Program-made: the position numbers and the translations under genes
The notes under the pieces: generated by a model
Seen by the model: the letters and a program-made list of their open reading frames with translations, nothing else
Databases searched by the model: none
What the model was told of the DNA's origin: nothing
In this document: positions 1 through 64,000 of the stretch, piece by piece
Layout of the letters: each line of letters starts with the position of its first letter
How positions within the stretch are numbered: the first letter of the stretch is position 1
Assembly: GCA_016839555.1 (NCBI GenBank)
Contig: JAEOUA010000006.1
Coordinates: 62,001 to 126,000 of the forward strand
From: Promethearchaeota archaeon
GTDB lineage: Archaea; Asgardarchaeota; Lokiarchaeia; Sigyniarchaeales; SOKP01
Reading direction: 5' to 3'
DNA: 64,000 nt

Positions 1-94
1 TCAAATATTTTCCCTAATTTATTGTTTTTTATTTGATTTAAGAATTATTAAATGTTAGTCGATCAAAAAAGCAAGCATTTTATAAAATAAATGG

Positions 95-1384
95 TTATAT
101 AATGATCTTTTCTAATTGAGCTGCTATTTGAGCTCCTGAAATAATCGATAATCCTAATCCCGTCCCATATTTAATCTCATCTTCTCCATCAAGGTGTTTC
201 ATAAAGGAGAAGAGGGCTGATCCACACACAAATATATTTGATTTCCTATCATTGTTAAACAATAATTCAAATGAACTTGAAATTTTATTAGGAATAGAAA
301 TAGAATTTTTTTCGAATAATTCTTTAAATTCTCTGACTTCAGCAAGGGGTCCTTCTTGAAATAAAGTGCCGACTGCAAATACTATGAATCTCGACCTAAC
401 ATTTATAATTTTTCCATCCTTATTGAGAAGCTTTAATTTCCAATTGGTATCTTGATCATCAATTTTATCAAATTCTATGAAAGTGAAATTATTATGAATT
501 GGGATTTCCAACTCCTTAACTTTTTCACTAATACTGTTATTAAATCTTTTAGACATTAAAGATGGTGATAAGGCAACTAATTCCCTGCATTCTATATTTA
601 AATATTTTGAGAGAAGATTAATAATCTTTCTTTCAGCTTTTAATCCTAAAATTGGTGGAAATAAAATAGAAGTAATTTTATCTAAATTAATCTCTGAGTT
701 TTGATTTTTTAATTCTTTTTGAATATAATCTCCAAAGATAATAACCTTATCTGAATGTGTATCGAAATAATTTGCAATCTTGTATTCCGATAATTTTCCT
801 TTTATTTCGGTTTGATTTTCATTTTCTTCCCAATAATCAAAAAGTTTTTTGAGAGAGAGCTTTAATATTTTATAAGTGCAAGAAAAGGTCTCTTTAAGAT
901 TTTTAGCTACAAGATACATCGCATCATTATTAAATTCAGAAAAATCAACAAGAATTACAATTGAACTATTATCTAATTGCTCAAATTCGTGGAAAATCGT
1001 ATTCCACATTCCAACACAAGGTTTTAAATTGCCTAATGTTGTTAATACATATTTATTTGTTATCTTATCATTCTCAATTGAAAATGTAAATTCAGGAAAC
1101 TGGGCGGAGAATTCTATAAAGGCTCTATTAATTTGGTTGAAATTTAAATACCCATAAGGGTGATGAGGGATTTCTTTCTTAAACTCGTTAAAAGATGACT
1201 CTAAATCCTTATTATGATGATAATCAAGAAAATCCATAGTGCCAACCCAAAATTGGGATGCTCCCGTTCCGCTATTAAAAATTTCGCAATTTATTCCTTT
1301 CATTTTTAATAAAATCCCTAAATATAACCCAGAGAATCCACCCCCTATAATACTCACATCAATAGCTTTTTGATTTTCGTTCAT
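95..1384 (-). CDS. glpB: Anaerobic glycerol-3-phosphate dehydrogenase subunit B-like flavoprotein
   Basis: 429 aa flavoprotein with an N-terminal dinucleotide fold (GGGFSG at residues 14-19) and a C-terminal second FAD-contact segment near residues 388-425. The stretch after the first fold (GTMDFLDYH, then HPYGYLNF) matches the GlpB pattern rather than GlpA. In the family, GlpB is the flavin subunit that passes electrons between GlpA and the Fe-S anchor GlpC. It overlaps the end of glpA by 4 nt (ATGA), so the two are translationally coupled. A candidate third subunit (GlpC/HdrB-like) lies far away at 56919-58178. Family call is by motif and context; the exact quinone or carrier partner is unknown. 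Confidence 0.75.
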   Translation of the reverse strand: MNENQKAIDVSIIGGGFSGLYLGILLKMKGINCEIFNSGTGASQFWVGTMDFLDYHHNKDLESSFNEFKKEIPHHPYGYLNFNQINRAFIEFSAQFPEFTFSIENDKITNKYVLTTLGNLKPCVGMWNTIFHEFEQLDNSSIVILVDFSEFNNDAMYLVAKNLKETFSCTYKILKLSLKKLFDYWEENENQTEIKGKLSEYKIANYFDTHSDKVIIFGDYIQKELKNQNSEINLDKITSILFPPILGLKAERKIINLLSKYLNIECRELVALSPSLMSKRFNNSISEKVKELEIPIHNNFTFIEFDKIDDQDTNWKLKLLNKDGKIINVRSRFIVFAVGTLFQEGPLAEVREFKELFEKNSISIPNKISSSFELLFNNDRKSNIFVCGSALFSFMKHLDGEDEIKYGTGLGLSIISGAQIAAQLEKIII

Positions 1385-3003
1385 TTTAAGTTTCCTCCTA
1401 AAAGATAGATATATTTAGAGAGTTTAATTTGTCTTTTAAGTATATTATTAGCAGAGATTTGGATTTTCCATCGTTTTTCTAATGCTTTTTTCAATTCGGT
1501 CATAATTTGAGAATGTATTTTTTCCGTAAGTTTTGCTTCTAAATTTGCTAATTTATAATAGCAAAACAGCCCTTGGCACGGCCCCATACCCTGGCGTGTT
1601 CTTCTTCTATAATCGTCTAATACTCTTACATTAAGGTTTTCCCTTACCCAAGATAATTCAGGCTCGGTCACATTTTCACATTCACAAATTTTTTGTGGTC
1701 CCTCATCAGAAGAAAAAGGATCTAAACAAGTTTCGCACATCTCAAAAATTTCCTTATAAAAGGTACCCCATTTAAATTGCATATCAAATGCAGTCTTTTT
1801 ATCAACATGAAGCTCCTTCTCGAATACTTTTTTAGTTATTACCCTATCCCCTCCAGGTAGTGGTAGCTCGGCAGTTTGGCATTGCGCATTTATGTCAAGT
1901 TTTTCGGCGACAAGATCCGATATTTGTTCTGCCATTAACCGATAGGTTGTTAATTTTCCTCCTATAATAGTTAATAGACCAGAATATCCTTCCTCTTCAT
2001 AATCAATGATATCAAACTTGCGAGAAGCTTCTCTTAGAGGAGTATCACTGGCAACTAAAGGGCGTGCTCCAGAATAGAATCTAATTATTCGATGTTTTCT
2101 TACGGTTGGAATTAAATATTCGCCTTGATTTAAAATATATTCAATTTCATCTTTAGATGCCATTAACCTATCTAAATCTTCTAATTCCACGGGTTTTGAA
2201 GTTGTTCCCAATATTATAGAGTTATGGCTTGGAACAATAATATCTGCATCTCCGGGTTTTCTCAAACGGTTAATTAAATGGCTTACTAAACGATCTTTGA
2301 TGACAAGAAGAGTTCCCATAGTAGGAGCTATTCTAAGCGGGTGTGAAAGTTTTAAGTCCTTTTCCAGATATGAGGCCCATGGACCTGTTGCGTTAATTAC
2401 TATATCTGCGTAATAGGACTTCTTTTTATTTTTTAAAAAATCAAAGCATTCTATTCCTATTATAGTCCCATCTTTAATGAGTAATTTTTCTGCTTTTGTA
2501 TAGGTCTTAATTTTAGCTCCATGGAGTTGAGCATCATAAGCATTATAAAAGGTCAAAAGAAAGGGATCAATATATCCATCTTTTACTCGAAAAACACGTT
2601 GAGTTTCAGGATTGCAGTTCGATTCATCTTTCAGAAAGGCTTCTGGCTCGATTTCCTCGCACCATACACCAGCTTTTTCACATTCTGTATTAAAGATATC
2701 CCCGTAGTTTACATCTTCATCATTTACTGCCATAAAATAACCCCCACAAGCTTCGGTTATATGTGGTGCAATGTGCAGAAGTATTTTATTTTCTAGAGCA
2801 CACTCGGTTGCAGCTTCTTTATCTTTATATACATATCTTGCTCCTGAGTGCAACATAGCATGACATCGGCCAGTCGTTCCCTCACTTAAATCATTTTTTT
2901 CTACTAATAGGACTTTGAATCCTCTAAGACATAAGTCTCGGGCAATACCAACCCCTGTAATTCCTCCTCCAACTATAAGACAATTATATTTATCTTTACT
3001 CAT
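1381..3003 (-). CDS. glpA: Anaerobic glycerol-3-phosphate dehydrogenase subunit A
   Basis: 540 aa from the ATG at 3003; a TTG at 3015 would add four residues but has no better ribosome site. It oxidises sn-glycerol-3-phosphate to dihydroxyacetone phosphate (family knowledge), or could run in reverse to supply G3P. Visible: FAD motif GGGITG at residues 12-17, TTGRCHAMLHSGARY substrate/FAD loop, GGKLTTYR near residue 330, and a C-terminal BFD-like [2Fe-2S] region (ICEC ... GPCQGLFC, about residues 420-490). That C-terminal domain distinguishes GlpA from aerobic GlpD. Coupled to glpB. In Asgard archaea this enzyme is of interest for membrane-lipid stereochemistry because G1P dehydrogenase is often missing (established literature idea; not tested here). 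Confidence 0.85.
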   Translation of the reverse strand: MSKDKYNCLIVGGGITGVGIARDLCLRGFKVLLVEKNDLSEGTTGRCHAMLHSGARYVYKDKEAATECALENKILLHIAPHITEACGGYFMAVNDEDVNYGDIFNTECEKAGVWCEEIEPEAFLKDESNCNPETQRVFRVKDGYIDPFLLTFYNAYDAQLHGAKIKTYTKAEKLLIKDGTIIGIECFDFLKNKKKSYYADIVINATGPWASYLEKDLKLSHPLRIAPTMGTLLVIKDRLVSHLINRLRKPGDADIIVPSHNSIILGTTSKPVELEDLDRLMASKDEIEYILNQGEYLIPTVRKHRIIRFYSGARPLVASDTPLREASRKFDIIDYEEEGYSGLLTIIGGKLTTYRLMAEQISDLVAEKLDINAQCQTAELPLPGGDRVITKKVFEKELHVDKKTAFDMQFKWGTFYKEIFEMCETCLDPFSSDEGPQKICECENVTEPELSWVRENLNVRVLDDYRRRTRQGMGPCQGLFCYYKLANLEAKLTEKIHSQIMTELKKALEKRWKIQISANNILKRQIKLSKYIYLLGGNLK

Positions 3004-3030
3004 AATATATATCAATGCTCAATAATACTG

Positions 3031-3057
3031 TATTTTAAATATTAATTACAAAAAATT
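3031..3057 (-). promoter_or_regulatory. Probable promoter of glpAB with an element shared with the crt operon
   Basis: On the minus strand a TATA-like ATTTAAAATA lies about 30 nt before the glpA ATG, right for archaeal initiation close to the start codon. The preceding TTTGTAATTAATATT closely resembles minus-strand sequence at 6081-6106 upstream of the lycopene cyclase gene (TTTGTAAATAATATT). This suggests glpAB is transcribed separately from cruF and that both promoters may share a regulator. Sequence observation; function inferred. Confidence 0.45.
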
Positions 3058-3078
3058 CATCTCAGAGTCTAAAATTTC

Positions 3079-3810
3079 TTAATTGTAGAAAATTAATATT
3101 CTCATTGCGATAAAAAAGACCAGTTGAATCACAACAAACCAAGGACTATGTGGACTTTCCCCGAGTTTAATTCGCTCTTTTTCAGGTATCATTAGAAATG
3201 TTAGGGCAAATATAAACGAAATCGAAAACCATGCAATATAATTCTGAATAGGTACATTGAATGGATCACTCGTTAATTTCCATGTCCAATAGTTCAATCC
3301 TATTGCGACAGGTTCCATGATATAATCAAAAAAAGTTGCCAGAAGCCCTACAATGAACGAAGAAAGCAATACTTTAGGGAAATTTTTTATTGGTGATTTG
3401 AATAGCTTTTCTATAAGCCATTCAGAAAACAACACTAATGAAAAGATAATAATTACCCAATTCAATCCTATTATCACTGGTACATCGAACAGCATAGGCC
3501 CAAGGACATTGCCATAATAATACGGTCCAAATACTAATGAATATGCAACACCAAGTACTTCCAGAGTAAAAGTAATTAAATACGCAATGAGAATCCAGAG
3601 GATTACATATTTTTTGTTATAACACTTGTGAATAGCCCAAATACCGGAAATTAATAATACATATGGAGTCAATACAATCATAAGCGGATAACTGGACTCT
3701 GAAAAATGACTGATAATTCCTACCGTAAAAAAAATCGATAATATTATTACTTGGAATCTCCAATCCAACAATATTGATTTAAGTTTAATTTTAGTTTTAA
3801 TTTCATTCAC
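3079..3810 (-). CDS. cruF: CruF-like carotenoid biosynthesis membrane protein (DUF422)
   Basis: 243 aa polytopic membrane protein with about seven hydrophobic segments. Signature stretches of the CruF/DUF422 family are visible: GPYYYGNVLGP, FDVPVIIGLNW, and DYIMEPVAIGLNYW followed by VPIQNYIAWF. Members include bacterioruberin-pathway hydratases that add water across the 1,2 double bond of acyclic carotenoid ends (family knowledge). It starts 2 nt after the end of the upstream crtI-like gene, so it is part of the crtY-crtI-cruF operon. No UbiA-type LyeJ prenyltransferase, the usual C50 partner, is present in the window, so the substrate is uncertain. Confidence 0.7.
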   Translation of the reverse strand: MNEIKTKIKLKSILLDWRFQVIILSIFFTVGIISHFSESSYPLMIVLTPYVLLISGIWAIHKCYNKKYVILWILIAYLITFTLEVLGVAYSLVFGPYYYGNVLGPMLFDVPVIIGLNWVIIIFSLVLFSEWLIEKLFKSPIKNFPKVLLSSFIVGLLATFFDYIMEPVAIGLNYWTWKLTSDPFNVPIQNYIAWFSISFIFALTFLMIPEKERIKLGESPHSPWFVVIQLVFFIAMRILIFYN

Positions 3811-3812
3811 AT

Positions 3813-5294
3813 TTAATCACCCGAAAATTTTTCGATAAGGTTCGCACATATTTTCCCCGATGAGATCACCAGCGGCATCCCCCCTCCTGGGTGAGCAGAG
3901 CTACTGCAGAAGTATAATCCTTTTATATTTTTACTTCTATTCCTATGCCGCATAAATGCAGACATTTTTGTATTCGAACTAATGCCATAAAGACTTCCAT
4001 AGGTGGATCCCGTTCTTTTCTCAATATGGGGTGGGGTAAGGATTCCTTCCGTTTCGATATGAGATTCTATATTAGTGCCTAACCGTTTTGACAGGAGATT
4101 AATGGTAGCTTTTCTTGCATTAGAAACTATTTCGTTCCAATTTTGATTACAATCTGCCGGTGCATTAAGAAGAACAAACCAGTTTTCACACCCTTCAGGA
4201 GCATCAGAAGGAGTTAATTTTGAAGTTATATTAACATATACCGTTGGTTCTTCTGGCATTGTTTTCTCTTCGAACATCGCTTTAAATTCGGCAGGATAAT
4301 TAGATGAAAAGAAAATATTATTGACCGAGAGCTCCTCAAAAGTTCTATTAATACCCCAATAGAACACTATACCGCTCGAACTAGGTTCCAATTTTTTGTA
4401 TCTTTTGGCTTGTTTCAGATCTGGTAAATCAAGAAGTTTATCGTATGTAGAGAGCACATCAGCATCAGATACAACTGCATCATAGTCTTTATCAGCGTAT
4501 TTCGTTGATATTCCACGTAACTTCTTATTCTGAAGATTTATTTTTTCGACTCGCTGATTAAAATAAAATTTAACACCTAAATCTACTGCAGCTTTATGAA
4601 TTTTTTTAGGGATTTCATAAATACCTTCTCCAATTCCATAACCACCACCAATATATTCTATAAATGGGATGATAATCATAGTTGCGGGTGTAAGAAAAGG
4701 ACTTGAACCATTGTAAGTAGCATATCTGTTAAAAAGTTGAACTATACGAGGGTCTTTAAAATATTTTTTATTAATTTTATTTAAAGTGCTAAAGGGATGG
4801 ATGCCTGCGAATCGAACCAACTTTAAAAGGGTAGAAGGCTTCAATAAAGTTCTTATTTCATGAATTGGCTGCGTGAGAAAAAGATTTCCACCTAATCGAT
4901 GCGCTTTTTCAGCTTCTTTTAAATATCTTTTTAGGGATTTTTGACTTCCTGGCGCTATTTTTTCCAGGTCTCGACCAAAATTATCGAGATCAGACCATGC
5001 TTTTAGATAGGTCCCGTCTGAGAGAAAATAGGTACAAATCTCTTTCAGCTTGACTAAGGTGAGTTCCTTATTGATATCTTTTCCTGCAGTTTTGAATACA
5101 TCCTCAAAAACCCAAGGCATTGTCACCAGTGAGGGACCAATATCAAATCTATATCCATCAAACGTTTCTTCGGCTGCTTTACCTCCAGGAAAGGATTGAG
5201 CTTCATATACATCTACATTCCATCCTTTAGATTTTAGATAGATTGATGCGGATAATCCACCTAGCCCTGCACCAATAATCGCAGCCGTTTTCAT
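3813..5294 (-). CDS. crtI: Phytoene desaturase family (CrtI-like) carotenoid desaturase
   Basis: 493 aa if started at the ATG at 5294; the open frame extends 32 residues upstream to 5390, but that piece lies inside the cyclase gene and is only a hydrophobic shadow. FAD fold at the N-terminus (AIIGAGLGGLSASIYL), then FPGGKAAE and FDIGPSLVTMP typical of CrtI/CrtD, and a C-terminal HPGGGMPLVISSGK flavin motif. Probably desaturates or 3,4-dehydrogenates a carotene. It is the second CrtI-type enzyme in the window (other at 8850-10358), so one may be the phytoene desaturase and this one a CrtD/CrtI paralogue working with CruF. Begins 1 nt after the cyclase stop. Confidence 0.8.
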   Translation of the reverse strand: MKTAAIIGAGLGGLSASIYLKSKGWNVDVYEAQSFPGGKAAEETFDGYRFDIGPSLVTMPWVFEDVFKTAGKDINKELTLVKLKEICTYFLSDGTYLKAWSDLDNFGRDLEKIAPGSQKSLKRYLKEAEKAHRLGGNLFLTQPIHEIRTLLKPSTLLKLVRFAGIHPFSTLNKINKKYFKDPRIVQLFNRYATYNGSSPFLTPATMIIIPFIEYIGGGYGIGEGIYEIPKKIHKAAVDLGVKFYFNQRVEKINLQNKKLRGISTKYADKDYDAVVSDADVLSTYDKLLDLPDLKQAKRYKKLEPSSSGIVFYWGINRTFEELSVNNIFFSSNYPAEFKAMFEEKTMPEEPTVYVNITSKLTPSDAPEGCENWFVLLNAPADCNQNWNEIVSNARKATINLLSKRLGTNIESHIETEGILTPPHIEKRTGSTYGSLYGISSNTKMSAFMRHRNRSKNIKGLYFCSSSAHPGGGMPLVISSGKICANLIEKFSGD

Positions 5295-5295
5295 T

Positions 5296-5982
5296 TTATT
5301 CGTCTCTTTTAAAGCTGAATTTATCCCTGAAGAGGAAATAGAAAATAAGATAAAGACTAATAAGAGTAAAACTATAAAAAAAATCTTCAATCGGTATGGA
5401 AATGACTCTCAGACCTATTATTGCATCACTATTGTAGGATACAATAGGCAAATAAGTAAAAATCCCATTAAAAATTAAAAATGGAATATAAGTCAAAATT
5501 AATCCAATTAAAGTCCAGCTGGATTGAAATTTTTCGTATGCTACCAAGCCTATTAATAGCATCGTAATAAAAAAAACTATTCCAATAAGCACTGTATAAC
5601 CTTTATCTAAAAACAAGATTAAAGGTAAAATCCCAATTGAACTAATAATAATAAATACATATCTCGGAATATGAAGGATCCTCTCTTTTGTATAGGCTCG
5701 CACACACTCATATATAAAAACAGTAGCATATGGAACCGCAATAAAAAAAATCCACTCACCTATAGGAAGATTAAATATTTTTAAAGTTCCTGCATAAGTT
5801 TCTGAGAAGGACCAATGCCCAATCTCGGTTACGATAATATCCCAAATAATATAACTGCTACTAACCACCAGCATACTCAAAAGCAAAGGGGGCCATCTAC
5901 GCCAAAATCCCACCTTTTTATCAAAAGATAAAAGAAAGGGAAATATAATTACTAAGAAATTCAACCAAAAATATAGTGCCAT
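5296..5982 (-). CDS. crtY: Lycopene beta-cyclase, CrtYcd membrane type
   Basis: 228 aa, about seven transmembrane helices in two related halves. Each half carries the cyclase pattern: IIWDIIVTEIGHWSF and LPIGEWIFF in the first; FNGIFTYLPIVSY and IPIEDFFYSF in the second. This fused archaeal/fungal-type cyclase closes the ends of lycopene to give beta-carotene (family knowledge). First gene of an operon with crtI (5294) and cruF (3810). A GAGGT ribosome site sits upstream of the ATG at 5982. Its presence with CrtZ (11666) argues for cyclic xanthophyll production rather than only acyclic bacterioruberin-like pigments. Confidence 0.85.
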   Translation of the reverse strand: MALYFWLNFLVIIFPFLLSFDKKVGFWRRWPPLLLSMLVVSSSYIIWDIIVTEIGHWSFSETYAGTLKIFNLPIGEWIFFIAVPYATVFIYECVRAYTKERILHIPRYVFIIISSIGILPLILFLDKGYTVLIGIVFFITMLLIGLVAYEKFQSSWTLIGLILTYIPFLIFNGIFTYLPIVSYNSDAIIGLRVISIPIEDFFYSFTLISLYLIFYFLFRDKFSFKRDE

Positions 5983-6035
5983 ATACTTTTAACCTCATTA
6001 TCTTATAATTCTATATAAAATAATACTCACTTTTG

Positions 6036-6109
6036 CAGCTTCTTTAGCTTTATATACATATATCGAAGCTGTGTGGCATCATATTTAAAATATTATTTAC
6101 AAAGAATTA
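6036..6109 (-). promoter_or_regulatory. Promoter/leader region of the crtY-crtI-cruF operon
   Basis: Contains the minus-strand TATA-like ATATTTTAAATAT at about 6081-6093 with the TTTGTAA element before it that is shared with the glpA promoter. Just downstream, a perfect 7-bp inverted repeat (CAGCTTC at 6036-6042, GAAGCTG at 6065-6071) is separated by 22 nt, about two helical turns between repeat centres plus spacer. It could be an operator or fold in the 5' leader. No other gene is seen in 5983-6270. Confidence 0.4.
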
Positions 6110-6270
6110 CACCCCATTTAAAAGCATTCGTTTTGTAAAATATAGATAAATACTTAAAAACCGATTTATTTAAAGCTCTTCTGAAAATAGTTCTATTTGA
6201 ACTGAATTTGAAACTAAGATTTAGTATTGTATACTTTCTTTCGTATTATCATTCCCTTTTTATTTTAATC

Positions 6271-7362
6271 CTAAAATAAATGCTCATCTACTATTTTAGA
6301 GCCATATTCTGCCTGGTGTACTCTTACTATATTATTTTCTGGAATGCCGATATTTTGGATCATATTTTGTACAGCATCTAGATCTTCAGTTCTACACAAA
6401 CAATGAATATTTGGGCCTGCATCAACGGTGAAATAACATTCAATCCCTTCTTTCTCTTTTTGCTTAACACCCTCTTCAACCATCTTATAAGTTTGGAAAA
6501 AATTATTTCGAGTATTTACTACCGCCTTTATTACCTTCAATGTATTTGGTTTCCAATAGAACAACGGGGGTTCCGAGGTCATCATAACACTATGCATATA
6601 CAAACAACTTTTCTCGGAGATCTCTCCCACAGTAGTAAAATCATCATTTTGAATTGCTTTTTTAATTTCTACGGCTTGTTTCTGGGATTCATTTATTTTA
6701 ATCTGATTGAAAACACTGGAGTGTGCCGCTTCTTGTCCTATATCAGAACTCACCTCTTTTTCTCCTCTATCGATTACTGCAATTACCGCAGCTATATTGA
6801 ATTCATTACATGGACATATTTGTTCTGCATAAGAAGTATCGTGAGAATATCCTTTATTCCAACATACGAATCCTCCATGAAGAGAGCGAGATGCGGAACC
6901 AGAACCTAATCTTGCATATTTTGAGAGTTCTATATTGTCTAAATTAAGGTTTAACGCATCAGCAGCACTAGTAGCGAGCGCAGCGAATGCAGATGATGAT
7001 GACGCTAACCCTGCAGCTGTCGGAAATTTATTTTGACTGACCATTTTAAAATTTAAAGTTGTACTCGCTAATTTTCTTAACGCATCAACCACTTTTAATA
7101 TTCTTTTCATCTGAATCTCATTAAAGGGAACTATAATCTCATCAGTTTTCAAAAAGCCCGTATCTTCATCATAATGTTCAGAAAATTCAATGGTGGTATG
7201 AGTAATCAATTCGATTCCTGATTTGGCAGTATTGATTGATTCCTTCGTCATGCTAACGCTGTCATTTGTAGGAATATTAAGGTGTGGTGGATGATCTCGA
7301 GATTTACCCCAATATTTTATCAGAGCAATATTTGGGTGTGCGAATGCTGAAGACTTTCCCAT
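6271..7362 (-). CDS. mvaD: Mevalonate (di)phosphate decarboxylase family, GHMP kinase fold
   Basis: 363 aa. N-terminal AHPNIALIKYWGK and LNIPTNDSVSMT are the family signature; the phosphate-binding loop is AAGLASSSSAFAALA near residues 115-129; SGSASRSLHGGFV follows; the catalytic aspartate is D314 in TVDAGPN. The enzyme makes isopentenyl diphosphate (or isopentenyl phosphate) by ATP-driven decarboxylation. Archaeal relatives may use mevalonate-5-phosphate, 3,5-bisphosphomevalonate or the diphosphate, and sequence reading alone does not settle which. Divergent from HMG-CoA reductase across a 278-nt regulatory gap. Confidence 0.85.
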   Translation of the reverse strand: MGKSSAFAHPNIALIKYWGKSRDHPPHLNIPTNDSVSMTKESINTAKSGIELITHTTIEFSEHYDEDTGFLKTDEIIVPFNEIQMKRILKVVDALRKLASTTLNFKMVSQNKFPTAAGLASSSSAFAALATSAADALNLNLDNIELSKYARLGSGSASRSLHGGFVCWNKGYSHDTSYAEQICPCNEFNIAAVIAVIDRGEKEVSSDIGQEAAHSSVFNQIKINESQKQAVEIKKAIQNDDFTTVGEISEKSCLYMHSVMMTSEPPLFYWKPNTLKVIKAVVNTRNNFFQTYKMVEEGVKQKEKEGIECYFTVDAGPNIHCLCRTEDLDAVQNMIQNIGIPENNIVRVHQAEYGSKIVDEHLF

Positions 7363-7532
7363 TTTCTTATTTTATCCTCTTTTTATAATAAGCTATAAAT
7401 ATTATTCAAATATTATTGCGATTGTATTAATAACTTATGTTAATAATTAATATATTCATCTATAAATAAAGGTATTAAGTAAAAGAGGTTCTAATCTTAA
7501 GATTTTTTTAGAAAAGCTCTTCCAAGAATTAC

Positions 7533-7554
7533 GAACCCCTTATACAAAGGGTTC
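7533..7554. promoter_or_regulatory. Near-perfect palindrome between mvaD and mvaA
   Basis: GAACCCCTT and AAAGGGTTC are inverted copies (one mismatch in nine) around a 4-nt centre. The site lies in the divergent intergenic region, about 87 nt before the mvaA start and 170 nt before mvaD. It is unusually GC-rich for its surroundings. An operator for a dimeric repressor is the simplest reading; a short RNA hairpin is the alternative. Confidence 0.4.
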
Positions 7555-7640
7555 CATTTTCAACCCAATTATATTTAGGAAAAATCAATTAATAAATTAT
7601 AACCGAAGAAACTTTTTAGATATGAAGAACATTTTTACAT

Positions 7641-8804
7641 ATGAGTATGTATTCTTCAGAAATATCTGGTTTTTACAAGCTTTCTATAGAGGAAAGACTC
7701 AAACTTATTAAGGAAAAAGTTGGTTTAAGCGATGAAGAGACCAAGATTCTTAAGAATTTTGGTTATTTCCAACCAGAACAGATGGATATATTAATTGAAA
7801 ATGTAATAGCTAGTTATCAATTACCTTATTCAATAGCATGTAATTTTAAAGTGAATGGAAAAGATTATTTGGTTCCGATGGTCATAGAAGAGCCTTCAGT
7901 TGTAGCTGCCGCATCCAATGTGGCAAGAATGGCAAGGAAATTAGGAGGATTTCATAGTAAGAAAATTACACAGGTGATGATAGGACAAGTTCAGATTGTT
8001 AATGTGAAAAATATGGATGATGCTGTGAAAAATATTGAGATCCATAAGGAGGAAATTATTCGCCTCGCAAATGAAAAGGATCCTATTCTCATTAAACTGG
8101 GAGGAGGGGTTGAGGATTTAGAGATTCGACCTATTGATACTATAAAAGGTCCAATGATTATAGTTCATTTGCTTGTGAATGTCTTGGATGCAATGGGAGC
8201 AAACGCCGTAAATACAATGGCAGAAACAGTCGCTCCTTACTTGGAAGAATTAACTGATGGGAAAGTATATCTTCGGATCATCTCTAATTTAGCCACCCAT
8301 AGGATGGCAAAATGTAAAGCAACTTTTGATAAGGATATGTTAGGGGGTGCTGAAGTGGTTGAAGGGATAATGAATGCGTACGCTTTCGCCAAAGCAGATA
8401 TTTTTCGAGCATCTACCCACAATAAAGGGATTATGAATGGAATTATAGCCCTCACTTTAGCAACCGGTAATGATACTCGAGCAATAGAAGCCGGTGCTCA
8501 TACTTATGCCGCTTTAAACGGATATTCCCCACTAAGTACTTTTGATGTTGATTCAAATGGGAATTTAGTTGGTGAATTGGAGCTTCCCCTTGCGTTGGGG
8601 ATTATAGGTGGACTCACAAAGACACATCCATTAGCAAGAGTGTCTTTGAAAATTCTTGGAATTGATAACGCAGAAGAGCTAGCTCAAGTTGCTGTAGCTC
8701 TTGGACTCTGTCAAAATGTAGCGGCTTTACGTGCGCTAGCCTCAGAAGGGATACAAGCAGGACACATGAGGTTGCATAAAAGAAAGGAACAAAAAAAGAA
8801 TTAA
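7641..8804 (+). CDS. mvaA: Hydroxymethylglutaryl-CoA reductase, class II
   Basis: 387 aa; a second ATG two codons in (7647) is an equally possible start. Class II features: YSIACNFKVNGKDYLVPM, EEPSVVAAASNVARMARK, DAMGANAVNTMAETV, TGNDTRAIEAGAHTYA and the C-terminal GHMRLHKR with the catalytic histidine. The length and motifs fit the bacterial-type class II enzyme, usually NAD(H)-preferring, rather than the class I enzyme of most archaea. It makes mevalonate from HMG-CoA in the isoprenoid route. The neighbouring synthase (12188), decarboxylase (6271) and isomerase (13890) support the biosynthetic direction. Confidence 0.92.
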   Translation: MSMYSSEISGFYKLSIEERLKLIKEKVGLSDEETKILKNFGYFQPEQMDILIENVIASYQLPYSIACNFKVNGKDYLVPMVIEEPSVVAAASNVARMARKLGGFHSKKITQVMIGQVQIVNVKNMDDAVKNIEIHKEEIIRLANEKDPILIKLGGGVEDLEIRPIDTIKGPMIIVHLLVNVLDAMGANAVNTMAETVAPYLEELTDGKVYLRIISNLATHRMAKCKATFDKDMLGGAEVVEGIMNAYAFAKADIFRASTHNKGIMNGIIALTLATGNDTRAIEAGAHTYAALNGYSPLSTFDVDSNGNLVGELELPLALGIIGGLTKTHPLARVSLKILGIDNAEELAQVAVALGLCQNVAALRALASEGIQAGHMRLHKRKEQKKN

Positions 8805-8849
8805 AGCTAAAATTTAAATGTATTTTATTTATTATCTATTTTTTACTGC

Positions 8850-10358
8850 TTAAACTAAATCTTTTTTAACATCATCTACAATCTTCTCACAAGCCAGTTG
8901 AGCAGAGATGATTGTAACGGGAACTCCAACTCCAGGATGGGTGTAATGCCCCGCATAATAGAGATTATTAACTTTATCACTTTTATGATGTGGTCTAAAT
9001 AATGCAGTTTGAAATAAAGTATGTGCCAACCCTAAGGCAGTTCCCTTATAGGCATTGAATGTTTTATTAAAATGTTCATGTGCAACAATTCTTTTTACTT
9101 CGATAGAGTCCCTAAATGATTCTCCAGTTATATTTTCAACTTTTTGAAGTATTTTATCAAAATATGGTTCACGATGGGATTCCATATCTTCAAGATCGGG
9201 AGATACTAACACGAGAATAGTCATGAGTTCCTTTCCTGGTGGAGCAAGTGATGGATCGGATTTAGAAGGAACAGTTATATAAATAGAGGGATCATCTGGC
9301 CATTCGGGATTTTCAAAAAGTTGATCGAAATATTTATCCCAATCTGAATTGAAATAGAAATTATGATGTAAAAAATTATTAAGCTTCTTGTTTAGACCAA
9401 GATAAACTAGGAATGCGGAAGGAGCGATCATCTTCTTTTTCCAGTATTTTTCGGTATATGACCTATATTTTTTATCCAATAATTCCATCTCTCCATGATG
9501 ATAATCTCCAGTACTTAAAATGATATCTGCTTCAAACTCTCCTTTATTTGTAATGATTTTTTTAGCTTTTTTGTCTTCTACCACGATCTTGGATACTTCT
9601 GTGCTGAATTCAATTTTTGCTCCTTGCTCTTGGGCAAGCTTCATTATCCCATCAACGATGGTTCCAAAACCTCCCATAGGATACCAAATTCCAAGGTTCA
9701 TATCAACATGGGCAAGCATAGAATAGACTGCAGGACTAGTTGGCGGAGAAGCGCCCACAAATGCCACATGATATTGAACTATTTTACGTGCTTTATCGCT
9801 GGTAAAAAATTTTTTTGCGTATTTATTCAGTTTCTTAAAAATATGTAGCTTTAATCCGTCTATAATGAGTGTTTTATCCAATAAGTCCCGAACACTCCAA
9901 TAATCCCTGTATAGAAACTTGTTTACCGCAATATCATACATTTTTTGGGAGGATTCTATAAAGTTCTTTAGCTTTTTACCTCCATCTTTTTCAAAGGTGT
10001 CGAATAGCTCGTAATTTTTATTCATATCGTCCATAATGTCTAATGATTCACTCTCACTGAAGAACACTCGATAATGGGGATTTAAACGTATTGTTTCATA
10101 ATAATCTTCAGGTTTTTTACCGAATTGGGCAAAAAGATTATCAAACGCTTCTAACATCATATACCATGACGGCCCCATATCAAAAGTATATCCATCTTTT
10201 TTCCACACCATAGCGCGTCCTCCTGGTCTGTCATTTTTTTCAAGAACGGTCACATCAAAACCTTCTTTAGCTAAAAGCGCAGCAGATGAGAGCCCGCAAA
10301 ATCCGGCGCCTATAACAAATACTTTTCTTCCTTTTATTTCATTCATTGTTATTTTCAC
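8850..10358 (-). CDS. crtI: Phytoene desaturase (CrtI family)
   Basis: 502 aa; an internal ATG at residue 5 (10346) is an alternative start. FAD motif VIGAGFCGLSSAALLAKEG, then RPGGRAMVWKKDGYTFDMGPS, and the C-terminal YYAGHYTHPGVGVPVTI motif are typical CrtI. It likely performs the sequential desaturation of phytoene to lycopene. Its start overlaps the phytoene synthase stop by 4 nt, so this is the copy best placed to be the primary phytoene desaturase. Runs convergent with mvaA, with 45 nt between the stops. Confidence 0.88.
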   Translation of the reverse strand: MKITMNEIKGRKVFVIGAGFCGLSSAALLAKEGFDVTVLEKNDRPGGRAMVWKKDGYTFDMGPSWYMMLEAFDNLFAQFGKKPEDYYETIRLNPHYRVFFSESESLDIMDDMNKNYELFDTFEKDGGKKLKNFIESSQKMYDIAVNKFLYRDYWSVRDLLDKTLIIDGLKLHIFKKLNKYAKKFFTSDKARKIVQYHVAFVGASPPTSPAVYSMLAHVDMNLGIWYPMGGFGTIVDGIMKLAQEQGAKIEFSTEVSKIVVEDKKAKKIITNKGEFEADIILSTGDYHHGEMELLDKKYRSYTEKYWKKKMIAPSAFLVYLGLNKKLNNFLHHNFYFNSDWDKYFDQLFENPEWPDDPSIYITVPSKSDPSLAPPGKELMTILVLVSPDLEDMESHREPYFDKILQKVENITGESFRDSIEVKRIVAHEHFNKTFNAYKGTALGLAHTLFQTALFRPHHKSDKVNNLYYAGHYTHPGVGVPVTIISAQLACEKIVDDVKKDLV

Positions 10359-11194
10359 TTCTTTCTAATCTTAAATATGTTTTTTAAAACAGTTCTAATT
10401 ATCTTTCCTTTAGAAGGCTTCACTTTTTCTTCATATACAATAAATGGGTTTTCTTTGATTTTTAACGCAGTCCATTTATACATATCTGAAGCTGTTTGAA
10501 TAGGGATCCAATATCTTCTTGGGATATATTTAAATCCATTTTCTGCTTCTTCTTGCCACTTAAGATATAGTTCGATTTGATCCCTAAAGAATCTCTCAAA
10601 TTCCTCTTTATTGTTCATCGCTTCTTCTTTCGTTAAGTTTTTTAGATCATAATCCCCTAAAGGAAAATACCGTCTTCCTAACTTAATATCTTCCTTAATA
10701 TCTCTAATAAAATTAATATACTGCATTGCTCTCCCAAGTCTCTCCGCAGCAAAATATGCATTTTCTGATAAATCAAGAATTTTAGCCATAAATAGCCCAA
10801 TAACTTCCGCAGACCCATAGATATATTCAAGTGTTTCATCTAATGAATTATAAACTTTTTTTGTAAGATCTAATTCCATTGAATGCAGAAATGCATCAAC
10901 CCACTCAGGTTTAAACTCTTTTCTTCGCATTAGATCAACGAAATATTCAATAACAAAATTATCAATTTTTTTACCTGAGAGTGCTTCTTCATACAAACGA
11001 CGAAAATTCAAAAATTCCTCCCGTTGTTGGGGTATTGTATCAACATAATTGTCAGCAACCCTCACAAATCCATATAAGATAAATACATCTTCTCTTACTG
11101 ATTTTGGAAAGAATATACTACTATTAAAGTAAGTAGTGCTGCCTTTTCGAAATATTTCTTCGAATTTCTTTTGAATATCTCTTGATAATACCAT
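10355..11194 (-). CDS. crtB: Phytoene synthase
   Basis: 279 aa squalene/phytoene synthase fold. Both Mg-diphosphate-binding aspartate motifs are present: DNYVD (48-52) and DIKED (165-169), along with YIYGSAEVIGLFM and ERLGRAMQYINFIRD between them. It condenses two GGPP to phytoene, the first committed step of C40 carotenoids. First gene of the crtB-crtI pair with a 4-nt overlap. Length is normal for the family. Confidence 0.92.
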   Translation of the reverse strand: MVLSRDIQKKFEEIFRKGSTTYFNSSIFFPKSVREDVFILYGFVRVADNYVDTIPQQREEFLNFRRLYEEALSGKKIDNFVIEYFVDLMRRKEFKPEWVDAFLHSMELDLTKKVYNSLDETLEYIYGSAEVIGLFMAKILDLSENAYFAAERLGRAMQYINFIRDIKEDIKLGRRYFPLGDYDLKNLTKEEAMNNKEEFERFFRDQIELYLKWQEEAENGFKYIPRRYWIPIQTASDMYKWTALKIKENPFIVYEEKVKPSKGKIIRTVLKNIFKIRKK

Positions 11195-11665
11195 TATGTT
11201 AATTTTTTAAAACTAATTTTTATAATTTGTTTTTATTAAATATTAATTTTCAAATAAGATCAGAATAGAGAAAGAAAGTTAAAATATAGTGAGAACATAG
11301 AAAAATTGAAAAAAAGGCTTTAAATGATATTTTTTAAACTCTAATATCTCATATAGGTTCATAATGCTATAAAACTATTGATTTAGATAGGAGAATCAAA
11401 TTTTTGAGAACTTAATAAATAATTATGATAAAAATTTATATGCAGTCACCTTAAGATTTAATTATCTGAGAAGATAAACATAAAGCAAAAATGAAGAGAT
11501 CACCTTCAAAATTTAAAATATATACATTAGATTTTGACATCTCGAAAAATTTATAGTTTAATGATGGATATAGCAAATTCTATTTTACAAATTATTGAAA
11601 CAGAACACGTAAATATAATATAAAACAAAGTTTTAAATTTATCCTTATTTTATAATAAAAATAAT
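11195..11665. other. Divergent intergenic region between crtB and crtZ
   Basis: 471 nt, very AT-rich, no credible gene. A TATA-like TTTTAAATTT at 11631-11640 sits about 25-30 nt before the crtZ start, so crtZ is probably transcribed with almost no leader. Only a 21-codon open frame near 11491 without coding character was seen. The minus-strand crtB promoter must lie near its left end. Confidence 0.4.
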
Positions 11666-12181
11666 ATGGTAAATCTTTTTGATTATTTGCCTTATCCATA
11701 CGGAATAATAATTTCTATAGGTGCTATTATCTTTGCTACAGTATCAATGGAAGGTGTAGCATGGTTTCTTCACAGGTACGTGATGCACCAATTTGGTTGG
11801 TATCTTCATGAGGACCATCATCGATATACAAAAGGAAGATTCCAAAAGAACGATATTTTTGCCTTGATTTTTGCGATATTATCAATAATATTAATTATTC
11901 TTGGATTAAGAGTATACAATCTTCTCTTCTGGTTGGGAATGGGTGTTTCTATATATGGTTTGGGTTATTTTCTCTTTCACGATGTATTATTTCACAAGAG
12001 GATAAAAAATCACTATCGACCAAAAAAAGAGTATATGAAGAGAATATTCGATGCTCACTCATATCATCATCAAACTACTAATTCAAAGGGATCGGGGGGA
12101 TATTCATATGGTTTCCTCTATGCTTCTAAGAAATATAGCACTTTAATAAAAGATTTACAAATAAAAAAGAAGAATGTATAA
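11666..12181 (+). CDS. crtZ: Beta-carotene hydroxylase (CrtZ type)
   Basis: 171 aa membrane di-iron hydroxylase. All four histidine clusters are visible: HRYVMH (36-41), HEDHH (48-52), HDVLFH (105-110) and HSYHH (131-135), plus GW between the first two as in CrtZ. Two to three membrane helices lie between. It hydroxylates beta-ionone rings (beta-carotene to cryptoxanthin and zeaxanthin) and needs molecular oxygen (family knowledge), which suggests at least episodic oxic or micro-oxic life. Only 6 nt from the HMG-CoA synthase gene, so co-transcribed with it. Confidence 0.9.
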   Translation: MVNLFDYLPYPYGIIISIGAIIFATVSMEGVAWFLHRYVMHQFGWYLHEDHHRYTKGRFQKNDIFALIFAILSIILIILGLRVYNLLFWLGMGVSIYGLGYFLFHDVLFHKRIKNHYRPKKEYMKRIFDAHSYHHQTTNSKGSGGYSYGFLYASKKYSTLIKDLQIKKKNV

Positions 12182-12187
12182 TAAAAG

Positions 12188-13810
12188 ATGACCGAATCAA
12201 AAAATGATGATTTTTTCTTTAATGTAGGTATTGATTCAATGGGTTTCTACACATCAAAGTATTACGTGGATCTGAGAGATTTAGCTGAAGTTAGAAATGT
12301 CGATCCAAACAAGTATTTAAAGGGTCTTCTGACAAAAGAAATGCGTATTCCAGGACCCGGAGAAGATATTGTAAGTATGGCGTTAAAAGCCGGCCAAAAT
12401 GCTTTGATGAGAGGAAATATTGATCCAAGTGAGATCGATGCCATATTCCTGGGTACAGAAACGATGACATACGCTGTGAAGTCTGTATCTAATATTCTTG
12501 CAGAAATCTTGAACACTTCACTAAATTGTATAACACAAGATGTCTATAATGCATGTGCGGGTGAAACTCTAGCAGTTTTAAACGCTATAGGACTCATTAA
12601 TAACGGAATAATCAATAAAGCACTCATTATCGGAGCAGATATTTGTAGTTATGAGTTGGAAAGCCCTGGAGAGCCTACTCAAGGAGCGGCAGCGGCAGCT
12701 GTAGTCATTACCAAAAATCCTCGAATAGCAAAATTTGGCAAAAGATTTGGAAAATTTACTGCTAACATAAATGACTTTTACAGATTGCCTTATGAGGATC
12801 ATCCTGTTGTGTTTGGGCAGTACTCTATAAATTCATATATTAGATTTCAGCAGGGAGCATTTGATGATTTCTTCAAAGAAGTGGATTCTATTATACCCGA
12901 TTATTTAGCTTTCCATTCTCCTTTTGCAAAATTACCCTTAAAAAATATCCAGAACTTACTCCTCACTAGATGGGACATATTGAAAAAAATATTACTCGAG
13001 AAACCTATTAATACTGCATCTTCGGTAAAAGTCCAAGAAGAGGCTGTCGAAAATGTGATTAAACTACTTGATAATGTTTTAGAGCCCCTAAATGAAAAGG
13101 AAAAGTTTGTCAACGTCAATGAGATAAAAGAAAAATTACTTAAGAGTATCACACATAAACTCCTGCCAAGTCTCAACGTCCCAATGTCTATCGGAAATAT
13201 GTATTCTGCATCTATATGGTCTCAATTAATTTATCTATTGGAAAGTGTGGTAGACAAAGATGATTTAATATATTTTGGATCTTACGGCTCAGGAGCAACT
13301 TGTATTTCTGGTATGCTGAAAGTTATGCCAGAAGTTTCAGAATTCCGCAAAAAATATCCAACAGTGAACAATTTTATCCAAAATAAAGAGCGTAAATCTA
13401 TTGAAGAATATGAAAAATTAAGAGACAAAAATGATGCTCAAGAAGTTATTTATGCCCAAATTGAACCACACCCTACCGAAGAGAATCATTTTATCGTATT
13501 AAATATGTGTGAAGGAGCTTGTATATCATCAAAATTGAATGGATTAGAGTTTTGTCCAAAAGGGAGACACGAAACTTATCAAAGAAAGCTTCCTTTATAC
13601 GCGGTGGTAAAAGAAATTCCTCTCCAGAATATTGTTGATGAGGATCTATTCAGTTCCTCAATAGTGAGAGTATCTGAAGATGTTAAAAAAGGTGATACAG
13701 TTGAATATAACCTTCTTCGAGCCGGAAAAAATGAATCTATGGTTTGCATAGAGAGTGGTTATATTAATTGGATTCCTACCTACAAACCGATCACTCATCC
13801 ACTCACATAA
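12188..13810 (+). CDS. mvaS: Hydroxymethylglutaryl-CoA synthase with C-terminal extension
   Basis: 540 aa thiolase-fold enzyme condensing acetyl-CoA and acetoacetyl-CoA to HMG-CoA. Catalytic residues are visible: E91 in GTET, C123 in NACAGET and H243 in AFHSPFAKLP. The MvaS-like body runs to about residue 425, with a helical insert rich in Lys/Glu near 255-320. After it comes an extra segment of about 110 residues (from about 430) with predicted beta character that standard bacterial MvaS (about 390 aa) and typical archaeal HMGCS (about 350 aa) lack. In many archaea a separate DUF35 OB-fold protein bridges thiolase and synthase; whether this tail plays that part is untested. Co-transcribed with crtZ. 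Confidence 0.88.
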   Translation: MTESKNDDFFFNVGIDSMGFYTSKYYVDLRDLAEVRNVDPNKYLKGLLTKEMRIPGPGEDIVSMALKAGQNALMRGNIDPSEIDAIFLGTETMTYAVKSVSNILAEILNTSLNCITQDVYNACAGETLAVLNAIGLINNGIINKALIIGADICSYELESPGEPTQGAAAAAVVITKNPRIAKFGKRFGKFTANINDFYRLPYEDHPVVFGQYSINSYIRFQQGAFDDFFKEVDSIIPDYLAFHSPFAKLPLKNIQNLLLTRWDILKKILLEKPINTASSVKVQEEAVENVIKLLDNVLEPLNEKEKFVNVNEIKEKLLKSITHKLLPSLNVPMSIGNMYSASIWSQLIYLLESVVDKDDLIYFGSYGSGATCISGMLKVMPEVSEFRKKYPTVNNFIQNKERKSIEEYEKLRDKNDAQEVIYAQIEPHPTEENHFIVLNMCEGACISSKLNGLEFCPKGRHETYQRKLPLYAVVKEIPLQNIVDEDLFSSSIVRVSEDVKKGDTVEYNLLRAGKNESMVCIESGYINWIPTYKPITHPLT

Positions 13811-13889
13811 TTTTAAAGATTATTTAAGCTTATTTGCTACAACTCGAGGATCAAAACCGAAAAAATCGCAGAAAAAAATAAAAAAAAGT

Positions 13890-14993
13890 TTATATTCGTT
13901 TAAATTCTATTTTCCTTTCTTCTATCCATTCTTTTAGAGAAGAACTAATTACAACAGGGGCTTTTTTTAATTCATCAATATTTTTACTCCCAGTTAATAG
14001 CATTGTAATTTTTAATTCTCTAAAGGTTTGTTCAATAAACGTTTCTATGGAATCCTGTCCTTCTAACGCAACCATAAGAAATGGTCTAGCTAAGGCTGCA
14101 AAATTTGCTCCAAGCCTTAGTGCTTTGGCGATATCAATTCCACTTCTAATTCCTCCGCTGCCAATTATTTGAATGGATGAAGGTCTATTTACCACTGACT
14201 TCACCTCAAGGATACTAGCTGCCGTTGGAATCCCCCAATCCCAAAATAGTTTGCCTAATTCCCTTTTAGATACTTCCCCATATTTTTTTGCTCTATAAAA
14301 TTCCACAGCCACCCAACTAGTTCCTCCTACCCCAGACACATCAATAATATTAATTCCGATATCAAACAATTGTTGAGCAATCTCCTTAGAAATTCCGCAA
14401 CCCGTTTCCTTAATCACTATGGGAACATCTAACTGATCCTTGAGCATTTGTATTTTTTCAATTGCTCCAGAAAACATATTATCACCTTCAGGTTGAATGA
14501 CTTCTTGAATCACATTGAGATGTATCGCTACAGCGTCCGCATCGATATTATCTATAATTTCTTGGACATACTTAAAACTTTCGGAGGTTGTAATTTGAGC
14601 GATTCCAATATTTCCAACGATAGGTATGTCTGGAGCGCATTCTCTTACCACAGAAAAAGAACTTTTTGTTTCTGGATGCTTAAGGATAACTCTTTGACTT
14701 CCCACCATCATTGGGATTTTATATTTTTGAGCCGCTTTTGCAAGTGAAACATTAATTTTTTTTGTCAATTCTGTTCCACCAGTCATTGCTCCAACGAAAA
14801 CTGGTGCTGTTATTGATTTTCCTAAAAATTCACAAGAAAAAGTAAGATCATCTAAATTTAATTCTGGTAGGGTATTATGCACGAATGTGACATGCTCAAG
14901 CCAAGTTGTTTGGTTGCTTTCAACTTTCTCTTGACTTACGAGTAAAATATGTTCATCCTTTCTATTTGTAATTGGAATTTTTCTTATTTCCAT
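13890..14993 (-). CDS. fni: Isopentenyl-diphosphate delta-isomerase, type 2 (FMN)
   Basis: 367 aa TIM-barrel flavoprotein interconverting IPP and DMAPP. Signature segments: FVGAMTGGTELTKKIN, HLNVIQEVIQPEGD with the catalytic Gln-Glu region, VIKETGCGIS, DVSGVGGTSWVAVE and GSGGIRSGIDIAKALRLGA for FMN phosphate binding. It supplies DMAPP and thus GGPP precursors for both lipids and the carotenoid genes next door. Convergent with mvaS (79 nt between stops). Normal length. Confidence 0.93.
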   Translation of the reverse strand: MEIRKIPITNRKDEHILLVSQEKVESNQTTWLEHVTFVHNTLPELNLDDLTFSCEFLGKSITAPVFVGAMTGGTELTKKINVSLAKAAQKYKIPMMVGSQRVILKHPETKSSFSVVRECAPDIPIVGNIGIAQITTSESFKYVQEIIDNIDADAVAIHLNVIQEVIQPEGDNMFSGAIEKIQMLKDQLDVPIVIKETGCGISKEIAQQLFDIGINIIDVSGVGGTSWVAVEFYRAKKYGEVSKRELGKLFWDWGIPTAASILEVKSVVNRPSSIQIIGSGGIRSGIDIAKALRLGANFAALARPFLMVALEGQDSIETFIEQTFRELKITMLLTGSKNIDELKKAPVVISSSLKEWIEERKIEFKRI

Positions 14994-15551
14994 ATATATA
15001 CACTTTATAAATAAAGGTGGTATTTAGTATTAAATTTAAAATTTCTAAATCACTTTATCTTTTTTAATTTTATGTAAATATTTTAGTAATAAATCAATTA
15101 TTTCTAAGCGTTTATTTATTTAGGAATTATATTCTTAATTTTATAGAAGAGGAATATAAAAGAGAGAATGGGAAGTAATATTCCTTTTATAAAAAATTTT
15201 GAGAAGGTAGGATTTACTAGGAAAGTTTTTTTACTTTACTAAAGAATAGTAAGGTTCCTTAATCATATTTTCTTCAAGGAAAAAATCCAAAATTTCTTTG
15301 AATTTTGTCCCGCTAATTCCCGTTTCTAAACTGATATCTCGCTTTTAATACAGTACTATGCTTAAATAACTTCTAATAAACGCTTTTAAGATTCAGAATA
15401 TTTTATTTTTTTCTATTATTATATATCAAAATTAAAAATTTGCCAATAAAATTAAAATTAAGGTTTATATTTTAAAATTATGAATAGATTGTATTATCTT
15501 ACTAGATAAAATGTTAGAATATTATCTTAAAAAATCCTTAAAAAAAATAAT
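14994..15551. other. Intergenic region between fni and gpmA
   Basis: 558 nt of AT-rich sequence. It contains the minus-strand gene remnant described at 15231-15383. No intact gene, RNA or repeat was recognised in the rest. Promoters for the two divergent flanking genes are expected here; no TATA box stands out from the AT background. Confidence 0.4.
15231..15383 (-). pseudogene. Remnant of a small winged-helix-like gene
   Basis: On the minus strand one frame reads RDISLETGISGTKFKEIL then DFFLEENMIKEPYYSLVK before its stop at 15231. The order helix, turn, helix, then a short hydrophobic tail looks like the end of a winged-helix domain. Going upstream, the same frame is interrupted by TAA at 15345-15347 and then continues as SYLSIVLY. 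No start codon or ribosome site was found. Coding-like composition in otherwise plain DNA suggests a decayed gene; family not established. Confidence 0.35.
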
Positions 15552-15560
15552 GTGATAAAA

Positions 15561-16310
15561 ATGAAAAGATTGGTGCTTTTAAGACACGGAGAGAGCCTCT
15601 GGAATAAGGAAAATAGATTCACCGGTTGGACGGATATTGATTTAACTCAAAAAGGATATGAGCAAGCAAAAGAAGCAGCGAGAAAATTAAAGGAAAAAGG
15701 ATTCACTTTTGATATTGCTTACACTTCATTTCTTAAAAGAAGCATTAGAACATTATGGATTGTTTTGGATGAAATGGATTTGATGTGGATTCCAGTCTAT
15801 CGCTCTTGGAAGTTAAATGAACGCCATTATGGGGCACTTCAAGGATTATATAAAACAGAAATCGCGAAAGAATTTGGGGAAAAACAAGTACTCATATGGA
15901 GAAGGAGTTTTGATATTCCTCCTCCTGCTCTTAAAACTACAGATCCACGATTTCCCCAATATGAAGAAAAATATAGAAATCTGGATTTGGAGGATATTCC
16001 TTTAACAGAATCTCTTAAAGACACTATTGCTCGTGTTCTTCCATATTGGAATGATATTATTGTCCCAAGTATCAAATCGGGTCTTAAAGTTTTAATATCT
16101 GCTCATGGGAATAGTCTAAGAGCAATTGTTAAAATTTTAGATAATATCCCAGATGATGAAATTATCAAATTAAATATCCCGATAGGGATTCCTCTCGTGT
16201 ATGAATTAAAAGATACCTTAGAACCAATAAAGAGTTATTATTTAGCTGAAGAGGAGGATTTAGAAAAAGCTATTAAAGAGGTAGAAGATCAAGGAAAAAT
16301 AAAGAAATAA
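15561..16310 (+). CDS. gpmA: 2,3-bisphosphoglycerate-dependent phosphoglycerate mutase
   Basis: 249 aa from the ATG at 15561. A GTG nine bases earlier forms part of the ribosome site (GTGAT, then ATG), so the ATG is preferred. RHGESLWN near the N-terminus gives the phosphohistidine; [19 protein letters not shown] and [12 protein letters not shown] are GpmA signatures. It interconverts 3- and 2-phosphoglycerate in glycolysis/gluconeogenesis. Many archaea use the unrelated cofactor-independent enzyme, so a GpmA type is a bacterial-like trait. No operon partner on this strand. Confidence 0.9.
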
Positions 16311-16462
16311 CACAAAATAATGGAGCTTTATAAAGGTTAATTTTTACATTCCTTTTTCCCTAAAAATTTATTTTTGCATTATGTTTTTTATTTTATATCA
16401 ATTTTTCATATCTTTTATATAGAAAGAATTAGCGTATGAAATATTTTTGTTCTTTTGATCAT

Positions 16463-17098
16463 TCAGCCCTTTGATGCGACCCATTTATCTTGAAAAATAA
16501 TTAGATATAAAGTGATGATGATAGTCATTATCATGAAAAATATAGTATCAATTAACCATGAAAGAGTCGCAATTAAAAAAAACAAGCCTCTATTTCCAAA
16601 CATCCAATGATTTTGAGCCGATATGAAAGCTTTTTCTGCAATATCAATTGCTTTAAATTCTCCTTTAGAGTATTTTATCGCATCTCCGCTCAAGAGGATG
16701 CTTACTCGGACAATATAACGTATGGAAAGAATGAAATTGAACAATGAAAAAAATGCAATTATACTATTTACTCCCATCTGGACAAATCTTAGAGGTAAGA
16801 ATTCTATGCCAAAAAAGGGTGTTTTGGTAAAAATTGCGGCGTTGTACACCCCAACCAATATTCCAATAAGAACTAATAATCCAGAAATAAATGTAGCATT
16901 GCCCATGATAAAATTTCGCAAGGATTGAGTAGCGTATAATAAATTTTCATCATTAGCCCTATTTTTCACCCAATTTTTATATACTAAATTCAATGTAGTT
17001 CTCTGAGAGGGTTTGCCTCGCCTGGATATTATTATTAAAAGGATTAAATATCCTACTAAACAGAATAAAAATAAGATAAGAGCGATTTCATCAAACAT
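16463..17098 (-). CDS. Four-helix membrane protein, DUF599-like
   Basis: 211 aa with hydrophobic segments near residues 5-25, 65-90, 105-135 and 170-205. Features such as RRGKPSQRTTLNLVYKNWV, LRNFIMGNATFISG and HWMFGNRGLFFLIATLSWL resemble the DUF599 family of bacterial membrane proteins of unknown role. Tandem gene context is absent: the gene stands alone on the minus strand, divergent from the permease at 17231. Function unknown; the family assignment is tentative. Confidence 0.55.
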   Translation of the reverse strand: MFDEIALILFLFCLVGYLILLIIISRRGKPSQRTTLNLVYKNWVKNRANDENLLYATQSLRNFIMGNATFISGLLVLIGILVGVYNAAIFTKTPFFGIEFLPLRFVQMGVNSIIAFFSLFNFILSIRYIVRVSILLSGDAIKYSKGEFKAIDIAEKAFISAQNHWMFGNRGLFFLIATLSWLIDTIFFMIMTIIITLYLIIFQDKWVASKG

Positions 17099-17230
17099 TT
17101 TTTCAAAAAACTATAATTTTAATTTTTTTATTTTTTATCACTTATTATATGTTTTATTTAAGGAAGGTTTAAAAATCTTAATGAATTCAAAACTAATTAT
17201 CTATCAATTTAGAATTTAAAGTGATTAAAT

Positions 17231-18673
17231 ATTTTAATTAGCACCATTTTAATAGTAATTACTTTTATTTCTGTAATTCTTTTAATTGTGACAGGAAGGC
17301 TTAATCGAGCAGTGGCATCTTTAGGTGGAGCTCTCATCTGTTTTTTTGTCTTAATTTTTTTAGAGCAATATAAATTTAGTAAAATTTTCGATTTGTTATT
17401 TGGGACCGTAAGAGATGGATTTGCCAATTTCCATAGTATTAGTTTAATTTTAGCAATGATGTTTATCGTTCAGATTACCCATGAATCAGGATTATTTCAA
17501 TTCATTTCAATAAGTCTTATAAAATTATCAAAAGCTAAACCTATTTTGCTTATGACTTTTTTCTGCTTAATTACCCTATTAATTTCGGCTATATTAAATA
17601 ATATTCTAGCTGTTATTATCTTAATACCGCTCACCATAACGGTTTCTCGGATTCTAAATATAAATCCCTCTCCATATATTCTTACTCAAGCAATATTAGT
17701 TAATATTGGAGGAACTTTGTTTTCTATCTCTTCTATTCCAAACATATTAATAACTACCTATGCAAAAATAAGTTTTATCGAGTTTTTTCTAAACGTTGGG
17801 ACACTTTCTTTAGTCGTGTTTGTATTTACTTTAATATTTTTTATCATGCTCTACCGAAGAGACCTAGTCATTCCAAGAGAAAATTTAGATATTTTAATTG
17901 AGTATAATGTATGGAATTTTGTTCAAAATCGAAATCTGTTATATAAATCAATGATCTCATTTATAGTATTATTTTCCCTCTTCATTATTATTCCCCCAGA
18001 ACTTTTAGCTCCAGATATCATCGCATGGATTATTGCAATCAGTTTAATACTAATAAGTAGATTAAATCCAAAGGAAATCTTTTCTAAGGTTGACCTGGAA
18101 TTGATCCTTTATCTATTAGGTATTTTTATCATAGCGGGAGCTTTAGAATTAAGTGGAATTCTAAAATTATTTGGAACCTTAATTTCAAACTTGGGTGAAG
18201 GCGATTCCTACATTTTATTAATTTTAATCTTATGGATTTCTGCCTTATTAAGTAGTAGTATAGATAACATCCCTATAACAAAGGTCTTAATACCTGTGGT
18301 TGGGAATATACAAAATCTTAATTCTGAAGCATTGAGAACGCAATTATTTTATAGCTTAGCTATAGGAGCTAATTGGGGCGATAATTTAACACCTCTTGGG
18401 GATAATATTTTAGTAATGAATATTTGTGAGCAAAATAAACGACCCATATCTTTTAGCCAATTCTTTCGATTAGGATTTTTCACCACAATTTACCAATTAT
18501 TAATCATAACAGTCTATTTTACAGTAGTATTTAAACCAATCCTAGGAATTGTTTTAATTTTTATAATATCGTTCTTAATCATCATATGTTATGTATTTTT
18601 TAAAATTAGTAGAGATAAGTATAAATCGATTGAAAATTTATTTATTAAAGTAAGAAAATTTATCGTGGGGTGA
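17231..18673 (+). CDS. Ion transporter superfamily permease (ArsB/NhaD/citrate-transporter fold)
   Basis: About 480 aa with ten or more membrane helices. AVASLGGALICFF, ILNNILAVIILIPL and SIDNIPITKVLIPV correspond to the paired re-entrant NN/DN motifs of the IT superfamily; GANWGDNLTPLGDN is the second substrate-site motif. It probably moves an anion or exchanges Na+/H+. The first GTG in frame (17288) would cut the first helix; the frame stays open to 17225 and a GTGATT ribosome site at 17221 points to an ATT start at 17231, adding a full hydrophobic helix. Its stop overlaps the ribosome site of the next gene, so the two are coupled. Confidence 0.75.
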   Translation: MLISTILIVITFISVILLIVTGRLNRAVASLGGALICFFVLIFLEQYKFSKIFDLLFGTVRDGFANFHSISLILAMMFIVQITHESGLFQFISISLIKLSKAKPILLMTFFCLITLLISAILNNILAVIILIPLTITVSRILNINPSPYILTQAILVNIGGTLFSISSIPNILITTYAKISFIEFFLNVGTLSLVVFVFTLIFFIMLYRRDLVIPRENLDILIEYNVWNFVQNRNLLYKSMISFIVLFSLFIIIPPELLAPDIIAWIIAISLILISRLNPKEIFSKVDLELILYLLGIFIIAGALELSGILKLFGTLISNLGEGDSYILLILILWISALLSSSIDNIPITKVLIPVVGNIQNLNSEALRTQLFYSLAIGANWGDNLTPLGDNILVMNICEQNKRPISFSQFFRLGFFTTIYQLLIITVYFTVVFKPILGIVLIFIISFLIIICYVFFKISRDKYKSIENLFIKVRKFIVG

Positions 18674-18678
18674 TAATA

Positions 18679-19317
18679 ATGGTTTTTAAAAGCATTGAAA
18701 GAATTAAAAAAGCTATTCCAGAAATAGTACATGTTGCTATGTTTTATAATAATGGAACCATTTTTAACACAACCTTTGAACAAGAGATTAACATTCCAAA
18801 AGTGGGGGAAAATCTCGCTAGGATGTTAGACCGCTTTAGAAGATTGTATGAACTATTAAATTTTGAACATAAGGATTATAAAAAAGTAATTTTAGAAACA
18901 GAAGATGTTTTCACTATCGTATTAAAATTAGGAGAAGAGAGTAATATTGCATTATTCTTTAAAGCTGGGGATGTTAAAGATATCAATATCAGTTCGATAC
19001 AGAGATATTTAAAGAGAATAGAAGAATTAATCGATATGGATAAGAAAGAGCTTTTATTACAAGATGTACTTTCTTTGGAAAGTGAAATCAAGAATTTGGA
19101 ATCTGAATTAACCAATAAAAAGGAAAGAATTGGAGATTTAAGATTTCAATTAAAAGCGTTAACAGAGGAGGAGAGAGAAAAGAGAGAAAAAGAAAGTGAT
19201 ATCATCAAGAAAATTGAGTCTATCGAAAAGGAATCTAATAGTATCGAACAAGAAATTTCGCAGAAAATAAGTAAAAGGGATAGCTTAAGAAGTGAAATAG
19301 AACATCATTCAATTTAA
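18679..19317 (+). CDS. Roadblock/longin-like domain with C-terminal coiled coil
   Basis: 212 aa from the ATG at 18679; the GTG at 18670 is part of the GGGGTGAT ribosome site. Residues 1-105 look like a Roadblock/LC7 or longin-type sensor fold: IVHVAMFYNNGTIFNTTF, NLARMLDRF, VILETEDVFTIVLKLG, NIALFFKAGDV. Residues 110-210 are a long charged coiled coil. Roadblock proteins in Asgard archaea and eukaryotes bind and regulate small GTPases (family knowledge). Coupled to the permease at 17231, and the GTPase-winged-helix gene lies next to it on the other strand. A link between transport and GTPase signalling is inference. Confidence 0.5.
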   Translation: MVFKSIERIKKAIPEIVHVAMFYNNGTIFNTTFEQEINIPKVGENLARMLDRFRRLYELLNFEHKDYKKVILETEDVFTIVLKLGEESNIALFFKAGDVKDINISSIQRYLKRIEELIDMDKKELLLQDVLSLESEIKNLESELTNKKERIGDLRFQLKALTEEEREKREKESDIIKKIESIEKESNSIEQEISQKISKRDSLRSEIEHHSI

Positions 19318-19387
19318 ATGTTATATTTGTAAGGAATTGAAGGTTTTAATATATCATAAAAAGAAAAAAAATAGAATATGATTAATT

Positions 19388-20620
19388 TTATAAATATTTT
19401 TCAAATCTTTTAGTAAGCCAATTAATAGTTTCTAAACTTTTCTTATGATCGGGGCCTTCTATATTCATTAATCGTAGAAAAGGCATTACCATATCAAAAA
19501 AGATATATTTTTTTTGGGAATCCTCATCATTCTCAAGAATTCGATCAAATTTTTCAGTGAAATCCTTTCTTAACGATTGCAATTGCTTATATTGCTTTTC
19601 TGTTATGAAATATAGACTCATAGAGGTCTCTAAAATCGTGTTGATTATATTAGAATACATTTCTGAGGATTTTGACTGCTTTAATGATAAAAATGTTAAG
19701 GCAGTAAGTCCTTGCTTACCCTTTGGAAAATCTTCTATGAAGGTTTGCAAAAGTTTATTTAGCTCTTCATATATTGATAAAAGAAATACTTTTTTTCTAA
19801 GTTTCATCCTTAATTTCATAATATCCTTTCCTGAACTTGTATCAAAAGATTCATATGTGAAAATCTCTGGATTATATAGAGATTCTTTATTTAAGGCATA
19901 ATATTGTTTATCAATAGAACCCGGCGTTATCTCATATTCTTTTGTATATGATTGTATAATACCCAAATATATTAACCTTCTTGTATACCGAGACATAGTT
20001 GCCTTACTTTTCTTAAGATAATTTGAGATTTCTGCTAAGCTTAATTCTTTATAAGTAGATAAGAGCATGATTATCTTCAGGTTTAAGTCGTTCTTAAATA
20101 ATTCTAAAGCTTTCAAATCGATAAGAACATCTAACATCTTATTGATTGCTTCTTTAAATTCTTTAGTCTTGTTCTCTGAAAGTTCTACATAACTAGTAGC
20201 ACCCTCATTCTTAGCAAATTCTATATAATCCCTTCTGTTTGTAGTTTCTTTGCTTTCTGATTTATTTTTCTTATTGGCAATCAGAATAAAAGGACAAATG
20301 TTATCAATATTTTCCCTAATGTTTATTAATTCTTTTTTGCAATACTCAAATGTTTTAGGATCTGAAGGATCAAATATCAAAATAGCTGCATTTGTTCCTT
20401 CGAAATATTTACTGTGTAAAAATTCAAATTTTTTATCTGCTTTAAAGTCCCAAAATTGAAGGAAGTAATCATTACCATATCTATTAATTTTATGTTTATA
20501 AAACTCAACTCCAATCTTATCTTTTTGATTAATAAATGATTCTAAGAATTCATTAAGTAATGAAGTTTTTCCAGCATTCTCTTTACCTATAATGATAATT
20601 TTAAATGGGATTGCGTCCAT
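19388..20620 (-). CDS. Ras/Rab-like small GTPase fused to a winged-helix domain
   Basis: 410 aa from the ATG at 20620; the TTG at 20629 is less likely. Using the longer numbering, the P-loop GKENAGKTS is at 15-23; G3 is degenerate (WDFKAD, where WDTAGQ is usual); G4 is NKKN at 119-122, lacking the normal aspartate. Residues 183-250 form an ArsR/MarR-like winged helix (LSLAEISNYLKKSKATMSRY, then RRLIYLGII). The last 160 residues are helical and unrecognised. The architecture suggests a nucleotide-controlled DNA-binding protein or a GTPase scaffold. Loss of G3 Gly/Gln and G4 Asp hints at altered or absent GTP hydrolysis. Sits convergent to the Roadblock gene. Confidence 0.7.
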   Translation of the reverse strand: MDAIPFKIIIIGKENAGKTSLLNEFLESFINQKDKIGVEFYKHKINRYGNDYFLQFWDFKADKKFEFLHSKYFEGTNAAILIFDPSDPKTFEYCKKELINIRENIDNICPFILIANKKNKSESKETTNRRDYIEFAKNEGATSYVELSENKTKEFKEAINKMLDVLIDLKALELFKNDLNLKIIMLLSTYKELSLAEISNYLKKSKATMSRYTRRLIYLGIIQSYTKEYEITPGSIDKQYYALNKESLYNPEIFTYESFDTSSGKDIMKLRMKLRKKVFLLSIYEELNKLLQTFIEDFPKGKQGLTALTFLSLKQSKSSEMYSNIINTILETSMSLYFITEKQYKQLQSLRKDFTEKFDRILENDEDSQKKYIFFDMVMPFLRLMNIEGPDHKKSLETINWLTKRFEKYL

Positions 20621-20865
20621 TTCTTTCAACTCTTTTATGTGTTAAAATTTTTATTGTTAATCTCATTTTTTTTATTAAAATATTATTTCAAAATGATCAT
20701 ATAAAATAAGGTTACTTTCATATTTAAGTATTTGCAACATTTCATAGATTACCTTTTATGGAACAAAGTAATTATTTTAAATTTATACATTCAATTAAAA
20801 ATATAGAATAAAATAGATCAAGATGTTTTATTTCTTAGAATCGACTTTCTAAATTCCGAATAATA

Positions 20866-22317
20866 ATGTATAAACCAATAAACAAATCTGTAAAGAAACA
20901 CCAGGTTCCAGAGTGGTTTCATGATGCAAAATTAGGGATTTTTGTTCACTGGGGATTATATTCCGTTCCAGCATTTGCAGTCACTGGTATGAATTTAATT
21001 GAAGTAATAAAACAAGAAGGTTTTGGGGGGCAATTCAAAAAAAATCCTTATGCTGAATGGTATTTGAATTCCCTTCGGATTTCCGATAGTCCTACCTACC
21101 ACTATCATAAAGAAACATTTGGAAAGGATTTTGCATATGAAGACTTTATTCCGATATTTAATGACGCAATAAAAAAGTGGAATCCAGAGGAGATGGCAGA
21201 AATTTTTAAAAAAGCGGGAGCTCAATACGTTGTCTTAGTTACAAAACATCACGATGGATTCTTGCTATGGCCTAGTAGATATCCTCATCCAAGAAAAGAA
21301 AGATACTACGCAAGCAGAGATATCGTAGGAGAACTTACTCACGCTGTAAAAGAATGCAATATGAAGATGGGATTTTATTATTCCGGCTCATTAGATTGGT
21401 CTTTTAATCCTAACCCTATAAAGGATGTAATTGACTTATTAACGAGCGGTTTAACGGATCAAGAATATATAGACTACGCAAATAATCATTGGTACGAATT
21501 AATCGACATTTATGAGCCGTTAATCCTTTGGAATGATATTGGATATCCCCCAGATACGGATGTATATGAAATCTTCGCATATTTCTATAATTCACATCCA
21601 AATGGAGTTATAAACGATCGTTGGAGTCAAATCAGTAAAAGATTGCGTAAAATCATAAAATTCAAACCATTTGCTACTATAATAAGAGAGGTTGCTAAGA
21701 GAAAATTTATGAAAGGGATTTCTGGAATGACTACAAAAATGCATTGTGATTTCAGAACACCAGAATATACGCATTTTAAAGAAATTAAACCATATAAATG
21801 GGAAAGCACTCGGGGTATTGGCAATTCTTTTGGATATAATAAATTCGAGAAAGAAGAGGATTATTTAACTTCTGAGGAGTTGATTCGAATGTTTGTGGAT
21901 ATTGTAAGTAAAAATGGTAATCTTCTCATTAATGTGGGTCCGAAAGCTGATGGAACTATTCCGGAATTGCAAAAAAAATGCTTATTAGACCTTGGTAAAT
22001 GGCTCGAAATAAATGGAGAAGCAATTTTCGGCACGCGTCCTTGGGATCATGCTGAATCAATTACAACGGAAGGAATATCAATTCGATATACCCAAAAAGA
22101 AGAATCTCTCTATGTCTTTATTTTAGAGAAACCGAAATCCAAGGAGATAATTATTATATCCTTACACATTCATTCAAATGCTAAGATTACATTGCTTGGA
22201 AATGATGAAACCCTTACATGGACTCAAAAAGGAAAAAATCTAGAAATTATATTACCTGAACACCTATCAGATTCTCCAGTATACACTTTAGCAATAAGTC
22301 CTCAATCGGAAAAATAG
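20866..22317 (+). CDS. Alpha-L-fucosidase, GH29
   Basis: 483 aa. N-terminal WFHDAKLGIFVHWGLYSVPA, TKHHDGFLLWPS (from residue 126) and the nucleophile loop PLILWNDIGYP with D224 are GH29 hallmarks; NGNLLINVGPKADGTIP follows. A C-terminal beta-sandwich domain completes the usual layout. No signal peptide, so the enzyme should act in the cytoplasm on imported fuco-oligosaccharides. A FucI-like isomerase (36910) and a GPH sugar carrier (38530) elsewhere in the window may be functional partners, though they are not linked to it. Complete and normal length. Confidence 0.9.
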   Translation: MYKPINKSVKKHQVPEWFHDAKLGIFVHWGLYSVPAFAVTGMNLIEVIKQEGFGGQFKKNPYAEWYLNSLRISDSPTYHYHKETFGKDFAYEDFIPIFNDAIKKWNPEEMAEIFKKAGAQYVVLVTKHHDGFLLWPSRYPHPRKERYYASRDIVGELTHAVKECNMKMGFYYSGSLDWSFNPNPIKDVIDLLTSGLTDQEYIDYANNHWYELIDIYEPLILWNDIGYPPDTDVYEIFAYFYNSHPNGVINDRWSQISKRLRKIIKFKPFATIIREVAKRKFMKGISGMTTKMHCDFRTPEYTHFKEIKPYKWESTRGIGNSFGYNKFEKEEDYLTSEELIRMFVDIVSKNGNLLINVGPKADGTIPELQKKCLLDLGKWLEINGEAIFGTRPWDHAESITTEGISIRYTQKEESLYVFILEKPKSKEIIIISLHIHSNAKITLLGNDETLTWTQKGKNLEIILPEHLSDSPVYTLAISPQSEK

Positions 22318-22399
22318 TATTATAAACATTGTTGAAGTTTACTGAAGAAACCATTATTTGTAATTAAAAGGATTTATCCGCTATTCCTTAAAATAAGAA

Positions 22400-22888
22400 T
22401 TATTCTTTAAAATTTATAGGTAATTCTTTCCAAAACTTACAACCCATACACTGAAGAATTTGCTTTCTTTCTCCTTTTTCATTAATCATGATTGTTTTTA
22501 CCATTTTTTCATTACATTTAGTACAAACGCCCATTATTTTTCTTGAAGTTAATGATTCTTTTTCTAAGCGGCGCAATTTTCTTATTCGTTCTATTCTTTT
22601 CTGAGCACTGGCAAGGTCATCATATAGCTCTACATAACTCACTTTAAAATTTCCATCAAAGCGTTTGGTATATCTATCTCTCTTTTCAATATGATCCTTA
22701 AGTCGTTTGGCGGGATTCTTTGCAGAATCGGTATAATAGAGAAAATCATTGCTTTCCTTTGTGAGAGCTTTTTTGTTCTTATAGCATTTTAATACATACA
22801 CGCAAGAATCATAAAGCTTAGAGAAGTTGGAATCAATTGAGATATTTTTAATTTTTTCCATATTATGTGTGAAACATATTCTATCCAA
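22400..22888 (-). CDS. GIY-YIG nuclease domain protein with zinc ribbon
   Basis: 162 aa. Residues 30-115 follow the GIY-YIG pattern: VYVLKC as the first strand, FLYYTDSAKNPAKRL for the second, then KVSYVELYDDLASAQKRIERI for the catalytic helix region. The YIG glycine is replaced (YYT). Residues 125-160 hold a four-cysteine zinc ribbon (CTKC ... CMGC). Such proteins cut or bind branched DNA; many small ones are of unknown role. It borders the accessory island that starts here. The frame begins at an ATG with no strong ribosome site. Confidence 0.6.
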   Translation of the reverse strand: MDRICFTHNMEKIKNISIDSNFSKLYDSCVYVLKCYKNKKALTKESNDFLYYTDSAKNPAKRLKDHIEKRDRYTKRFDGNFKVSYVELYDDLASAQKRIERIRKLRRLEKESLTSRKIMGVCTKCNEKMVKTIMINEKGERKQILQCMGCKFWKELPINFKE

Positions 22889-22954
22889 AAATCAGTATAA
22901 TATGAAGATATTATGGGCTACATTATTATAATGAGAACACTTTAAATTCATTAT

Positions 22955-23107
22955 ATGACGACTGTAAAAAGTATTATTGATGATATAGGGATAAAAGCTT
23001 TTGAAAATAGCGTAAACATTGCTAGTTTGGCAGTTATCTCCGATTCAGGAGAATTAGTATACCAAACAACTAATATGGATTTAATTCATCTTTCAAGTTA
23101 TCTCAAG
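22955..23107 (+). pseudogene. N-terminal fragment of a Roadblock-like protein
   Basis: About 50 residues beginning MTTVKSIIDDIGIKAFEN and going on through NIASLAVISDSGELVYQT look like the start of an Asgard Roadblock/LC7-like sensor protein. After residue 50 the frame continues to 23287 but turns into Phe/Lys/Ile-rich text with no coding character, and the strands and helix that should follow are missing. Its distal part runs into the 3' end of the clamp-like gene on the other strand. Best read as a truncated gene left by rearrangement at the edge of the island. Confidence 0.5.
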
Positions 23108-23227
23108 TTAAAGGCGATATTTTTCTTCAATTTTAGCAAAAAAATCATTAATTTAAACTTTTCCCATTTTCAAATTAAAATTTTTTTTCCTTTTTCAATA
23201 ATATCTAAGAATAAATGTTTCAAGTTT

Positions 23228-24295
23228 TTAATCATAAGCATTCACATCTCTCTGGGCAATAAAAAACCATCCGACCGTCTTCTCTAAGGTTTTAAAATCG
23301 ATACTCAATTTTAGTGGAATTTCTTCATCAAGATGGAGCGTTATTATGGAATTGTCTTCAAATAAAAAGGAGGAGACCTTTTTAAGATTGTCAATAGAGA
23401 TATAGACTTTAATTCTTTCTTTTATATCTTGAGAATTAAATTGTATCTTATGAATATCTTTATTTTCCCACCTAATATTTGTATTTCCTTCCTCATTATT
23501 ATCATAAAAATGTATGAAACTATTTGTTAGTTGAATTCCGATACCTTCAGAAAACCTACCCGCTTGAGATGTAATATGAAAGAATTTGTCCTTATCGAGA
23601 GAACAACACCCTTTATATTTCAGTTCGATTAATTCATCTAATATAATCTTATTTTCATAGTTGATTTTTACATCATTTATGTTTCTAGATATTTTAGACT
23701 TGAGAATGGGAGAAGATTGAATAATTTCAATTTTTTCTTCATTAAACCCAAAATTTGTGGTGATTTTCTCAGATTTATCACATTCCAGGCACTTTAATAA
23801 GGAGTCTAAATTAACGAGAAGATCTAATTGCTTGTTTAAGAAAAATTGACTATTATCACTTTTTAAAATAATATCAAATAGGTAAGTCTTAGCTTCGTTT
23901 GTTGTATAGGCGTGGATTTCATTATAAAGAATCCTAAAAACTATTTTATCATTAGATTCCCTTAGGGCTTTAAACACTTTAAATAACGAGTATCCATCTC
24001 TAAATTCTATTTCGCATAAATAAGTATGTTTCTTCCTTTCCTGTAGATAATTAAAAAGTTCTACTTTAAATCTGGCGATAGCTTCGCTTAAAATCTCGCT
24101 ACTGGTTGAAATATTTTTGAGTTTGATAAGTTCAGATATTCGATGGAACAAAAAATCCAAAATTTCTGAAGAAATTTGTGAATCTTCATCATTTAGAAGA
24201 ATGGGACTTATTTTTTCATAATCCTTTATCCAATCTGTTCTATTTATATTTAATAGATTTACGATCTTTTTTATCTGTTCATCGTGCCTACCCAA
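23228..24295 (-). CDS. Divergent sliding-clamp (PCNA-like) protein with N-terminal helical extension
   Basis: 355 aa, not a housekeeping PCNA. Residues 93-350 line up with the two-domain clamp layout: GYSLFKVFKALRESND and IVFRILYNEIHAYTTNEA (domain 1 start), LDLLVNLDSLLKCLECDKS (domain 1 second half), ELIELKYKGCCSLDKDKFFH (domain 2 start), KVYISIDNLKKVSSF and the ending KTVGWFFIAQR, comparable to the PCNA end YYLAPK. Residues 1-90 are an extra mostly helical region. It is divergently oriented to the methyltransferase gene with a 270-nt gap. A partner-specific clamp for the adjacent restriction-like system, or a 9-1-1-like clamp, are both possible. Recognition is by pattern, not search. Confidence 0.5.
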   Translation of the reverse strand: MGRHDEQIKKIVNLLNINRTDWIKDYEKISPILLNDEDSQISSEILDFLFHRISELIKLKNISTSSEILSEAIARFKVELFNYLQERKKHTYLCEIEFRDGYSLFKVFKALRESNDKIVFRILYNEIHAYTTNEAKTYLFDIILKSDNSQFFLNKQLDLLVNLDSLLKCLECDKSEKITTNFGFNEEKIEIIQSSPILKSKISRNINDVKINYENKIILDELIELKYKGCCSLDKDKFFHITSQAGRFSEGIGIQLTNSFIHFYDNNEEGNTNIRWENKDIHKIQFNSQDIKERIKVYISIDNLKKVSSFLFEDNSIITLHLDEEIPLKLSIDFKTLEKTVGWFFIAQRDVNAYD

Positions 24296-24471
24296 TTCGG
24301 CAAATCTTTCCCAGAGATCGACAGAATGATTATTAGGTTTTGTGATAGTATCATCTCTAAACTATATATTCTTAAAATTATCTACAACCAAGTTTAAATA
24401 CTAATAAGAAATTGTTAATTCGGCGATAAAAATAATAAATATTTAAGGTAGTATATAGATATATTAAAGTG

Positions 24472-24549
24472 ATGATTAAATTAGATTCAGGGATTTATCC
24501 TTTCGATATTCTTAGATCCGACAATTATCTATTTAGCATCTACATCTAA
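24472..24549 (+). CDS. Possible 25-residue leader peptide
   Basis: An ATG preceded by AAAGTG opens a 25-codon frame (MIKLDSGIYPFDILRSDNY, then six more) that ends 16 nt before the methyltransferase start. A TATA-like TATTTAAGG lies about 30 nt upstream (24438-24447). It could be a leader peptide, a gene remnant or chance. No homologue recognised. Confidence 0.25.
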   Translation: MIKLDSGIYPFDILRSDNYLFSIYI

Positions 24550-24565
24550 TCGAAGAGTGATTATA

Positions 24566-27500
24566 ATGGAAGTAAGTAAAGAAACTAGGATGAGAATTAG
24601 TGAATATCTTAGCAAGATTAAATCAGCTAAGGATTTATTTGAACTTTTTAGGACTCTCAACTACCCAGAAGATATAGTTTTTGATATATCTGCTAAAAGA
24701 AAGAAGGAAACATTTGAATTTAGGAAAGATGACGATGAAAAAATTAAAGAGATATATTCAATACTAAGTATAGAAAATAAAACACATATTTTTCTCCTTG
24801 AGACTACCTCTATTGCGCCTTCCTTTATTAGAAGTGTGACAGCAACTTTCGATCGACAATATCTTAACTTTTTACTAATAATAACTCTTGATTATTCAGA
24901 AATAGTGTTTGTTTTTCCTAATCGTGAAAAGATTAATGGAGATCAGCATAAATTAAAATTAACGAAACTAATTATCAATACTACTGAAATTTATTATACG
25001 GATATTCAAACCATATCAACACTATTATATGAAGAAGGGATAAAGCGACGCCAGTTGTGGCGTCAATGGAAATCAGCATTTAGTGTGGAAAGAGTTACGA
25101 AGAACTTCTTTGATGATTATAAAAAAATTTTTTTCTTACTCAAAAATGAATTTTCTAATCAAGGAATTCCAAAAAAAGAATCACACGAATTTACGCTACA
25201 ATTACTCAATAGAATAATGTTTGTCTATTTTATATCAAAAAAACAGGGTTGGCTTAACACTAAGAGATTTATGAAATGGTTTTGGGAATCTTATAAAAAG
25301 CAAGAAAAATATGATAGTGATGAATTTTACGAAATTTGGTCAAAACAGTTATTCTTTAAGGCATTTAATAATCAATCGAATCTTTTATCTGACCTTCCAA
25401 GTGAAATAAAAAAGGAAATATCTAATTTCCCATTCCTTAATGGTGGATTATTTACTTCAAATGATCTAGATGCTTTAGAAATAAAAATTTCTGATAGATT
25501 ATATGAGAAAATCCATAAATTCTATGAGAAATACAACTTCACCATTAAAGAAGATATGCCTCTTGAAGAAGAAGTTGCTGTTGATCCCCAAATGATCGGA
25601 TATGTCTACGAATCCTTAGCTAATGTAGCCGAAGAGATCTATGACCGTCACGATTTAGGAATTTTTTATACTCCTCGAGTAGAAGTAGATTTTATGGCAA
25701 GAAGAGTATTAATTGAATATCTCTCAAAAAATCTTGAGAATATTCCAAAAGAAAAATTATACCATCTTATTTTTGATCCCCCTGAAGATAAAAAGAAAAT
25801 TATTAATGATTTTGATGAGAAAATCTGGCGTAGGATTGAAGAAATATTAGACAACTTATCCGCCGTCGATCCTGCTTGTGGTTCGGGTGCATTTCTTGTT
25901 GGATTACTTAATGTATTAACAGAATTGTACCATTTAATATATCAACAACTTAATCGAAAATCTACAGATTTTGAATTGAAGAAAAGAATTATTCAATATT
26001 CCCTTTATGGTGTTGATATAATGCCTTGGGCAATTCACGCTGCTGAATTGAGATTATGGTTACAGCTTATGGTCGAAACAGAATTAAAAAAAGAAGAGCT
26101 TAGAAAATACCCTCTATTGCCAAATCTAGATTTAAATTTAAGAATTGGTGATTCTTTAGTACAAGAAATTGGGGGACAATATTTTAATCTTAGAACTAGT
26201 GATTTAGAAGCTTCAATAAAAAAGAAATTATTAATTCTAAAGGATGAAAAACGAAATTATTTTGATAATTTGCCTAGAGCTAAATTTAAAACCCCATTAG
26301 AAATTAAGGAAGAAGAATTAAGATTGTTTGAAGAAATTATTGAAAGTCGCCTAAATATTTTAAAGAGAGAAATAACTAATTTAAAAAATAACATAAAAAG
26401 AGCAAAATCACAAAAAGATTTATATGGAAAAGTAATAGTTGATGAAAAGAAAGTAAAAGCATTACAAAAACAAATTGATGAAAAAGAAAGGTTTATTCTC
26501 GACTTAAATGAAATCAAGAGACTAATTGATATACCAGGGAAAAAACCATTTATTTGGGATATTGACTTTGCTGAAATATTTGGAGAAAAAAATGGTTTTG
26601 ATATTGTTATTGGTAATCCTCCATATGTTAAGCAAGATGATATTGCTCCATTTAATAAAATGAAATCTGAAATTACTTCAAAAGAAAAACAATTATATAA
26701 AGATAAACTTATAAAGTCTGTTATTAATCAATTTCCAGTGATAACCTCAATAGCAAAAAAATGTGATTATTTTATCTATTTCTATTTTCACGGATTAAGT
26801 TTGCTGAATGAAAAGGGAGCTTTTTGTTTCATTACATCTAATTCCTGGTTGGATGCTAAATATAGTAAAAGTCTTCAAGAATTTCTAATAAAATATGTCC
26901 CTATTATTGCAATTTATGATAATGCTAAAAGAACATTCAAACACGCTCTTGTAAATACTATAATTTCTGTTTTTGGATCACCATTAATCGTAGAAAGAAG
27001 AATTGCAGGTCTTAAAGTAATAAAAAAAAGGGACTGGAAGATGTTGGATTATACAGCTAAATTTGTGATGTTTAAAAAACCATTTGAAGAAGTTATAAAT
27101 ACAAAAAATCTACTATATATTGAAAAAATAGAATTAAAAGTTCAAGGCTCCGAAATCGTAGATATTATAGAAAATATCATCCGAACCGAAGATTATCGGG
27201 TATTTCCAATTACTCAAAAGAATCTTTTAGAAGAAGGATGGGTTTACCCTGATAATTATAAGAAAAGTGAAGGATTTTTCAAAAAAGGTTCTTACAATGG
27301 GGAAAAATGGGGAAAATACTTACGGGCTCCAGATATTTATTTTAATATTATAGAGAAGGGGAAAGAAAATCTTGTTCTACTCGATAAAATTGCTGTGGTT
27401 AATGAAGGAAGACCCACTGGAGCGAATAATTATTTTTTTATGCCTATTCAAATTGCTAAGAAATTTAATATAGAAAATGAGTTTTTATTGAACGGAATTA

Positions 27501-28201
27501 TGAAAACCAGAGGTAAGAGTTACTTTATAATAGATGAAGATATGATAGAGAGATATTTTCTACAGATTGACTCGGAAGAGAATGAAATTGAAGATAAAAA
27601 TGTAATGAAATATATTAAATATGGTGAGGAAAATGTATTACCAAAAAGCAAAACACTGAAATCTAAAAATATATGGTGGAAATTTACAAATAGAGATGCT
27701 GCAGATTTATTAGCTCCGTGTGGTTATGGTAAAACAACCTTTTGTGCTATAAATAAAGCAAAAGCAGTAACAAGTAATAGTTATGTAGAAATAAGACTAG
27801 TTGATAAAGATTATTTAACCCCTCTATTTTATTTCTTGAATTCTGCTATTGGGTGGTTATTTTTGGAAATAATTGGAAGACATTCTCTTGGGGGTGGTAT
27901 GTTAAAAGTAGATCCAATAGAATATCGTCAATTATTGGTTTTAAAAAAAGAGCTATTTCAAGAACAAACTATCCCGCCAAATCGTAAAATAAAATCAGTT
28001 TTTATCGAATGTGGATTTAATCCTTCTAAACCAATAAGAGAGCAAATACCTAATCCAATTAATGAAAGGCATATTATAGATGATATTATTTTTGAAAAAC
28101 TTAAATTAAACGAAGAAGAAAGAAATGAAGTTTATTGGAGCGTTTGTGAACTAATAAAACAAAGAACTGATAAAGCTAAAAGTCTTAAAAAAAATAAATA
28201 A
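24566..28201 (+). CDS. Large adenine-specific DNA methyltransferase, Eco57I/type IIG-like (PglX/DrmMI-like)
   Basis: 1211 aa from the ATG at 24566 (the GTG at 24557 belongs to the GTGATT ribosome site). An N-terminal domain of about 200 residues without recognised catalytic motif is followed by a helical region, then the N6-adenine methylase core: motif I DPACGSGAFLVG at 435 and motif IV GNPPYVKQD with N684. Between them sits a long coiled-coil insert (about 555-645). The C-terminal 400 residues resemble a TaqI/Eco57I target-recognition domain (GRPTGANNYFF, WKFTNRDAADLL). Immediately followed by a PLD-helicase gene. Together they fit a restriction or anti-phage system in which this protein marks self DNA. 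Confidence 0.85.
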   Translation: MEVSKETRMRISEYLSKIKSAKDLFELFRTLNYPEDIVFDISAKRKKETFEFRKDDDEKIKEIYSILSIENKTHIFLLETTSIAPSFIRSVTATFDRQYLNFLLIITLDYSEIVFVFPNREKINGDQHKLKLTKLIINTTEIYYTDIQTISTLLYEEGIKRRQLWRQWKSAFSVERVTKNFFDDYKKIFFLLKNEFSNQGIPKKESHEFTLQLLNRIMFVYFISKKQGWLNTKRFMKWFWESYKKQEKYDSDEFYEIWSKQLFFKAFNNQSNLLSDLPSEIKKEISNFPFLNGGLFTSNDLDALEIKISDRLYEKIHKFYEKYNFTIKEDMPLEEEVAVDPQMIGYVYESLANVAEEIYDRHDLGIFYTPRVEVDFMARRVLIEYLSKNLENIPKEKLYHLIFDPPEDKKKIINDFDEKIWRRIEEILDNLSAVDPACGSGAFLVGLLNVLTELYHLIYQQLNRKSTDFELKKRIIQYSLYGVDIMPWAIHAAELRLWLQLMVETELKKEELRKYPLLPNLDLNLRIGDSLVQEIGGQYFNLRTSDLEASIKKKLLILKDEKRNYFDNLPRAKFKTPLEIKEEELRLFEEIIESRLNILKREITNLKNNIKRAKSQKDLYGKVIVDEKKVKALQKQIDEKERFILDLNEIKRLIDIPGKKPFIWDIDFAEIFGEKNGFDIVIGNPPYVKQDDIAPFNKMKSEITSKEKQLYKDKLIKSVINQFPVITSIAKKCDYFIYFYFHGLSLLNEKGAFCFITSNSWLDAKYSKSLQEFLIKYVPIIAIYDNAKRTFKHALVNTIISVFGSPLIVERRIAGLKVIKKRDWKMLDYTAKFVMFKKPFEEVINTKNLLYIEKIELKVQGSEIVDIIENIIRTEDYRVFPITQKNLLEEGWVYPDNYKKSEGFFKKGSYNGEKWGKYLRAPDIYFNIIEKGKENLVLLDKIAVVNEGRPTGANNYFFMPIQIAKKFNIENEFLLNGIMKTRGKSYFIIDEDMIERYFLQIDSEENEIEDKNVMKYIKYGEENVLPKSKTLKSKNIWWKFTNRDAADLLAPCGYGKTTFCAINKAKAVTSNSYVEIRLVDKDYLTPLFYFLNSAIGWLFLEIIGRHSLGGGMLKVDPIEYRQLLVLKKELFQEQTIPPNRKIKSVFIECGFNPSKPIREQIPNPINERHIIDDIIFEKLKLNEEERNEVYWSVCELIKQRTDKAKSLKKNK

Positions 28202-28216
28202 TAATGGATGAGAGAT

Positions 28217-31200
28217 ATGATACCAAAAGAGTTTATTGATAATAGCGATGGTAATAAATTACACGATTTTTTAAATGAAATTCTAAAGTATTGTCCTAAA
28301 ACTTCAGTAGATATTGCTACGGCATTCTTCAATATTGATGCCTATACGATGATACGGAAAAATCTTGAAGAAATTTCACGATTTAGATTATTATTAGGAA
28401 AACCACCTATGATAAACATTAAAACGACATTAGGCGATTTTCTTCTGAAACAAGTCAGAGAAGAGATTGAAGGATTCGATTTAACAAGAGAAATCGACGA
28501 AGATATGAAACATTTCAGAAATTTTTTGCAAAAGGACATAGTGGAAGTGAAATTATTTAAAAATTTTTTACACGGTAAAGCTTATATTTTTGACAATAGC
28601 GTAATTGTGGGGTCTTCCAATTTTACTTCAGCAGGGTTAACTCGTGAAGGCGAATTAAACACCGTCCGATTAGAAGCTCAAGCAGATGCAATTCGTTCGA
28701 AATGGTTTGAAAAATTCTGGAATTTGTCTGACGATTTTAAAAATGATTTAATAGAATTAATTGAAAATTCTAGGTTCGGGAGCCGTGAATATACTCCCTA
28801 TGAAATCTTCATTAAAACATTGTACGAATTCCAGAAAGAAGAGTTGATGGAAGAAGAGAAAGATGAAGAAACGGGGTTACCCAAAACTAAAGTTAATCTT
28901 GCCGAGTTTCAAGACGATGCGATCGCCAGAATATGGTCGAGATTGAAAAAATATAACGGATGCATCGTTGCCGATTCGGTCGGGTTAGGAAAGACTTGGA
29001 TTGCGAAAAAAATACTCGAAAAAATTGGTTATTACGAGAGGAAGAATATCTTAGTTATCTGCCCTGCTCAATTACGGCATATGTGGCGAAAGGAGCTGAA
29101 AAGCATCGATGTAAAGGAAAATATACTCTCTCAAGAGCAATTGGCGATGGATGATTTTTTGGAAAAAGCTTTGGATGTTCTAGGAGGCAGAACAGACGAT
29201 TTGGAATTGATTGTCATTGACGAAAGCCATAACTTCAGGAATCCATTATCAAATCGATGGGAAAATTTGTTTACCTTAATCAACGATCACATCGTAAAGG
29301 AAGATGTGCGCCCTAATATGCTGTTCCTTACAGCTACGCCCATTAATAATACCCCTTGGGACTTATTCTGGCAAGTTATGCTTATAACCTTGAGCGATAA
29401 TAGTGCATTCATCAAAGAAAATATCTTAGATTTGTTCTCTTTCTTCAAAAAAGCAACTTTAAATTCATCTATCCTAAATGATCTGCTCAATGAAATCTCA
29501 ATCAGAAGAACGAGAGATTATATCGTGAAAAACTACCCCGATGCGTATATAATGGTACCGAATTCTGAAGGTGTTTTGGAAGAAAAGAAAATAATCTTTC
29601 CAGACAGACTTTTGGAAAACATTAATTATAATTTAGATGTGGCTTACGAGGGGATGTATCGTCAAATAGCCGATACAATTTCGGACAAGCTAAAAATGGC
29701 ATATTATCAGCTATTAGAATATAAAAAAGAAGGTGTTCTTACCGACGCTGAAAAGCTGGCGTTAGGGCGGATGATCGGAATTGGGGGAATTTTTAAGACG
29801 ATTCTTCTCAAACGGTTGGAAAGCAGCGTTGAATCGTTTAGAATTAGTATTGATCGCCACATAACATTCTTGGAAAAGCTCAAGAAATATTTAGAAATGG
29901 GAAGGCTCCTAACCAAGAAATCTTTTCACAAATATGTCTTAAGTATAGATGAAGAATTAACCGTCGAAGAATTAAAGGAAGAACTGGAAAATTTCGATAA
30001 GGATAAATACAAAATAAAAGAACTTTTCGATGGTATAGATCTTGATATTCGATACTTATCGGACATTCTTGATAAAGTTAAAAACATAACCCCCGATAAA
30101 GATGCTAAATTCACGGTCCTGAAAGAAAAGCTACTTGAATTATCCAAAGAGGGACAAATTGTCGTTTTCACCTACTATGCAGACACATTAAATTATATTT
30201 ACAGAGAAATATTAAAAGATACCCGTTTTTCTCACTTAAATATAGAAGCAATATCCAGTACGGGTGAATCCAACAAAACGCCCAAGCAACGAACCAAAAT
30301 AATCGACGATTTTTTTGACAAGAAGATTGACATTATTTTAAGCACTGATGTATTATCTGAGGGGCAAAATCTTCAAACTGCAAAATATCTGATTAATTAC
30401 GACCTGCATTGGAACCCCACTCGTATGATTCAGAGAGCGGGAAGAATAGACCGAATCGGTTCCCCCTTCAATGAAATTTTCGTCTACAATTTCTTTCCAG
30501 AAGAAGAGCTGGAAGAACTTTTAAAGTTGGTCCAAATACTCCAAAATAAAATAGCAGACATCGATAAATCGGTTGGCTTAGATCAGACCGTTTTGGGGGA
30601 AGAAATACATCCCAAAGTGTTCGGAATAATTCGTCGGATTAGAGAAAAGGACGCCGATACATTGGACGAATTGGAAGCAGACACTTACGGCGGCGGAGAG
30701 AGTTTTTACCAACCTCTGAAAGATTTCTTAAAGACATCGGCGATTGAGAAATTAGAAGCGATTCCGAACGGTTTGTATAGTGGACTGGAAAAAACCAAGA
30801 GAATTAAAGGAATTTTCTTTTATTATAAGTATGCAAAGGATTTTCACTTTTGGTATTTATACGATATCGTGAGTAATACTATAATAACCAATAAAACGGA
30901 GATTCTCGAATATATCCAGTGCGACCAGACCGAACCCAGAGTAATTCCAGATTTTTTTGAAAAAGTATATGAAATTAACAAGGCGATATTAGAGAAAATA
31001 GAAAGAGATTATAGCGAGATTGAATTGAGCCAGACGCAAGATTCTAAACTTAAAGATATAAGCAGACAAAGATCTACCCGTTTCTTGAAAAAGTTAATGG
31101 ATGAAGTAGAATTGCAATTGGACGATTATTTAGATAAGTATCCCACGGATGACGATATCGAGAAAGAATGGGAAGAAGTAGAGGATCTTTTAGTATCCAC

Positions 31201-31390
31201 GCCTCAGACTAAAAAAAGATTGCAAGTCTTACGGAAAATTTGGAGAAAATACAAAAATAATCGAAATTGGAAAGTCTTAATAAGAGATTTAAAAGGGTTC
31301 CTTATCGGAAAAGGTGCTATTAAGAAGGAACCCTTAAAACCTTTTGATAAAACTAAATTAAAATTGATTACTTTAGATTTTATTTCCTAA
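28217..31390 (+). CDS. PLD-family nuclease fused to SNF2-type helicase
   Basis: 1058 aa from the ATG at 28217; an ATG nine bases earlier gives three more residues. Residues 1-170 are a phospholipase-D-like nuclease domain with one HKD motif (HGKAYIFD at 119-126) and SSNFTSAGL after it. Residues 235-780 are an SF2 SNF2-type motor: Walker A DSVGLGKT (253-260), DESH (335-338), TATPINN, and motif VI QRAGRIDRIG at about 739. The last 280 residues are helical and charged. DISARM DrmD is a related SNF2 helicase and DrmC a separate PLD protein; here both activities are joined and DrmA/DrmB are absent. Codon choice looks less AT-biased than the methyltransferase. 15 nt after that gene. Confidence 0.85.
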   Translation: MIPKEFIDNSDGNKLHDFLNEILKYCPKTSVDIATAFFNIDAYTMIRKNLEEISRFRLLLGKPPMINIKTTLGDFLLKQVREEIEGFDLTREIDEDMKHFRNFLQKDIVEVKLFKNFLHGKAYIFDNSVIVGSSNFTSAGLTREGELNTVRLEAQADAIRSKWFEKFWNLSDDFKNDLIELIENSRFGSREYTPYEIFIKTLYEFQKEELMEEEKDEETGLPKTKVNLAEFQDDAIARIWSRLKKYNGCIVADSVGLGKTWIAKKILEKIGYYERKNILVICPAQLRHMWRKELKSIDVKENILSQEQLAMDDFLEKALDVLGGRTDDLELIVIDESHNFRNPLSNRWENLFTLINDHIVKEDVRPNMLFLTATPINNTPWDLFWQVMLITLSDNSAFIKENILDLFSFFKKATLNSSILNDLLNEISIRRTRDYIVKNYPDAYIMVPNSEGVLEEKKIIFPDRLLENINYNLDVAYEGMYRQIADTISDKLKMAYYQLLEYKKEGVLTDAEKLALGRMIGIGGIFKTILLKRLESSVESFRISIDRHITFLEKLKKYLEMGRLLTKKSFHKYVLSIDEELTVEELKEELENFDKDKYKIKELFDGIDLDIRYLSDILDKVKNITPDKDAKFTVLKEKLLELSKEGQIVVFTYYADTLNYIYREILKDTRFSHLNIEAISSTGESNKTPKQRTKIIDDFFDKKIDIILSTDVLSEGQNLQTAKYLINYDLHWNPTRMIQRAGRIDRIGSPFNEIFVYNFFPEEELEELLKLVQILQNKIADIDKSVGLDQTVLGEEIHPKVFGIIRRIREKDADTLDELEADTYGGGESFYQPLKDFLKTSAIEKLEAIPNGLYSGLEKTKRIKGIFFYYKYAKDFHFWYLYDIVSNTIITNKTEILEYIQCDQTEPRVIPDFFEKVYEINKAILEKIERDYSEIELSQTQDSKLKDISRQRSTRFLKKLMDEVELQLDDYLDKYPTDDDIEKEWEEVEDLLVSTPQTKKRLQVLRKIWRKYKNNRNWKVLIRDLKGFLIGKGAIKKEPLKPFDKTKLKLITLDFIS

Positions 31391-31405
31391 TTTTATTTAT
31401 ATTTT

Positions 31406-31534
31406 CTATTTTTTTCCTCTACTTTTATCGGCAACACTCTGAGCTCTACTCTTAAATCCTTGATTCTTACCAGTCTTATCTGCGTGAGATTCTATTCTGC
31501 GTGCTGCCTTAGATGTCATCTGTTTTTTACCCAT
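31406..31534 (-). CDS. Small basic protein, 42 aa, SMP/LEA-like motif
   Basis: 42 residues (MGKKQMTSKAARRIESHAD, then KTGKNQGFKSRAQSVADKS and RGKK). The strongest ribosome site in the region, GGGGGTGA, sits 6 nt before the ATG at 31534, so this is very likely translated. The layout AARRI-ES-HADKTG, GFKSRAQS-AD recalls small bacterial and fungal proteins with a seed-maturation-protein-like motif whose role is unknown. It is convergent with the helicase gene and might be a small partner or an unrelated passenger. No cysteine, no membrane segment. Confidence 0.7.
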   Translation of the reverse strand: MGKKQMTSKAARRIESHADKTGKNQGFKSRAQSVADKSRGKK

Positions 31535-31647
31535 ATATTTCACCCCCTTAAAGTGTAATTTTGTTATAAGTCTTCAATATCGGACCAAATTCCGACGAGT
31601 TTTCGCATTTTGTCAAATTTCTTTTTTAATTGTGATTTTGTATTCCT

Positions 31648-32220
31648 TTATGTTGATTCTTTCAACGGAATTCCTAATCTTGATTTTGCAATTACTTCAG
31701 CTTGCTTCTCAGTCAAGCCATTTTCGGCATAAAATTCTTTTAACGCTTCCCATTTTTCATAATTTAGAATATTTGAAACTTCAAAATATAGTATATTACT
31801 GTAATGCGAATTTTCCAAGTCTATTCTCTTAAGGAGGTAGAATTCTACCCAACAATCTTGACATTGGACTTTTTCGATAATGAATTTTGGATAGTAATTC
31901 GATGTATAACTGTATCCAAATTCCGTGTTAATGTTATCAACAACGGTCTCAGATTCCCACGCGATTTTTAGGAAGGTCGTGTTGTGAATTTTTTCATTTA
32001 GACATTTATCTAAGCCATTCTTATTATAGAGCGTTGATTCTGGAAATTGGTGGCGAATTTCGTTTAATATTTCTCTTATTTGCTCGATTAATAAGATTTT
32101 ATGATAAGGCAAGCTGTCGTGTCTATAACCATATTCTATATTTCTTAGATGATAATCGTTCAGTTCTTCCCATTGTTCAATTTCTTCGGGGGCATAAACA
32201 TAATATACATATTCCCACAT
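31648..32220 (-). CDS. Uncharacterised 190-aa protein with a CxxC motif
   Basis: Begins MWEYVYYVYAPEEIEQWEEL; acidic/aromatic throughout. A single CQDC pair at about 119-122 sits in VQCQDCWVEFYLLKRIDL. The end LTEKQAEVIAKSRLGIPLK looks like a small helical module. After the TAA at 31648 the same frame goes on for 27 more sense codons (QLKKKFDKMRKLVGIWSDIEDL is the distal part) to TAA at 31564, so the annotated end may be a recent stop. No family recognised; location behind the restriction-like pair makes an accessory function plausible. Confidence 0.55.
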   Translation of the reverse strand: MWEYVYYVYAPEEIEQWEELNDYHLRNIEYGYRHDSLPYHKILLIEQIREILNEIRHQFPESTLYNKNGLDKCLNEKIHNTTFLKIAWESETVVDNINTEFGYSYTSNYYPKFIIEKVQCQDCWVEFYLLKRIDLENSHYSNILYFEVSNILNYEKWEALKEFYAENGLTEKQAEVIAKSRLGIPLKEST

Positions 32221-32232
32221 AAGCTGAAATAA

Positions 32233-32394
32233 CCGATCTTTGAAAAAAAGATAAATCCATTGCTTCTAGATACTGGCGTAAAATCAAATAATAACTTTAA
32301 TACAATTACTTTTATAATAAGTATTATAAGTGGAGTGGGTGTGTTAATAGCTATTTCAAGTATTACATTCTATCGTAGAAGATTACAAAATTAA
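32233..32394 (+). pseudogene. C-terminal anchor of a lost surface protein
   Basis: An open frame without start ends in a single hydrophobic helix followed by basic residues: TITFIISIISGVGVLIAIS, then SITFYRRRLQN and stop. This is the form of the membrane anchor of Asgard extracellular proteins. The ectodomain is missing; an in-frame stop lies at 32230. The piece marks a deletion or rearrangement junction in the island. Confidence 0.55.
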
Positions 32395-32527
32395 TAATTC
32401 TTCTTCTATAGAGAATTAATAGAAAAATTTTATAATTTTTTAATTTCTTTTTCTTTTATATTTTGAATATTTTTTTAAACCATAAATTATTCCAAAATTT
32501 TAATTTTATTGCCTTTTCAAACCTTTA

Positions 32528-32884
32528 ATAAAGATTGCGATTGATGTAGTGGGCGTTTTATTAGATAATTTAGTAACTTTCCTTGAAATTTATAATAAAA
32601 AGTTTAAAACTGAGCATATTAAAGAAGATATTAAATACTGGGAATATTTTGAAGAATTAAAAATGACCACAGAACAATTCTTTAAATTATTCTATAAAAC
32701 ATTTGATTATTTAGAGGATGTTCCATTTATTGATGAGGAAGCTCCTACCTATATGAAAAAACTGAATAAAGTTAATGACTTGTTTATTCTAACTGCGCTC
32801 GATCCAAATTATAGAAATCTTTTAGTTAAACAGTTAGAATCGTGTCAGATCAAACAACCAGTTCATTATAAGGAGATGATATGA
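32528..32884 (+). pseudogene. Damaged HAD-superfamily 5'-nucleotidase (NT5C-like)
   Basis: The frame reads IKIAIDVVGVLLDNLVTFLE, the HAD motif I region, where MKIAIDVDGVL is expected: the start ATG is ATA (32528) and the second catalytic aspartate is Val. A GTG at 32549 inside motif I is the first conventional start but would remove the nucleophile. The cap-like helices follow, and VNDLFILTALDPNYRNLL is motif II, yet the protein ends at 111-118 residues, well short of the usual 180-200, without motifs III/IV. Three independent defects support a pseudogene. Confidence 0.65.
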
Positions 32885-32971
32885 TATTACTAGTATAGGG
32901 GATAATGTCAGAAACAAATACTAAATTTTACTGGAATACTGAATAATCACAACTAATCTATGAAGTAAAAA

Positions 32972-33466
32972 TTATTTTAGGGATGACTTTTCTCTCAATC
33001 TAAGCAAATCTTGATATTGCCACTCTCGCTCTTTAATAACAGCATTATTGGCATCAGAGGAGTTAGTGGCTCTATGAATAGCTTGTAAGGCATAGATTGC
33101 AGCACCAATAGAGTGGGTTTTAACATGTGCTGTTGCAACAGCCTGACCTGTGGCGCGTGCGGCAGAGCGGGCAGCATTATCATCCCAGACTTCACGGGCA
33201 GCCTCATGAGCATCAAGTGATGCTTTGCGAATCACTGCCATTTTAAATATCCCCGTATCTATCCACATTTGGAGTGTTCTGATAGCATTTCTAGGACGAT
33301 GGTCTTTCGGAAATTGTTTCTCAAAAAATGGTAGAACACGTTCGGCACAGTGAATCGCCCAGATAGCTAAAGTTTTTTTATCAGTCTTATTCATAAGCTC
33401 TAAAATTCTCTCGTCTTTTCTGTATTGTATTAGAGAAAATTTAGATTTTTCTTTTTTAATTTTCAT
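32972..33466 (-). CDS. Imm5-like putative immunity protein
   Basis: 164 aa, all-helical. LAIWAIHCAERVLPFFEKQF, DHRPRNAIRTLQMWID, ASLDAHEAAREVWDDNAARS and ARATGQAVATAHVKTHSIGA fit the Imm5-like family often annotated as putative immunity protein, found mainly in bacteria. In polymorphic toxin systems such proteins neutralise a cognate toxin (family knowledge), but no toxin is seen here, and the family also occurs as stand-alone genes. Codon use (several CG-containing codons) differs a little from neighbours, in line with transfer. ATG at 33466; no clear ribosome site. Confidence 0.7.
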   Translation of the reverse strand: MKIKKEKSKFSLIQYRKDERILELMNKTDKKTLAIWAIHCAERVLPFFEKQFPKDHRPRNAIRTLQMWIDTGIFKMAVIRKASLDAHEAAREVWDDNAARSAARATGQAVATAHVKTHSIGAAIYALQAIHRATNSSDANNAVIKEREWQYQDLLRLREKSSLK

Positions 33467-33539
33467 ATACTCAAATGAACTTTATATTAGTAATCTAAAA
33501 CTCCTTTAACTATGTTTGATCGAAAGACTGAATACTTTT

Positions 33540-33869
33540 TCAATCCACAGTATTTATTTTTATACCCAAAGCTTCTAGAAAATCTTTCGCAAATTCAGTT
33601 AATACATAATAAGAATATTGATTTGAATTATCTGATTTTTGGTAAAAATTATCTATTAAACTTGCTTTTTTTAGTTCTTTTAAATGAAATGTGAGTGTAC
33701 TAGAACTTAAATTTAAATCATTCATTAGATCTGAGAAAGTGACTCTTTTTTTATTAAGAAATACTTCTATGAGTTTTTTTCTATTTTTATTTCCCAAAGC
33801 TTTAATTGCACGCTCTATTTCAGGAGGAATTTTAATTTTTTTCACTTTTTCTAACATTTTTATTTTCAC
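33540..33869 (-). CDS. ArsR-family winged-helix transcription regulator
   Basis: 109 aa. IERAIKALGNKNRKKLIEVF opens the winged helix; VTFSDLMNDLNLSSSTLTFH is the HTH and LKELKKASLIDNFYQK the wing approach. No cysteine pair for metal sensing is present, so it is not a classical metal sensor. It stands alone between the Imm5-like gene and a divergent unknown gene at 34024, which it may control. An internal ATG at residue 5 is an alternative start. Confidence 0.8.
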   Translation of the reverse strand: MKIKMLEKVKKIKIPPEIERAIKALGNKNRKKLIEVFLNKKRVTFSDLMNDLNLSSSTLTFHLKELKKASLIDNFYQKSDNSNQYSYYVLTEFAKDFLEALGIKINTVD

Positions 33870-34023
33870 TATTTTTAATGTTTTTTTTTTATGTTCAATA
33901 CATTTAATATATATTTATTTTTATATATAAATGTTGATAATATTATATATAAGTTTAATTTAGTCTACAATTATTTAATATTAAACAACTTTTTTTATAA
34001 CATATTAAATTTTAAGCTAAATT

Positions 34024-34569
34024 ATGGATCCATTCTCTTACTTTAAAGAATTTATAAATGAAAAAATAAAAAGATTACTACAGAAAAAAGAACTTTGTAA
34101 GATACTTTTATTTGGAGCATATTATCCTCCATCAGAAAAAGAATTTCTAATAAAAATTCGAGATGATATTAGAAATGAAGGATATATTAATACTTTTTTA
34201 GTAGAAGACTTTCCAAAATATCCTAATTTAAATATTAGAGAAAAGAGTTTTGCGTGTTTAGAATTTTCTGATATTAATGTATTTGTTATTACGTTTAGTG
34301 GAAAACAAGCGGGATCTTCAGCGGAGCTAGAACATATTATAAAAAATGCATCCTCTCTATCATTTAAGACTATCGTAACATATGAATATAAACTTGAAAT
34401 AGATGATAAAATAAATTCATTATCTCCATTGCAAGAAGATGGATTAAAATTCTCTAACATAAAACTAATTCCTTTCTTGAAAGAGGAATATAGTGATTTT
34501 TTTGAATTATTAAGAGCCCAAATATGGAATAAACATTATCATTATGTTATACATGAAAATAGATATTAA
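34024..34569 (+). CDS. Rossmann-like protein, possibly nucleoside deoxyribosyltransferase/TIR-related
   Basis: 181 aa. ILLFGAYYPPSEKEFLIKI (strand, loop, helix), then LVEDFPKYPNLNIREKSFAC and FSDINVFVITFSGKQAGSSA followed by ELEHII resemble the layout of nucleoside 2-deoxyribosyltransferase-like and TIR-like folds, with a glutamate in the AELEHII helix as candidate catalytic residue. Exact family not identified. Divergent from the ArsR regulator across 154 nt. In an accessory island an NAD- or nucleoside-cleaving role would be plausible, but this is inference only. Confidence 0.45.
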   Translation: MDPFSYFKEFINEKIKRLLQKKELCKILLFGAYYPPSEKEFLIKIRDDIRNEGYINTFLVEDFPKYPNLNIREKSFACLEFSDINVFVITFSGKQAGSSAELEHIIKNASSLSFKTIVTYEYKLEIDDKINSLSPLQEDGLKFSNIKLIPFLKEEYSDFFELLRAQIWNKHYHYVIHENRY

Positions 34570-34888
34570 ATTTTTCTAATAATAAGATTCCTTATTGAAT
34601 AAGATATGTAGGTATAAATATAACTTTTCAGGAAGTAGTAAAATTTTATTTTTTCCTTTTTAAACCCTTGCATATCTCAATAAATTCATCAAATAAATCC
34701 AATTGCCATTGATTTCCCGATAGGAAAAGCGTTTACATGAAACAGGTTTTATTTCATTAATGGAACTTTCATTATCAATAAAAATATAATTATAGTAAAA
34801 AAAACAGATCAAGGCAATAGATTTTAAAAAAAAATTAAGGATTAAAAGAAAATTAAAAATAATTTTAATGAATAGGAATAAACTAATC
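34570..34888. other. Intergenic region holding a gene remnant
   Basis: 319 nt. The minus-strand remnant at 34646-34827 is described separately. Nothing else recognisable; the rest is A/T-rich with poly-A/poly-T runs. Confidence 0.35.
34646..34827 (-). pseudogene. Frameshifted remnant of an unknown gene
   Basis: Minus-strand frame SIALICFFYYNYIFIDNES, then INEIKPVSCKRFSYREINGN, is followed after a one-base frame change by WQLDLFDEFIEICKGLKRKK and a stop at 34646. Read across the shift it makes a sensible short protein end; read in either single frame it does not. No start found. Probably a decayed gene; family unknown. Confidence 0.35.
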
Positions 34889-35287
34889 CTATCTATTTTG
34901 CTTTTTAATGGAAATAAAACATTCTACAAAAAGTATGGCGAATACGACATCGATTATTGCGGGAACAACTGCGGTAAAGCTTATGTCTCCTAAAAGAAAA
35001 TAAATGAATATCACTGGAAATATAAGAAATTTATCGATAATTCCAAATTTTAAAACTGCAATATTGTTCTTGACATCAAAACTGGCAAAGAAAAAGGCAA
35101 ATCCGATTACAAAAATCAGGAAGAAAAATCCATGCATCCACACCAGGCTTGGAGGCATTTCCGCGCCAAATGTAGAAAGAGCAAAAGGTCGGAAAAAAAT
35201 GGTAAGTAAGGTAAACACTACACCCATGCCCCAATTCCAAACGGCAGTAATTAAAAATAAAATTTTATAATATTTTTCTCTATTCAT
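34889..35287 (-). CDS. Small four-helix membrane protein
   Basis: About 132 aa with four hydrophobic segments (KILFLITAVWNWGMGVVFTL, MHGFFFLIFVIGFAFFF, FLIFPVIFIYFLLG, VVPAIIDVVFAILFVECF). The ATG at 35287 is preferred over the one at 35296, by analogy with the ATGAT-N-ATG arrangement seen before other starts here. It resembles small bacterial and archaeal membrane proteins of unknown function. No operon partner is evident; the 50-aa gene upstream on the same strand lies 70 nt away. Confidence 0.6.
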   Translation of the reverse strand: MNREKYYKILFLITAVWNWGMGVVFTLLTIFFRPFALSTFGAEMPPSLVWMHGFFFLIFVIGFAFFFASFDVKNNIAVLKFGIIDKFLIFPVIFIYFLLGDISFTAVVPAIIDVVFAILFVECFISIKKQNR

Positions 35288-35364
35288 AATTATCATATAA
35301 ATGGAATTCGATTAAATTTGCGTAAAACATATAATTCGAAATCCAATATAAATCTTATTTTTAC

Positions 35365-35517
35365 CTATTTACCGTACTTTTTTTCCCATTCTGCCTGTTT
35401 TTTTGCTGGATCCTCTCTTATTTGGCATTTATGATGGATTTCATCCTGCTTGGCAAATGTTTGATCTAGTAATTTATCTAAATCTTCTTCAGAAAGATCT
35501 TTTTTCTTTTTCGCCAT
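35365..35517 (-). CDS. Small charged protein, 50 aa
   Basis: 50 residues, MAKKKKDLSEEDLDKLLDQT followed by a helical stretch and ending AEWEKKYGK. A GTGA ribosome site lies 6 nt before the ATG at 35517, the arrangement seen for other genes of this window. Composition (Lys/Glu/Asp rich, one Cys) is that of a soluble helical protein. No family recognised; it precedes the four-helix membrane protein gene on the same strand. Confidence 0.6.
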   Translation of the reverse strand: MAKKKKDLSEEDLDKLLDQTFAKQDEIHHKCQIREDPAKKQAEWEKKYGK

Positions 35518-35581
35518 AATCTTCACATAAGGATATAATAAAATAAAAAATAAAAAAGGAATAATAATAAAAAATAAGATT

Positions 35582-36613
35582 TTATTTGATATAGCTTGTA
35601 GCAGTTTTTAGGTGTTTTTCAGCACTTGTTATGATTTCATTTATCACATCTGAAACGGTTTCTATTTGATCAATAAGACCCATCGTTTGCCCTACAAGAA
35701 CTGCTCCATCCTCTATATTTCCTTCATAAGCAAGCTCATATTTTCTATTTATTACCGCTAATTCATTTATGTCAAGTTCTGCTTCCATTGCCTTTTTTTC
35801 TTCTTTACTTCCTACGAGTGCTTGACTTAGTGCATATTTATTGGTCCACAATCGTATAGGTCCAAAAACACCTGTCGTGAGTACGGTATCTCGAGCAGTC
35901 GCCGGTGGGATAATATTTTTATACGTGTCATGAAACTCACAATCCTTAGTCGCAATAAATCTGGTTCCCATGGCAATCGCATCGGCCCCCAATGTTAAGG
36001 CTGCCGCAAGTCCTTCTCCAGTAGCAAATCCTCCACAAGCTACCACAGGAATATCAGGATATTTTTCTTCTACTTGCTGAAGTAATACTAAGGTGCTAAC
36101 TTTCTCATATGATTGATGACCGCCTCCCTCAGATCCTGTAAGTACTAATCCATCTACTTTGGCATCTACACATTTGTCTGCAAGCCATAAAGCTGGTGCA
36201 ACATGAAAATGTTTAATATTTGACTGCTCCCTTAATTTCTGCCAGGAACCACTCGATGGAAGCATCTTTGCAGACCCTGCGCTTGTCAAAGCGTATAAAG
36301 CTTGTTCTCTTACTCTTTGGTTTTTTCGTATAAAATCAGGGATTTTACGGCATAATGTACGTGCGTCCATCTGCATTCTTGAAGTTCTAATATTGAACCC
36401 AAAGGGTTTATCGGTATGTTCCACCACCGCTTCCATGTTTTTCATCATTTCATCAATAGAAGATTTCCCATATAGGTTGGTATGAGAAAGAACTCCCATC
36501 CCTCCAGCTTCAGATACTGCTATAGTCAATTCAGTAGTGTAAAAAGGGCCCATAGGAGCGCTGATAATGGGATGTTTAATCCCAAATAACTTGGTAATTT
36601 TAGTTTCTATCAT
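35582..36613 (-). CDS. Nitronate monooxygenase / 2-nitropropane dioxygenase family flavoprotein
   Basis: 343 aa FMN TIM-barrel. Signature: FGIKHPIISAPMGPFYTTEL, EAGGMGVLSH, VLTGSEGGGHQSYE with the catalytic His, VACGGFATGEGLAAALTLGA and DAIAMGTRFIATKDCEFH. Family members oxidise alkyl nitronates or act as FabK-type enoyl reductases or as unknown flavin oxidoreductases; the true substrate cannot be told. Single gene, 64 nt after a small gene on the same strand. Normal length. Confidence 0.85.
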   Translation of the reverse strand: MIETKITKLFGIKHPIISAPMGPFYTTELTIAVSEAGGMGVLSHTNLYGKSSIDEMMKNMEAVVEHTDKPFGFNIRTSRMQMDARTLCRKIPDFIRKNQRVREQALYALTSAGSAKMLPSSGSWQKLREQSNIKHFHVAPALWLADKCVDAKVDGLVLTGSEGGGHQSYEKVSTLVLLQQVEEKYPDIPVVACGGFATGEGLAAALTLGADAIAMGTRFIATKDCEFHDTYKNIIPPATARDTVLTTGVFGPIRLWTNKYALSQALVGSKEEKKAMEAELDINELAVINRKYELAYEGNIEDGAVLVGQTMGLIDQIETVSDVINEIITSAEKHLKTATSYIK

Positions 36614-36702
36614 TTTTTAAACTGGTCTTTTTAAATTAAACTTTAAATATTTTATAATGATTTAATAAATGAAATTATTTTAAAATTATTTATTTTCCTA
36701 TT

Positions 36703-36810
36703 ATGAAAATTAGGATTTTTCAAAATTCCAATTTTCAAATAGATATGTTAGTCGAAAAGCAAAATCCTTTTGATGGTAAACTAAATAATCGATATAAAGC
36801 TATTTATTAA
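36703..36810 (+). CDS. Possible 35-residue open frame
   Basis: ATG-initiated frame starting MKIRIFQNSNFQIDMLVEKQ and ending at TAA 100 nt before the sugar-isomerase gene. Composition is protein-like but there is no ribosome site and no recognised family. The rest of 36614-36909 shows nothing definite. Confidence 0.2.
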   Translation: MKIRIFQNSNFQIDMLVEKQNPFDGKLNNRYKAIY

Positions 36811-36909
36811 AATTGATTTAAGGATCCTATTTATTGAAATATAAATATCCAGTTTATTAAGTAGGAAAATCGGAAATTATTAAATAAAAAGCAAGGTATA
36901 CTTATAATT

Positions 36910-38412
36910 ATGAATAGGAAACAAATACAAATTCAAGTAGTATTTATTGGAAAGCCTCAATGGGAAGCAGGCTGGCCTTATATTGGATATGATAATGAGG
37001 AATTAATTAATAACATTATGGAACATCTTACTATAACTTTTCCGGATATAATTTTTCACCAAAAAGATATTATCACTACTTATAATGCTCCATTAGTAAA
37101 TAATATAAAAAATAGCTTAGAGGATGCTGACGGGTTAATATTGTTTACTATCGGTCATTACGGTGATCCTGGAATAATTAACGCGGGAATAGAAATCATC
37201 GAATCAAAAGATATTCCTTGCTTATTAGCTAATCTTGTGTACGCAGGAGATCATACCTTTATTAAAATTTATACCTTAATTAAACACAAAAAAAATCAAG
37301 TATATCCCATTTCTTCACAACACTTTAAAGATTTTGATAAATATATTAAAATTTTATATAATATTTTGCGCTTGAAAGGAGAAAAGGTTTTTTTACTTGC
37401 TACAGAATCAAGAGAGATGGATTGGGATAAAATTTTAGAACTTTTTAAACCAGAACGAAAAAAGATTTTACAGACACACCCTGAATTTATAAATCAGATA
37501 GGAACTATGAGAAACGATGAATATGAATTTTTTACGGACTTAGAAGGAGCGGATCAAGCTCATCCATGGAGAGTAAATCCAGAAATTTATAAAAAACAAT
37601 TGTTAGAAACGTTTGGAGTTGAATTAGTACATGGAAATCCTGATGAGATCGCAAAACACTATGATGCGGTTGAAAAAGAAGAGGCGGAACAAATCGCCGA
37701 AAAATGGATTAATGAAGCCGGTGAAGTACTCCCTACTAAAGATACGATAATAAACTCAGCTAAAGTATATTTAGCATTAAAGGAATTATTAAAGGAACAA
37801 GATTATAAATATAGTGTATTTACGCCCGATTGTGGTACATTATTATTACTTGGAAAGTTTCCTGCATATCCGTGCATGGCATTTTTTGAATTAAGCAAAG
37901 AAAATATTTATGGCATTTGCGAGTCAGATACAAATTCAGCAATAAGCTTTTTATTAGGATTATATTTAACAGGCAGGCCTGGGTATGTTTCTAATCATAC
38001 GCTCGATTTAGTGAATGATCGTGTTACCTATATGCACTGTGTTGCTCCATGCAATTATTATGGAGAGGAAGGAAAGTTTCTGAACTATGATATCGTATAT
38101 CATGGAGAATCAAATTTCTTGGGTGCATCGCCCCGGGTCAAGTTCCCAAAAGGTGAGCTGGTTACAACCGTGAAAATAAGCGTTGCCCAGAGAAAAATTG
38201 CCTTACGTCAAGGTATAATCATTGAAAATGTACAAGAACCAGGAGGCTGCGTAGCAAAAGTATGGGTAAAAGATAATGTGAAAAAAATACTGGAGAACTA
38301 TGATTGGGAGACCTTTGGATGGCATCGTGTAACCTTTTTAGGTGATTGGAAGGAAAATTTTGAGGTTGCCGCCAAATTCTTGGGACTAGAATTCATTCAA
38401 GAAGATCAATAA
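36910..38412 (+). CDS. L-fucose/L-arabinose isomerase-like protein
   Basis: 500 aa, two Rossmann-like halves plus a C-terminal beta-rich domain. The central motif YGICESDTNSAISFLLGLYL and TGRPGYVSN, and the metal-site segment VTYMHCVAPCNYYG, correspond to the FucI/AraA superfamily. It would interconvert an aldose and a ketose, perhaps a deoxy sugar. First of three plus-strand genes with a GPH carrier and a URO-D-like methyltransferase. The fucosidase at 20866 could supply L-fucose but is 15 kb away. Substrate not determined by sequence. Confidence 0.7.
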   Translation: MNRKQIQIQVVFIGKPQWEAGWPYIGYDNEELINNIMEHLTITFPDIIFHQKDIITTYNAPLVNNIKNSLEDADGLILFTIGHYGDPGIINAGIEIIESKDIPCLLANLVYAGDHTFIKIYTLIKHKKNQVYPISSQHFKDFDKYIKILYNILRLKGEKVFLLATESREMDWDKILELFKPERKKILQTHPEFINQIGTMRNDEYEFFTDLEGADQAHPWRVNPEIYKKQLLETFGVELVHGNPDEIAKHYDAVEKEEAEQIAEKWINEAGEVLPTKDTIINSAKVYLALKELLKEQDYKYSVFTPDCGTLLLLGKFPAYPCMAFFELSKENIYGICESDTNSAISFLLGLYLTGRPGYVSNHTLDLVNDRVTYMHCVAPCNYYGEEGKFLNYDIVYHGESNFLGASPRVKFPKGELVTTVKISVAQRKIALRQGIIIENVQEPGGCVAKVWVKDNVKKILENYDWETFGWHRVTFLGDWKENFEVAAKFLGLEFIQEDQ

Positions 38413-38529
38413 AAAAAGCTTTATTAATATGATGCTCATATAATAACTCTTAAATATGAAGAAAAGAAATATTAACATATTGTTATTTAATCTATTTAAA
38501 ACTAAAAATAAATATCATATGTGAAAATC

Positions 38530-39921
38530 ATGAAAGAACGTAAATTTTTAGTATTTCCTTTACCTAAGTTCGGGACCTCCGTTGTTATGGGAATCGCAGA
38601 CTTTGCCTTGGCAACATTATACATTGTAGGATATCAAATCACACCCTTCCTTGTAGGACTTGCATTAGCATTAGGGAAAATTACGATTGCTGCATCTCAA
38701 TTCTTTTTTGGGTGGGTTAGTGATCAAACCCATTCATCTAATTGGGGAAGAAGAAAGCCGTATTTCCTTATCTTAAGCCCCATTTTAGCGGTAGCTACCA
38801 TATTTTTATTAATCCCTAGTTTGATCATACCACTTGATAATCCATTTACCCTCTTTATTTGGTTATTAGTATGGTATCAAATATTCAATATTAGTTATGG
38901 TGTCACCACACCCTATGAATCTTGGATGGCGGAGCAATTTACCGTGAATGAGCGTCCTAAAGCTGCCCAGTATCTTAATATCTTAAGTATGGCGGGAACC
39001 GGAGTAATGGCTATATTTTCAATGCTTGTATTAACTCAGTTTACCGATAAAGTGAAATTAAACCCCGAAGTGATTCCGGGAGAATTTTTATATAGTGTAC
39101 TCGCTTTTAGTATCATTTTAATCGTATTATTTTACCTTGTGGTATTTTTAATGCCGACAGAACCTTATCAGGAGATTAAAACCACGATGGTGGAGCGATT
39201 AAAGATTGTTTTAAAGAACAGAAATTATCTACTAGTTAATGTGATGATAGGAATTGCCAGTTTGGCGTGGTCTATGATTGGCTCGTTAATTTTACTTTTT
39301 CTGGAAAAAGTTTTACAATTTGAATTGATATTTTATATCATCACTGCCGCGGCATATCTTTTGGGAATTCTTGTATTTTTGTATATTTGGAGAAAATTGA
39401 TCGTTAATAAAGGAAAGAAAACAACTCTGCTGTATGTGTTTTTATTAGCAATTATCACTCTTCCTTTTTCACTTTTAGGGGTTATTCGAGGAGGTTTTTC
39501 AATTATTTATGGAATCTTATTTATCCTCTCTATTGCAGCAGCGATGGGCGGCTGGTTTTTATTCCCAAGCATTTTATTGGCTGACCTTGCAGAAGATGAT
39601 CAGAAAAAAACGGGAGAATTAAAAGCGGGCATTTATAAGGGCTTCCCCAGCATAATATTAAATGCTTTTCAAGCAATGGGACTTCTTCTCATGGGATTTA
39701 TCTTAGAACTCCCTCAAATATCAGTAGGTCCGACAACCTATTCTTTTGGATGGAATGTATTTAGATTTGGGGATTTTGCTATTCGTTTTTTTACTATTTT
39801 TGTAGAAACTTCTAATATATCCCTGGGATACGTGCTCTGGGGTCCAATTTGCTCCATCATATTAATTGGTGCATATTTCTTTTCGAAAAAATTTATCATC
39901 GTTGATTTTGATTGGGAATAA
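38530..39921 (+). CDS. MFS sugar carrier, glycoside-pentoside-hexuronide type
   Basis: 463 aa from the ATG at 38530, placed 6 nt after a GTGA ribosome site. Twelve predicted membrane helices. GPH features: GKITIAASQFFFGWVSDQTH, SSNWGRRKPYFLILSP, YGVTTPYESWMAEQF and DLAEDDQKKTGELKAGIYKG. Likely a cation-coupled sugar importer. Lies 117 nt behind the isomerase-like gene, which supports a sugar substrate. Confidence 0.85.
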   Translation: MKERKFLVFPLPKFGTSVVMGIADFALATLYIVGYQITPFLVGLALALGKITIAASQFFFGWVSDQTHSSNWGRRKPYFLILSPILAVATIFLLIPSLIIPLDNPFTLFIWLLVWYQIFNISYGVTTPYESWMAEQFTVNERPKAAQYLNILSMAGTGVMAIFSMLVLTQFTDKVKLNPEVIPGEFLYSVLAFSIILIVLFYLVVFLMPTEPYQEIKTTMVERLKIVLKNRNYLLVNVMIGIASLAWSMIGSLILLFLEKVLQFELIFYIITAAAYLLGILVFLYIWRKLIVNKGKKTTLLYVFLLAIITLPFSLLGVIRGGFSIIYGILFILSIAAAMGGWFLFPSILLADLAEDDQKKTGELKAGIYKGFPSIILNAFQAMGLLLMGFILELPQISVGPTTYSFGWNVFRFGDFAIRFFTIFVETSNISLGYVLWGPICSIILIGAYFFSKKFIIVDFDWE

Positions 39922-39967
39922 TTAAATAATAAACTTAAAATATTTTTTTTTCATTTATTCATTATTT

Positions 39968-41044
39968 ATGAACTCAAAAGAGCGTATTCTTGCAGTCTAT
40001 AATCGGGAAAAAAGAAACACTTTAGACCGAGTTCCCAGCCACGTACAATATGTAGCTCCTGAGTTTATATCAAAATATGCGGATTATTTTTCAAACACTT
40101 ATGATCAGAATTTATTCAATCAATATTTTGGCGCTCCCTTTGCTTTAGGATTTGATTCCATTTTTGCGCCTATTCCTTCGAGTATAAAATTTCGTAGTCT
40201 ACAAATTGAACTGAAAGGGGGAGAAACAATAAGAATTGGAGTGAATGGTCAATCAATTAGGGCAAAAACCACGTATTATGAAGGAGGTTACGTAAATTCT
40301 TTAGAGATTTTAAATCAAATGAAGGACAAGTTAAAATTTGTTGATAAAAAAAGGGAGATTCAATATGTATTAAATAATTATGAGAAAATTGAAAAACACA
40401 TTTATCCGATAGTAATGGTTGGTGGAATTTTCGATAGAACATGGCAAGCAATGGGAATGACGGAATTTAGTAAACATTTTCGGAAAAAAACCGAACTATA
40501 TAAGAAATTAATTAGCTTTTATGCGGAAATTATGAATAATGATATTAGGGGATTGATTGAAGCAACTGATTACTCAGAAAGAATCATCAATATTTTAGAT
40601 GATGTAGCCTATAGAGGGAGAACTATGATTTCACCAACTCAATGGGAGCAAGATTTTATGCCTTATTATAAGGATGTAACTGATATAATTAGCTCAGCAG
40701 GTATGATTCCACAAGTTCACACTGATGGAGATCCTACCGATTTAATCCCTTATTTTCAAAAGGCGGGATTTAGAGGCCTTCAAGGATGGGAAGGAGGCGC
40801 CGATCCTTTTTTTATTAATGAACATTTTCCTGAGTTTGTAGTGCTGGGATTTGGAGATGTTAGTCATATCCTTCCTTATGGAACAGAAGCTCAAATAAAG
40901 GCTCATGCTCAGCAGTTAATGGATGCTCTTAAAGAGAATAGGCATTTTATTATTGGTCCTAGTACCATTATATATGAAAAAATTCCTTTAAAGAATATCC
41001 AAATATTCATGAAAACAATAAAGAATTTTGGAAAATATTATTAA
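39968..41044 (+). CDS. URO-D-fold methyltransferase-like protein
   Basis: 358 aa. NSKERILAVYNREKRNTLDRVP start, DDVAYRGRTMISPTQWEQDF, and PQVHTDGDPTDLIPYFQKAG are typical of the uroporphyrinogen-decarboxylase-like superfamily that includes cobalamin-dependent methyltransferases MtaA/MtbA. The MtaA zinc signature (His-x-Cys with distal Cys) is not complete: histidine is there (VHTDGD) but no cysteine follows, so catalytic function is uncertain. Follows the GPH carrier by 46 nt and is probably in its transcript. Confidence 0.75.
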   Translation: MNSKERILAVYNREKRNTLDRVPSHVQYVAPEFISKYADYFSNTYDQNLFNQYFGAPFALGFDSIFAPIPSSIKFRSLQIELKGGETIRIGVNGQSIRAKTTYYEGGYVNSLEILNQMKDKLKFVDKKREIQYVLNNYEKIEKHIYPIVMVGGIFDRTWQAMGMTEFSKHFRKKTELYKKLISFYAEIMNNDIRGLIEATDYSERIINILDDVAYRGRTMISPTQWEQDFMPYYKDVTDIISSAGMIPQVHTDGDPTDLIPYFQKAGFRGLQGWEGGADPFFINEHFPEFVVLGFGDVSHILPYGTEAQIKAHAQQLMDALKENRHFIIGPSTIIYEKIPLKNIQIFMKTIKNFGKYY

Positions 41045-41114
41045 TCTTAAAAATTCAATTAAAATATAAGTGTCTATAAAATAATTATTTAAATAGCTTG
41101 TTATTAAAAATTAT

Positions 41115-41480
41115 TTAATCTTTATTAACGCATTTTTCAATCGAAATTATTAAGTCTTTTATCGTAAATGGCTTAGCTAAAAAATCAGCTATCCCTAAGG
41201 TTAATGTTTCTTCTTTAATAGTTTGATCAGCACTGATAAAAATAATTTTAACATTTGGATCTAATTTTAGTATTTCGCTTGATGCTTCGAGACCATTTTT
41301 GAGCGGCATACGATGATCCATTAGAATAACATCTGGTTTTTTTGTAAAACTTTTAAACATATCTACTGCTTGCATCCCATTAGATGCAATCCCTACTAAT
41401 TCAAAACCATTTAATATGAGAACTTTTTTAAAAAAGAGGAGTATTGAGGGTTCATCATCAACAACAAATACTCTAACTAT
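41115..41480 (-). CDS. Response regulator receiver domain, probably AUA-started
   Basis: 121 residues if initiated at ATA 41480, directly after the kinase stop. Receiver residues are complete: D8, D9 (VVDDEPS), phosphoacceptor D55 (VILMDHRMP), S83 and K103 (FLAKPF). The first ATG (41375) would remove the first two strands and the acidic pocket. A GAGGTG ribosome site lies 6 nt before the ATA, at the same distance as before ATG in other genes. No output domain. It shares frame with the kinase, with a single TAA between them, so a hybrid kinase split by a stop is the alternative. Confidence 0.75.
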   Translation of the reverse strand: MVRVFVVDDEPSILLFFKKVLILNGFELVGIASNGMQAVDMFKSFTKKPDVILMDHRMPLKNGLEASSEILKLDPNVKIIFISADQTIKEETLTLGIADFLAKPFTIKDLIISIEKCVNKD

Positions 41481-43550
41481 TTATGACACCTCTGGAATTA
41501 ATAATATGAATTTACTTCCCTTAGAAAAATCATCCTTTACTCTATTTTCCACCCAAATAAACCCATTATAAGACTCTATAATTTTTTTTGTTAAAGATAA
41601 TCCTAAACCGCGTCCGTAATAAGTTCTATTTTCTTCAGCAGCTCTTAAAAATATCATTTCTTTTTTTTCATCTAAAATCCCTATTCCATTATCTATAAAT
41701 TCAAATTTAATAAAGGATTTATTATTTCTTTCTTCTTTAGATATTCTTATTAAGATTTCAATTATTTTAGAATCATTATGTTTTATAGCATTTATTAATA
41801 GATTTTCGAAAACATCTTCAAGAAATTCATTTGCCTGAATATAAATCTGGTTTGAGATAGTTTCTATTTCTATTTCAAGAGGTTTAATATGAGGGCTCTT
41901 TTTAATCCTTTTAATTATTGTATTCAGAATATTATAGGCATTTATTTTTTCTAATTCAAATTTTTCTTTTTCGAGTAATGAAAATTTATGTATATTTAAA
42001 ACTAATCTTGATCCTCTTTCTATTTGAATTTCAATAGTATTTAAATCCTCCAAAATATTGATTTCTTTTTCTAAGTCTTTAATATTGATCTTAATTAATT
42101 CCAAACCCGTTAAGATGGATTGCAGTATATTATTAATATCATGGGCAAAAAGATCTTTATAGAATTCCACTCGATTATATGCTTTTTTATATTTAATTTT
42201 TGATTTTTTTAATTTTTTCTCTGCTTGCTTTCTCCTTTTTTCGGACCTTATTTTTTGGACTCCAAAAGCTAAATTTTCCGCCAACTTTTCTAACAATTTT
42301 GACTCCTCAGCATAAAACGCATTTTCGAGTTTAGAGTATATGTTCAATGCCCCTATTGCTTCGTTATCTATGATTAAAGGGAGTGCAATTGATGATTTAT
42401 AACCACGTTTAATAGCATCTTCTCTCCAAGGTTCAAAAGAAGGATCCTCTAAAATATTCCTACAAATTATAGGTTTGGCTGTACGGATGGCTTTGCCTGT
42501 AGGACCTTTACCCTTGTCTGTTTCAGCCCAAGAAATATTGATAGCCTCTAAATAACCATCTTCAAATCCAGCCTTGGCAATGGGTACTACTGATTTAGAA
42601 ATATCTTCTTTTTTTAATCCAATCCAAGCTAAACAATACCCTCCTATTTCAATTATAATATCGCATATCTTTTGAAATAAGGCTGATTCATTATTAAATT
42701 GAATTAATTGAGAATTACATTCACTAAGCATCTTATATGCCCTATTGAGTCTATTTAATTCCCTTTTAACTTTAATTTTTTCAGTAAAATCTTCAATAGA
42801 AGCAACCATTCCATTAAAATTCTTATTCTTATCAAAAAGAGGGGCACCATTTACATTAAGAAATACCTTTTCTTTATTTGGTAATTCAATTGAGTATTTT
42901 ATATTATAAACAGTTTTTTTAGTTCGTTTTACAATAGAGAAAGGTAAATTTTCATCTGGAACAGTATTTCCTTCATAATCGGTGGGTCTCCATTCTGGTG
43001 AATTATAAGTCATATTAACAATTTCTTCCATTTTTAATCCTAAAATATCTTCGGCTTTTTTATTTGCAAAAATAATGTTGCCCTTCTTATTATAAACCGT
43101 AATACCTATCGGACTCGTATCAACAATTTTTGATTTGAGTTCTCTTTCAATTTTCAAATCCTGTATAAGTTGCTCACGATCTGTTATATCATCTCCAATA
43201 CTTAATATTGCATTAATCTCATTATTTTGATCCGTTATTATAGAATTCTTCCATAATATTATTCTTTCTAACCCTCCTCTCAAAAGTATTGGATAACTAT
43301 AGGTTTTAATTACTTGGGATTCACCTTGAATTATTTTCTCAAAAACCTTAATTAATTCCTCTCTTTTTCGCTTTGGAACAAAAGTTTCAAACCAGTTCTT
43401 TCCAATTACTTCTTTTATTTTATATCCAATTAATTCACATCCAAAGCTATTTAAAAAAACGATCTTTTTGTTATTGTCTATGATTACAATAATAGATTCA
43501 GAATTATCGAAATAATCTTTAAGAAGAGATGGTTCAATGTTGTCAGACAT
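41481..43550 (-). CDS. PAS-PAS-GAF sensor histidine kinase
   Basis: 689 aa, cytoplasmic. PAS domains at about 8-125 and 145-262, a GAF domain at about 280-430 (WAETDKGKGPTGKAIRTAKP), a coiled linker, phosphoacceptor H470 in LFAHDINNILQS, and an ATPase domain with NLLINAIKHND, DNGIGIL and GRGLGLSLTKK. The H-box lacks the Glu-Pro of bacterial HisKA and matches the archaeal form. No membrane segments, so it senses an internal signal. Next gene (same frame, one stop away) is a receiver domain, its likely partner. Confidence 0.9.
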   Translation of the reverse strand: MSDNIEPSLLKDYFDNSESIIVIIDNNKKIVFLNSFGCELIGYKIKEVIGKNWFETFVPKRKREELIKVFEKIIQGESQVIKTYSYPILLRGGLERIILWKNSIITDQNNEINAILSIGDDITDREQLIQDLKIERELKSKIVDTSPIGITVYNKKGNIIFANKKAEDILGLKMEEIVNMTYNSPEWRPTDYEGNTVPDENLPFSIVKRTKKTVYNIKYSIELPNKEKVFLNVNGAPLFDKNKNFNGMVASIEDFTEKIKVKRELNRLNRAYKMLSECNSQLIQFNNESALFQKICDIIIEIGGYCLAWIGLKKEDISKSVVPIAKAGFEDGYLEAINISWAETDKGKGPTGKAIRTAKPIICRNILEDPSFEPWREDAIKRGYKSSIALPLIIDNEAIGALNIYSKLENAFYAEESKLLEKLAENLAFGVQKIRSEKRRKQAEKKLKKSKIKYKKAYNRVEFYKDLFAHDINNILQSILTGLELIKINIKDLEKEINILEDLNTIEIQIERGSRLVLNIHKFSLLEKEKFELEKINAYNILNTIIKRIKKSPHIKPLEIEIETISNQIYIQANEFLEDVFENLLINAIKHNDSKIIEILIRISKEERNNKSFIKFEFIDNGIGILDEKKEMIFLRAAEENRTYYGRGLGLSLTKKIIESYNGFIWVENRVKDDFSKGSKFILLIPEVS

Positions 43551-43749
43551 TTAAGATCAACTATTTATTTTTTAGAATGTCCTTTGAAATTTTTCAATAA
43601 AATCAATGAAGATTAAATTATTTAAATTTGTTGTATAAGAATTGAGAAAAATATTATAGAAAAATGAAATAATTAAGATTTCTAAAAATAATTATTAAAT
43701 TTAAGATTAATAATTTTATATAAATATATTAATTGCTCACTTATTCAAA

Positions 43750-45279
43750 ATGTTAGACATCAAAAAGCTTTATGGTAAAATTGAACAAATTGTTGGTGCA
43801 GATTATCTTACGGATAAAGATTTTATGAAAGCGGCTTATTCTAGAAATGTGGACCCTGCCTTCCCCGATAGATGGCCAGATCTAATCATTCGCCCAGGTT
43901 CATCAGAGGAAGTATCAGAGATCGTAAAAATTGCTAATAAATATAAAATTAAAATGGTTCCCAGAGGAGGGGGAGCAGATTTAGTTGGGGGAGCTACCAC
44001 GGATGAAGGATTATTAATAGATCTAACACGAATGAACAATATATTAGAAATCAATGAAGATGATTTCTATTGTGTTGTAGAATGTGGAGTTACATGGGGT
44101 GGATTAATTTCAGAATTGTATAAAAAGGATCTGACTACAGGAGTGCTTGGTCCCGGAAGTGGATATTCTGCCACCGTAGGAGGCGCCCTTTCTAATAGTA
44201 CAGCCGGATTTGGATCCACTAAATATGGTTTGGTTCCAGATAATTGTCTTGGGGTGGAAGTGGTATTACCCAACGAAAAAGGAGATATTATTAAAACGGG
44301 TGCGGCATCAAATAAATATGCGGAACCAATATGTAGATATGGGGAATCGCCCGACTTCACAGGGTTATTTATGGGAGATGCGGGCATTTTAGGAATAAAA
44401 ACTAAAGCATACCTAAGAATATTTCCCAATTCTCCTTATAAGGTTCAGAGAAATTATATGCTGAAAAAGGACGATTATGATATCGTATTTAAATTGATGC
44501 ATCAACTGCAGCGTGAGGTCAGAGAAGGTATACACGATTTATATGTTAATCCCAGAGTCGTGGTACAAGTTCTCGCTGGTCAAGCAAAGAGAAAGCCAGA
44601 TAAAAGGGTACGGATTCGGGCTCCAGTCTTTATGTTTATTTTAGAGGCGTTTGACAAGCGCATTTTGGATGTCTATATTGAACAAGTGGATGAAATTATG
44701 GAACCTTATAGTCGTCCCTTCGAATGGCATGAAATTGATTTAGATGAACCGCTGGAGGAAGATTGGAAATTAACGTTAAAATTTCCTTATTCTTATTTTA
44801 ATAAATTTATAGCACTCGCCCCTCCGAAGATTTCTTGTACCACCTGTCATAAGCTTCCCATATCAAAAATGCAAGAAAAAAAGAAGCTTAGTGAGGAGTT
44901 TGATCAACAACACCGTCAAGAGTTTCCCACAGATAGTTTTTCTTTATTTGCTCGTTCTATTCATTTATTACCAAATGGACATTGTGTATTTGCGGGAGGA
45001 TTTAATGCCGAAAATGTAGATGAGGAGCGTGAACAAGCGATGCAGATTTGGCATAAAAAAGTGCGCTCCCAGGTTCGATATGGAGGAGTTCATTATTGGT
45101 TGGGGGAGTCTATTTCACAATCAATAGTAGAAGCAGATGCCTATAGTCCGGAATTCATCACATTTTTTAAAAATATAAAAAAAACGGTTGATCCACATTT
45201 TCTGTTGAGCCCTAATAAATTTCATATGCATAGCTATGAAGATGATATTACACAATATATTGAAAGGGATGAAGAATAG
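43750..45279 (+). CDS. FAD-linked oxidase, GlcD-like
   Basis: 509 aa of the vanillyl-alcohol-oxidase/GlcD fold. FAD-binding segments: PDLIIRPGSSEEVSEIVKIA, VPRGGGADLVGGAT, GPGSGYSATVGGALSNSTAG and YGLVPDNCLGVEVVLP. The C-terminal cap holds an unusual CTTCH (C363-H367). GlcD-type enzymes oxidise 2-hydroxy acids and pass electrons on to GlcF-like Fe-S proteins, and such a protein is encoded immediately downstream. Substrate unknown. A TATA-like TATATAAATA is found about 30 nt before the start. Confidence 0.85.
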   Translation: MLDIKKLYGKIEQIVGADYLTDKDFMKAAYSRNVDPAFPDRWPDLIIRPGSSEEVSEIVKIANKYKIKMVPRGGGADLVGGATTDEGLLIDLTRMNNILEINEDDFYCVVECGVTWGGLISELYKKDLTTGVLGPGSGYSATVGGALSNSTAGFGSTKYGLVPDNCLGVEVVLPNEKGDIIKTGAASNKYAEPICRYGESPDFTGLFMGDAGILGIKTKAYLRIFPNSPYKVQRNYMLKKDDYDIVFKLMHQLQREVREGIHDLYVNPRVVVQVLAGQAKRKPDKRVRIRAPVFMFILEAFDKRILDVYIEQVDEIMEPYSRPFEWHEIDLDEPLEEDWKLTLKFPYSYFNKFIALAPPKISCTTCHKLPISKMQEKKKLSEEFDQQHRQEFPTDSFSLFARSIHLLPNGHCVFAGGFNAENVDEEREQAMQIWHKKVRSQVRYGGVHYWLGESISQSIVEADAYSPEFITFFKNIKKTVDPHFLLSPNKFHMHSYEDDITQYIERDEE

Positions 45280-45288
45280 GTGAAAAAT

Positions 45289-46491
45289 ATGACAGAAGCT
45301 AACACAAAAAAGGAATATAAATATTTAAGCGAATATGATAAAATGCTTATGATTTGTATAAGTTGTGGAGATTGTAGAGAAGCTACCGATATTACCTTAA
45401 ATCCTCCAAGAGTAGGTGTGTGCCCTGTTAAAGATCATACTTCTGGGTTTGAACCATATTTTGGAAGAGGGAAAATGCAAATTATCAGATCTGTATGGCA
45501 AGGTAAACTACAATTAAGTAAGGAGTTATCTGAGGTGTTTTTACAATGTCCTACCTGTAATGCATGCGCGGAAGCGTGTGTATATGATATGGATAATACC
45601 TCTATTTATGAAGCTCTACGAGCAGAATTGTGGGCTGAAGGTTATGCTTTGGAATCTCACGATGAGATGAATGAAGCGATGATTACATTGCTTAATCCTT
45701 ACCAAAGAGATAATAAACTTAAGAAAGATTGGATGGACATGATTGACTTTTCCATTAAAGATGCCAGTAGTCAGCCAGCAGAGGTACTTTTCTATGTGGG
45801 ATGTACTGCAGCCCTTACTCCAGAAATCCGTAATGTTGCAGTTCATACTGCCCAAATCTTAAAAAAATTGGATATTGATTTTTCCGTTTTTGGTGAAAAT
45901 GAAGTGTGCTGTGGGAGTGTAGCAATGAGAACGGGAAATCGCGAGGCATTTAATATAGTAGCGAAAAAAAATTATGAACTTTTCAAACAGAGCGGAGTAA
46001 AAACTATCATTACCAGTTGCGCGGGATGTTATCGAACTCTCAAACTTGATTATCAAGAGATACTTAAAGATTTGAATATAGAGATATTACATACAATCGA
46101 ATTTCTATATCGTATTATCAAGGAAAAACATATAAAATTAAAAAATCTTGGACTCAAGACAACTTATCACGACCCATGCCATACTGGAAGACACGTAGGA
46201 ATTTATGAAGAGCCTAGATTTCTATTACAACAAATGGCAAATTTGACCGAAATGGATACAATTAAGGAAAATGCAAAATGTTGCGGAGCGGGAGGAGGCG
46301 TTAAAAAAGCATTTCCCGAATTGGCATTAGAAATAGCAAAAAGTAGAGTGAAAGAGGCAGAAGAAACAGGAGCAGACTATTTAGTAAGTATCTGTCCATT
46401 TTGTTATAGAAACCTAAATGATGCTATAACGGCATTAAGTTCTAAATTAAAAATGATAGATCTTACCGAATTATTAGATCAAGCATTATAA
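45289..46491 (+). CDS. GlcF/HdrD-like iron-sulfur oxidoreductase subunit
   Basis: 400 aa from the ATG at 45289; the GTG at 45280 is within the AGGTGA ribosome site that overlaps the end of the preceding gene. Two [4Fe-4S] motifs (CISCGDC ... CP; CPTCNACAEAC) are followed by two CCG domains (CGSVAMRTGNR with CAGCYRTL; HDPCHTGR with KCCGAGGG and CPFCY). Pairs with the GlcD-like flavoprotein as an electron-transfer complex, probably at the membrane face or with a soluble carrier. Layout matches GlcF/LutA/HdrD relatives. Confidence 0.88.
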   Translation: MTEANTKKEYKYLSEYDKMLMICISCGDCREATDITLNPPRVGVCPVKDHTSGFEPYFGRGKMQIIRSVWQGKLQLSKELSEVFLQCPTCNACAEACVYDMDNTSIYEALRAELWAEGYALESHDEMNEAMITLLNPYQRDNKLKKDWMDMIDFSIKDASSQPAEVLFYVGCTAALTPEIRNVAVHTAQILKKLDIDFSVFGENEVCCGSVAMRTGNREAFNIVAKKNYELFKQSGVKTIITSCAGCYRTLKLDYQEILKDLNIEILHTIEFLYRIIKEKHIKLKNLGLKTTYHDPCHTGRHVGIYEEPRFLLQQMANLTEMDTIKENAKCCGAGGGVKKAFPELALEIAKSRVKEAEETGADYLVSICPFCYRNLNDAITALSSKLKMIDLTELLDQAL

Positions 46492-46575
46492 AATGTGGTA
46501 TTTAATCCAATAAAAAATTAAAATTATTTAACTTCAAACATTAAATTATAAATAAAGAATTTGTAGGTGAAGAAT

Positions 46576-47376
46576 ATTTCTTTTAAAAGAGACCGTGAAG
46601 AGATTGCACTAAAGAAAAAAAAATTAAGAACAACAGAATTTCATGATGCTGAAATGCTGACAGTTCTGTGGGAAACTAAAACCGAGATTGTTAAGAGAGT
46701 TTTACCTCCCCCACTTAACCCCCTTAAAAGACCCATCGCTCTTGCATTTATAGCTCATTATCCTAATACTAATCAAGGATTACCGTATAATGAAGGAGCA
46801 CTTATGATAAGATGTGAATATAATGGCGAATTTGGGAATTATTATCTAGCAATGCCCGTTACAGATGATAGAGCTTTATTAGGAGGGAGAGAAATCTTTG
46901 GATTTCCCAAAAAAATGGCAAAGGTGCATTTAGAACGTAACAATGATGAAGTTTATGGATATGCTGAACGATTAGGGGTAAAAAATATTGAAATTAGGGC
47001 ACATTTAGGGGTACCATTCAATGAGCCAGAAACTCCCCAATTAATTAAAGTCCTTGGATTACTTCCTGGTAGAAATAAAAATACCATAAATTATAATTTT
47101 AAATATTTTCCCGCACCCAATAAAGAAGGATTTGATTATAATCCGTGGTTAGTGAAACAAGAAACAGCCGTCCGTCCTAAATCAATGGAAACAGGAAGAG
47201 CGGAAATCACTTTAAGGTCAAGTGTTCACGATCCGTGGGGTGAAATTGAAATTGAAACTGTTTTTGGGGCATTATATCTTAAAACCGATAATACGATGTA
47301 TCCAGGTCAAAAAATCAGCGAAGTTGATACAGAGGAGTTTTTACCATATAGTTTTATAAACTGGGACTGGTATTAG
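46576..47376 (+). CDS. Acetoacetate decarboxylase-like protein
   Basis: About 267 aa. The Schiff-base lysine motif is clear: GGREIFGFPKKMAKV, with PVTDDRALLGGRE before it. Family members decarboxylate acetoacetate or related beta-keto acids. A GTG at 46567 is in frame but forms part of the GTAGGTGA ribosome site; six nt further on, ATT (46576) is in the position where other genes here have ATG, so an AUU start is suggested. It lies 75 nt after the Fe-S protein gene and may belong to the same pathway of 2-hydroxy/keto acid breakdown. Confidence 0.8.
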   Translation: MSFKRDREEIALKKKKLRTTEFHDAEMLTVLWETKTEIVKRVLPPPLNPLKRPIALAFIAHYPNTNQGLPYNEGALMIRCEYNGEFGNYYLAMPVTDDRALLGGREIFGFPKKMAKVHLERNNDEVYGYAERLGVKNIEIRAHLGVPFNEPETPQLIKVLGLLPGRNKNTINYNFKYFPAPNKEGFDYNPWLVKQETAVRPKSMETGRAEITLRSSVHDPWGEIEIETVFGALYLKTDNTMYPGQKISEVDTEEFLPYSFINWDWY

Positions 47377-47548
47377 TCTCACTTCCTCGTCTTGAAAATA
47401 AAGCAAACCATATTCTATTAGTGAAAGGGTTTGATTTTGAAGGAAAGGTGTATTAATAGTTTTATCATTGTGTATAAAATCCTTCTAAAAACTATTAAGA
47501 TTCAATAAAAATAGGAAAATAAAAATAAATAGAAAAAAAAACTTTTGA

Positions 47549-47833
47549 TTAACCTATAAGTTTTAGTGATGCTTTACGGATATCTCCAGCCATTACACGC
47601 TTTCTTTTATCAGCATTACAGATCTTAATTGCTTTTTTTGTTGTCGCAACCGCTGTTTTTTCTAAAAAGTTGATTAATTGATCAAGTGCCTCAGCAGCTA
47701 CTAGATCTGCCCCCACTTTCTTCATTAATCTTCTAATGGGTGCTTTTGCCATATAAGATTCTCCCTTTTTCTTAGCTGGTGCTTTCTTTTTAGCTGGTGC
47801 TGCCTTCTTTGCTGGAGCTTTTTTTTTAGCCAT
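47549..47833 (-). CDS. Archaeal histone with lysine-rich N-terminal tail
   Basis: 94 aa. Residues 28-94 are a histone fold (APIRRLMKKVGADLVAAEAL, KTAVATTKKAIKICNADKRK, VMAGDIRKAS). Residues 1-27 form a Lys/Ala/Pro tail built of repeated APAKKK units, eukaryote-like. The ATG at 47833 has a strong GGAGG site; a second ATG at residue 28 has its own GGGAG upstream, so a tailless form could be made. A TATA-like GTTTAAATAG at about 47916-47925 suggests a leader near 60 nt. Expected to wrap chromosomal DNA. Confidence 0.92.
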   Translation of the reverse strand: MAKKKAPAKKAAPAKKKAPAKKKGESYMAKAPIRRLMKKVGADLVAAEALDQLINFLEKTAVATTKKAIKICNADKRKRVMAGDIRKASLKLIG

Positions 47834-48267
47834 AATATTAATCCTCCATTATTTTTTTAATTTTCATTAAGAAAATATTACGTTATGGTTTGAATATAAC
47901 TAACACATTACTACTATTTAAACGTTCTGTTTTTCAATTAAAAAATTCAGCTATTATCTTCTAAGATTAAAAAATAGAAAATTTTCTCTTAAAACTATTT
48001 TGCCGATAAAAAAAATATATCTAATTTTTCTAAGCTATAATATAAACTAATCAAATATGTTTTCTAGGAAGGGTTTTGAACAAAATTCAAACTTACTCAG
48101 AGGATGGAGAAAATTTGCCCATTCATATAAATAACTCTATAAATAAGCCAGTTCAACAAAATAATTAGAAAATTAATCAATAAATTTGCTTTAAAAAATA
48201 ATAAATGAAGGAAATCAACCTTCCTTCTTGTAAATGGGTATTATTTTTCTATAAAAAAAAATATCAA
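47834..48267. other. Intergenic region between histone and Lrp genes
   Basis: 434 nt. Holds the histone promoter on the minus strand (TATA-like at 47916-47925) and, just after the Lrp gene, a minus-strand T-run (forward A-run near 48254-48262) and a short inverted repeat (GAAGG / CCTTC near 48208-48224) suited to a terminator. A 25-30 codon plus-strand frame around 48060-48168 has mildly protein-like text (TYSEDGENLPIHINNS) without a good start. Confidence 0.35.
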
Positions 48268-48690
48268 TCATTTAATAACATCTGTTATAAAACAAGTTTC
48301 TACTATTTTGACCCCTTCAATTTGTGAGACTTTTTGCTCTATTAATGGATTAAATTGCTCTATGGCAGGTATTTCTACAATTATAAACAAACCACAATCA
48401 CCTGAAAGCCTCCAAATATCTGTAATCTCTTCTATATTCCTTAATTCCTTCATAATGCCTTTTATTTCCTTGTAATCGGGTTCTATTTTGATGGTGGCCC
48501 TTATTTTAGCCTTTTGGTCAATCTCATAATTAATGGTAAATTTTTTGATAATATTTTTTTTTAACAATCTCTTAACCCTTCGTCTCACAGTAGCTTCAGT
48601 ACGACCAACAATTTCTCCAATATCTCTAAAAGACTGTCTTCCATCCTTATTTAATTCCTCTAAGATCCGTTTATCGATGGCGTCTATCAT
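48268..48690 (-). CDS. Lrp/AsnC-family transcription regulator
   Basis: 140 aa. Winged helix at 1-55 (IDKRILEELNKDGRQSFRDI, GRTEATVRRRVKRLLKKNII) and a RAM ligand/oligomerisation domain at 65-138 (ATIKIEPDYKEIKGIMKEL, GDCGLFIIVEI). A typical feast/famine regulator that binds DNA as dimer or octamer and senses an amino acid or similar ligand. Stands alone; regulates itself or distant genes. Complete. Confidence 0.92.
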   Translation of the reverse strand: MIDAIDKRILEELNKDGRQSFRDIGEIVGRTEATVRRRVKRLLKKNIIKKFTINYEIDQKAKIRATIKIEPDYKEIKGIMKELRNIEEITDIWRLSGDCGLFIIVEIPAIEQFNPLIEQKVSQIEGVKIVETCFITDVIK

Positions 48691-49094
48691 TTTAAGCTCC
48701 CTTTTTTCTAATTACCCGATCTATTTTGATCATTATATTTAATAAATAAGAAATATCATTAATTAATTTTTTCGGTTTTTTATAGATTTTAATAATTTAT
48801 GTATTAAAGTTACGACTTTTAATAGAAAAATCGAAATGAAATGTTAAGATTATATAATTTAAAATGGTTTTTAAATAAAAATAATAATTCATAGTATCAT
48901 AGTTCTTTCATGGAGTATAGTTATTAAATCAATTTGTCGGAAAAATTAAAGTGAAGTAGTTATTTTCAAAAAGAAATTACTATATTCTTTTATTTTTTAT
49001 CACTACAATTATGAATTGGATTAATGTAGATCACAAAAAAGATAATTTAATTATTTATATAGCAATTTTGTTTATGTCATTGATGATATATTTA
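48691..49094. other. Intergenic region upstream of the Lrp gene
   Basis: 404 nt, AT-rich. Contains the minus-strand promoter of the Lrp gene (TATA-like TTTATTAAATATA just upstream of its start). A 41-codon plus-strand frame (49012-49137, start MNWINVDHKKDNLIIY, one hydrophobic helix) runs into the phosphatase gene and has no ribosome site, so it is not called. Confidence 0.3.
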
Positions 49095-49811
49095 CTAAAT
49101 TGTTTTGTTTTTCCACCAAAAAGGAGCTTCTACTAATTTTAAATGATCAAAATCAAATAATAGGATATCATTTCCCTGTAGGGTAAATACAAACCCGCTG
49201 AGATAAGACGGCCACTTATCTATGGGCAACCCAAACCAGCCTAATCTTAAAATTGATAAAATAAGGTCGTGGGTAACATGAATATCAATACATTTTTTCG
49301 ATCCTTTCTCTACTTCATTCCAAATAATATCTGCTGATTTTTTAGCATACTCTTGGATAGGTGGGATCATATCAGAAGGATATAAGCCGGCCACCCATCG
49401 ATGTACCAATTGTTCTAATGGATATTTAGTTGCTTCTCTATAAAAATCTTCTGGAGAAATATCAATATCATATAAAATATTTAAAGGTCCTATTATCTCT
49501 GCGGAGTTTGGACTATGATTATATCCGTTGAAGATGCTTACGGCTGTTTGCTTACATCTTTCTATTTTACTATAATATAATCGAATAGGTCGATCTTTAG
49601 GAAGATGCTCTCCAAAAAATTCTGCAAACTTATGTCCAATTGGAGTGAGCAAGTCTTTCGGATGATCCCGTATATTTTTTGAATCATATCGGTGTGAATG
49701 TCTAATGACCATAATCAATTTATTTTCTTTAGGAAGTTGATTGATTCCCTTTAATAATTGATAAGCTAGTTTAGTCCATTCACTTTGTTCCCAGATGTTT
49801 TTTTCCAACAT
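49095..49811 (-). CDS. Histidine phosphatase superfamily protein
   Basis: 238 aa. VIRHSHRYD corresponds to the RHG catalytic motif with Ser for Gly; YYSKIERCKQTAVSIFNGY supplies the second arginine; DIHVTHDLILSI carries the second histidine. The LTPIGHKFAEFFGEHL helix is standard for the fold. Probably a phosphomonoesterase of small or protein substrates; the change in the RHG glycine leaves specificity open. Single gene. Confidence 0.75.
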   Translation of the reverse strand: MLEKNIWEQSEWTKLAYQLLKGINQLPKENKLIMVIRHSHRYDSKNIRDHPKDLLTPIGHKFAEFFGEHLPKDRPIRLYYSKIERCKQTAVSIFNGYNHSPNSAEIIGPLNILYDIDISPEDFYREATKYPLEQLVHRWVAGLYPSDMIPPIQEYAKKSADIIWNEVEKGSKKCIDIHVTHDLILSILRLGWFGLPIDKWPSYLSGFVFTLQGNDILLFDFDHLKLVEAPFWWKNKTI

Positions 49812-49987
49812 AATTATATACTTTTTTTTCTAAATAAATTAAAAGGTTTCTTCTATTTTCATATTCCTATATCTTACTATTCAAAATTAAAATTCTTTAA
49901 AAAAGAACATCATTAGAAAATATATAGAATTATTTTTAGAAATATGATGATTAAGAATCTAAAATTTTTATTTAAAACGATGTAAAT

Positions 49988-50095
49988 TTATATTTGTAAA
50001 TTATAATTATAGAACTGAAATGGGCAATAAAATATATCTGAGATAAAAATCTTTCCTTTTTTTCCGCATGAAGGACAAATAATTTGAACCTCCAC
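49988..50095 (-). pseudogene. N-terminal fragment of a zinc-finger-type Asgard protein
   Basis: A GTG-initiated frame begins VEVQIICPSCGKKGKIFISD and stops after 35 residues. QIICPSCGKKGKI is a zinc-knuckle start seen in longer Asgard sensor-like proteins; here the second half of the domain and everything after are missing. It follows the 7-TM gene by 6 nt with a GGTTGGTG ribosome-like site, so it may once have been the next gene of that operon. Confidence 0.45.
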
Positions 50096-50101
50096 CAACC
50101 G

Positions 50102-50872
50102 TTAAATTGCCAGCTCCTTATTTATTTTTTTTTTTATTAAAATCTTTTCTAACCAGCTGGGTAGAAAGAAACCAAAATAATATTCAATAGCCGCAATAAT
50201 AAGAACAATTCTCAAGATCGCTTGAAGAATTTTATTTCCAAAGCTAAAAACATCAATGGCGGCAGCAACCACAAAAGTGATAAATCCTATTAATAGAAAC
50301 CTCCCTTTCCAGCGAATGGTTAAATTATCTGAGTTTAATGATTCTTTACTGAATAATATAGCAAATACAAAAGCTGTTGCTATGAAAAATACTAAAGCTA
50401 TAATTGTAAATAAGCTTCTACTATAAGAAAATCCATCAAAAGGTATTCCCTTAGCAGCAATGAATTCATAATTAATAAAGAGTAACACTAATAAAACTAC
50501 TTCATATCCCCCGCAAATCACTCCAAAAAGTATTGTCAATTTCTTCTTTAAATGAGGAAAATTAAGCTCACCTATGGAATAGATCCAGCAAAATAAACCA
50601 ACAGCATTAAACGCAGTCATAAAAAAAACATACAATAAAGGATCTAATATATAATTAAACAGCAGAATTGTGATAAAACTTATTGCTAATGGCCACCAAG
50701 AGGAGCTTATAAAAATCCAAGTTAGACCAACCGTGATTAATTCTTTTCGTTTTAATTGAAAATATTTAAATAGAATTCGAAAGCCCACAATGAATGAAAT
50801 TATTATAAACACTAAGGTACAACTGGCTCTTATAATATCTAAACTTGTCAAATCATTAATAGTTTTATACAT
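50102..50872 (-). CDS. Seven-helix membrane protein of unknown function
   Basis: 256 aa, seven hydrophobic segments, short loops, no signal peptide, N-terminus MYKTINDLTSLDIIRASC. No retinal-binding lysine pattern of rhodopsins is seen in the last helix (VLIIAAIEYYFGFFLP), so it is not called a rhodopsin despite the carotenoid genes. The size and helix pattern resemble 7-TM sensor modules common in Asgard genomes. Followed by the zinc-finger fragment and preceded, on the same strand, by the Rag-like GTPase gene 158 nt away. Confidence 0.6.
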   Translation of the reverse strand: MYKTINDLTSLDIIRASCTLVFIIISFIVGFRILFKYFQLKRKELITVGLTWIFISSSWWPLAISFITILLFNYILDPLLYVFFMTAFNAVGLFCWIYSIGELNFPHLKKKLTILFGVICGGYEVVLLVLLFINYEFIAAKGIPFDGFSYSRSLFTIIALVFFIATAFVFAILFSKESLNSDNLTIRWKGRFLLIGFITFVVAAAIDVFSFGNKILQAILRIVLIIAAIEYYFGFFLPSWLEKILIKKKINKELAI

Positions 50873-51030
50873 AAATATCCCTTATAATATAATTATATAT
50901 AACATAGACCTAATCTATTTAAAGTTTTTCAAAACGTATTCCAGTTAGAGGACTAAGATTAATCTAACAGAAAATTAAATTTATATTTATGAAAATAACT
51001 TAGATTTAATTAGCGTAGGATTTATAGATC

Positions 51031-51975
51031 TTATTCTATTATATTTTTAATCTTTTCTGCTAAACTTGGTATATATTCATAGGCGCGATCTCTTATTTTT
51101 TCATTCAGGCATAATGTCATTAAATAGACGCTCCCATAATCCTCGATATTTATTCTTTTCATGAAAATGATGCCTCTTTTCCTTTTTTTGGCTTTTCCAT
51201 CCTTAATAAGCACATTCATAATACTATCTTCTGTTTTTACATCCCATCTATTTAATCGATCCATCACTTTAGACAAGTCTGGAACTATATCTGTGCAGAA
51301 ATTTAAATATTGTTCCTCAGTAGCTCTACTCGCTAGGAATAAGTAACTCTCACTTAACAATACGGCAGCACTACTCCACGTTTGTTTGGTATAGTCCTTG
51401 AGAATTTTTTCCAATAACTCTCCCTTGCCAGTCTTTCGAATAATTGAAAAGGAAAAAGCTTTAATAAGATTCGAACCATCATAGATAGAGCTAGGATAAA
51501 ATGTAATAGTGAAATCTAATGTTAAAGATTTTATTTTATCTTTAAGGTATTCTATATTGTTTAAGTATTTTTCAGAATCTTGGATCTCTGGATCATATTT
51601 ATGTAAAAAAATTACTAAATCTTTTAATTCAGGATTATATTCTCGGACCAATTTCGCTAAATTGGCTAAATAATTAATAGAAATCTCATATCTTTGTTCA
51701 TCTTGAATATCAATCACATAAAAAAATCCACTTAAATTGGAAAAATAAATCTCTTTATTTTCTAAATATTCACTTCTATATTGTTTTTGACCACCTAAGT
51801 CCCAAATTGAGAATTTAAGCCCAAGGATATCTACTGATTGAGTAATTATATTAGCAGATTTAGTCGGTCTTAATTTTCTAATAAGGTTAAATTTCCGATC
51901 TAAATAGAGTACTATCGAACTTTTTCCTGCATTATCTAAACCAAGAATAGATATCTTTTTTTGCTCCTCGCTCAT
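51031..51975 (-). CDS. Rag/Gtr (Arf-related) GTPase with C-terminal domain
   Basis: 314 aa. P-loop GLDNAGKSS (12-20), switch II WDLGGQ (58-63), and G4 in the form HKYD (125-128), which is the HKxD variant of eukaryotic RagA/Gtr1 rather than NKxD. Residues 195-314 form an additional alpha/beta domain (AAVLLSESYLFLASRATEEQ, IIFMKRINIEDYGSVYLM, LNEKIRDRAYEYIP) that is placed like the Roadblock-type C-terminal domain of Rag GTPases. In eukaryotes Rag proteins report amino-acid supply to mTORC1. All nucleotide motifs are intact, so active GTP cycling is expected. Confidence 0.8.
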   Translation of the reverse strand: MSEEQKKISILGLDNAGKSSIVLYLDRKFNLIRKLRPTKSANIITQSVDILGLKFSIWDLGGQKQYRSEYLENKEIYFSNLSGFFYVIDIQDEQRYEISINYLANLAKLVREYNPELKDLVIFLHKYDPEIQDSEKYLNNIEYLKDKIKSLTLDFTITFYPSSIYDGSNLIKAFSFSIIRKTGKGELLEKILKDYTKQTWSSAAVLLSESYLFLASRATEEQYLNFCTDIVPDLSKVMDRLNRWDVKTEDSIMNVLIKDGKAKKRKRGIIFMKRINIEDYGSVYLMTLCLNEKIRDRAYEYIPSLAEKIKNIIE

Positions 51976-52230
51976 TTTTATTCACTGCTTGTATATAATT
52001 TAAATAGTTAATAAAATAATGGCATTATCTATTATTAAATAATAAGAATTTACCAATTATTAGATAAATAAAACACTTAATAGTTCTTTTCATATTAACA
52101 AAAGCTACTATTAATAAGAATGTTATATATTATTTTTATTAATTCAGATCTCTTATTTATGGAATAAGTAAGATAAAAAATGCTTTTCTTTCTTTTCAAT
52201 AAGAGTTTCATTATTTCTATTATTTACAAT

Positions 52231-54456
52231 TTAGGATGTTGCTAATGGAAGTGAAAAATAGAATGTAGAACCTTTATTTCTTCCCTCAGATTCCATCCAA
52301 ATTTTCCCTCCGTGTAATTCAATAATATATTTTGAGATATATAAGCCTAACCCAGAACCTCCTGGAATAATGTCTAAATTTTTACCGAATCGCTCCACTT
52401 TCCCAAACTCCGAAAATAAAAATTCTTTTTCATGTGGTTCAAATCCAATTCCATTATCTTTTATAGAGATGATGACTTCTTTATCACTTTTTTGCGCTTT
52501 TAGTTCTATTAATCCATTCGGAGGAGTAAATTTTATGGCATTACTAATCACATTTCTTAATACTTGATTAATAGCATTCCAATCAAATTCAAGGATTAAA
52601 TCTTCCTCAATAGTTGTTTGGAGGATATGCTTTCGGAGCTTCAGCAAACCCTCTAGATCTTTGAATGAGGCATGAATTAAGATTGATAAATTGTGTAATT
52701 CTTTTTGTATTTCTAACTTTTTTGATTTTACTTTAGAAGCATTTAGAATCTTTTCTATCAGATCTTCAAGGTGATTTACCCCATTATTAATCATCTCAAC
52801 CATTTCTAATGCCTCTCTATTTAGATTTAAGCGCTCCAAGCTCTTTAATAGTTCTGTGTATCCTTTAATTACAGTCAAAGGAGTCTTTAACTCATGAGAA
52901 GTTCTACTTAATAATTCTGAACGGAGTTGATTTAATTTAACTAATTCCTGCTGTACTTTAATACTTTCAGTGATATCTATAAAGGTAATAAAATCAGCTA
53001 ATTTTCCATTATATATGAGCGGTTTAGAATAATTATCCACCCAAATGATTGATCCATCTTTATTTATCAATCTAAATTTATAGTTTGTTTTAATATCTGT
53101 GTCCCCTCTCTGCTTTTTCGATAGTTGTTCAAAAACCATCGAACGGTCCTCTTCATAGATAACACTTTGAAGTTCTTTAAATGTCCAATTTTTTATTTCC
53201 TCTTCGCTATATCCACTTATTTCGCAAATTGTATTATTAAGATATTTTATTTGATTATCTTGAATAATTAGAATACCCAAAATTGATTGTTCGGCCAGTC
53301 TTCTAAAAAGTTCTTCAGATTCTTTTAATTTCTGTTGAGCTAATTTTCGTTCAGTAATATCCTTTGCTACCCCCAGAATTCCCGTAACTTTTCCCTCATC
53401 ATCAATTATAGGAATCCTACTACAAAGTACCCATCTTTTTCCCAAGTTAGTCTCCCATTCTTCTTCAATATCTAATTTCGGTTGTTTATTGTTGATCACT
53501 TCTAAATCATATTCCCAATAGCGTTGAGCACGGTCGTTGGGATATATATCAAAAGCATTTTTATTTTCTAGCTCACTTTTTTTATATCCGGATATTTGGG
53601 CATAAAAATCGTTGACCTTTATAAAATTATTTTCCGTATCTTTATAATAAATGGGGTCCGGAATATTATTGAAAATAAGTTCTAATTCTTTGCTTAAACT
53701 TCTATATTTTTCTTCCGATTTTTGAATCCTTTCTTTAGCCCTTTCTTTTTCCGATATATCTCTTAATATTGACAATTTTAGAATGTTTCCATTAATATCT
53801 CGAAATGGTGTTGAGAGAATATCATAAATTTTTTGATTTTTAGCATTATAATACGTTCGTTTTACCGATTCACCACTCTTTACTTTTGCAAAGTAACAAT
53901 GAGGGCAAGGGGAGGTTCTATCTAAGAAATATTCATAACATTTCATATTCGCACATTTTCCAAAAGTTCTTTCAATTATCGGATTGCAATAAAAAAGATC
54001 ATAATTTTCTTCAACAATATAAGCCCCATCTTCTAAAGTATCTAATATTTTCTCTAGATTTTTTTTCTGTATTTCTCTTTGTGATTCAATATGTTTTACA
54101 TCAGTTCTATCTCGAGCAAAAACAATAATAGTCTCATTATTATATAAGACATAGGTCTGCTCAAAATATTTTAGTTCCCCTTGTACCTTTAATGTCACCT
54201 CTGCTTTTTGAATTGTTTTTGTGTTAAATACTCTTTTTATATTTCTCATAAATTTTTCTGCAAGATATTCAGGAAAAACTTCATCGACGGTTTTACCTAG
54301 AAATTCTTCTGGGGGGGCAGCAAGATATTTCTGATTACCGATAAAATCTAGAAATTTACCCTCCTTGGTAAGAAGGAAGATTAAATCTCCATAAATATCA
54401 AAAGATTTCTTTAGAATCTTTTTTAGTTTAAATTTATCAGAACGTCTTATCTTCAA
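52231..54456 (-). CDS. Sensor histidine kinase with four PAS domains
   Basis: 741 aa, soluble. PAS domains at about 14-120, 135-240, 250-375 and 378-500, HisKA with H521 in SHELKTPLTVIKGY, and an ATPase domain with NVISNAIKFTPP, DNGIGFEP and GGSGLGLYISKYI. The second PAS holds four cysteines (C168, C173, C184, C187 in CANMKCYEYF and SPCPHC), a possible metal or redox site. This bacterial-type H-box differs from that of the kinase at 41481. No response regulator is adjacent. Confidence 0.92.
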   Translation of the reverse strand: MKIRRSDKFKLKKILKKSFDIYGDLIFLLTKEGKFLDFIGNQKYLAAPPEEFLGKTVDEVFPEYLAEKFMRNIKRVFNTKTIQKAEVTLKVQGELKYFEQTYVLYNNETIIVFARDRTDVKHIESQREIQKKNLEKILDTLEDGAYIVEENYDLFYCNPIIERTFGKCANMKCYEYFLDRTSPCPHCYFAKVKSGESVKRTYYNAKNQKIYDILSTPFRDINGNILKLSILRDISEKERAKERIQKSEEKYRSLSKELELIFNNIPDPIYYKDTENNFIKVNDFYAQISGYKKSELENKNAFDIYPNDRAQRYWEYDLEVINNKQPKLDIEEEWETNLGKRWVLCSRIPIIDDEGKVTGILGVAKDITERKLAQQKLKESEELFRRLAEQSILGILIIQDNQIKYLNNTICEISGYSEEEIKNWTFKELQSVIYEEDRSMVFEQLSKKQRGDTDIKTNYKFRLINKDGSIIWVDNYSKPLIYNGKLADFITFIDITESIKVQQELVKLNQLRSELLSRTSHELKTPLTVIKGYTELLKSLERLNLNREALEMVEMINNGVNHLEDLIEKILNASKVKSKKLEIQKELHNLSILIHASFKDLEGLLKLRKHILQTTIEEDLILEFDWNAINQVLRNVISNAIKFTPPNGLIELKAQKSDKEVIISIKDNGIGFEPHEKEFLFSEFGKVERFGKNLDIIPGGSGLGLYISKYIIELHGGKIWMESEGRNKGSTFYFSLPLATS

Positions 54457-54933
54457 AAAGTTAGTACCTCAATATAATTAAATCGTAATAAAAAACTAAG
54501 AACGTGCTAAAATAAATATGAATTTATATTTATTTAAATTTATTTTAATATTTTAAAGAAAAACTATAATATATCTATAGACGATGTCTAACTAATAGAT
54601 TTTAAGAGAACTCATCATTATTTATCATTTTTAGGATATACACTTAGCTAATATATCATTTTATTTTTTTCTGGGAATATGTAGTGAAAATATTACATTT
54701 TTTTAACATCATTTTCATTTAGATGAATGATAGGTATAGATCTATAACGTATATTAACTTTTGGTTGAGAATTTGATTATAAATTTAATATAACTGGCTA
54801 ACCTATTTAAGGGCTTAAAAACGCACCACAATTAACTCTCAATATTTGAACTCCTTCAGAATCATAGGATAATTACTCATATAACCAAATATTTCATATA
54901 TACATTTTTATAGAAAGAAGGATAATATCCTAT
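54457..54933. other. Divergent intergenic region
   Basis: 477 nt between the kinase and the MYG1-like gene. TATA-like CTATTTAAGG near 54802-54811 could serve the plus-strand gene with a long leader; an AAGAAGGAT ribosome site lies before its ATG. No gene or repeat recognised in the rest. Confidence 0.35.
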
Positions 54934-55827
54934 ATGGCAAAAATTATTACCCATTCCGGAAGTGCCCATCTTGATGATTTTCTTTCCGCATGCTTAATTT
55001 TATCTAAATATGATGAAGTAAATGAAATTTATAGAAAAGCAGAAGTGTCTGAGGAAGAATTAAAGGATAAAACTATCTGGAAAGTTGATGTGGGAATGAT
55101 TCATGACCCAACCATTAAGGCATTTGACCATCATCAAGAAGGCATCGAAGATTGTGCATTCTCTTTGTTATTGAAATATTGGGATCTCTGGGAACAGGCG
55201 AAAGAAATTTATTCATGGATTCCAGCGATGGTTAAAATAGATACTTCCGGCTTAGATTCTGTATTAAACTACCATCGAATTTCGTATGATACCTATTTCC
55301 GTTTAATGAACTCGTTTGTCGAAGAGTCTATAATGAATTGGTTTCAAAAATGCGAGATAATAAGTAAAAAAAAAAATAAATTGCTCTTCTACACTATGAA
55401 AGGTATTGGAAAGCAATTTTTTGCGGGAATAAATAATTACCAACAATTATTAGAAGATTTTGAATCTAATCTTGATGTGAAAGTGGTAAGTTCCCAAGGT
55501 ATTGAAGAAGATATTCAAAAAGGGATCCCTATTTTCTTCTATTTAACAAAAAAACCTAATTATACCTCCAACCTAGATAGGGTATTTTATTTGTATAAAA
55601 ATAAGTATTTCCCCAATTATCATGGCACCTGGATTACCGCATTTACCTATGATCGTCCTGAAAAAACTATTTGCTTACGACGCCATGGAAATCCGAGTAA
55701 AGTAGATTTATCGAAATTAGAAAGCCTTGAAAACACGGAATTTGCTCATCCAAAAGGCTATGTAGCTGTGGTAAAGAAAATGTCGGAGGTTGAATTAACT
55801 AATTATATTCAACATTCTATCCTTTAA
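54934..55827 (+). CDS. MYG1/DHH-like phosphohydrolase
   Basis: 297 aa. THSGSAHLDDFLSACLIL (metal residues H7, H12, D14/D15), VDVGMIHDP (D52) and FDHHQEG (DHH, 65-67) form the DHH-type metal centre of the MYG1 family, known in eukaryotes as a 3'-5' RNA exonuclease. The C-terminal half contains LRRHGNPSK and AHPKGYVAVV, comparable to the substrate lobe. Could degrade oligoribonucleotides. Convergent with the MBL hydrolase (14 nt between stops). Confidence 0.7.
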   Translation: MAKIITHSGSAHLDDFLSACLILSKYDEVNEIYRKAEVSEEELKDKTIWKVDVGMIHDPTIKAFDHHQEGIEDCAFSLLLKYWDLWEQAKEIYSWIPAMVKIDTSGLDSVLNYHRISYDTYFRLMNSFVEESIMNWFQKCEIISKKKNKLLFYTMKGIGKQFFAGINNYQQLLEDFESNLDVKVVSSQGIEEDIQKGIPIFFYLTKKPNYTSNLDRVFYLYKNKYFPNYHGTWITAFTYDRPEKTICLRRHGNPSKVDLSKLESLENTEFAHPKGYVAVVKKMSEVELTNYIQHSIL

Positions 55828-55841
55828 TGCAGCATTAAAGA

Positions 55842-56747
55842 TTATTTTAGCATATACCCATCATTCTTCTTTTCTATCTTTTTTTCCACTAGAAGCTTGT
55901 CAAAATGCTTTTGAATCATGGTTTTTTCGATTGCCAGCAAGAATGGTTTGAGAAAGTCATATCGCTTGTAGATTATATTTTTTTCTAACAAGTCTTCTGG
56001 TGTTCTGGGTTTGGTTTCGGATAATAAAGCCTTGATCATTTCTTCTCTTCTTATAAAAATCGATTTATATTTTTCTAATTCGTGCCTTATTAGCTTTTTT
56101 CCTTTATAAAGACCGCTATGGCCGGTCACAACAGTTTCCAAGTCTAGGTTTAGGACCTTATCAATGGATTCTATAAATTCTATAACATCCGAATCTGTAC
56201 CACCGTACCACGGACCAAACGTAGAGAGATCGATATCTCCTAGAAATGCGAACTTTAATTCAGGAATATGAAATATACAATGACCAATAGAATGCCCCGG
56301 AGCATATATTATTTTTACTTGGATATCATTTCCAATGGTTATCATGTCATTATGTTCAAATGTTCCCTCAATTTTGATTCCATAGGCATCAATTATATCT
56401 GATAAATATAACTTAAATTGCGGCTCAGCAGGGGTGTTTCGAATTTCGTATAAATCAAGCAACTTATCTATATCTTCGATTATGGGTTTGGATTCTGGAT
56501 GGCAATAAAAAGGGATATCCGAGAAAATATTGCACTCCCTTATATGGTCATCATGCCAATGGCTAAAAAGGAGCTTTTTTATCTCAAAGGTTTTTTTTAC
56601 TTTTTTAAGCCGTGTGGCGGAGACTCCAGTATCGATTAAATAATCACCCAGCACCATCGAATTCGAATAAGGAACTCTTCCTTTTCTCTGCCCTTGAATA
56701 AAGAAAATATTCGCATCTTTGAAGAGGGGTACAATGTAATCAATCAT
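55842..56747 (-). CDS. Metallo-beta-lactamase-fold hydrolase
   Basis: 301 aa. Metal motif HWHDDH at 63-68, then APGHSIGHCIF with the third-site histidine, FLGDIDLS for the bridging aspartate and VTGHSGLY for the last histidine. The final 60 residues look like the winged-helix LACTB2-type tail (TPEDLLEKNIIYKRY, HFDKLLVEKKIEKK). LACTB2 relatives are RNA endonucleases; other members act on thioesters. The pairing with a MYG1-like exonuclease may reflect RNA turnover (inference). Confidence 0.85.
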   Translation of the reverse strand: MIDYIVPLFKDANIFFIQGQRKGRVPYSNSMVLGDYLIDTGVSATRLKKVKKTFEIKKLLFSHWHDDHIRECNIFSDIPFYCHPESKPIIEDIDKLLDLYEIRNTPAEPQFKLYLSDIIDAYGIKIEGTFEHNDMITIGNDIQVKIIYAPGHSIGHCIFHIPELKFAFLGDIDLSTFGPWYGGTDSDVIEFIESIDKVLNLDLETVVTGHSGLYKGKKLIRHELEKYKSIFIRREEMIKALLSETKPRTPEDLLEKNIIYKRYDFLKPFLLAIEKTMIQKHFDKLLVEKKIEKKNDGYMLK

Positions 56748-56918
56748 TTGCAGTTTTCATACCTAAACCTTTTAACTATATTTTAAATAATAATGGATTT
56801 TATAAGAAATTAGTGCCAGTTAATTTAAAGTTGAAAGGTATAAGAAAAGATATTATTTAAATTTCAAATAGTGCTTTTGATTTCTGCATTTGCTGTCCCT
56901 AGTACCAAACATATAAAT

Positions 56919-58178
56919 TCACTTTTGAATTGTTTTTTCTTCTTTTTCTCTTGGAACGGGCAAATGCATTATATTTTTTATACGATGTCTTTTTCTTTTT
57001 AAATAATTGAACAAGATTTTTTTTATCATGGTTCTAATAATCTTTTTACCTCTTCTTTTGGTCTTGTGAAGAATTTTTTCCCCTATTGCCATTTCTACTA
57101 ATTCAAATAAGTGATAAATGGGCATCCATTTTCGCGAATAACTTTGTACAGTGCTAAAATACCAATTGCAGCCTCCACAGTAATTTATGATAAGATCAGC
57201 TTCAGTTTTTTTGAATTCTTTTATCCTCTTTTTTGCAGATTTAAAAGCATAAATTATGCTATAATTTGCCGCTGCCGCTCCAATACCACAACATAGGGCA
57301 TTTTCACGAGTATGTTCCGGCTCAATAATGTCAATTCCGATCTTTTTTAAAATCTCTCTTACTTTATTGAAAAAAATATCTCCACTTGCTTTTGGCCAAC
57401 AGTTATCATGGATTACAGCTTTTAAATCAAGCTTAGTAATCTTGTATTTGCCCGTATTTAATTCTTCCTCTAACCAATCAATAAACGAGATTACTTCAAA
57501 GTCAAACTTAATATCGTAAACTTTTTCATAGACTTCTTTAAGTAAATGATAGCCCGCAAGACAACCCATAATTAACTTCTTAAACCCAATTTTATTAAAC
57601 TGTTTTTGTAGATAATATCCTACTTGTTCAGCGGCATCTAAGCAACCCATTCGATAAAGAGGCTCTCCGCAACATAATTCTGGAGATCCAAATATTGGAA
57701 TTTCGTTAAACAACTTGGAATTAAGAAGATATGGTTGAAGAAGCAGGTTACAACCCGTGTAAAACATAATTAGATTGTTTTTAGGAGGATTTTTCCAATT
57801 GTTTTCCCATTTCTCAATAAAATTTTTCTCATCCTCAGGAAGTTTCTTTTTATATATCGTGTATAAGTTTGGAAAATGATAAGGTAGCACTAATTTAGAA
57901 CGAGCAGGAAGACCTTTATCAAGATATCTCTCGTTCCAACAATTTAGTATTAAGGTATGAGGATTGCAGTTATTTGGACAATAATGATTACATGCCATAC
58001 AGCTCGTACATTTTCTTAAAACGGTCTTGGATTTCCCTTGTTCTACGAGTGATTTAATTTCTTCTTTCGCTTCTTCAAGTGGTAATTCCAATACAGGACA
58101 TTTATGAAAACATATTCCACAATAATCACAATTATGTTCGTTAAAATTTTTAGAAAATTGGAATCTTTGTAGAGTCAT
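56919..58178 (-). CDS. GlpC/HdrB-like iron-sulfur protein with two CCG domains
   Basis: 419 aa. N-terminal [4Fe-4S] pair: CDYCGICFHKCP and CTSCMACNHYCP. Two CCG-type domains follow: YTGCNLLL ... ELCCGEPLYR ... GCLAGYHLL, and HDNCWPKA ... ALCCGIGAAA ... CGGCNWYF. The end (from about 370) is strongly basic (KRRGKKIIRTM, LKRKRHRIKNI). The layout is that of GlpC, HdrD and LutA-like electron carriers. It is a possible partner of GlpAB at the other end of the window, but is not linked to them. Alone on its strand here. Confidence 0.8.
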   Translation of the reverse strand: MTLQRFQFSKNFNEHNCDYCGICFHKCPVLELPLEEAKEEIKSLVEQGKSKTVLRKCTSCMACNHYCPNNCNPHTLILNCWNERYLDKGLPARSKLVLPYHFPNLYTIYKKKLPEDEKNFIEKWENNWKNPPKNNLIMFYTGCNLLLQPYLLNSKLFNEIPIFGSPELCCGEPLYRMGCLDAAEQVGYYLQKQFNKIGFKKLIMGCLAGYHLLKEVYEKVYDIKFDFEVISFIDWLEEELNTGKYKITKLDLKAVIHDNCWPKASGDIFFNKVREILKKIGIDIIEPEHTRENALCCGIGAAAANYSIIYAFKSAKKRIKEFKKTEADLIINYCGGCNWYFSTVQSYSRKWMPIYHLFELVEMAIGEKILHKTKRRGKKIIRTMIKKILFNYLKRKRHRIKNIMHLPVPREKEEKTIQK

Positions 58179-58294
58179 TATATTAATTATTTTTTTAGCA
58201 GTAATAAAATTTTAAAATGTTTTCCAAAGGGTAAGGAACCTCTGATATTTTAGAGAGCTTGAAGATATCTTTAAAATGAAATCAAATATCTTAT

Positions 58295-58425
58295 GATAAA
58301 ATCGGGAGATTGTTTCATACACTCTCGTGTGCCTTTCTTTTCAAGCAGTTTTTTCCCATTTAAGCGATATTATTGGCGGGATGAGTCCCAGCAAATTCCA
58401 CTTCAATTGAAGAAAGTGTTTATAC
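58295..58425 (-). pseudogene. Broken copy of the low-molecular-weight phosphatase gene
   Basis: Forward bases 58301-58410 match 59469-59578, inside the intact phosphatase gene, at most positions. Translated on the minus strand the copy reads IEVEFAGTHPANNIA, then a stop, where the intact protein has FEVESAGTHPATHIA. The start and active site are absent. The copy lies on the far side of the HepT/MNT pair from the intact gene, so the pair is bracketed by direct repeats. The remainder of 58179-58470 holds nothing recognised. Confidence 0.75.
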
Positions 58426-58470
58426 AAAGATCTAAAAAATATAAGGTAATATATCTCATACTAAGCCCCC

Positions 58471-58812
58471 TTATATCTTTTTATTCTTCAATTTATTAAT
58501 CTTATCTTTAAATTCGGGTAAATCTTTTATTATTGTTTCCCAGGTTAGATCTAAATCAATTCCAAAATATTGATGAATTAAGATATCTCGCATCCCTGCT
58601 ATTTCTTTCCAAGGGATATTATTATTTTTCTTCTTAATTGATTCATTTAAGTTTTTGACAGCTTCACCAATGATTTCAATCCTTCTAATTATTGAATCTT
58701 GTAATTGTTTTGAATTCAAAAAATCATTTTTATTTTTGTCTTTAATATATTCTTCAATTAAATTTATTGATTCTAAAATATGTTCTATAAAGATTCTATT
58801 ATCTTTATTCAT
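58471..58812 (-). CDS. hepT: HepT-like toxin (DUF86)
   Basis: 113 aa, all-helical. The conserved R-x4-H-x-Y active motif is MRDILIHQYFG (R75, H80, Y82), and IIRRIEIIGEAVKNLNES is the usual preceding helix. HepT toxins are HEPN ribonucleases inactivated by their nucleotidyltransferase partner, which AMPylates a tyrosine near the active site (family knowledge). Its start overlaps the antitoxin stop by 4 nt. Complete, so the module is probably functional. Confidence 0.88.
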   Translation of the reverse strand: MNKDNRIFIEHILESINLIEEYIKDKNKNDFLNSKQLQDSIIRRIEIIGEAVKNLNESIKKKNNNIPWKEIAGMRDILIHQYFGIDLDLTWETIIKDLPEFKDKINKLKNKKI

Positions 58813-59096
58813 AATATCTCAACTTGTTCATTTAAAATTTGTTCTTTCAATAATGGATTTATTGAATTATATGTAAGAAGATCAACCTCACATTGTAATA
58901 CTTCTTGAAGTTCTAATTTTAATCGAGATAAATCCAATAAACTTTTTTTACCTTCAAACTGTATTAATAAATCAATATCACTATCCTCGCTTCTTTTACC
59001 TCTAACAATAGAGCCAAAAAGAGAAGCATGGGTTACATCATGCTTTTTCAAAATATCAACAATTATAGCTTTAACATCATCTATTTGATTTGACAT
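58809..59096 (-). CDS. mntA: MNT-type minimal nucleotidyltransferase antitoxin
   Basis: 95 aa. The nucleotidyltransferase motif GSIVRGKRSEDSDIDLLI carries G28-S29 and the metal aspartates D40 and D42; a third acidic residue lies in CEVDLLT. Partner and probable AMPylating antitoxin of HepT directly downstream with a 4-nt overlap. Gene order antitoxin-toxin is typical. The pair is flanked by a true and a broken copy of the phosphatase gene, which suggests insertion by recombination. Confidence 0.88.
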   Translation of the reverse strand: MSNQIDDVKAIIVDILKKHDVTHASLFGSIVRGKRSEDSDIDLLIQFEGKKSLLDLSRLKLELQEVLQCEVDLLTYNSINPLLKEQILNEQVEIL

Positions 59097-59261
59097 TATT
59101 TCATGAACTCTTCTTCTATTTTTTTATCATTAGTTTATATGATCCAATTTAAAAGTTTTCTAAAAATTTTTTCTCTTTCTTGGAGTTAAATATTTTCTTT
59201 TTTTAATGAATATCAATTAATCAGAAGTTTTTTAAAATTTTATAATTTTTCTCTATCTTTT

Positions 59262-59657
59262 CTATAATTTAGAAGATAATCCTTTAACATTTTCATTAAT
59301 TTGTCTAAATGCCTCCTCTGGCTCAATAGTGGGATTGATAGGGTCATCAATATCCCAATTGATTATTTTTTCTTCCGAGACCTTGAAATTCTCAAGGATA
59401 TAATTTTTATGCCATTGTTTGAATACCACAATCAGATTTGCCTCATCAATCGCTCTCTGGGTGATTTTATCGGGAGATGGTTTCACATACTCTCGTGAGC
59501 CTTCCCTTTCAAGAAGTTCTTTACCATTATGAGCAATATGGGTGGCGGGATGGGTTCCAGCAGATTCCACTTCAAAAGATGGATGAAATCGTCTAGTAAG
59601 CGCTTCCGCTATGGGACTTCGAAAACTGTTTCCAGTACATACGTACAGCACTCTCAT
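59262..59657 (-). CDS. Low-molecular-weight protein-tyrosine-phosphatase / arsenate-reductase family
   Basis: 131 aa. The P-loop is VCTGNSFRSPIAEAL with C7 and R13 (C-x5-R-S); general acid in the DIDDPINP loop. VESAGTHPATHIAHNGKELL follows the family. The usual second cysteine of many arsenate reductases next to the first (CTGNTCRS) is Phe here, so a phosphatase role is more likely than redox-coupled arsenate reduction. A decayed partial copy is at 58295-58425. Confidence 0.85.
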   Translation of the reverse strand: MRVLYVCTGNSFRSPIAEALTRRFHPSFEVESAGTHPATHIAHNGKELLEREGSREYVKPSPDKITQRAIDEANLIVVFKQWHKNYILENFKVSEEKIINWDIDDPINPTIEPEEAFRQINENVKGLSSKL

Positions 59658-59785
59658 TTTATTTGATAATCTTTTTCGCTTTATTTTTTTTATGATTTAG
59701 GTTGAAAAATTTTAAAAATATTCAAGATCAACAAAAATATATAGCTAATAGTGAATATCAAACACTATTATTTCCAAAATTTATG

Positions 59786-60610
59786 CTAAATTCTTTTTAA
59801 GAAGAAATTTTTTAAATGCTTCGCAATAACTTGAGGAATTTCTTGATTAATATTATGATGTACCTCTGGAAAACTATAGAATTCACTATTCGGAATTAAT
59901 TGTGATAATCTTTTCCCATTATCGACTTTCATTAATTCATCTTTTTCTCCATGTAAAATTATAACTGGGATGGTTAATTTTTGTAAATTTTTTTCCAGAT
60001 TAAATGAACTAAAAATATTTTCGGGTAACACGAGAAGTGTATCATCTAAAATTAAGAAATTTTCTTTAATCTTTTTTTTAAAAATATCTGGATGGTTCTC
60101 TAACATTTTTTTTGTAAGTGTTAAGCTAACTTTCATTTTAGATCCTTTTTTTGATAATGGAATTTTTCCTGTCATTTGATTTGTTGATTTGGGAAGATTA
60201 AAACTTGAAGTGGTCGCTCCTAATCCTATAGCATTTAGTGTATATTCATGCTTTATCGCATACATCTGAGCAATCAAACCCCCCATACTTACGCCATATA
60301 TAAAGAATTTCTCTGGTTTTGGATTATTTACAATATTTAACCCTAATAATAATTCATGACAATCTTCAACAAATTGTGGAAGTGAATATATTTTTGCTGT
60401 TTCTTCAAAGGTTTCTTTAATAGGTTTATCAGACTTACCATGCCCTCTATTATCCCAGCTCAAGCAAGTAAAATCATTCTTTAAGTAGGATATGAGATAG
60501 GCAAAACTTGCATGACTTGAGGTATATCCGTGATTTAAAACTAAGAAAGGGCCATTACCTTTAATTCTATACCATATTTTTGTTCCATCCCTTAACTTAA
60601 ATCTTGACAT
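59786..60610 (-). CDS. Alpha/beta hydrolase
   Basis: 274 aa. Oxyanion strand LVLNHGYTSS, DNRGHGKSDKP, nucleophile elbow GVSMGG with S108, acid in LHGEKDELMK and the catalytic histidine in EVHHNIN. No signal peptide. Resembles general esterases, lipases and haloperoxidase-like hydrolases; substrate unknown. Single gene. Confidence 0.85.
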   Translation of the reverse strand: MSRFKLRDGTKIWYRIKGNGPFLVLNHGYTSSHASFAYLISYLKNDFTCLSWDNRGHGKSDKPIKETFEETAKIYSLPQFVEDCHELLLGLNIVNNPKPEKFFIYGVSMGGLIAQMYAIKHEYTLNAIGLGATTSSFNLPKSTNQMTGKIPLSKKGSKMKVSLTLTKKMLENHPDIFKKKIKENFLILDDTLLVLPENIFSSFNLEKNLQKLTIPVIILHGEKDELMKVDNGKRLSQLIPNSEFYSFPEVHHNINQEIPQVIAKHLKNFFLKRI

Positions 60611-60868
60611 TTTTTTCTCTCTTTATAATTAACAATAATATAAATTGTGGGGATTTAATTATATATGAAATTTTTCTACGTGATTATTAATATAATATAA
60701 AGGAGAATTTGAATTTATAAATGGTATTTATTTATAGAAAGAAATTTATGGAATCTTTGCAAAACTAGAAATACGATAAAAATATAAACGTTGACGACCA
60801 ACTCGAAATATTTTCTCAAGGGTTTTATATTTATTAAATATGAAAACAAAAAAAACAAATCTTGTGGA

Positions 60869-61567
60869 TTAGTAAAAATAAATTAGATTTAGATATAAAT
60901 TTCTTCTTGAAACATAAAAAGGAATATAAAATAGATATGCTCCAATTAGTGCCCCTGCTATGTTTAAAATAATGCCAAATATAGCTAAAATACCTCCAAT
61001 TTTTACAAGCTTATTATCTGATTCATTATATATTGCTTTCCTTCTTATTCTTCTTGCACCCTGTCCTAAAATAAAACCCGCAATCCCGAATAGGATCAAT
61101 ACTACTCCAGATACATGTGCCACAAGTCTTAATCCGTCTTCCAAAACCATTTCAGGTGCAGGATAAAACCATAAATCAATAGAAAAATAATTAAAATAAT
61201 ACAAAAGAGATATTATATCATATTTTAAATAAACAGATGAATTCATTATAAAAATAAGATATAGCCCAATAATAATAGAATGTAATGCCAATAAAAAAGA
61301 AACAATTGCGAGTATGAAACACCTTATTGAATATTTTCCAATTGTTCCTTTCTTTTTAATTGGAACTTGCTGATAAGGAGTTAACCCTCGAGTAGAATAA
61401 ATCGATCTAGAAGTATATTCTGGAGAGGAGGCAGTTGCTGATTTAGTAGGAGATACCTCCTTCTTAGGTTGAACTCTTTCAATATTTAATTTTAGGGCTG
61501 TTCCACAATGAATGCAGTAATTCTGAGCTGATGTTCTTAATTTTTCGCCACAATTAGGACAATACAA
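60869..61567 (-). CDS. Zinc-ribbon membrane protein
   Basis: 232 aa. Starts with a four-cysteine zinc ribbon (CPNCGEKL ... CIHCGTAL), then a Ser/Thr/Pro-rich linker to about residue 75, and four hydrophobic segments. Only a TTG (61567) can start the frame after the upstream stop, with AAGGA very close before it. Such zinc-ribbon/DUF4190-like proteins are common and unassigned. The ATG at 61580 belongs to another frame and stops after a few codons. Confidence 0.65.
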   Translation of the reverse strand: MYCPNCGEKLRTSAQNYCIHCGTALKLNIERVQPKKEVSPTKSATASSPEYTSRSIYSTRGLTPYQQVPIKKKGTIGKYSIRCFILAIVSFLLALHSIIIGLYLIFIMNSSVYLKYDIISLLYYFNYFSIDLWFYPAPEMVLEDGLRLVAHVSGVVLILFGIAGFILGQGARRIRRKAIYNESDNKLVKIGGILAIFGIILNIAGALIGAYLFYIPFYVSRRNLYLNLIYFY

Positions 61568-61893
61568 GGTCCTTACTCATAATAATTATTTTAATCTATA
61601 TAAAAACTATATCTAATTCTTTTAATTTAATAAATTATTATAGACACATACCAAATGGAAAGTCGTATATAAAAATTTTATATAGTCCAGTTTTTTTTTT
61701 GAGTTCTTAATTCTAAATTAAAAAATATATCATTTTAAAGAGGAATGAAAGGAGCCCAAGAAATAAAAATACAAGTGATTTAGAAATCCAAACATTCCAA
61801 GAGTAAATAATTTTAAAGAAAGAAGTCTTTTCTATAAAATTAAAGAAAAATTAAAATTAAAAAAAAAGTAAATTTTCTTTTACTAGAATTTTT
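61568..61893. other. Intergenic region
   Basis: 326 nt, AT-rich with long A and T runs. A near-palindromic TATATAAAAATTTTATATA at about 61666-61685 may be a promoter element for the zinc-ribbon gene. No coding frame or RNA recognised. Confidence 0.3.
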
Positions 61894-63579
61894 TTAAGCT
61901 GCATCCCATTTACCTTCAGCACGAGCTTTTCCTATATCCTCCTCGATTCTTTGCGTTAGAGTCACATAATCGGTTTTTGCCACGCGATTGAGTGGAAACT
62001 CATCGATAAAGACCACCAACGAGGGTCGCTTATAGGAGGCCATCCCTTTGCAATGTTCCAATACTTCCTCCTCTGTAAGCGTCTTACCTTCCTTCACCTT
62101 GATGTAAGCTATGATGCCTTCCGTGAATACTTCATGTTTCGCTCCTACAACCCCCACCGATTCGACTTCCGGAAGTTCTGCGATATAAGCCTCCACTTCT
62201 GGGGGAAATACTTGATAGCCTTTTGGTTTTATAAGGAATTTCCTCCTTCCTTCCAGATGTAAGCCATCATCACCAATATATCCCATATCACCCGTATATA
62301 AGTAACCATCATTTGTGAGCGTTTTATTGGTAGCTTCTTCATTGCTAAAATAGCCCACAAATGTCTGCAGTCCTTTATAGCAAATTTCCCCAATCTCTCC
62401 TTTAGGTAATTCTTCACCCGCCGTTCCATCAGCATTCATAGGATTCCGAATTGACATTGGATAAATGGGAAAATCATGCCCTAATGCCGTCATAAAATCC
62501 TCCCAATTCTCTTTCACTTGAATATAGGAACAAAATCCAGATGTTTCTGTTAAGCCTAATCCGCCCCCTATCGTCGGCGCCATTTTTCTCAATTTCTCTA
62601 AGAAGGGGCGATCCACCGATTGTCCCGCACAAATTACAAATCTGAGGGAACTTAAATCATAATCGGAATAGTTTGGGAGTCGCCATTGCATCGCAAACAA
62701 GGCAGGAATCTGCCCCAACACCGTAGCCTTGTATTTTTGAATCGCATCCAAAGTTTTTTCCGCATCAAATATATGTAAAACGATGTCCGTTCCGTTCCCA
62801 AATAAGGTCGTCATAAATTGTTCTGTGGTGCCACCTACATGTGAAGGGGGCAAGTTTACAATCATTTTATCTGATGATTCTAACCCGAAGGCTTGTGCTA
62901 AGCACATGTTTTGACAGGTGATGCCTTCATTTTTTAACATGGCAGGCTTCGGAAATCCCGTACTCCCGGTTGTAAACACAATCATCACCGGGTCTTTCTC
63001 TCCCACCTTCGCACATTCTTCCCGGAAGTTTTTCATTGATGCGGGGTTTTGTATGGCTTCCTTATATTCTTGTTCCGCCTCTTGAGAAATCTCGTATGCT
63101 GGTGTAATACCTTTCCGATATCTGTCGTCTGGGGTGCTGAATTGGACTACATACTCTAACCACGGATTATTTTTCATCACTGCAGCTCCAATCATTCCGA
63201 AATTCGCAACCGCGGTTTTTCCAAGATGGCAATACATTTTAGCTTTCTCTTTGACGATTTCCAAACAGCGCATAATTTCGGGCGGCTTTAATCTCAAGTC
63301 TAACGGCGTCCACATCACTCCCAGCTTCGCACAAGCATAGCCCAGAATGATATGGGTATCTAAATAGGGAAGCGAGGTGACAACGATATCACCTTTCCTA
63401 AATCCCATATTGTATAACTTAAACGCCATCACATCAATGTGCGTTTGAAATTCTTTATATGTATATTTTTTTCCCGTATCATAAATAATAAATGCTTCTT
63501 TATCCGACGTTTGCTCAGCCCATTTATCTATAACGCCGCATATAGTATGCGGATATTGCTCAAACTCTTCCAACGAAAT
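61894..63579 (-). CDS. AMP-forming acyl-CoA synthetase / ligase
   Basis: About 561 aa. ATP loop VFTTGSTGFPKPAML, LGLTETSGF, YTGDMGYIGDDG and the C-terminal catalytic lysine in NRVAKTDY mark an ANL-superfamily ligase activating a carboxylic or fatty acid as CoA thioester. The first conventional start is TTG at 63573, which leaves an AAGGTGAG ribosome site 16 nt away; ATT at 63579 is better spaced. Codons are visibly richer in G and C than most of the window, suggesting high expression or transfer. Divergent from the FAD oxidoreductase at 63805. Confidence 0.88.
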   Translation of the reverse strand: MSLEEFEQYPHTICGVIDKWAEQTSDKEAFIIYDTGKKYTYKEFQTHIDVMAFKLYNMGFRKGDIVVTSLPYLDTHIILGYACAKLGVMWTPLDLRLKPPEIMRCLEIVKEKAKMYCHLGKTAVANFGMIGAAVMKNNPWLEYVVQFSTPDDRYRKGITPAYEISQEAEQEYKEAIQNPASMKNFREECAKVGEKDPVMIVFTTGSTGFPKPAMLKNEGITCQNMCLAQAFGLESSDKMIVNLPPSHVGGTTEQFMTTLFGNGTDIVLHIFDAEKTLDAIQKYKATVLGQIPALFAMQWRLPNYSDYDLSSLRFVICAGQSVDRPFLEKLRKMAPTIGGGLGLTETSGFCSYIQVKENWEDFMTALGHDFPIYPMSIRNPMNADGTAGEELPKGEIGEICYKGLQTFVGYFSNEEATNKTLTNDGYLYTGDMGYIGDDGLHLEGRRKFLIKPKGYQVFPPEVEAYIAELPEVESVGVVGAKHEVFTEGIIAYIKVKEGKTLTEEEVLEHCKGMASYKRPSLVVFIDEFPLNRVAKTDYVTLTQRIEEDIGKARAEGKWDAA

Positions 63580-63804
63580 TTTCTCTTCTCACCTTTCATA
63601 TGGTTTTGAATACCACAGAATAATAAGGTTGGTGGGTAAAAAAATATTTGGTTTGATTTGGTAAATATGATGTGCGTTTCCATATAGTATTAAAACATTT
63701 TTATAGAAGATTCTCTAATATTGATCTATGTGTAGAAATATTGATATTAGCAAGATTAGCTTATTTGTTAGAAAGTTCTTAGAATCGTCGAGGGGGATTT
63801 AACA

Positions 63805-64000
63805 ATGGCAGACACAGTTTTTGAAGAAGCACGAGAAACAAAAGTGTTCGATAGCGTTGATGTGCTGGTCTGTGGAGGCGGGTCATCTGGTATTTTCGCG
63901 GCGCTTGCTTCGGCACATCACGGTGCTGATACTTTTTTAATTGAGAAAGAGGGCTTTCTCGGAGGTACTGCGACCAACTATCTGGTGAATCCTATTCCCG
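63805..64000 (+). CDS. FAD-dependent oxidoreductase, N-terminal part (runs off the window)
   Basis: First 65 residues only. ATG at 63805 with a GAGGGGGAT site upstream. VDVLVCGGGSSGIFAALASA is a dinucleotide-binding fold and FLIEKEGFLGGTATNYLVNP matches the FAD_oxidored family (PF12831-like), which includes Fe-S/FAD enzymes such as xanthan-lyase-associated and succinate-dehydrogenase-like proteins. Base composition resembles the neighbouring ligase gene, so the two may have arrived together. Confidence 0.8.
   Translation, partial: MADTVFEEARETKVFDSVDVLVCGGGSSGIFAALASAHHGADTFLIEKEGFLGGTATNYLVNPIP

What the first reader, a model, noticed from the sequence alone, without database searches (positions are those of the whole stretch)
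23228..31390. Clamp-like protein head-to-head with a methyltransferase and a PLD-helicase: candidate new defence system
Seen: a large Eco57I-like N6-adenine methylase and a protein joining an HKD nuclease to an SNF2 motor form a tight pair; divergently before them is a protein whose two-thirds match the PCNA two-domain pattern, with an added 90-residue helical N-terminus. Known: DISARM uses an SNF2 helicase, a PLD protein and an adenine methylase with DrmA/DrmB. Here DrmA/B are absent and the PLD is fused. Inference: a compact restriction-like system, possibly loaded or regulated by a dedicated clamp.
Basis: partly seen in the sequence, partly recalled or inferred. Interest (0 to 1): 0.85.

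Follow-up and report, generated by a model that had tools for sequence, protein, structure and literature searches.

The report
PCNA-like clamp beside restriction genes
In a Lokiarchaeia genome, a fast-evolving extra copy of the DNA sliding clamp PCNA sits next to an ordinary two-gene DNA-restriction system, and its relatives in two other Lokiarchaeia genomes sit next to different restriction genes, so the clamp may be an accessory part that several restriction systems borrow.

Summary
The 355-aa protein is a diverged PCNA paralogue: a curated pcna model matches over its whole core (E=2e-8), the predicted fold matches PCNA crystal structures (Foldseek E about 1e-18, target TM up to 0.87), and a profile of its relatives finds canonical PCNA in most Asgard genomes. 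The same genome keeps a normal PCNA elsewhere. The roughly 90-residue helical N-terminus is a new domain, found only in this family and its remnants.

The methylase plus PLD-SNF2 pair is a known kind of restriction-like module. It occurs without any clamp in other Asgard genomes and on bacterial and haloarchaeal plasmids. Clamp plus this pair occurs only here among 228 Asgard genomes, so it is not a conserved three-gene system.

The clamp family nevertheless recurs beside other restriction genes. Its closest relative (36%) lies 127 bp from a Type ISP remnant. Another is third in a McrB-McrC-clamp row, near DrmD- and DrmMI-like genes. These are the only Type ISP and McrBC loci found in, respectively, those two genomes. 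Three of eight clamps of this family touch restriction genes.

Best reading: a portable clamp accessory to restriction. The functional link is inferred and untested.

The parts
23228..24295 (-). Diverged PCNA paralogue (clamp core about residues 93-350) with an added N-terminal helical domain (about residues 1-90)
   Evidence: TIGR00590 pcna E=2e-8; AF2 pTM 0.69, core mostly pLDDT 80s-90s; PDB Foldseek top hits PCNA E about 1e-18; profile of the family hits PCNA chains of the PDB, most at E=1e-22 and weaker
24296..24340 (-). Probable extra N-terminal codons of the clamp gene, upstream of the TTG (conserved W-x2-F-A-x2-G motif)
   Evidence: In-frame translation aligned with the N-termini of five relatives
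24296..24556 (.). Divergent intergenic region between clamp and methylase genes; AT-rich, no terminator-like site found
   Evidence: Sequence; scan
24557..28201 (+). Large Eco57I-type N6-adenine DNA methylase (motif I DPACGSG at 25868-25888, motif IV NPPY at 26615-26626)
   Evidence: Pfam Eco57I E=1.4e-23; PADLOC type IIG methylase E=2e-53; motifs
28208..31390 (+). PLD (HKD) nuclease fused to SNF2 helicase, the predicted ATP-dependent restriction effector (HKD motif from about 28571)
   Evidence: Pfam PLDc_2, SNF2-rel_dom, Helicase_C; PADLOC HKD+Snf2 E=1.5e-49; conserved catalytic residues

Best explanation
The core is a two-gene restriction-like system. The Eco57I-type methylase marks host DNA at an unknown site; the PLD-SNF2 protein moves along unmarked DNA using ATP and cuts it with its PLD domain. 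The head-to-head gene encodes a Lokiarchaeia-specific PCNA paralogue with its own N-terminal helical domain. I infer that it forms a ring on DNA, alone or mixed with the normal PCNA, loaded by host RFC at primer-template junctions. Through its new N-domain and its altered partner-binding face it would tether restriction enzymes, or the methylase, to replicating DNA. That could direct cutting at invading replicons, or keep newly copied host DNA methylated. The clamp is optional and portable: relatives serve, or travel with, other restriction systems (McrBC, Type ISP). Shown: PCNA homology and fold, a separate canonical PCNA in the same genome, the pair as a widespread module, and the recurrent adjacency. 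Inferred: ring formation, loading, tethering, and any contribution to defence.
For: PCNA identity. Canonical PCNA on G000:C12. Pair as a standalone module: L051, L052, L053 and plasmids; catalytic residues kept. Recurrent restriction neighbours: the G132 clamp, sister to the window clamp with 100/100 support, lies 127 bp downstream of a Type_ISP_C gene on the same strand, the only such gene found in that genome. The G108 clamp starts 73 bp after McrC in a McrB-McrC-clamp row, the only McrBC found there, with DrmD-like (E=3e-114) and two DrmMI-like genes divergent upstream and a GmrSD gene downstream. Rough binomial, window left out: 2 of 7 clamps adjacent to restriction genes has P about 6e-5, or 5e-3 if restriction-like genes are ten times commoner than counted. 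The three restriction-adjacent intact clamps have lost the acidic C-terminal tail that canonical PCNA and the other paralogues keep. Window and G132 clamps lost the MDPSR stretch. Basic residues persist in all four inner helices.
Against: The same clamp-plus-pair combination is seen once only. At least two intact paralogues, G107 copy b and G124, have no restriction neighbour; G107 copy a and G133 lie at contig ends. The Type ISP gene next to the G132 clamp is a truncated remnant. Adjacency counts are small and partly post hoc. No PIP-box was found in the window methylase, McrB, McrC or GmrSD; the one match in each SNF2 helicase is not in an exposed tail and the window one lies in a helicase motif region. 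N-domain function is unknown. Genomes are draft MAGs. No experiment exists.
Confidence: 0.45

Rival explanations
1. The clamp has nothing to do with restriction. It is a lineage-specific PCNA paralogue with a replication or repair role that is frequently lost and relocated, and defence islands are simply where mobile genes accumulate. The pair alone is the restriction system.
For: Pair complete without a clamp elsewhere. Some paralogues sit among housekeeping-type genes. Decayed C- or N-terminal remnants in G148, G095, G104, G116, G128 and G098 show high turnover. Only one instance of clamp plus this pair.
Against: Adjacency to the sole McrBC and sole Type ISP genes found in two genomes, one in a row of three same-strand genes with a 73-bp gap. 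The restriction-adjacent clamps share a change (tail loss) not seen in the others.
Confidence: 0.4
2. Self-protection: the clamp recruits the neighbouring methylase to replication forks so that newly copied host DNA is methylated before the PLD-SNF2 nuclease can attack, as eukaryotic PCNA helps DNMT1 (from general knowledge). This is one specific form of the best explanation.
For: Head-to-head with the methylase here; two DrmMI-like methylases near the G108 clamp; Type ISP enzymes carry their own methylase (general knowledge).
Against: In G108 the immediate partner is McrBC, which has no methylase. No PIP-box in the methylases beside clamps.
Confidence: 0.2
3. A true conserved three-component clamp-restriction system.
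For: Divergent arrangement; an 85%-identical helicase remnant in another genus shows that the pair moves.
Against: Pair relatives in Asgards and plasmids lack the clamp; the clamp lies beside this pair only once in 228 genomes.
Confidence: 0.08
4. The clamp is a captured viral or plasmid replication clamp.
For: Fast evolution; many viral PCNAs match the fold.
Against: No relative in the viral-contig, phage or plasmid collections. The family is confined to one Lokiarchaeia family and its profile finds Lokiarchaeia PCNA best.
Confidence: 0.05

Closest known systems
PCNA (archaeal and eukaryotic sliding clamp)
   Same: Two-domain clamp fold, homologous by profile and fold, basic residues in inner helices
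   Different: About 20% identical to the canonical Lokiarchaeia PCNA, new N-terminal helical domain, altered MDPSR and linker regions, acidic tail lost; a normal PCNA is present as well
HKD-SNF2 helicase plus N6-methylase restriction-like modules (PADLOC 'HKD+Snf2'; homologous pairs on plasmids)
   Same: Same two proteins, adjacent or in one row, catalytic residues kept
   Different: A clamp gene is divergent next to it here; other copies carry different extra genes (DUF262, SLATT plus nucleotidyltransferase, sigma factor)
Type-2 BR (DUF499-centred BREX-related) systems, PMC12839542
   Same: N6-methylase plus N-terminal HKD fused to a Swi2/Snf2 helicase
   Different: No DUF499 ATPase and no DUF3780 gene next to the pair
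DISARM class 1 (DrmD, DrmMI, DrmC, DrmA, DrmB)
   Same: SNF2 helicase related to DrmD, methylase distantly like DrmMI, PLD nuclease
   Different: No DrmA or DrmB; PLD fused to the helicase; scores far below the curated DrmD cut-off (155 against 610 bits)

Membership tests
PCNA superfamily | Two-domain clamp fold over the whole core | tested here: met
   AF2 model and Foldseek against PDB, TM to target up to 0.87
PCNA superfamily | Sequence homology to PCNA | tested here: met
   TIGR00590 E=2e-8, below its curated cut-off; family profile matches PCNA chains of the PDB
PCNA superfamily | Ring-shaped trimer that encircles DNA | not testable with these tools
   Only monomer prediction available; basic residues in inner helices kept
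Canonical replicative PCNA | Orthologous to the conserved Lokiarchaeia PCNA | tested here: not met
   Canonical PCNA is a different gene at G000:C12; the window clamp groups outside the canonical sequences on a long branch
DISARM | DrmA and DrmB present | tested here: not met
   No DrmB hit and no separate DrmA gene among the eight neighbouring genes
DISARM | DrmD above curated threshold | tested here: not met
   155 bits against 610
Type-2 BR (DUF499-centred) | DUF499 ATPase next to methylase and HKD-SNF2 | tested here: not met
   No DUF499 among neighbouring genes tested; definition from PMC12839542
Methylase plus HKD-SNF2 restriction-like pair | Large N6-methylase and HKD-SNF2 protein encoded together, motifs intact | tested here: met
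Methylase plus HKD-SNF2 restriction-like pair | Restricts foreign DNA | not testable with these tools
   Needs an experiment

The most novel reading that the evidence does not exclude
Lokiarchaeia carry a dedicated sliding clamp, with its own partner-binding domain, that works as a shared targeting or self-protection subunit for unrelated restriction systems (methylase plus PLD-SNF2, Type ISP, McrBC). This would be clamp-guided restriction, of which I found no report.
Probability: 0.3. Interest if true: 0.8.

Novelty: new variant of a known kind. Interest (0 to 1): 0.55.

Why it matters
If the link is real, it would join DNA replication machinery to restriction in the archaea closest to eukaryotes, and offer an answer to how restriction tells replicating invader DNA from replicating host DNA. 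Even if not, it documents a fast-evolving, N-extended PCNA paralogue in Lokiarchaeia that I did not find described in the papers searched.

Tried and rejected
The seven-row alignment A1 had no stretch conserved enough for the contig search; a four-row subset worked. Viral, phage and plasmid searches for the clamp found nothing. A PIP-box scan of the neighbouring restriction proteins found no convincing site. No conserved PD-(D/E)XK motif was visible in the methylase N-terminus, so the PLD domain is taken as the nuclease. The N-domain matches no Pfam family or PDB chain convincingly. No flanking repeats, tRNA or RNA family that would mark an insertion. Two searches for flanking genes in the genus found no genome with both flanks, so an empty site could not be shown. 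Papers: no clamp in restriction loci found.

Full report
Observation. The three genes are present exactly as described. The + strand methylase (1214 aa) and PLD-SNF2 protein (1060 aa) are 6 bp apart; the - strand clamp gene (355 aa) is 261 bp upstream and divergent. The genome is a Lokiarchaeia MAG: named relatives of the clamp come from Lokiarchaeota/Lokiarchaeia MAGs in the same GTDB family as the window.

The clamp. Single-sequence Pfam scores are weak but collinear (PCNA_N E=0.007, PCNA_C E=0.07), and NCBIfam's pcna model spans residues 95-335 at E=2e-8, below its curated cut-off. A profile built from the protein and six relatives matches PCNA chains of the PDB, single-copy ones from E=1e-22, and canonical PCNA in most of 228 Asgard genomes. 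AlphaFold2 gives a core with pLDDT mostly in the 80s-90s whose best PDB matches are all PCNA, target TM up to 0.87. The genome also has an ordinary 267-aa PCNA on another contig. The protein is therefore a diverged PCNA paralogue. Basic residues persist in each of the four inner helices, consistent with a DNA-lining surface; ring formation itself was not tested.

The N-terminal domain. About 90 residues, helical, modelled at low confidence. A profile of this region finds this clamp family and short fragments in other Lokiarchaeia genomes (G116 twice, G128, G098), besides a few marginal hits, and has no convincing Pfam or PDB match. C-terminal clamp fragments occur in G148, G095 and G104. The family thus turns over quickly. 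In the window gene the conserved W-x2-(L/F)-A-x2-G motif lies in frame upstream of the annotated TTG, without a standard start codon.

The pair. The methylase has Eco57I motifs I and IV. The helicase has an HKD motif and the SNF2 motor, with catalytic residues invariant among eight homologues. Homologous pairs occur without a clamp in Asgard genomes G156, G085 and G008 and on plasmids of Planktothrix, Calothrix, Microcystis, Deinococcus and Halorubrum; the Mycobacterium helicase also has a large gene directly upstream, but it did not match the window methylase at E=1e-4. On several plasmids variable genes lie between methylase and helicase: a DUF262 protein in Deinococcus, SLATT plus nucleotidyltransferase in Microcystis, a sigma factor in Planktothrix. 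A 459-bp remnant 85% identical to the helicase 3' end lies in another Lokiarchaeia genus (G095), so the module moves. It is related to, but not a member of, DISARM (no DrmA or DrmB; DrmD score 155 against a cut-off of 610) or the DUF499-centred BR systems described in PMC12839542 (no DUF499 or DUF3780 found).

Neighbourhoods of the clamp family. Eight loci were read. Window: methylase plus PLD-SNF2. G132 (closest relative, 36%, no N-domain): 127 bp downstream of a truncated Type ISP gene on the same strand, the only Type_ISP_C match in that genome. G108: third after McrB and McrC with a 73-bp gap, the only McrBC match in that genome, with a DrmD-like helicase (E=3e-114) and two DrmMI-like methylases divergent upstream and a GmrSD gene downstream. 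G117: a C-terminal clamp fragment beside a truncated AAA_15 ATPase. G107 copy b and G124: no restriction gene. G107 copy a and G133: at contig ends, one side unseen. A rough binomial with the window left out gives P about 6e-5 for two of seven touching a restriction gene, and 5e-3 if restriction-like genes are ten times commoner than counted. This is a small, partly post hoc sample, and the estimate assumes one gene per kilobase.

Sequence correlates. The three restriction-adjacent intact clamps lack the acidic tail (such as EDMDEF) shared by canonical PCNA and the other paralogues, and window and G132 have lost the MDPSR stretch that is nearly constant otherwise. From general knowledge this stretch includes part of the pocket that binds PIP-box partners. 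No PIP-box was found in the window methylase, McrBC or GmrSD proteins. Together this suggests a changed set of partners.

Mechanism. Most likely the pair restricts unmodified DNA on its own, and the clamp adds an optional tether to replicating DNA, either aiming the nuclease at replicating invaders or keeping host daughter strands methylated. Only homology, fold, catalytic motifs and adjacency are shown; the rest is inference. The main rival is that the clamp is a fast-turning-over replication or repair paralogue that lands in defence islands by chance.

Verdict. The clamp call was right and non-trivial; the 'new three-gene defence system' is not supported as a conserved unit; a recurrent PCNA paralogue next to varied restriction genes in Lokiarchaeia is the real and modestly surprising finding.

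Noticed in passing
L010 (G108:C1:5000-24900) with L016: Dense defence island: two DrmMI-like methylases, DrmD-like helicase, McrB, McrC, PCNA paralogue, GmrSD (Orf5/HEC-06 type), and a 1797-aa protein without Pfam match. DrmA and DrmB were not seen in the stretch read.
   Followed up: partly
L050 (G095:C534) 11256-11711: Remnant of the helicase 3' end, 85% identical DNA to the window, with no methylase or clamp nearby; a sign of transfer and decay.
   Followed up: yes
L111-L116 (plasmids): Methylase and HKD-SNF2 pairs on plasmids carry different inserted genes between them (DUF262, SLATT plus nucleotidyltransferase, sigma-70), suggesting an accessory-gene slot.
   Followed up: partly
L127, L133 (G116), L128 (G128), L129 (G098): Short standalone matches to the clamp's N-terminal domain, probably decayed copies.
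   Followed up: partly
window 24296-24358 (-): Conserved N-terminal residues of the clamp are in frame upstream of the TTG but lack a start codon; an ATG at 24354-24352 is out of frame.
   Followed up: partly
window 22400-22888 (-) and 32972-33466 (-): GIY-YIG nuclease-like protein and an Imm5-like immunity protein flank the module.
   Followed up: no
L049 (G003:C224) 5821-7513: PLD-SNF2 homologue 57-59% identical to the window's in a different Asgard family, cut by the contig end, with an acyl-CoA ligase-like gene rather than a methylase upstream.
   Followed up: no
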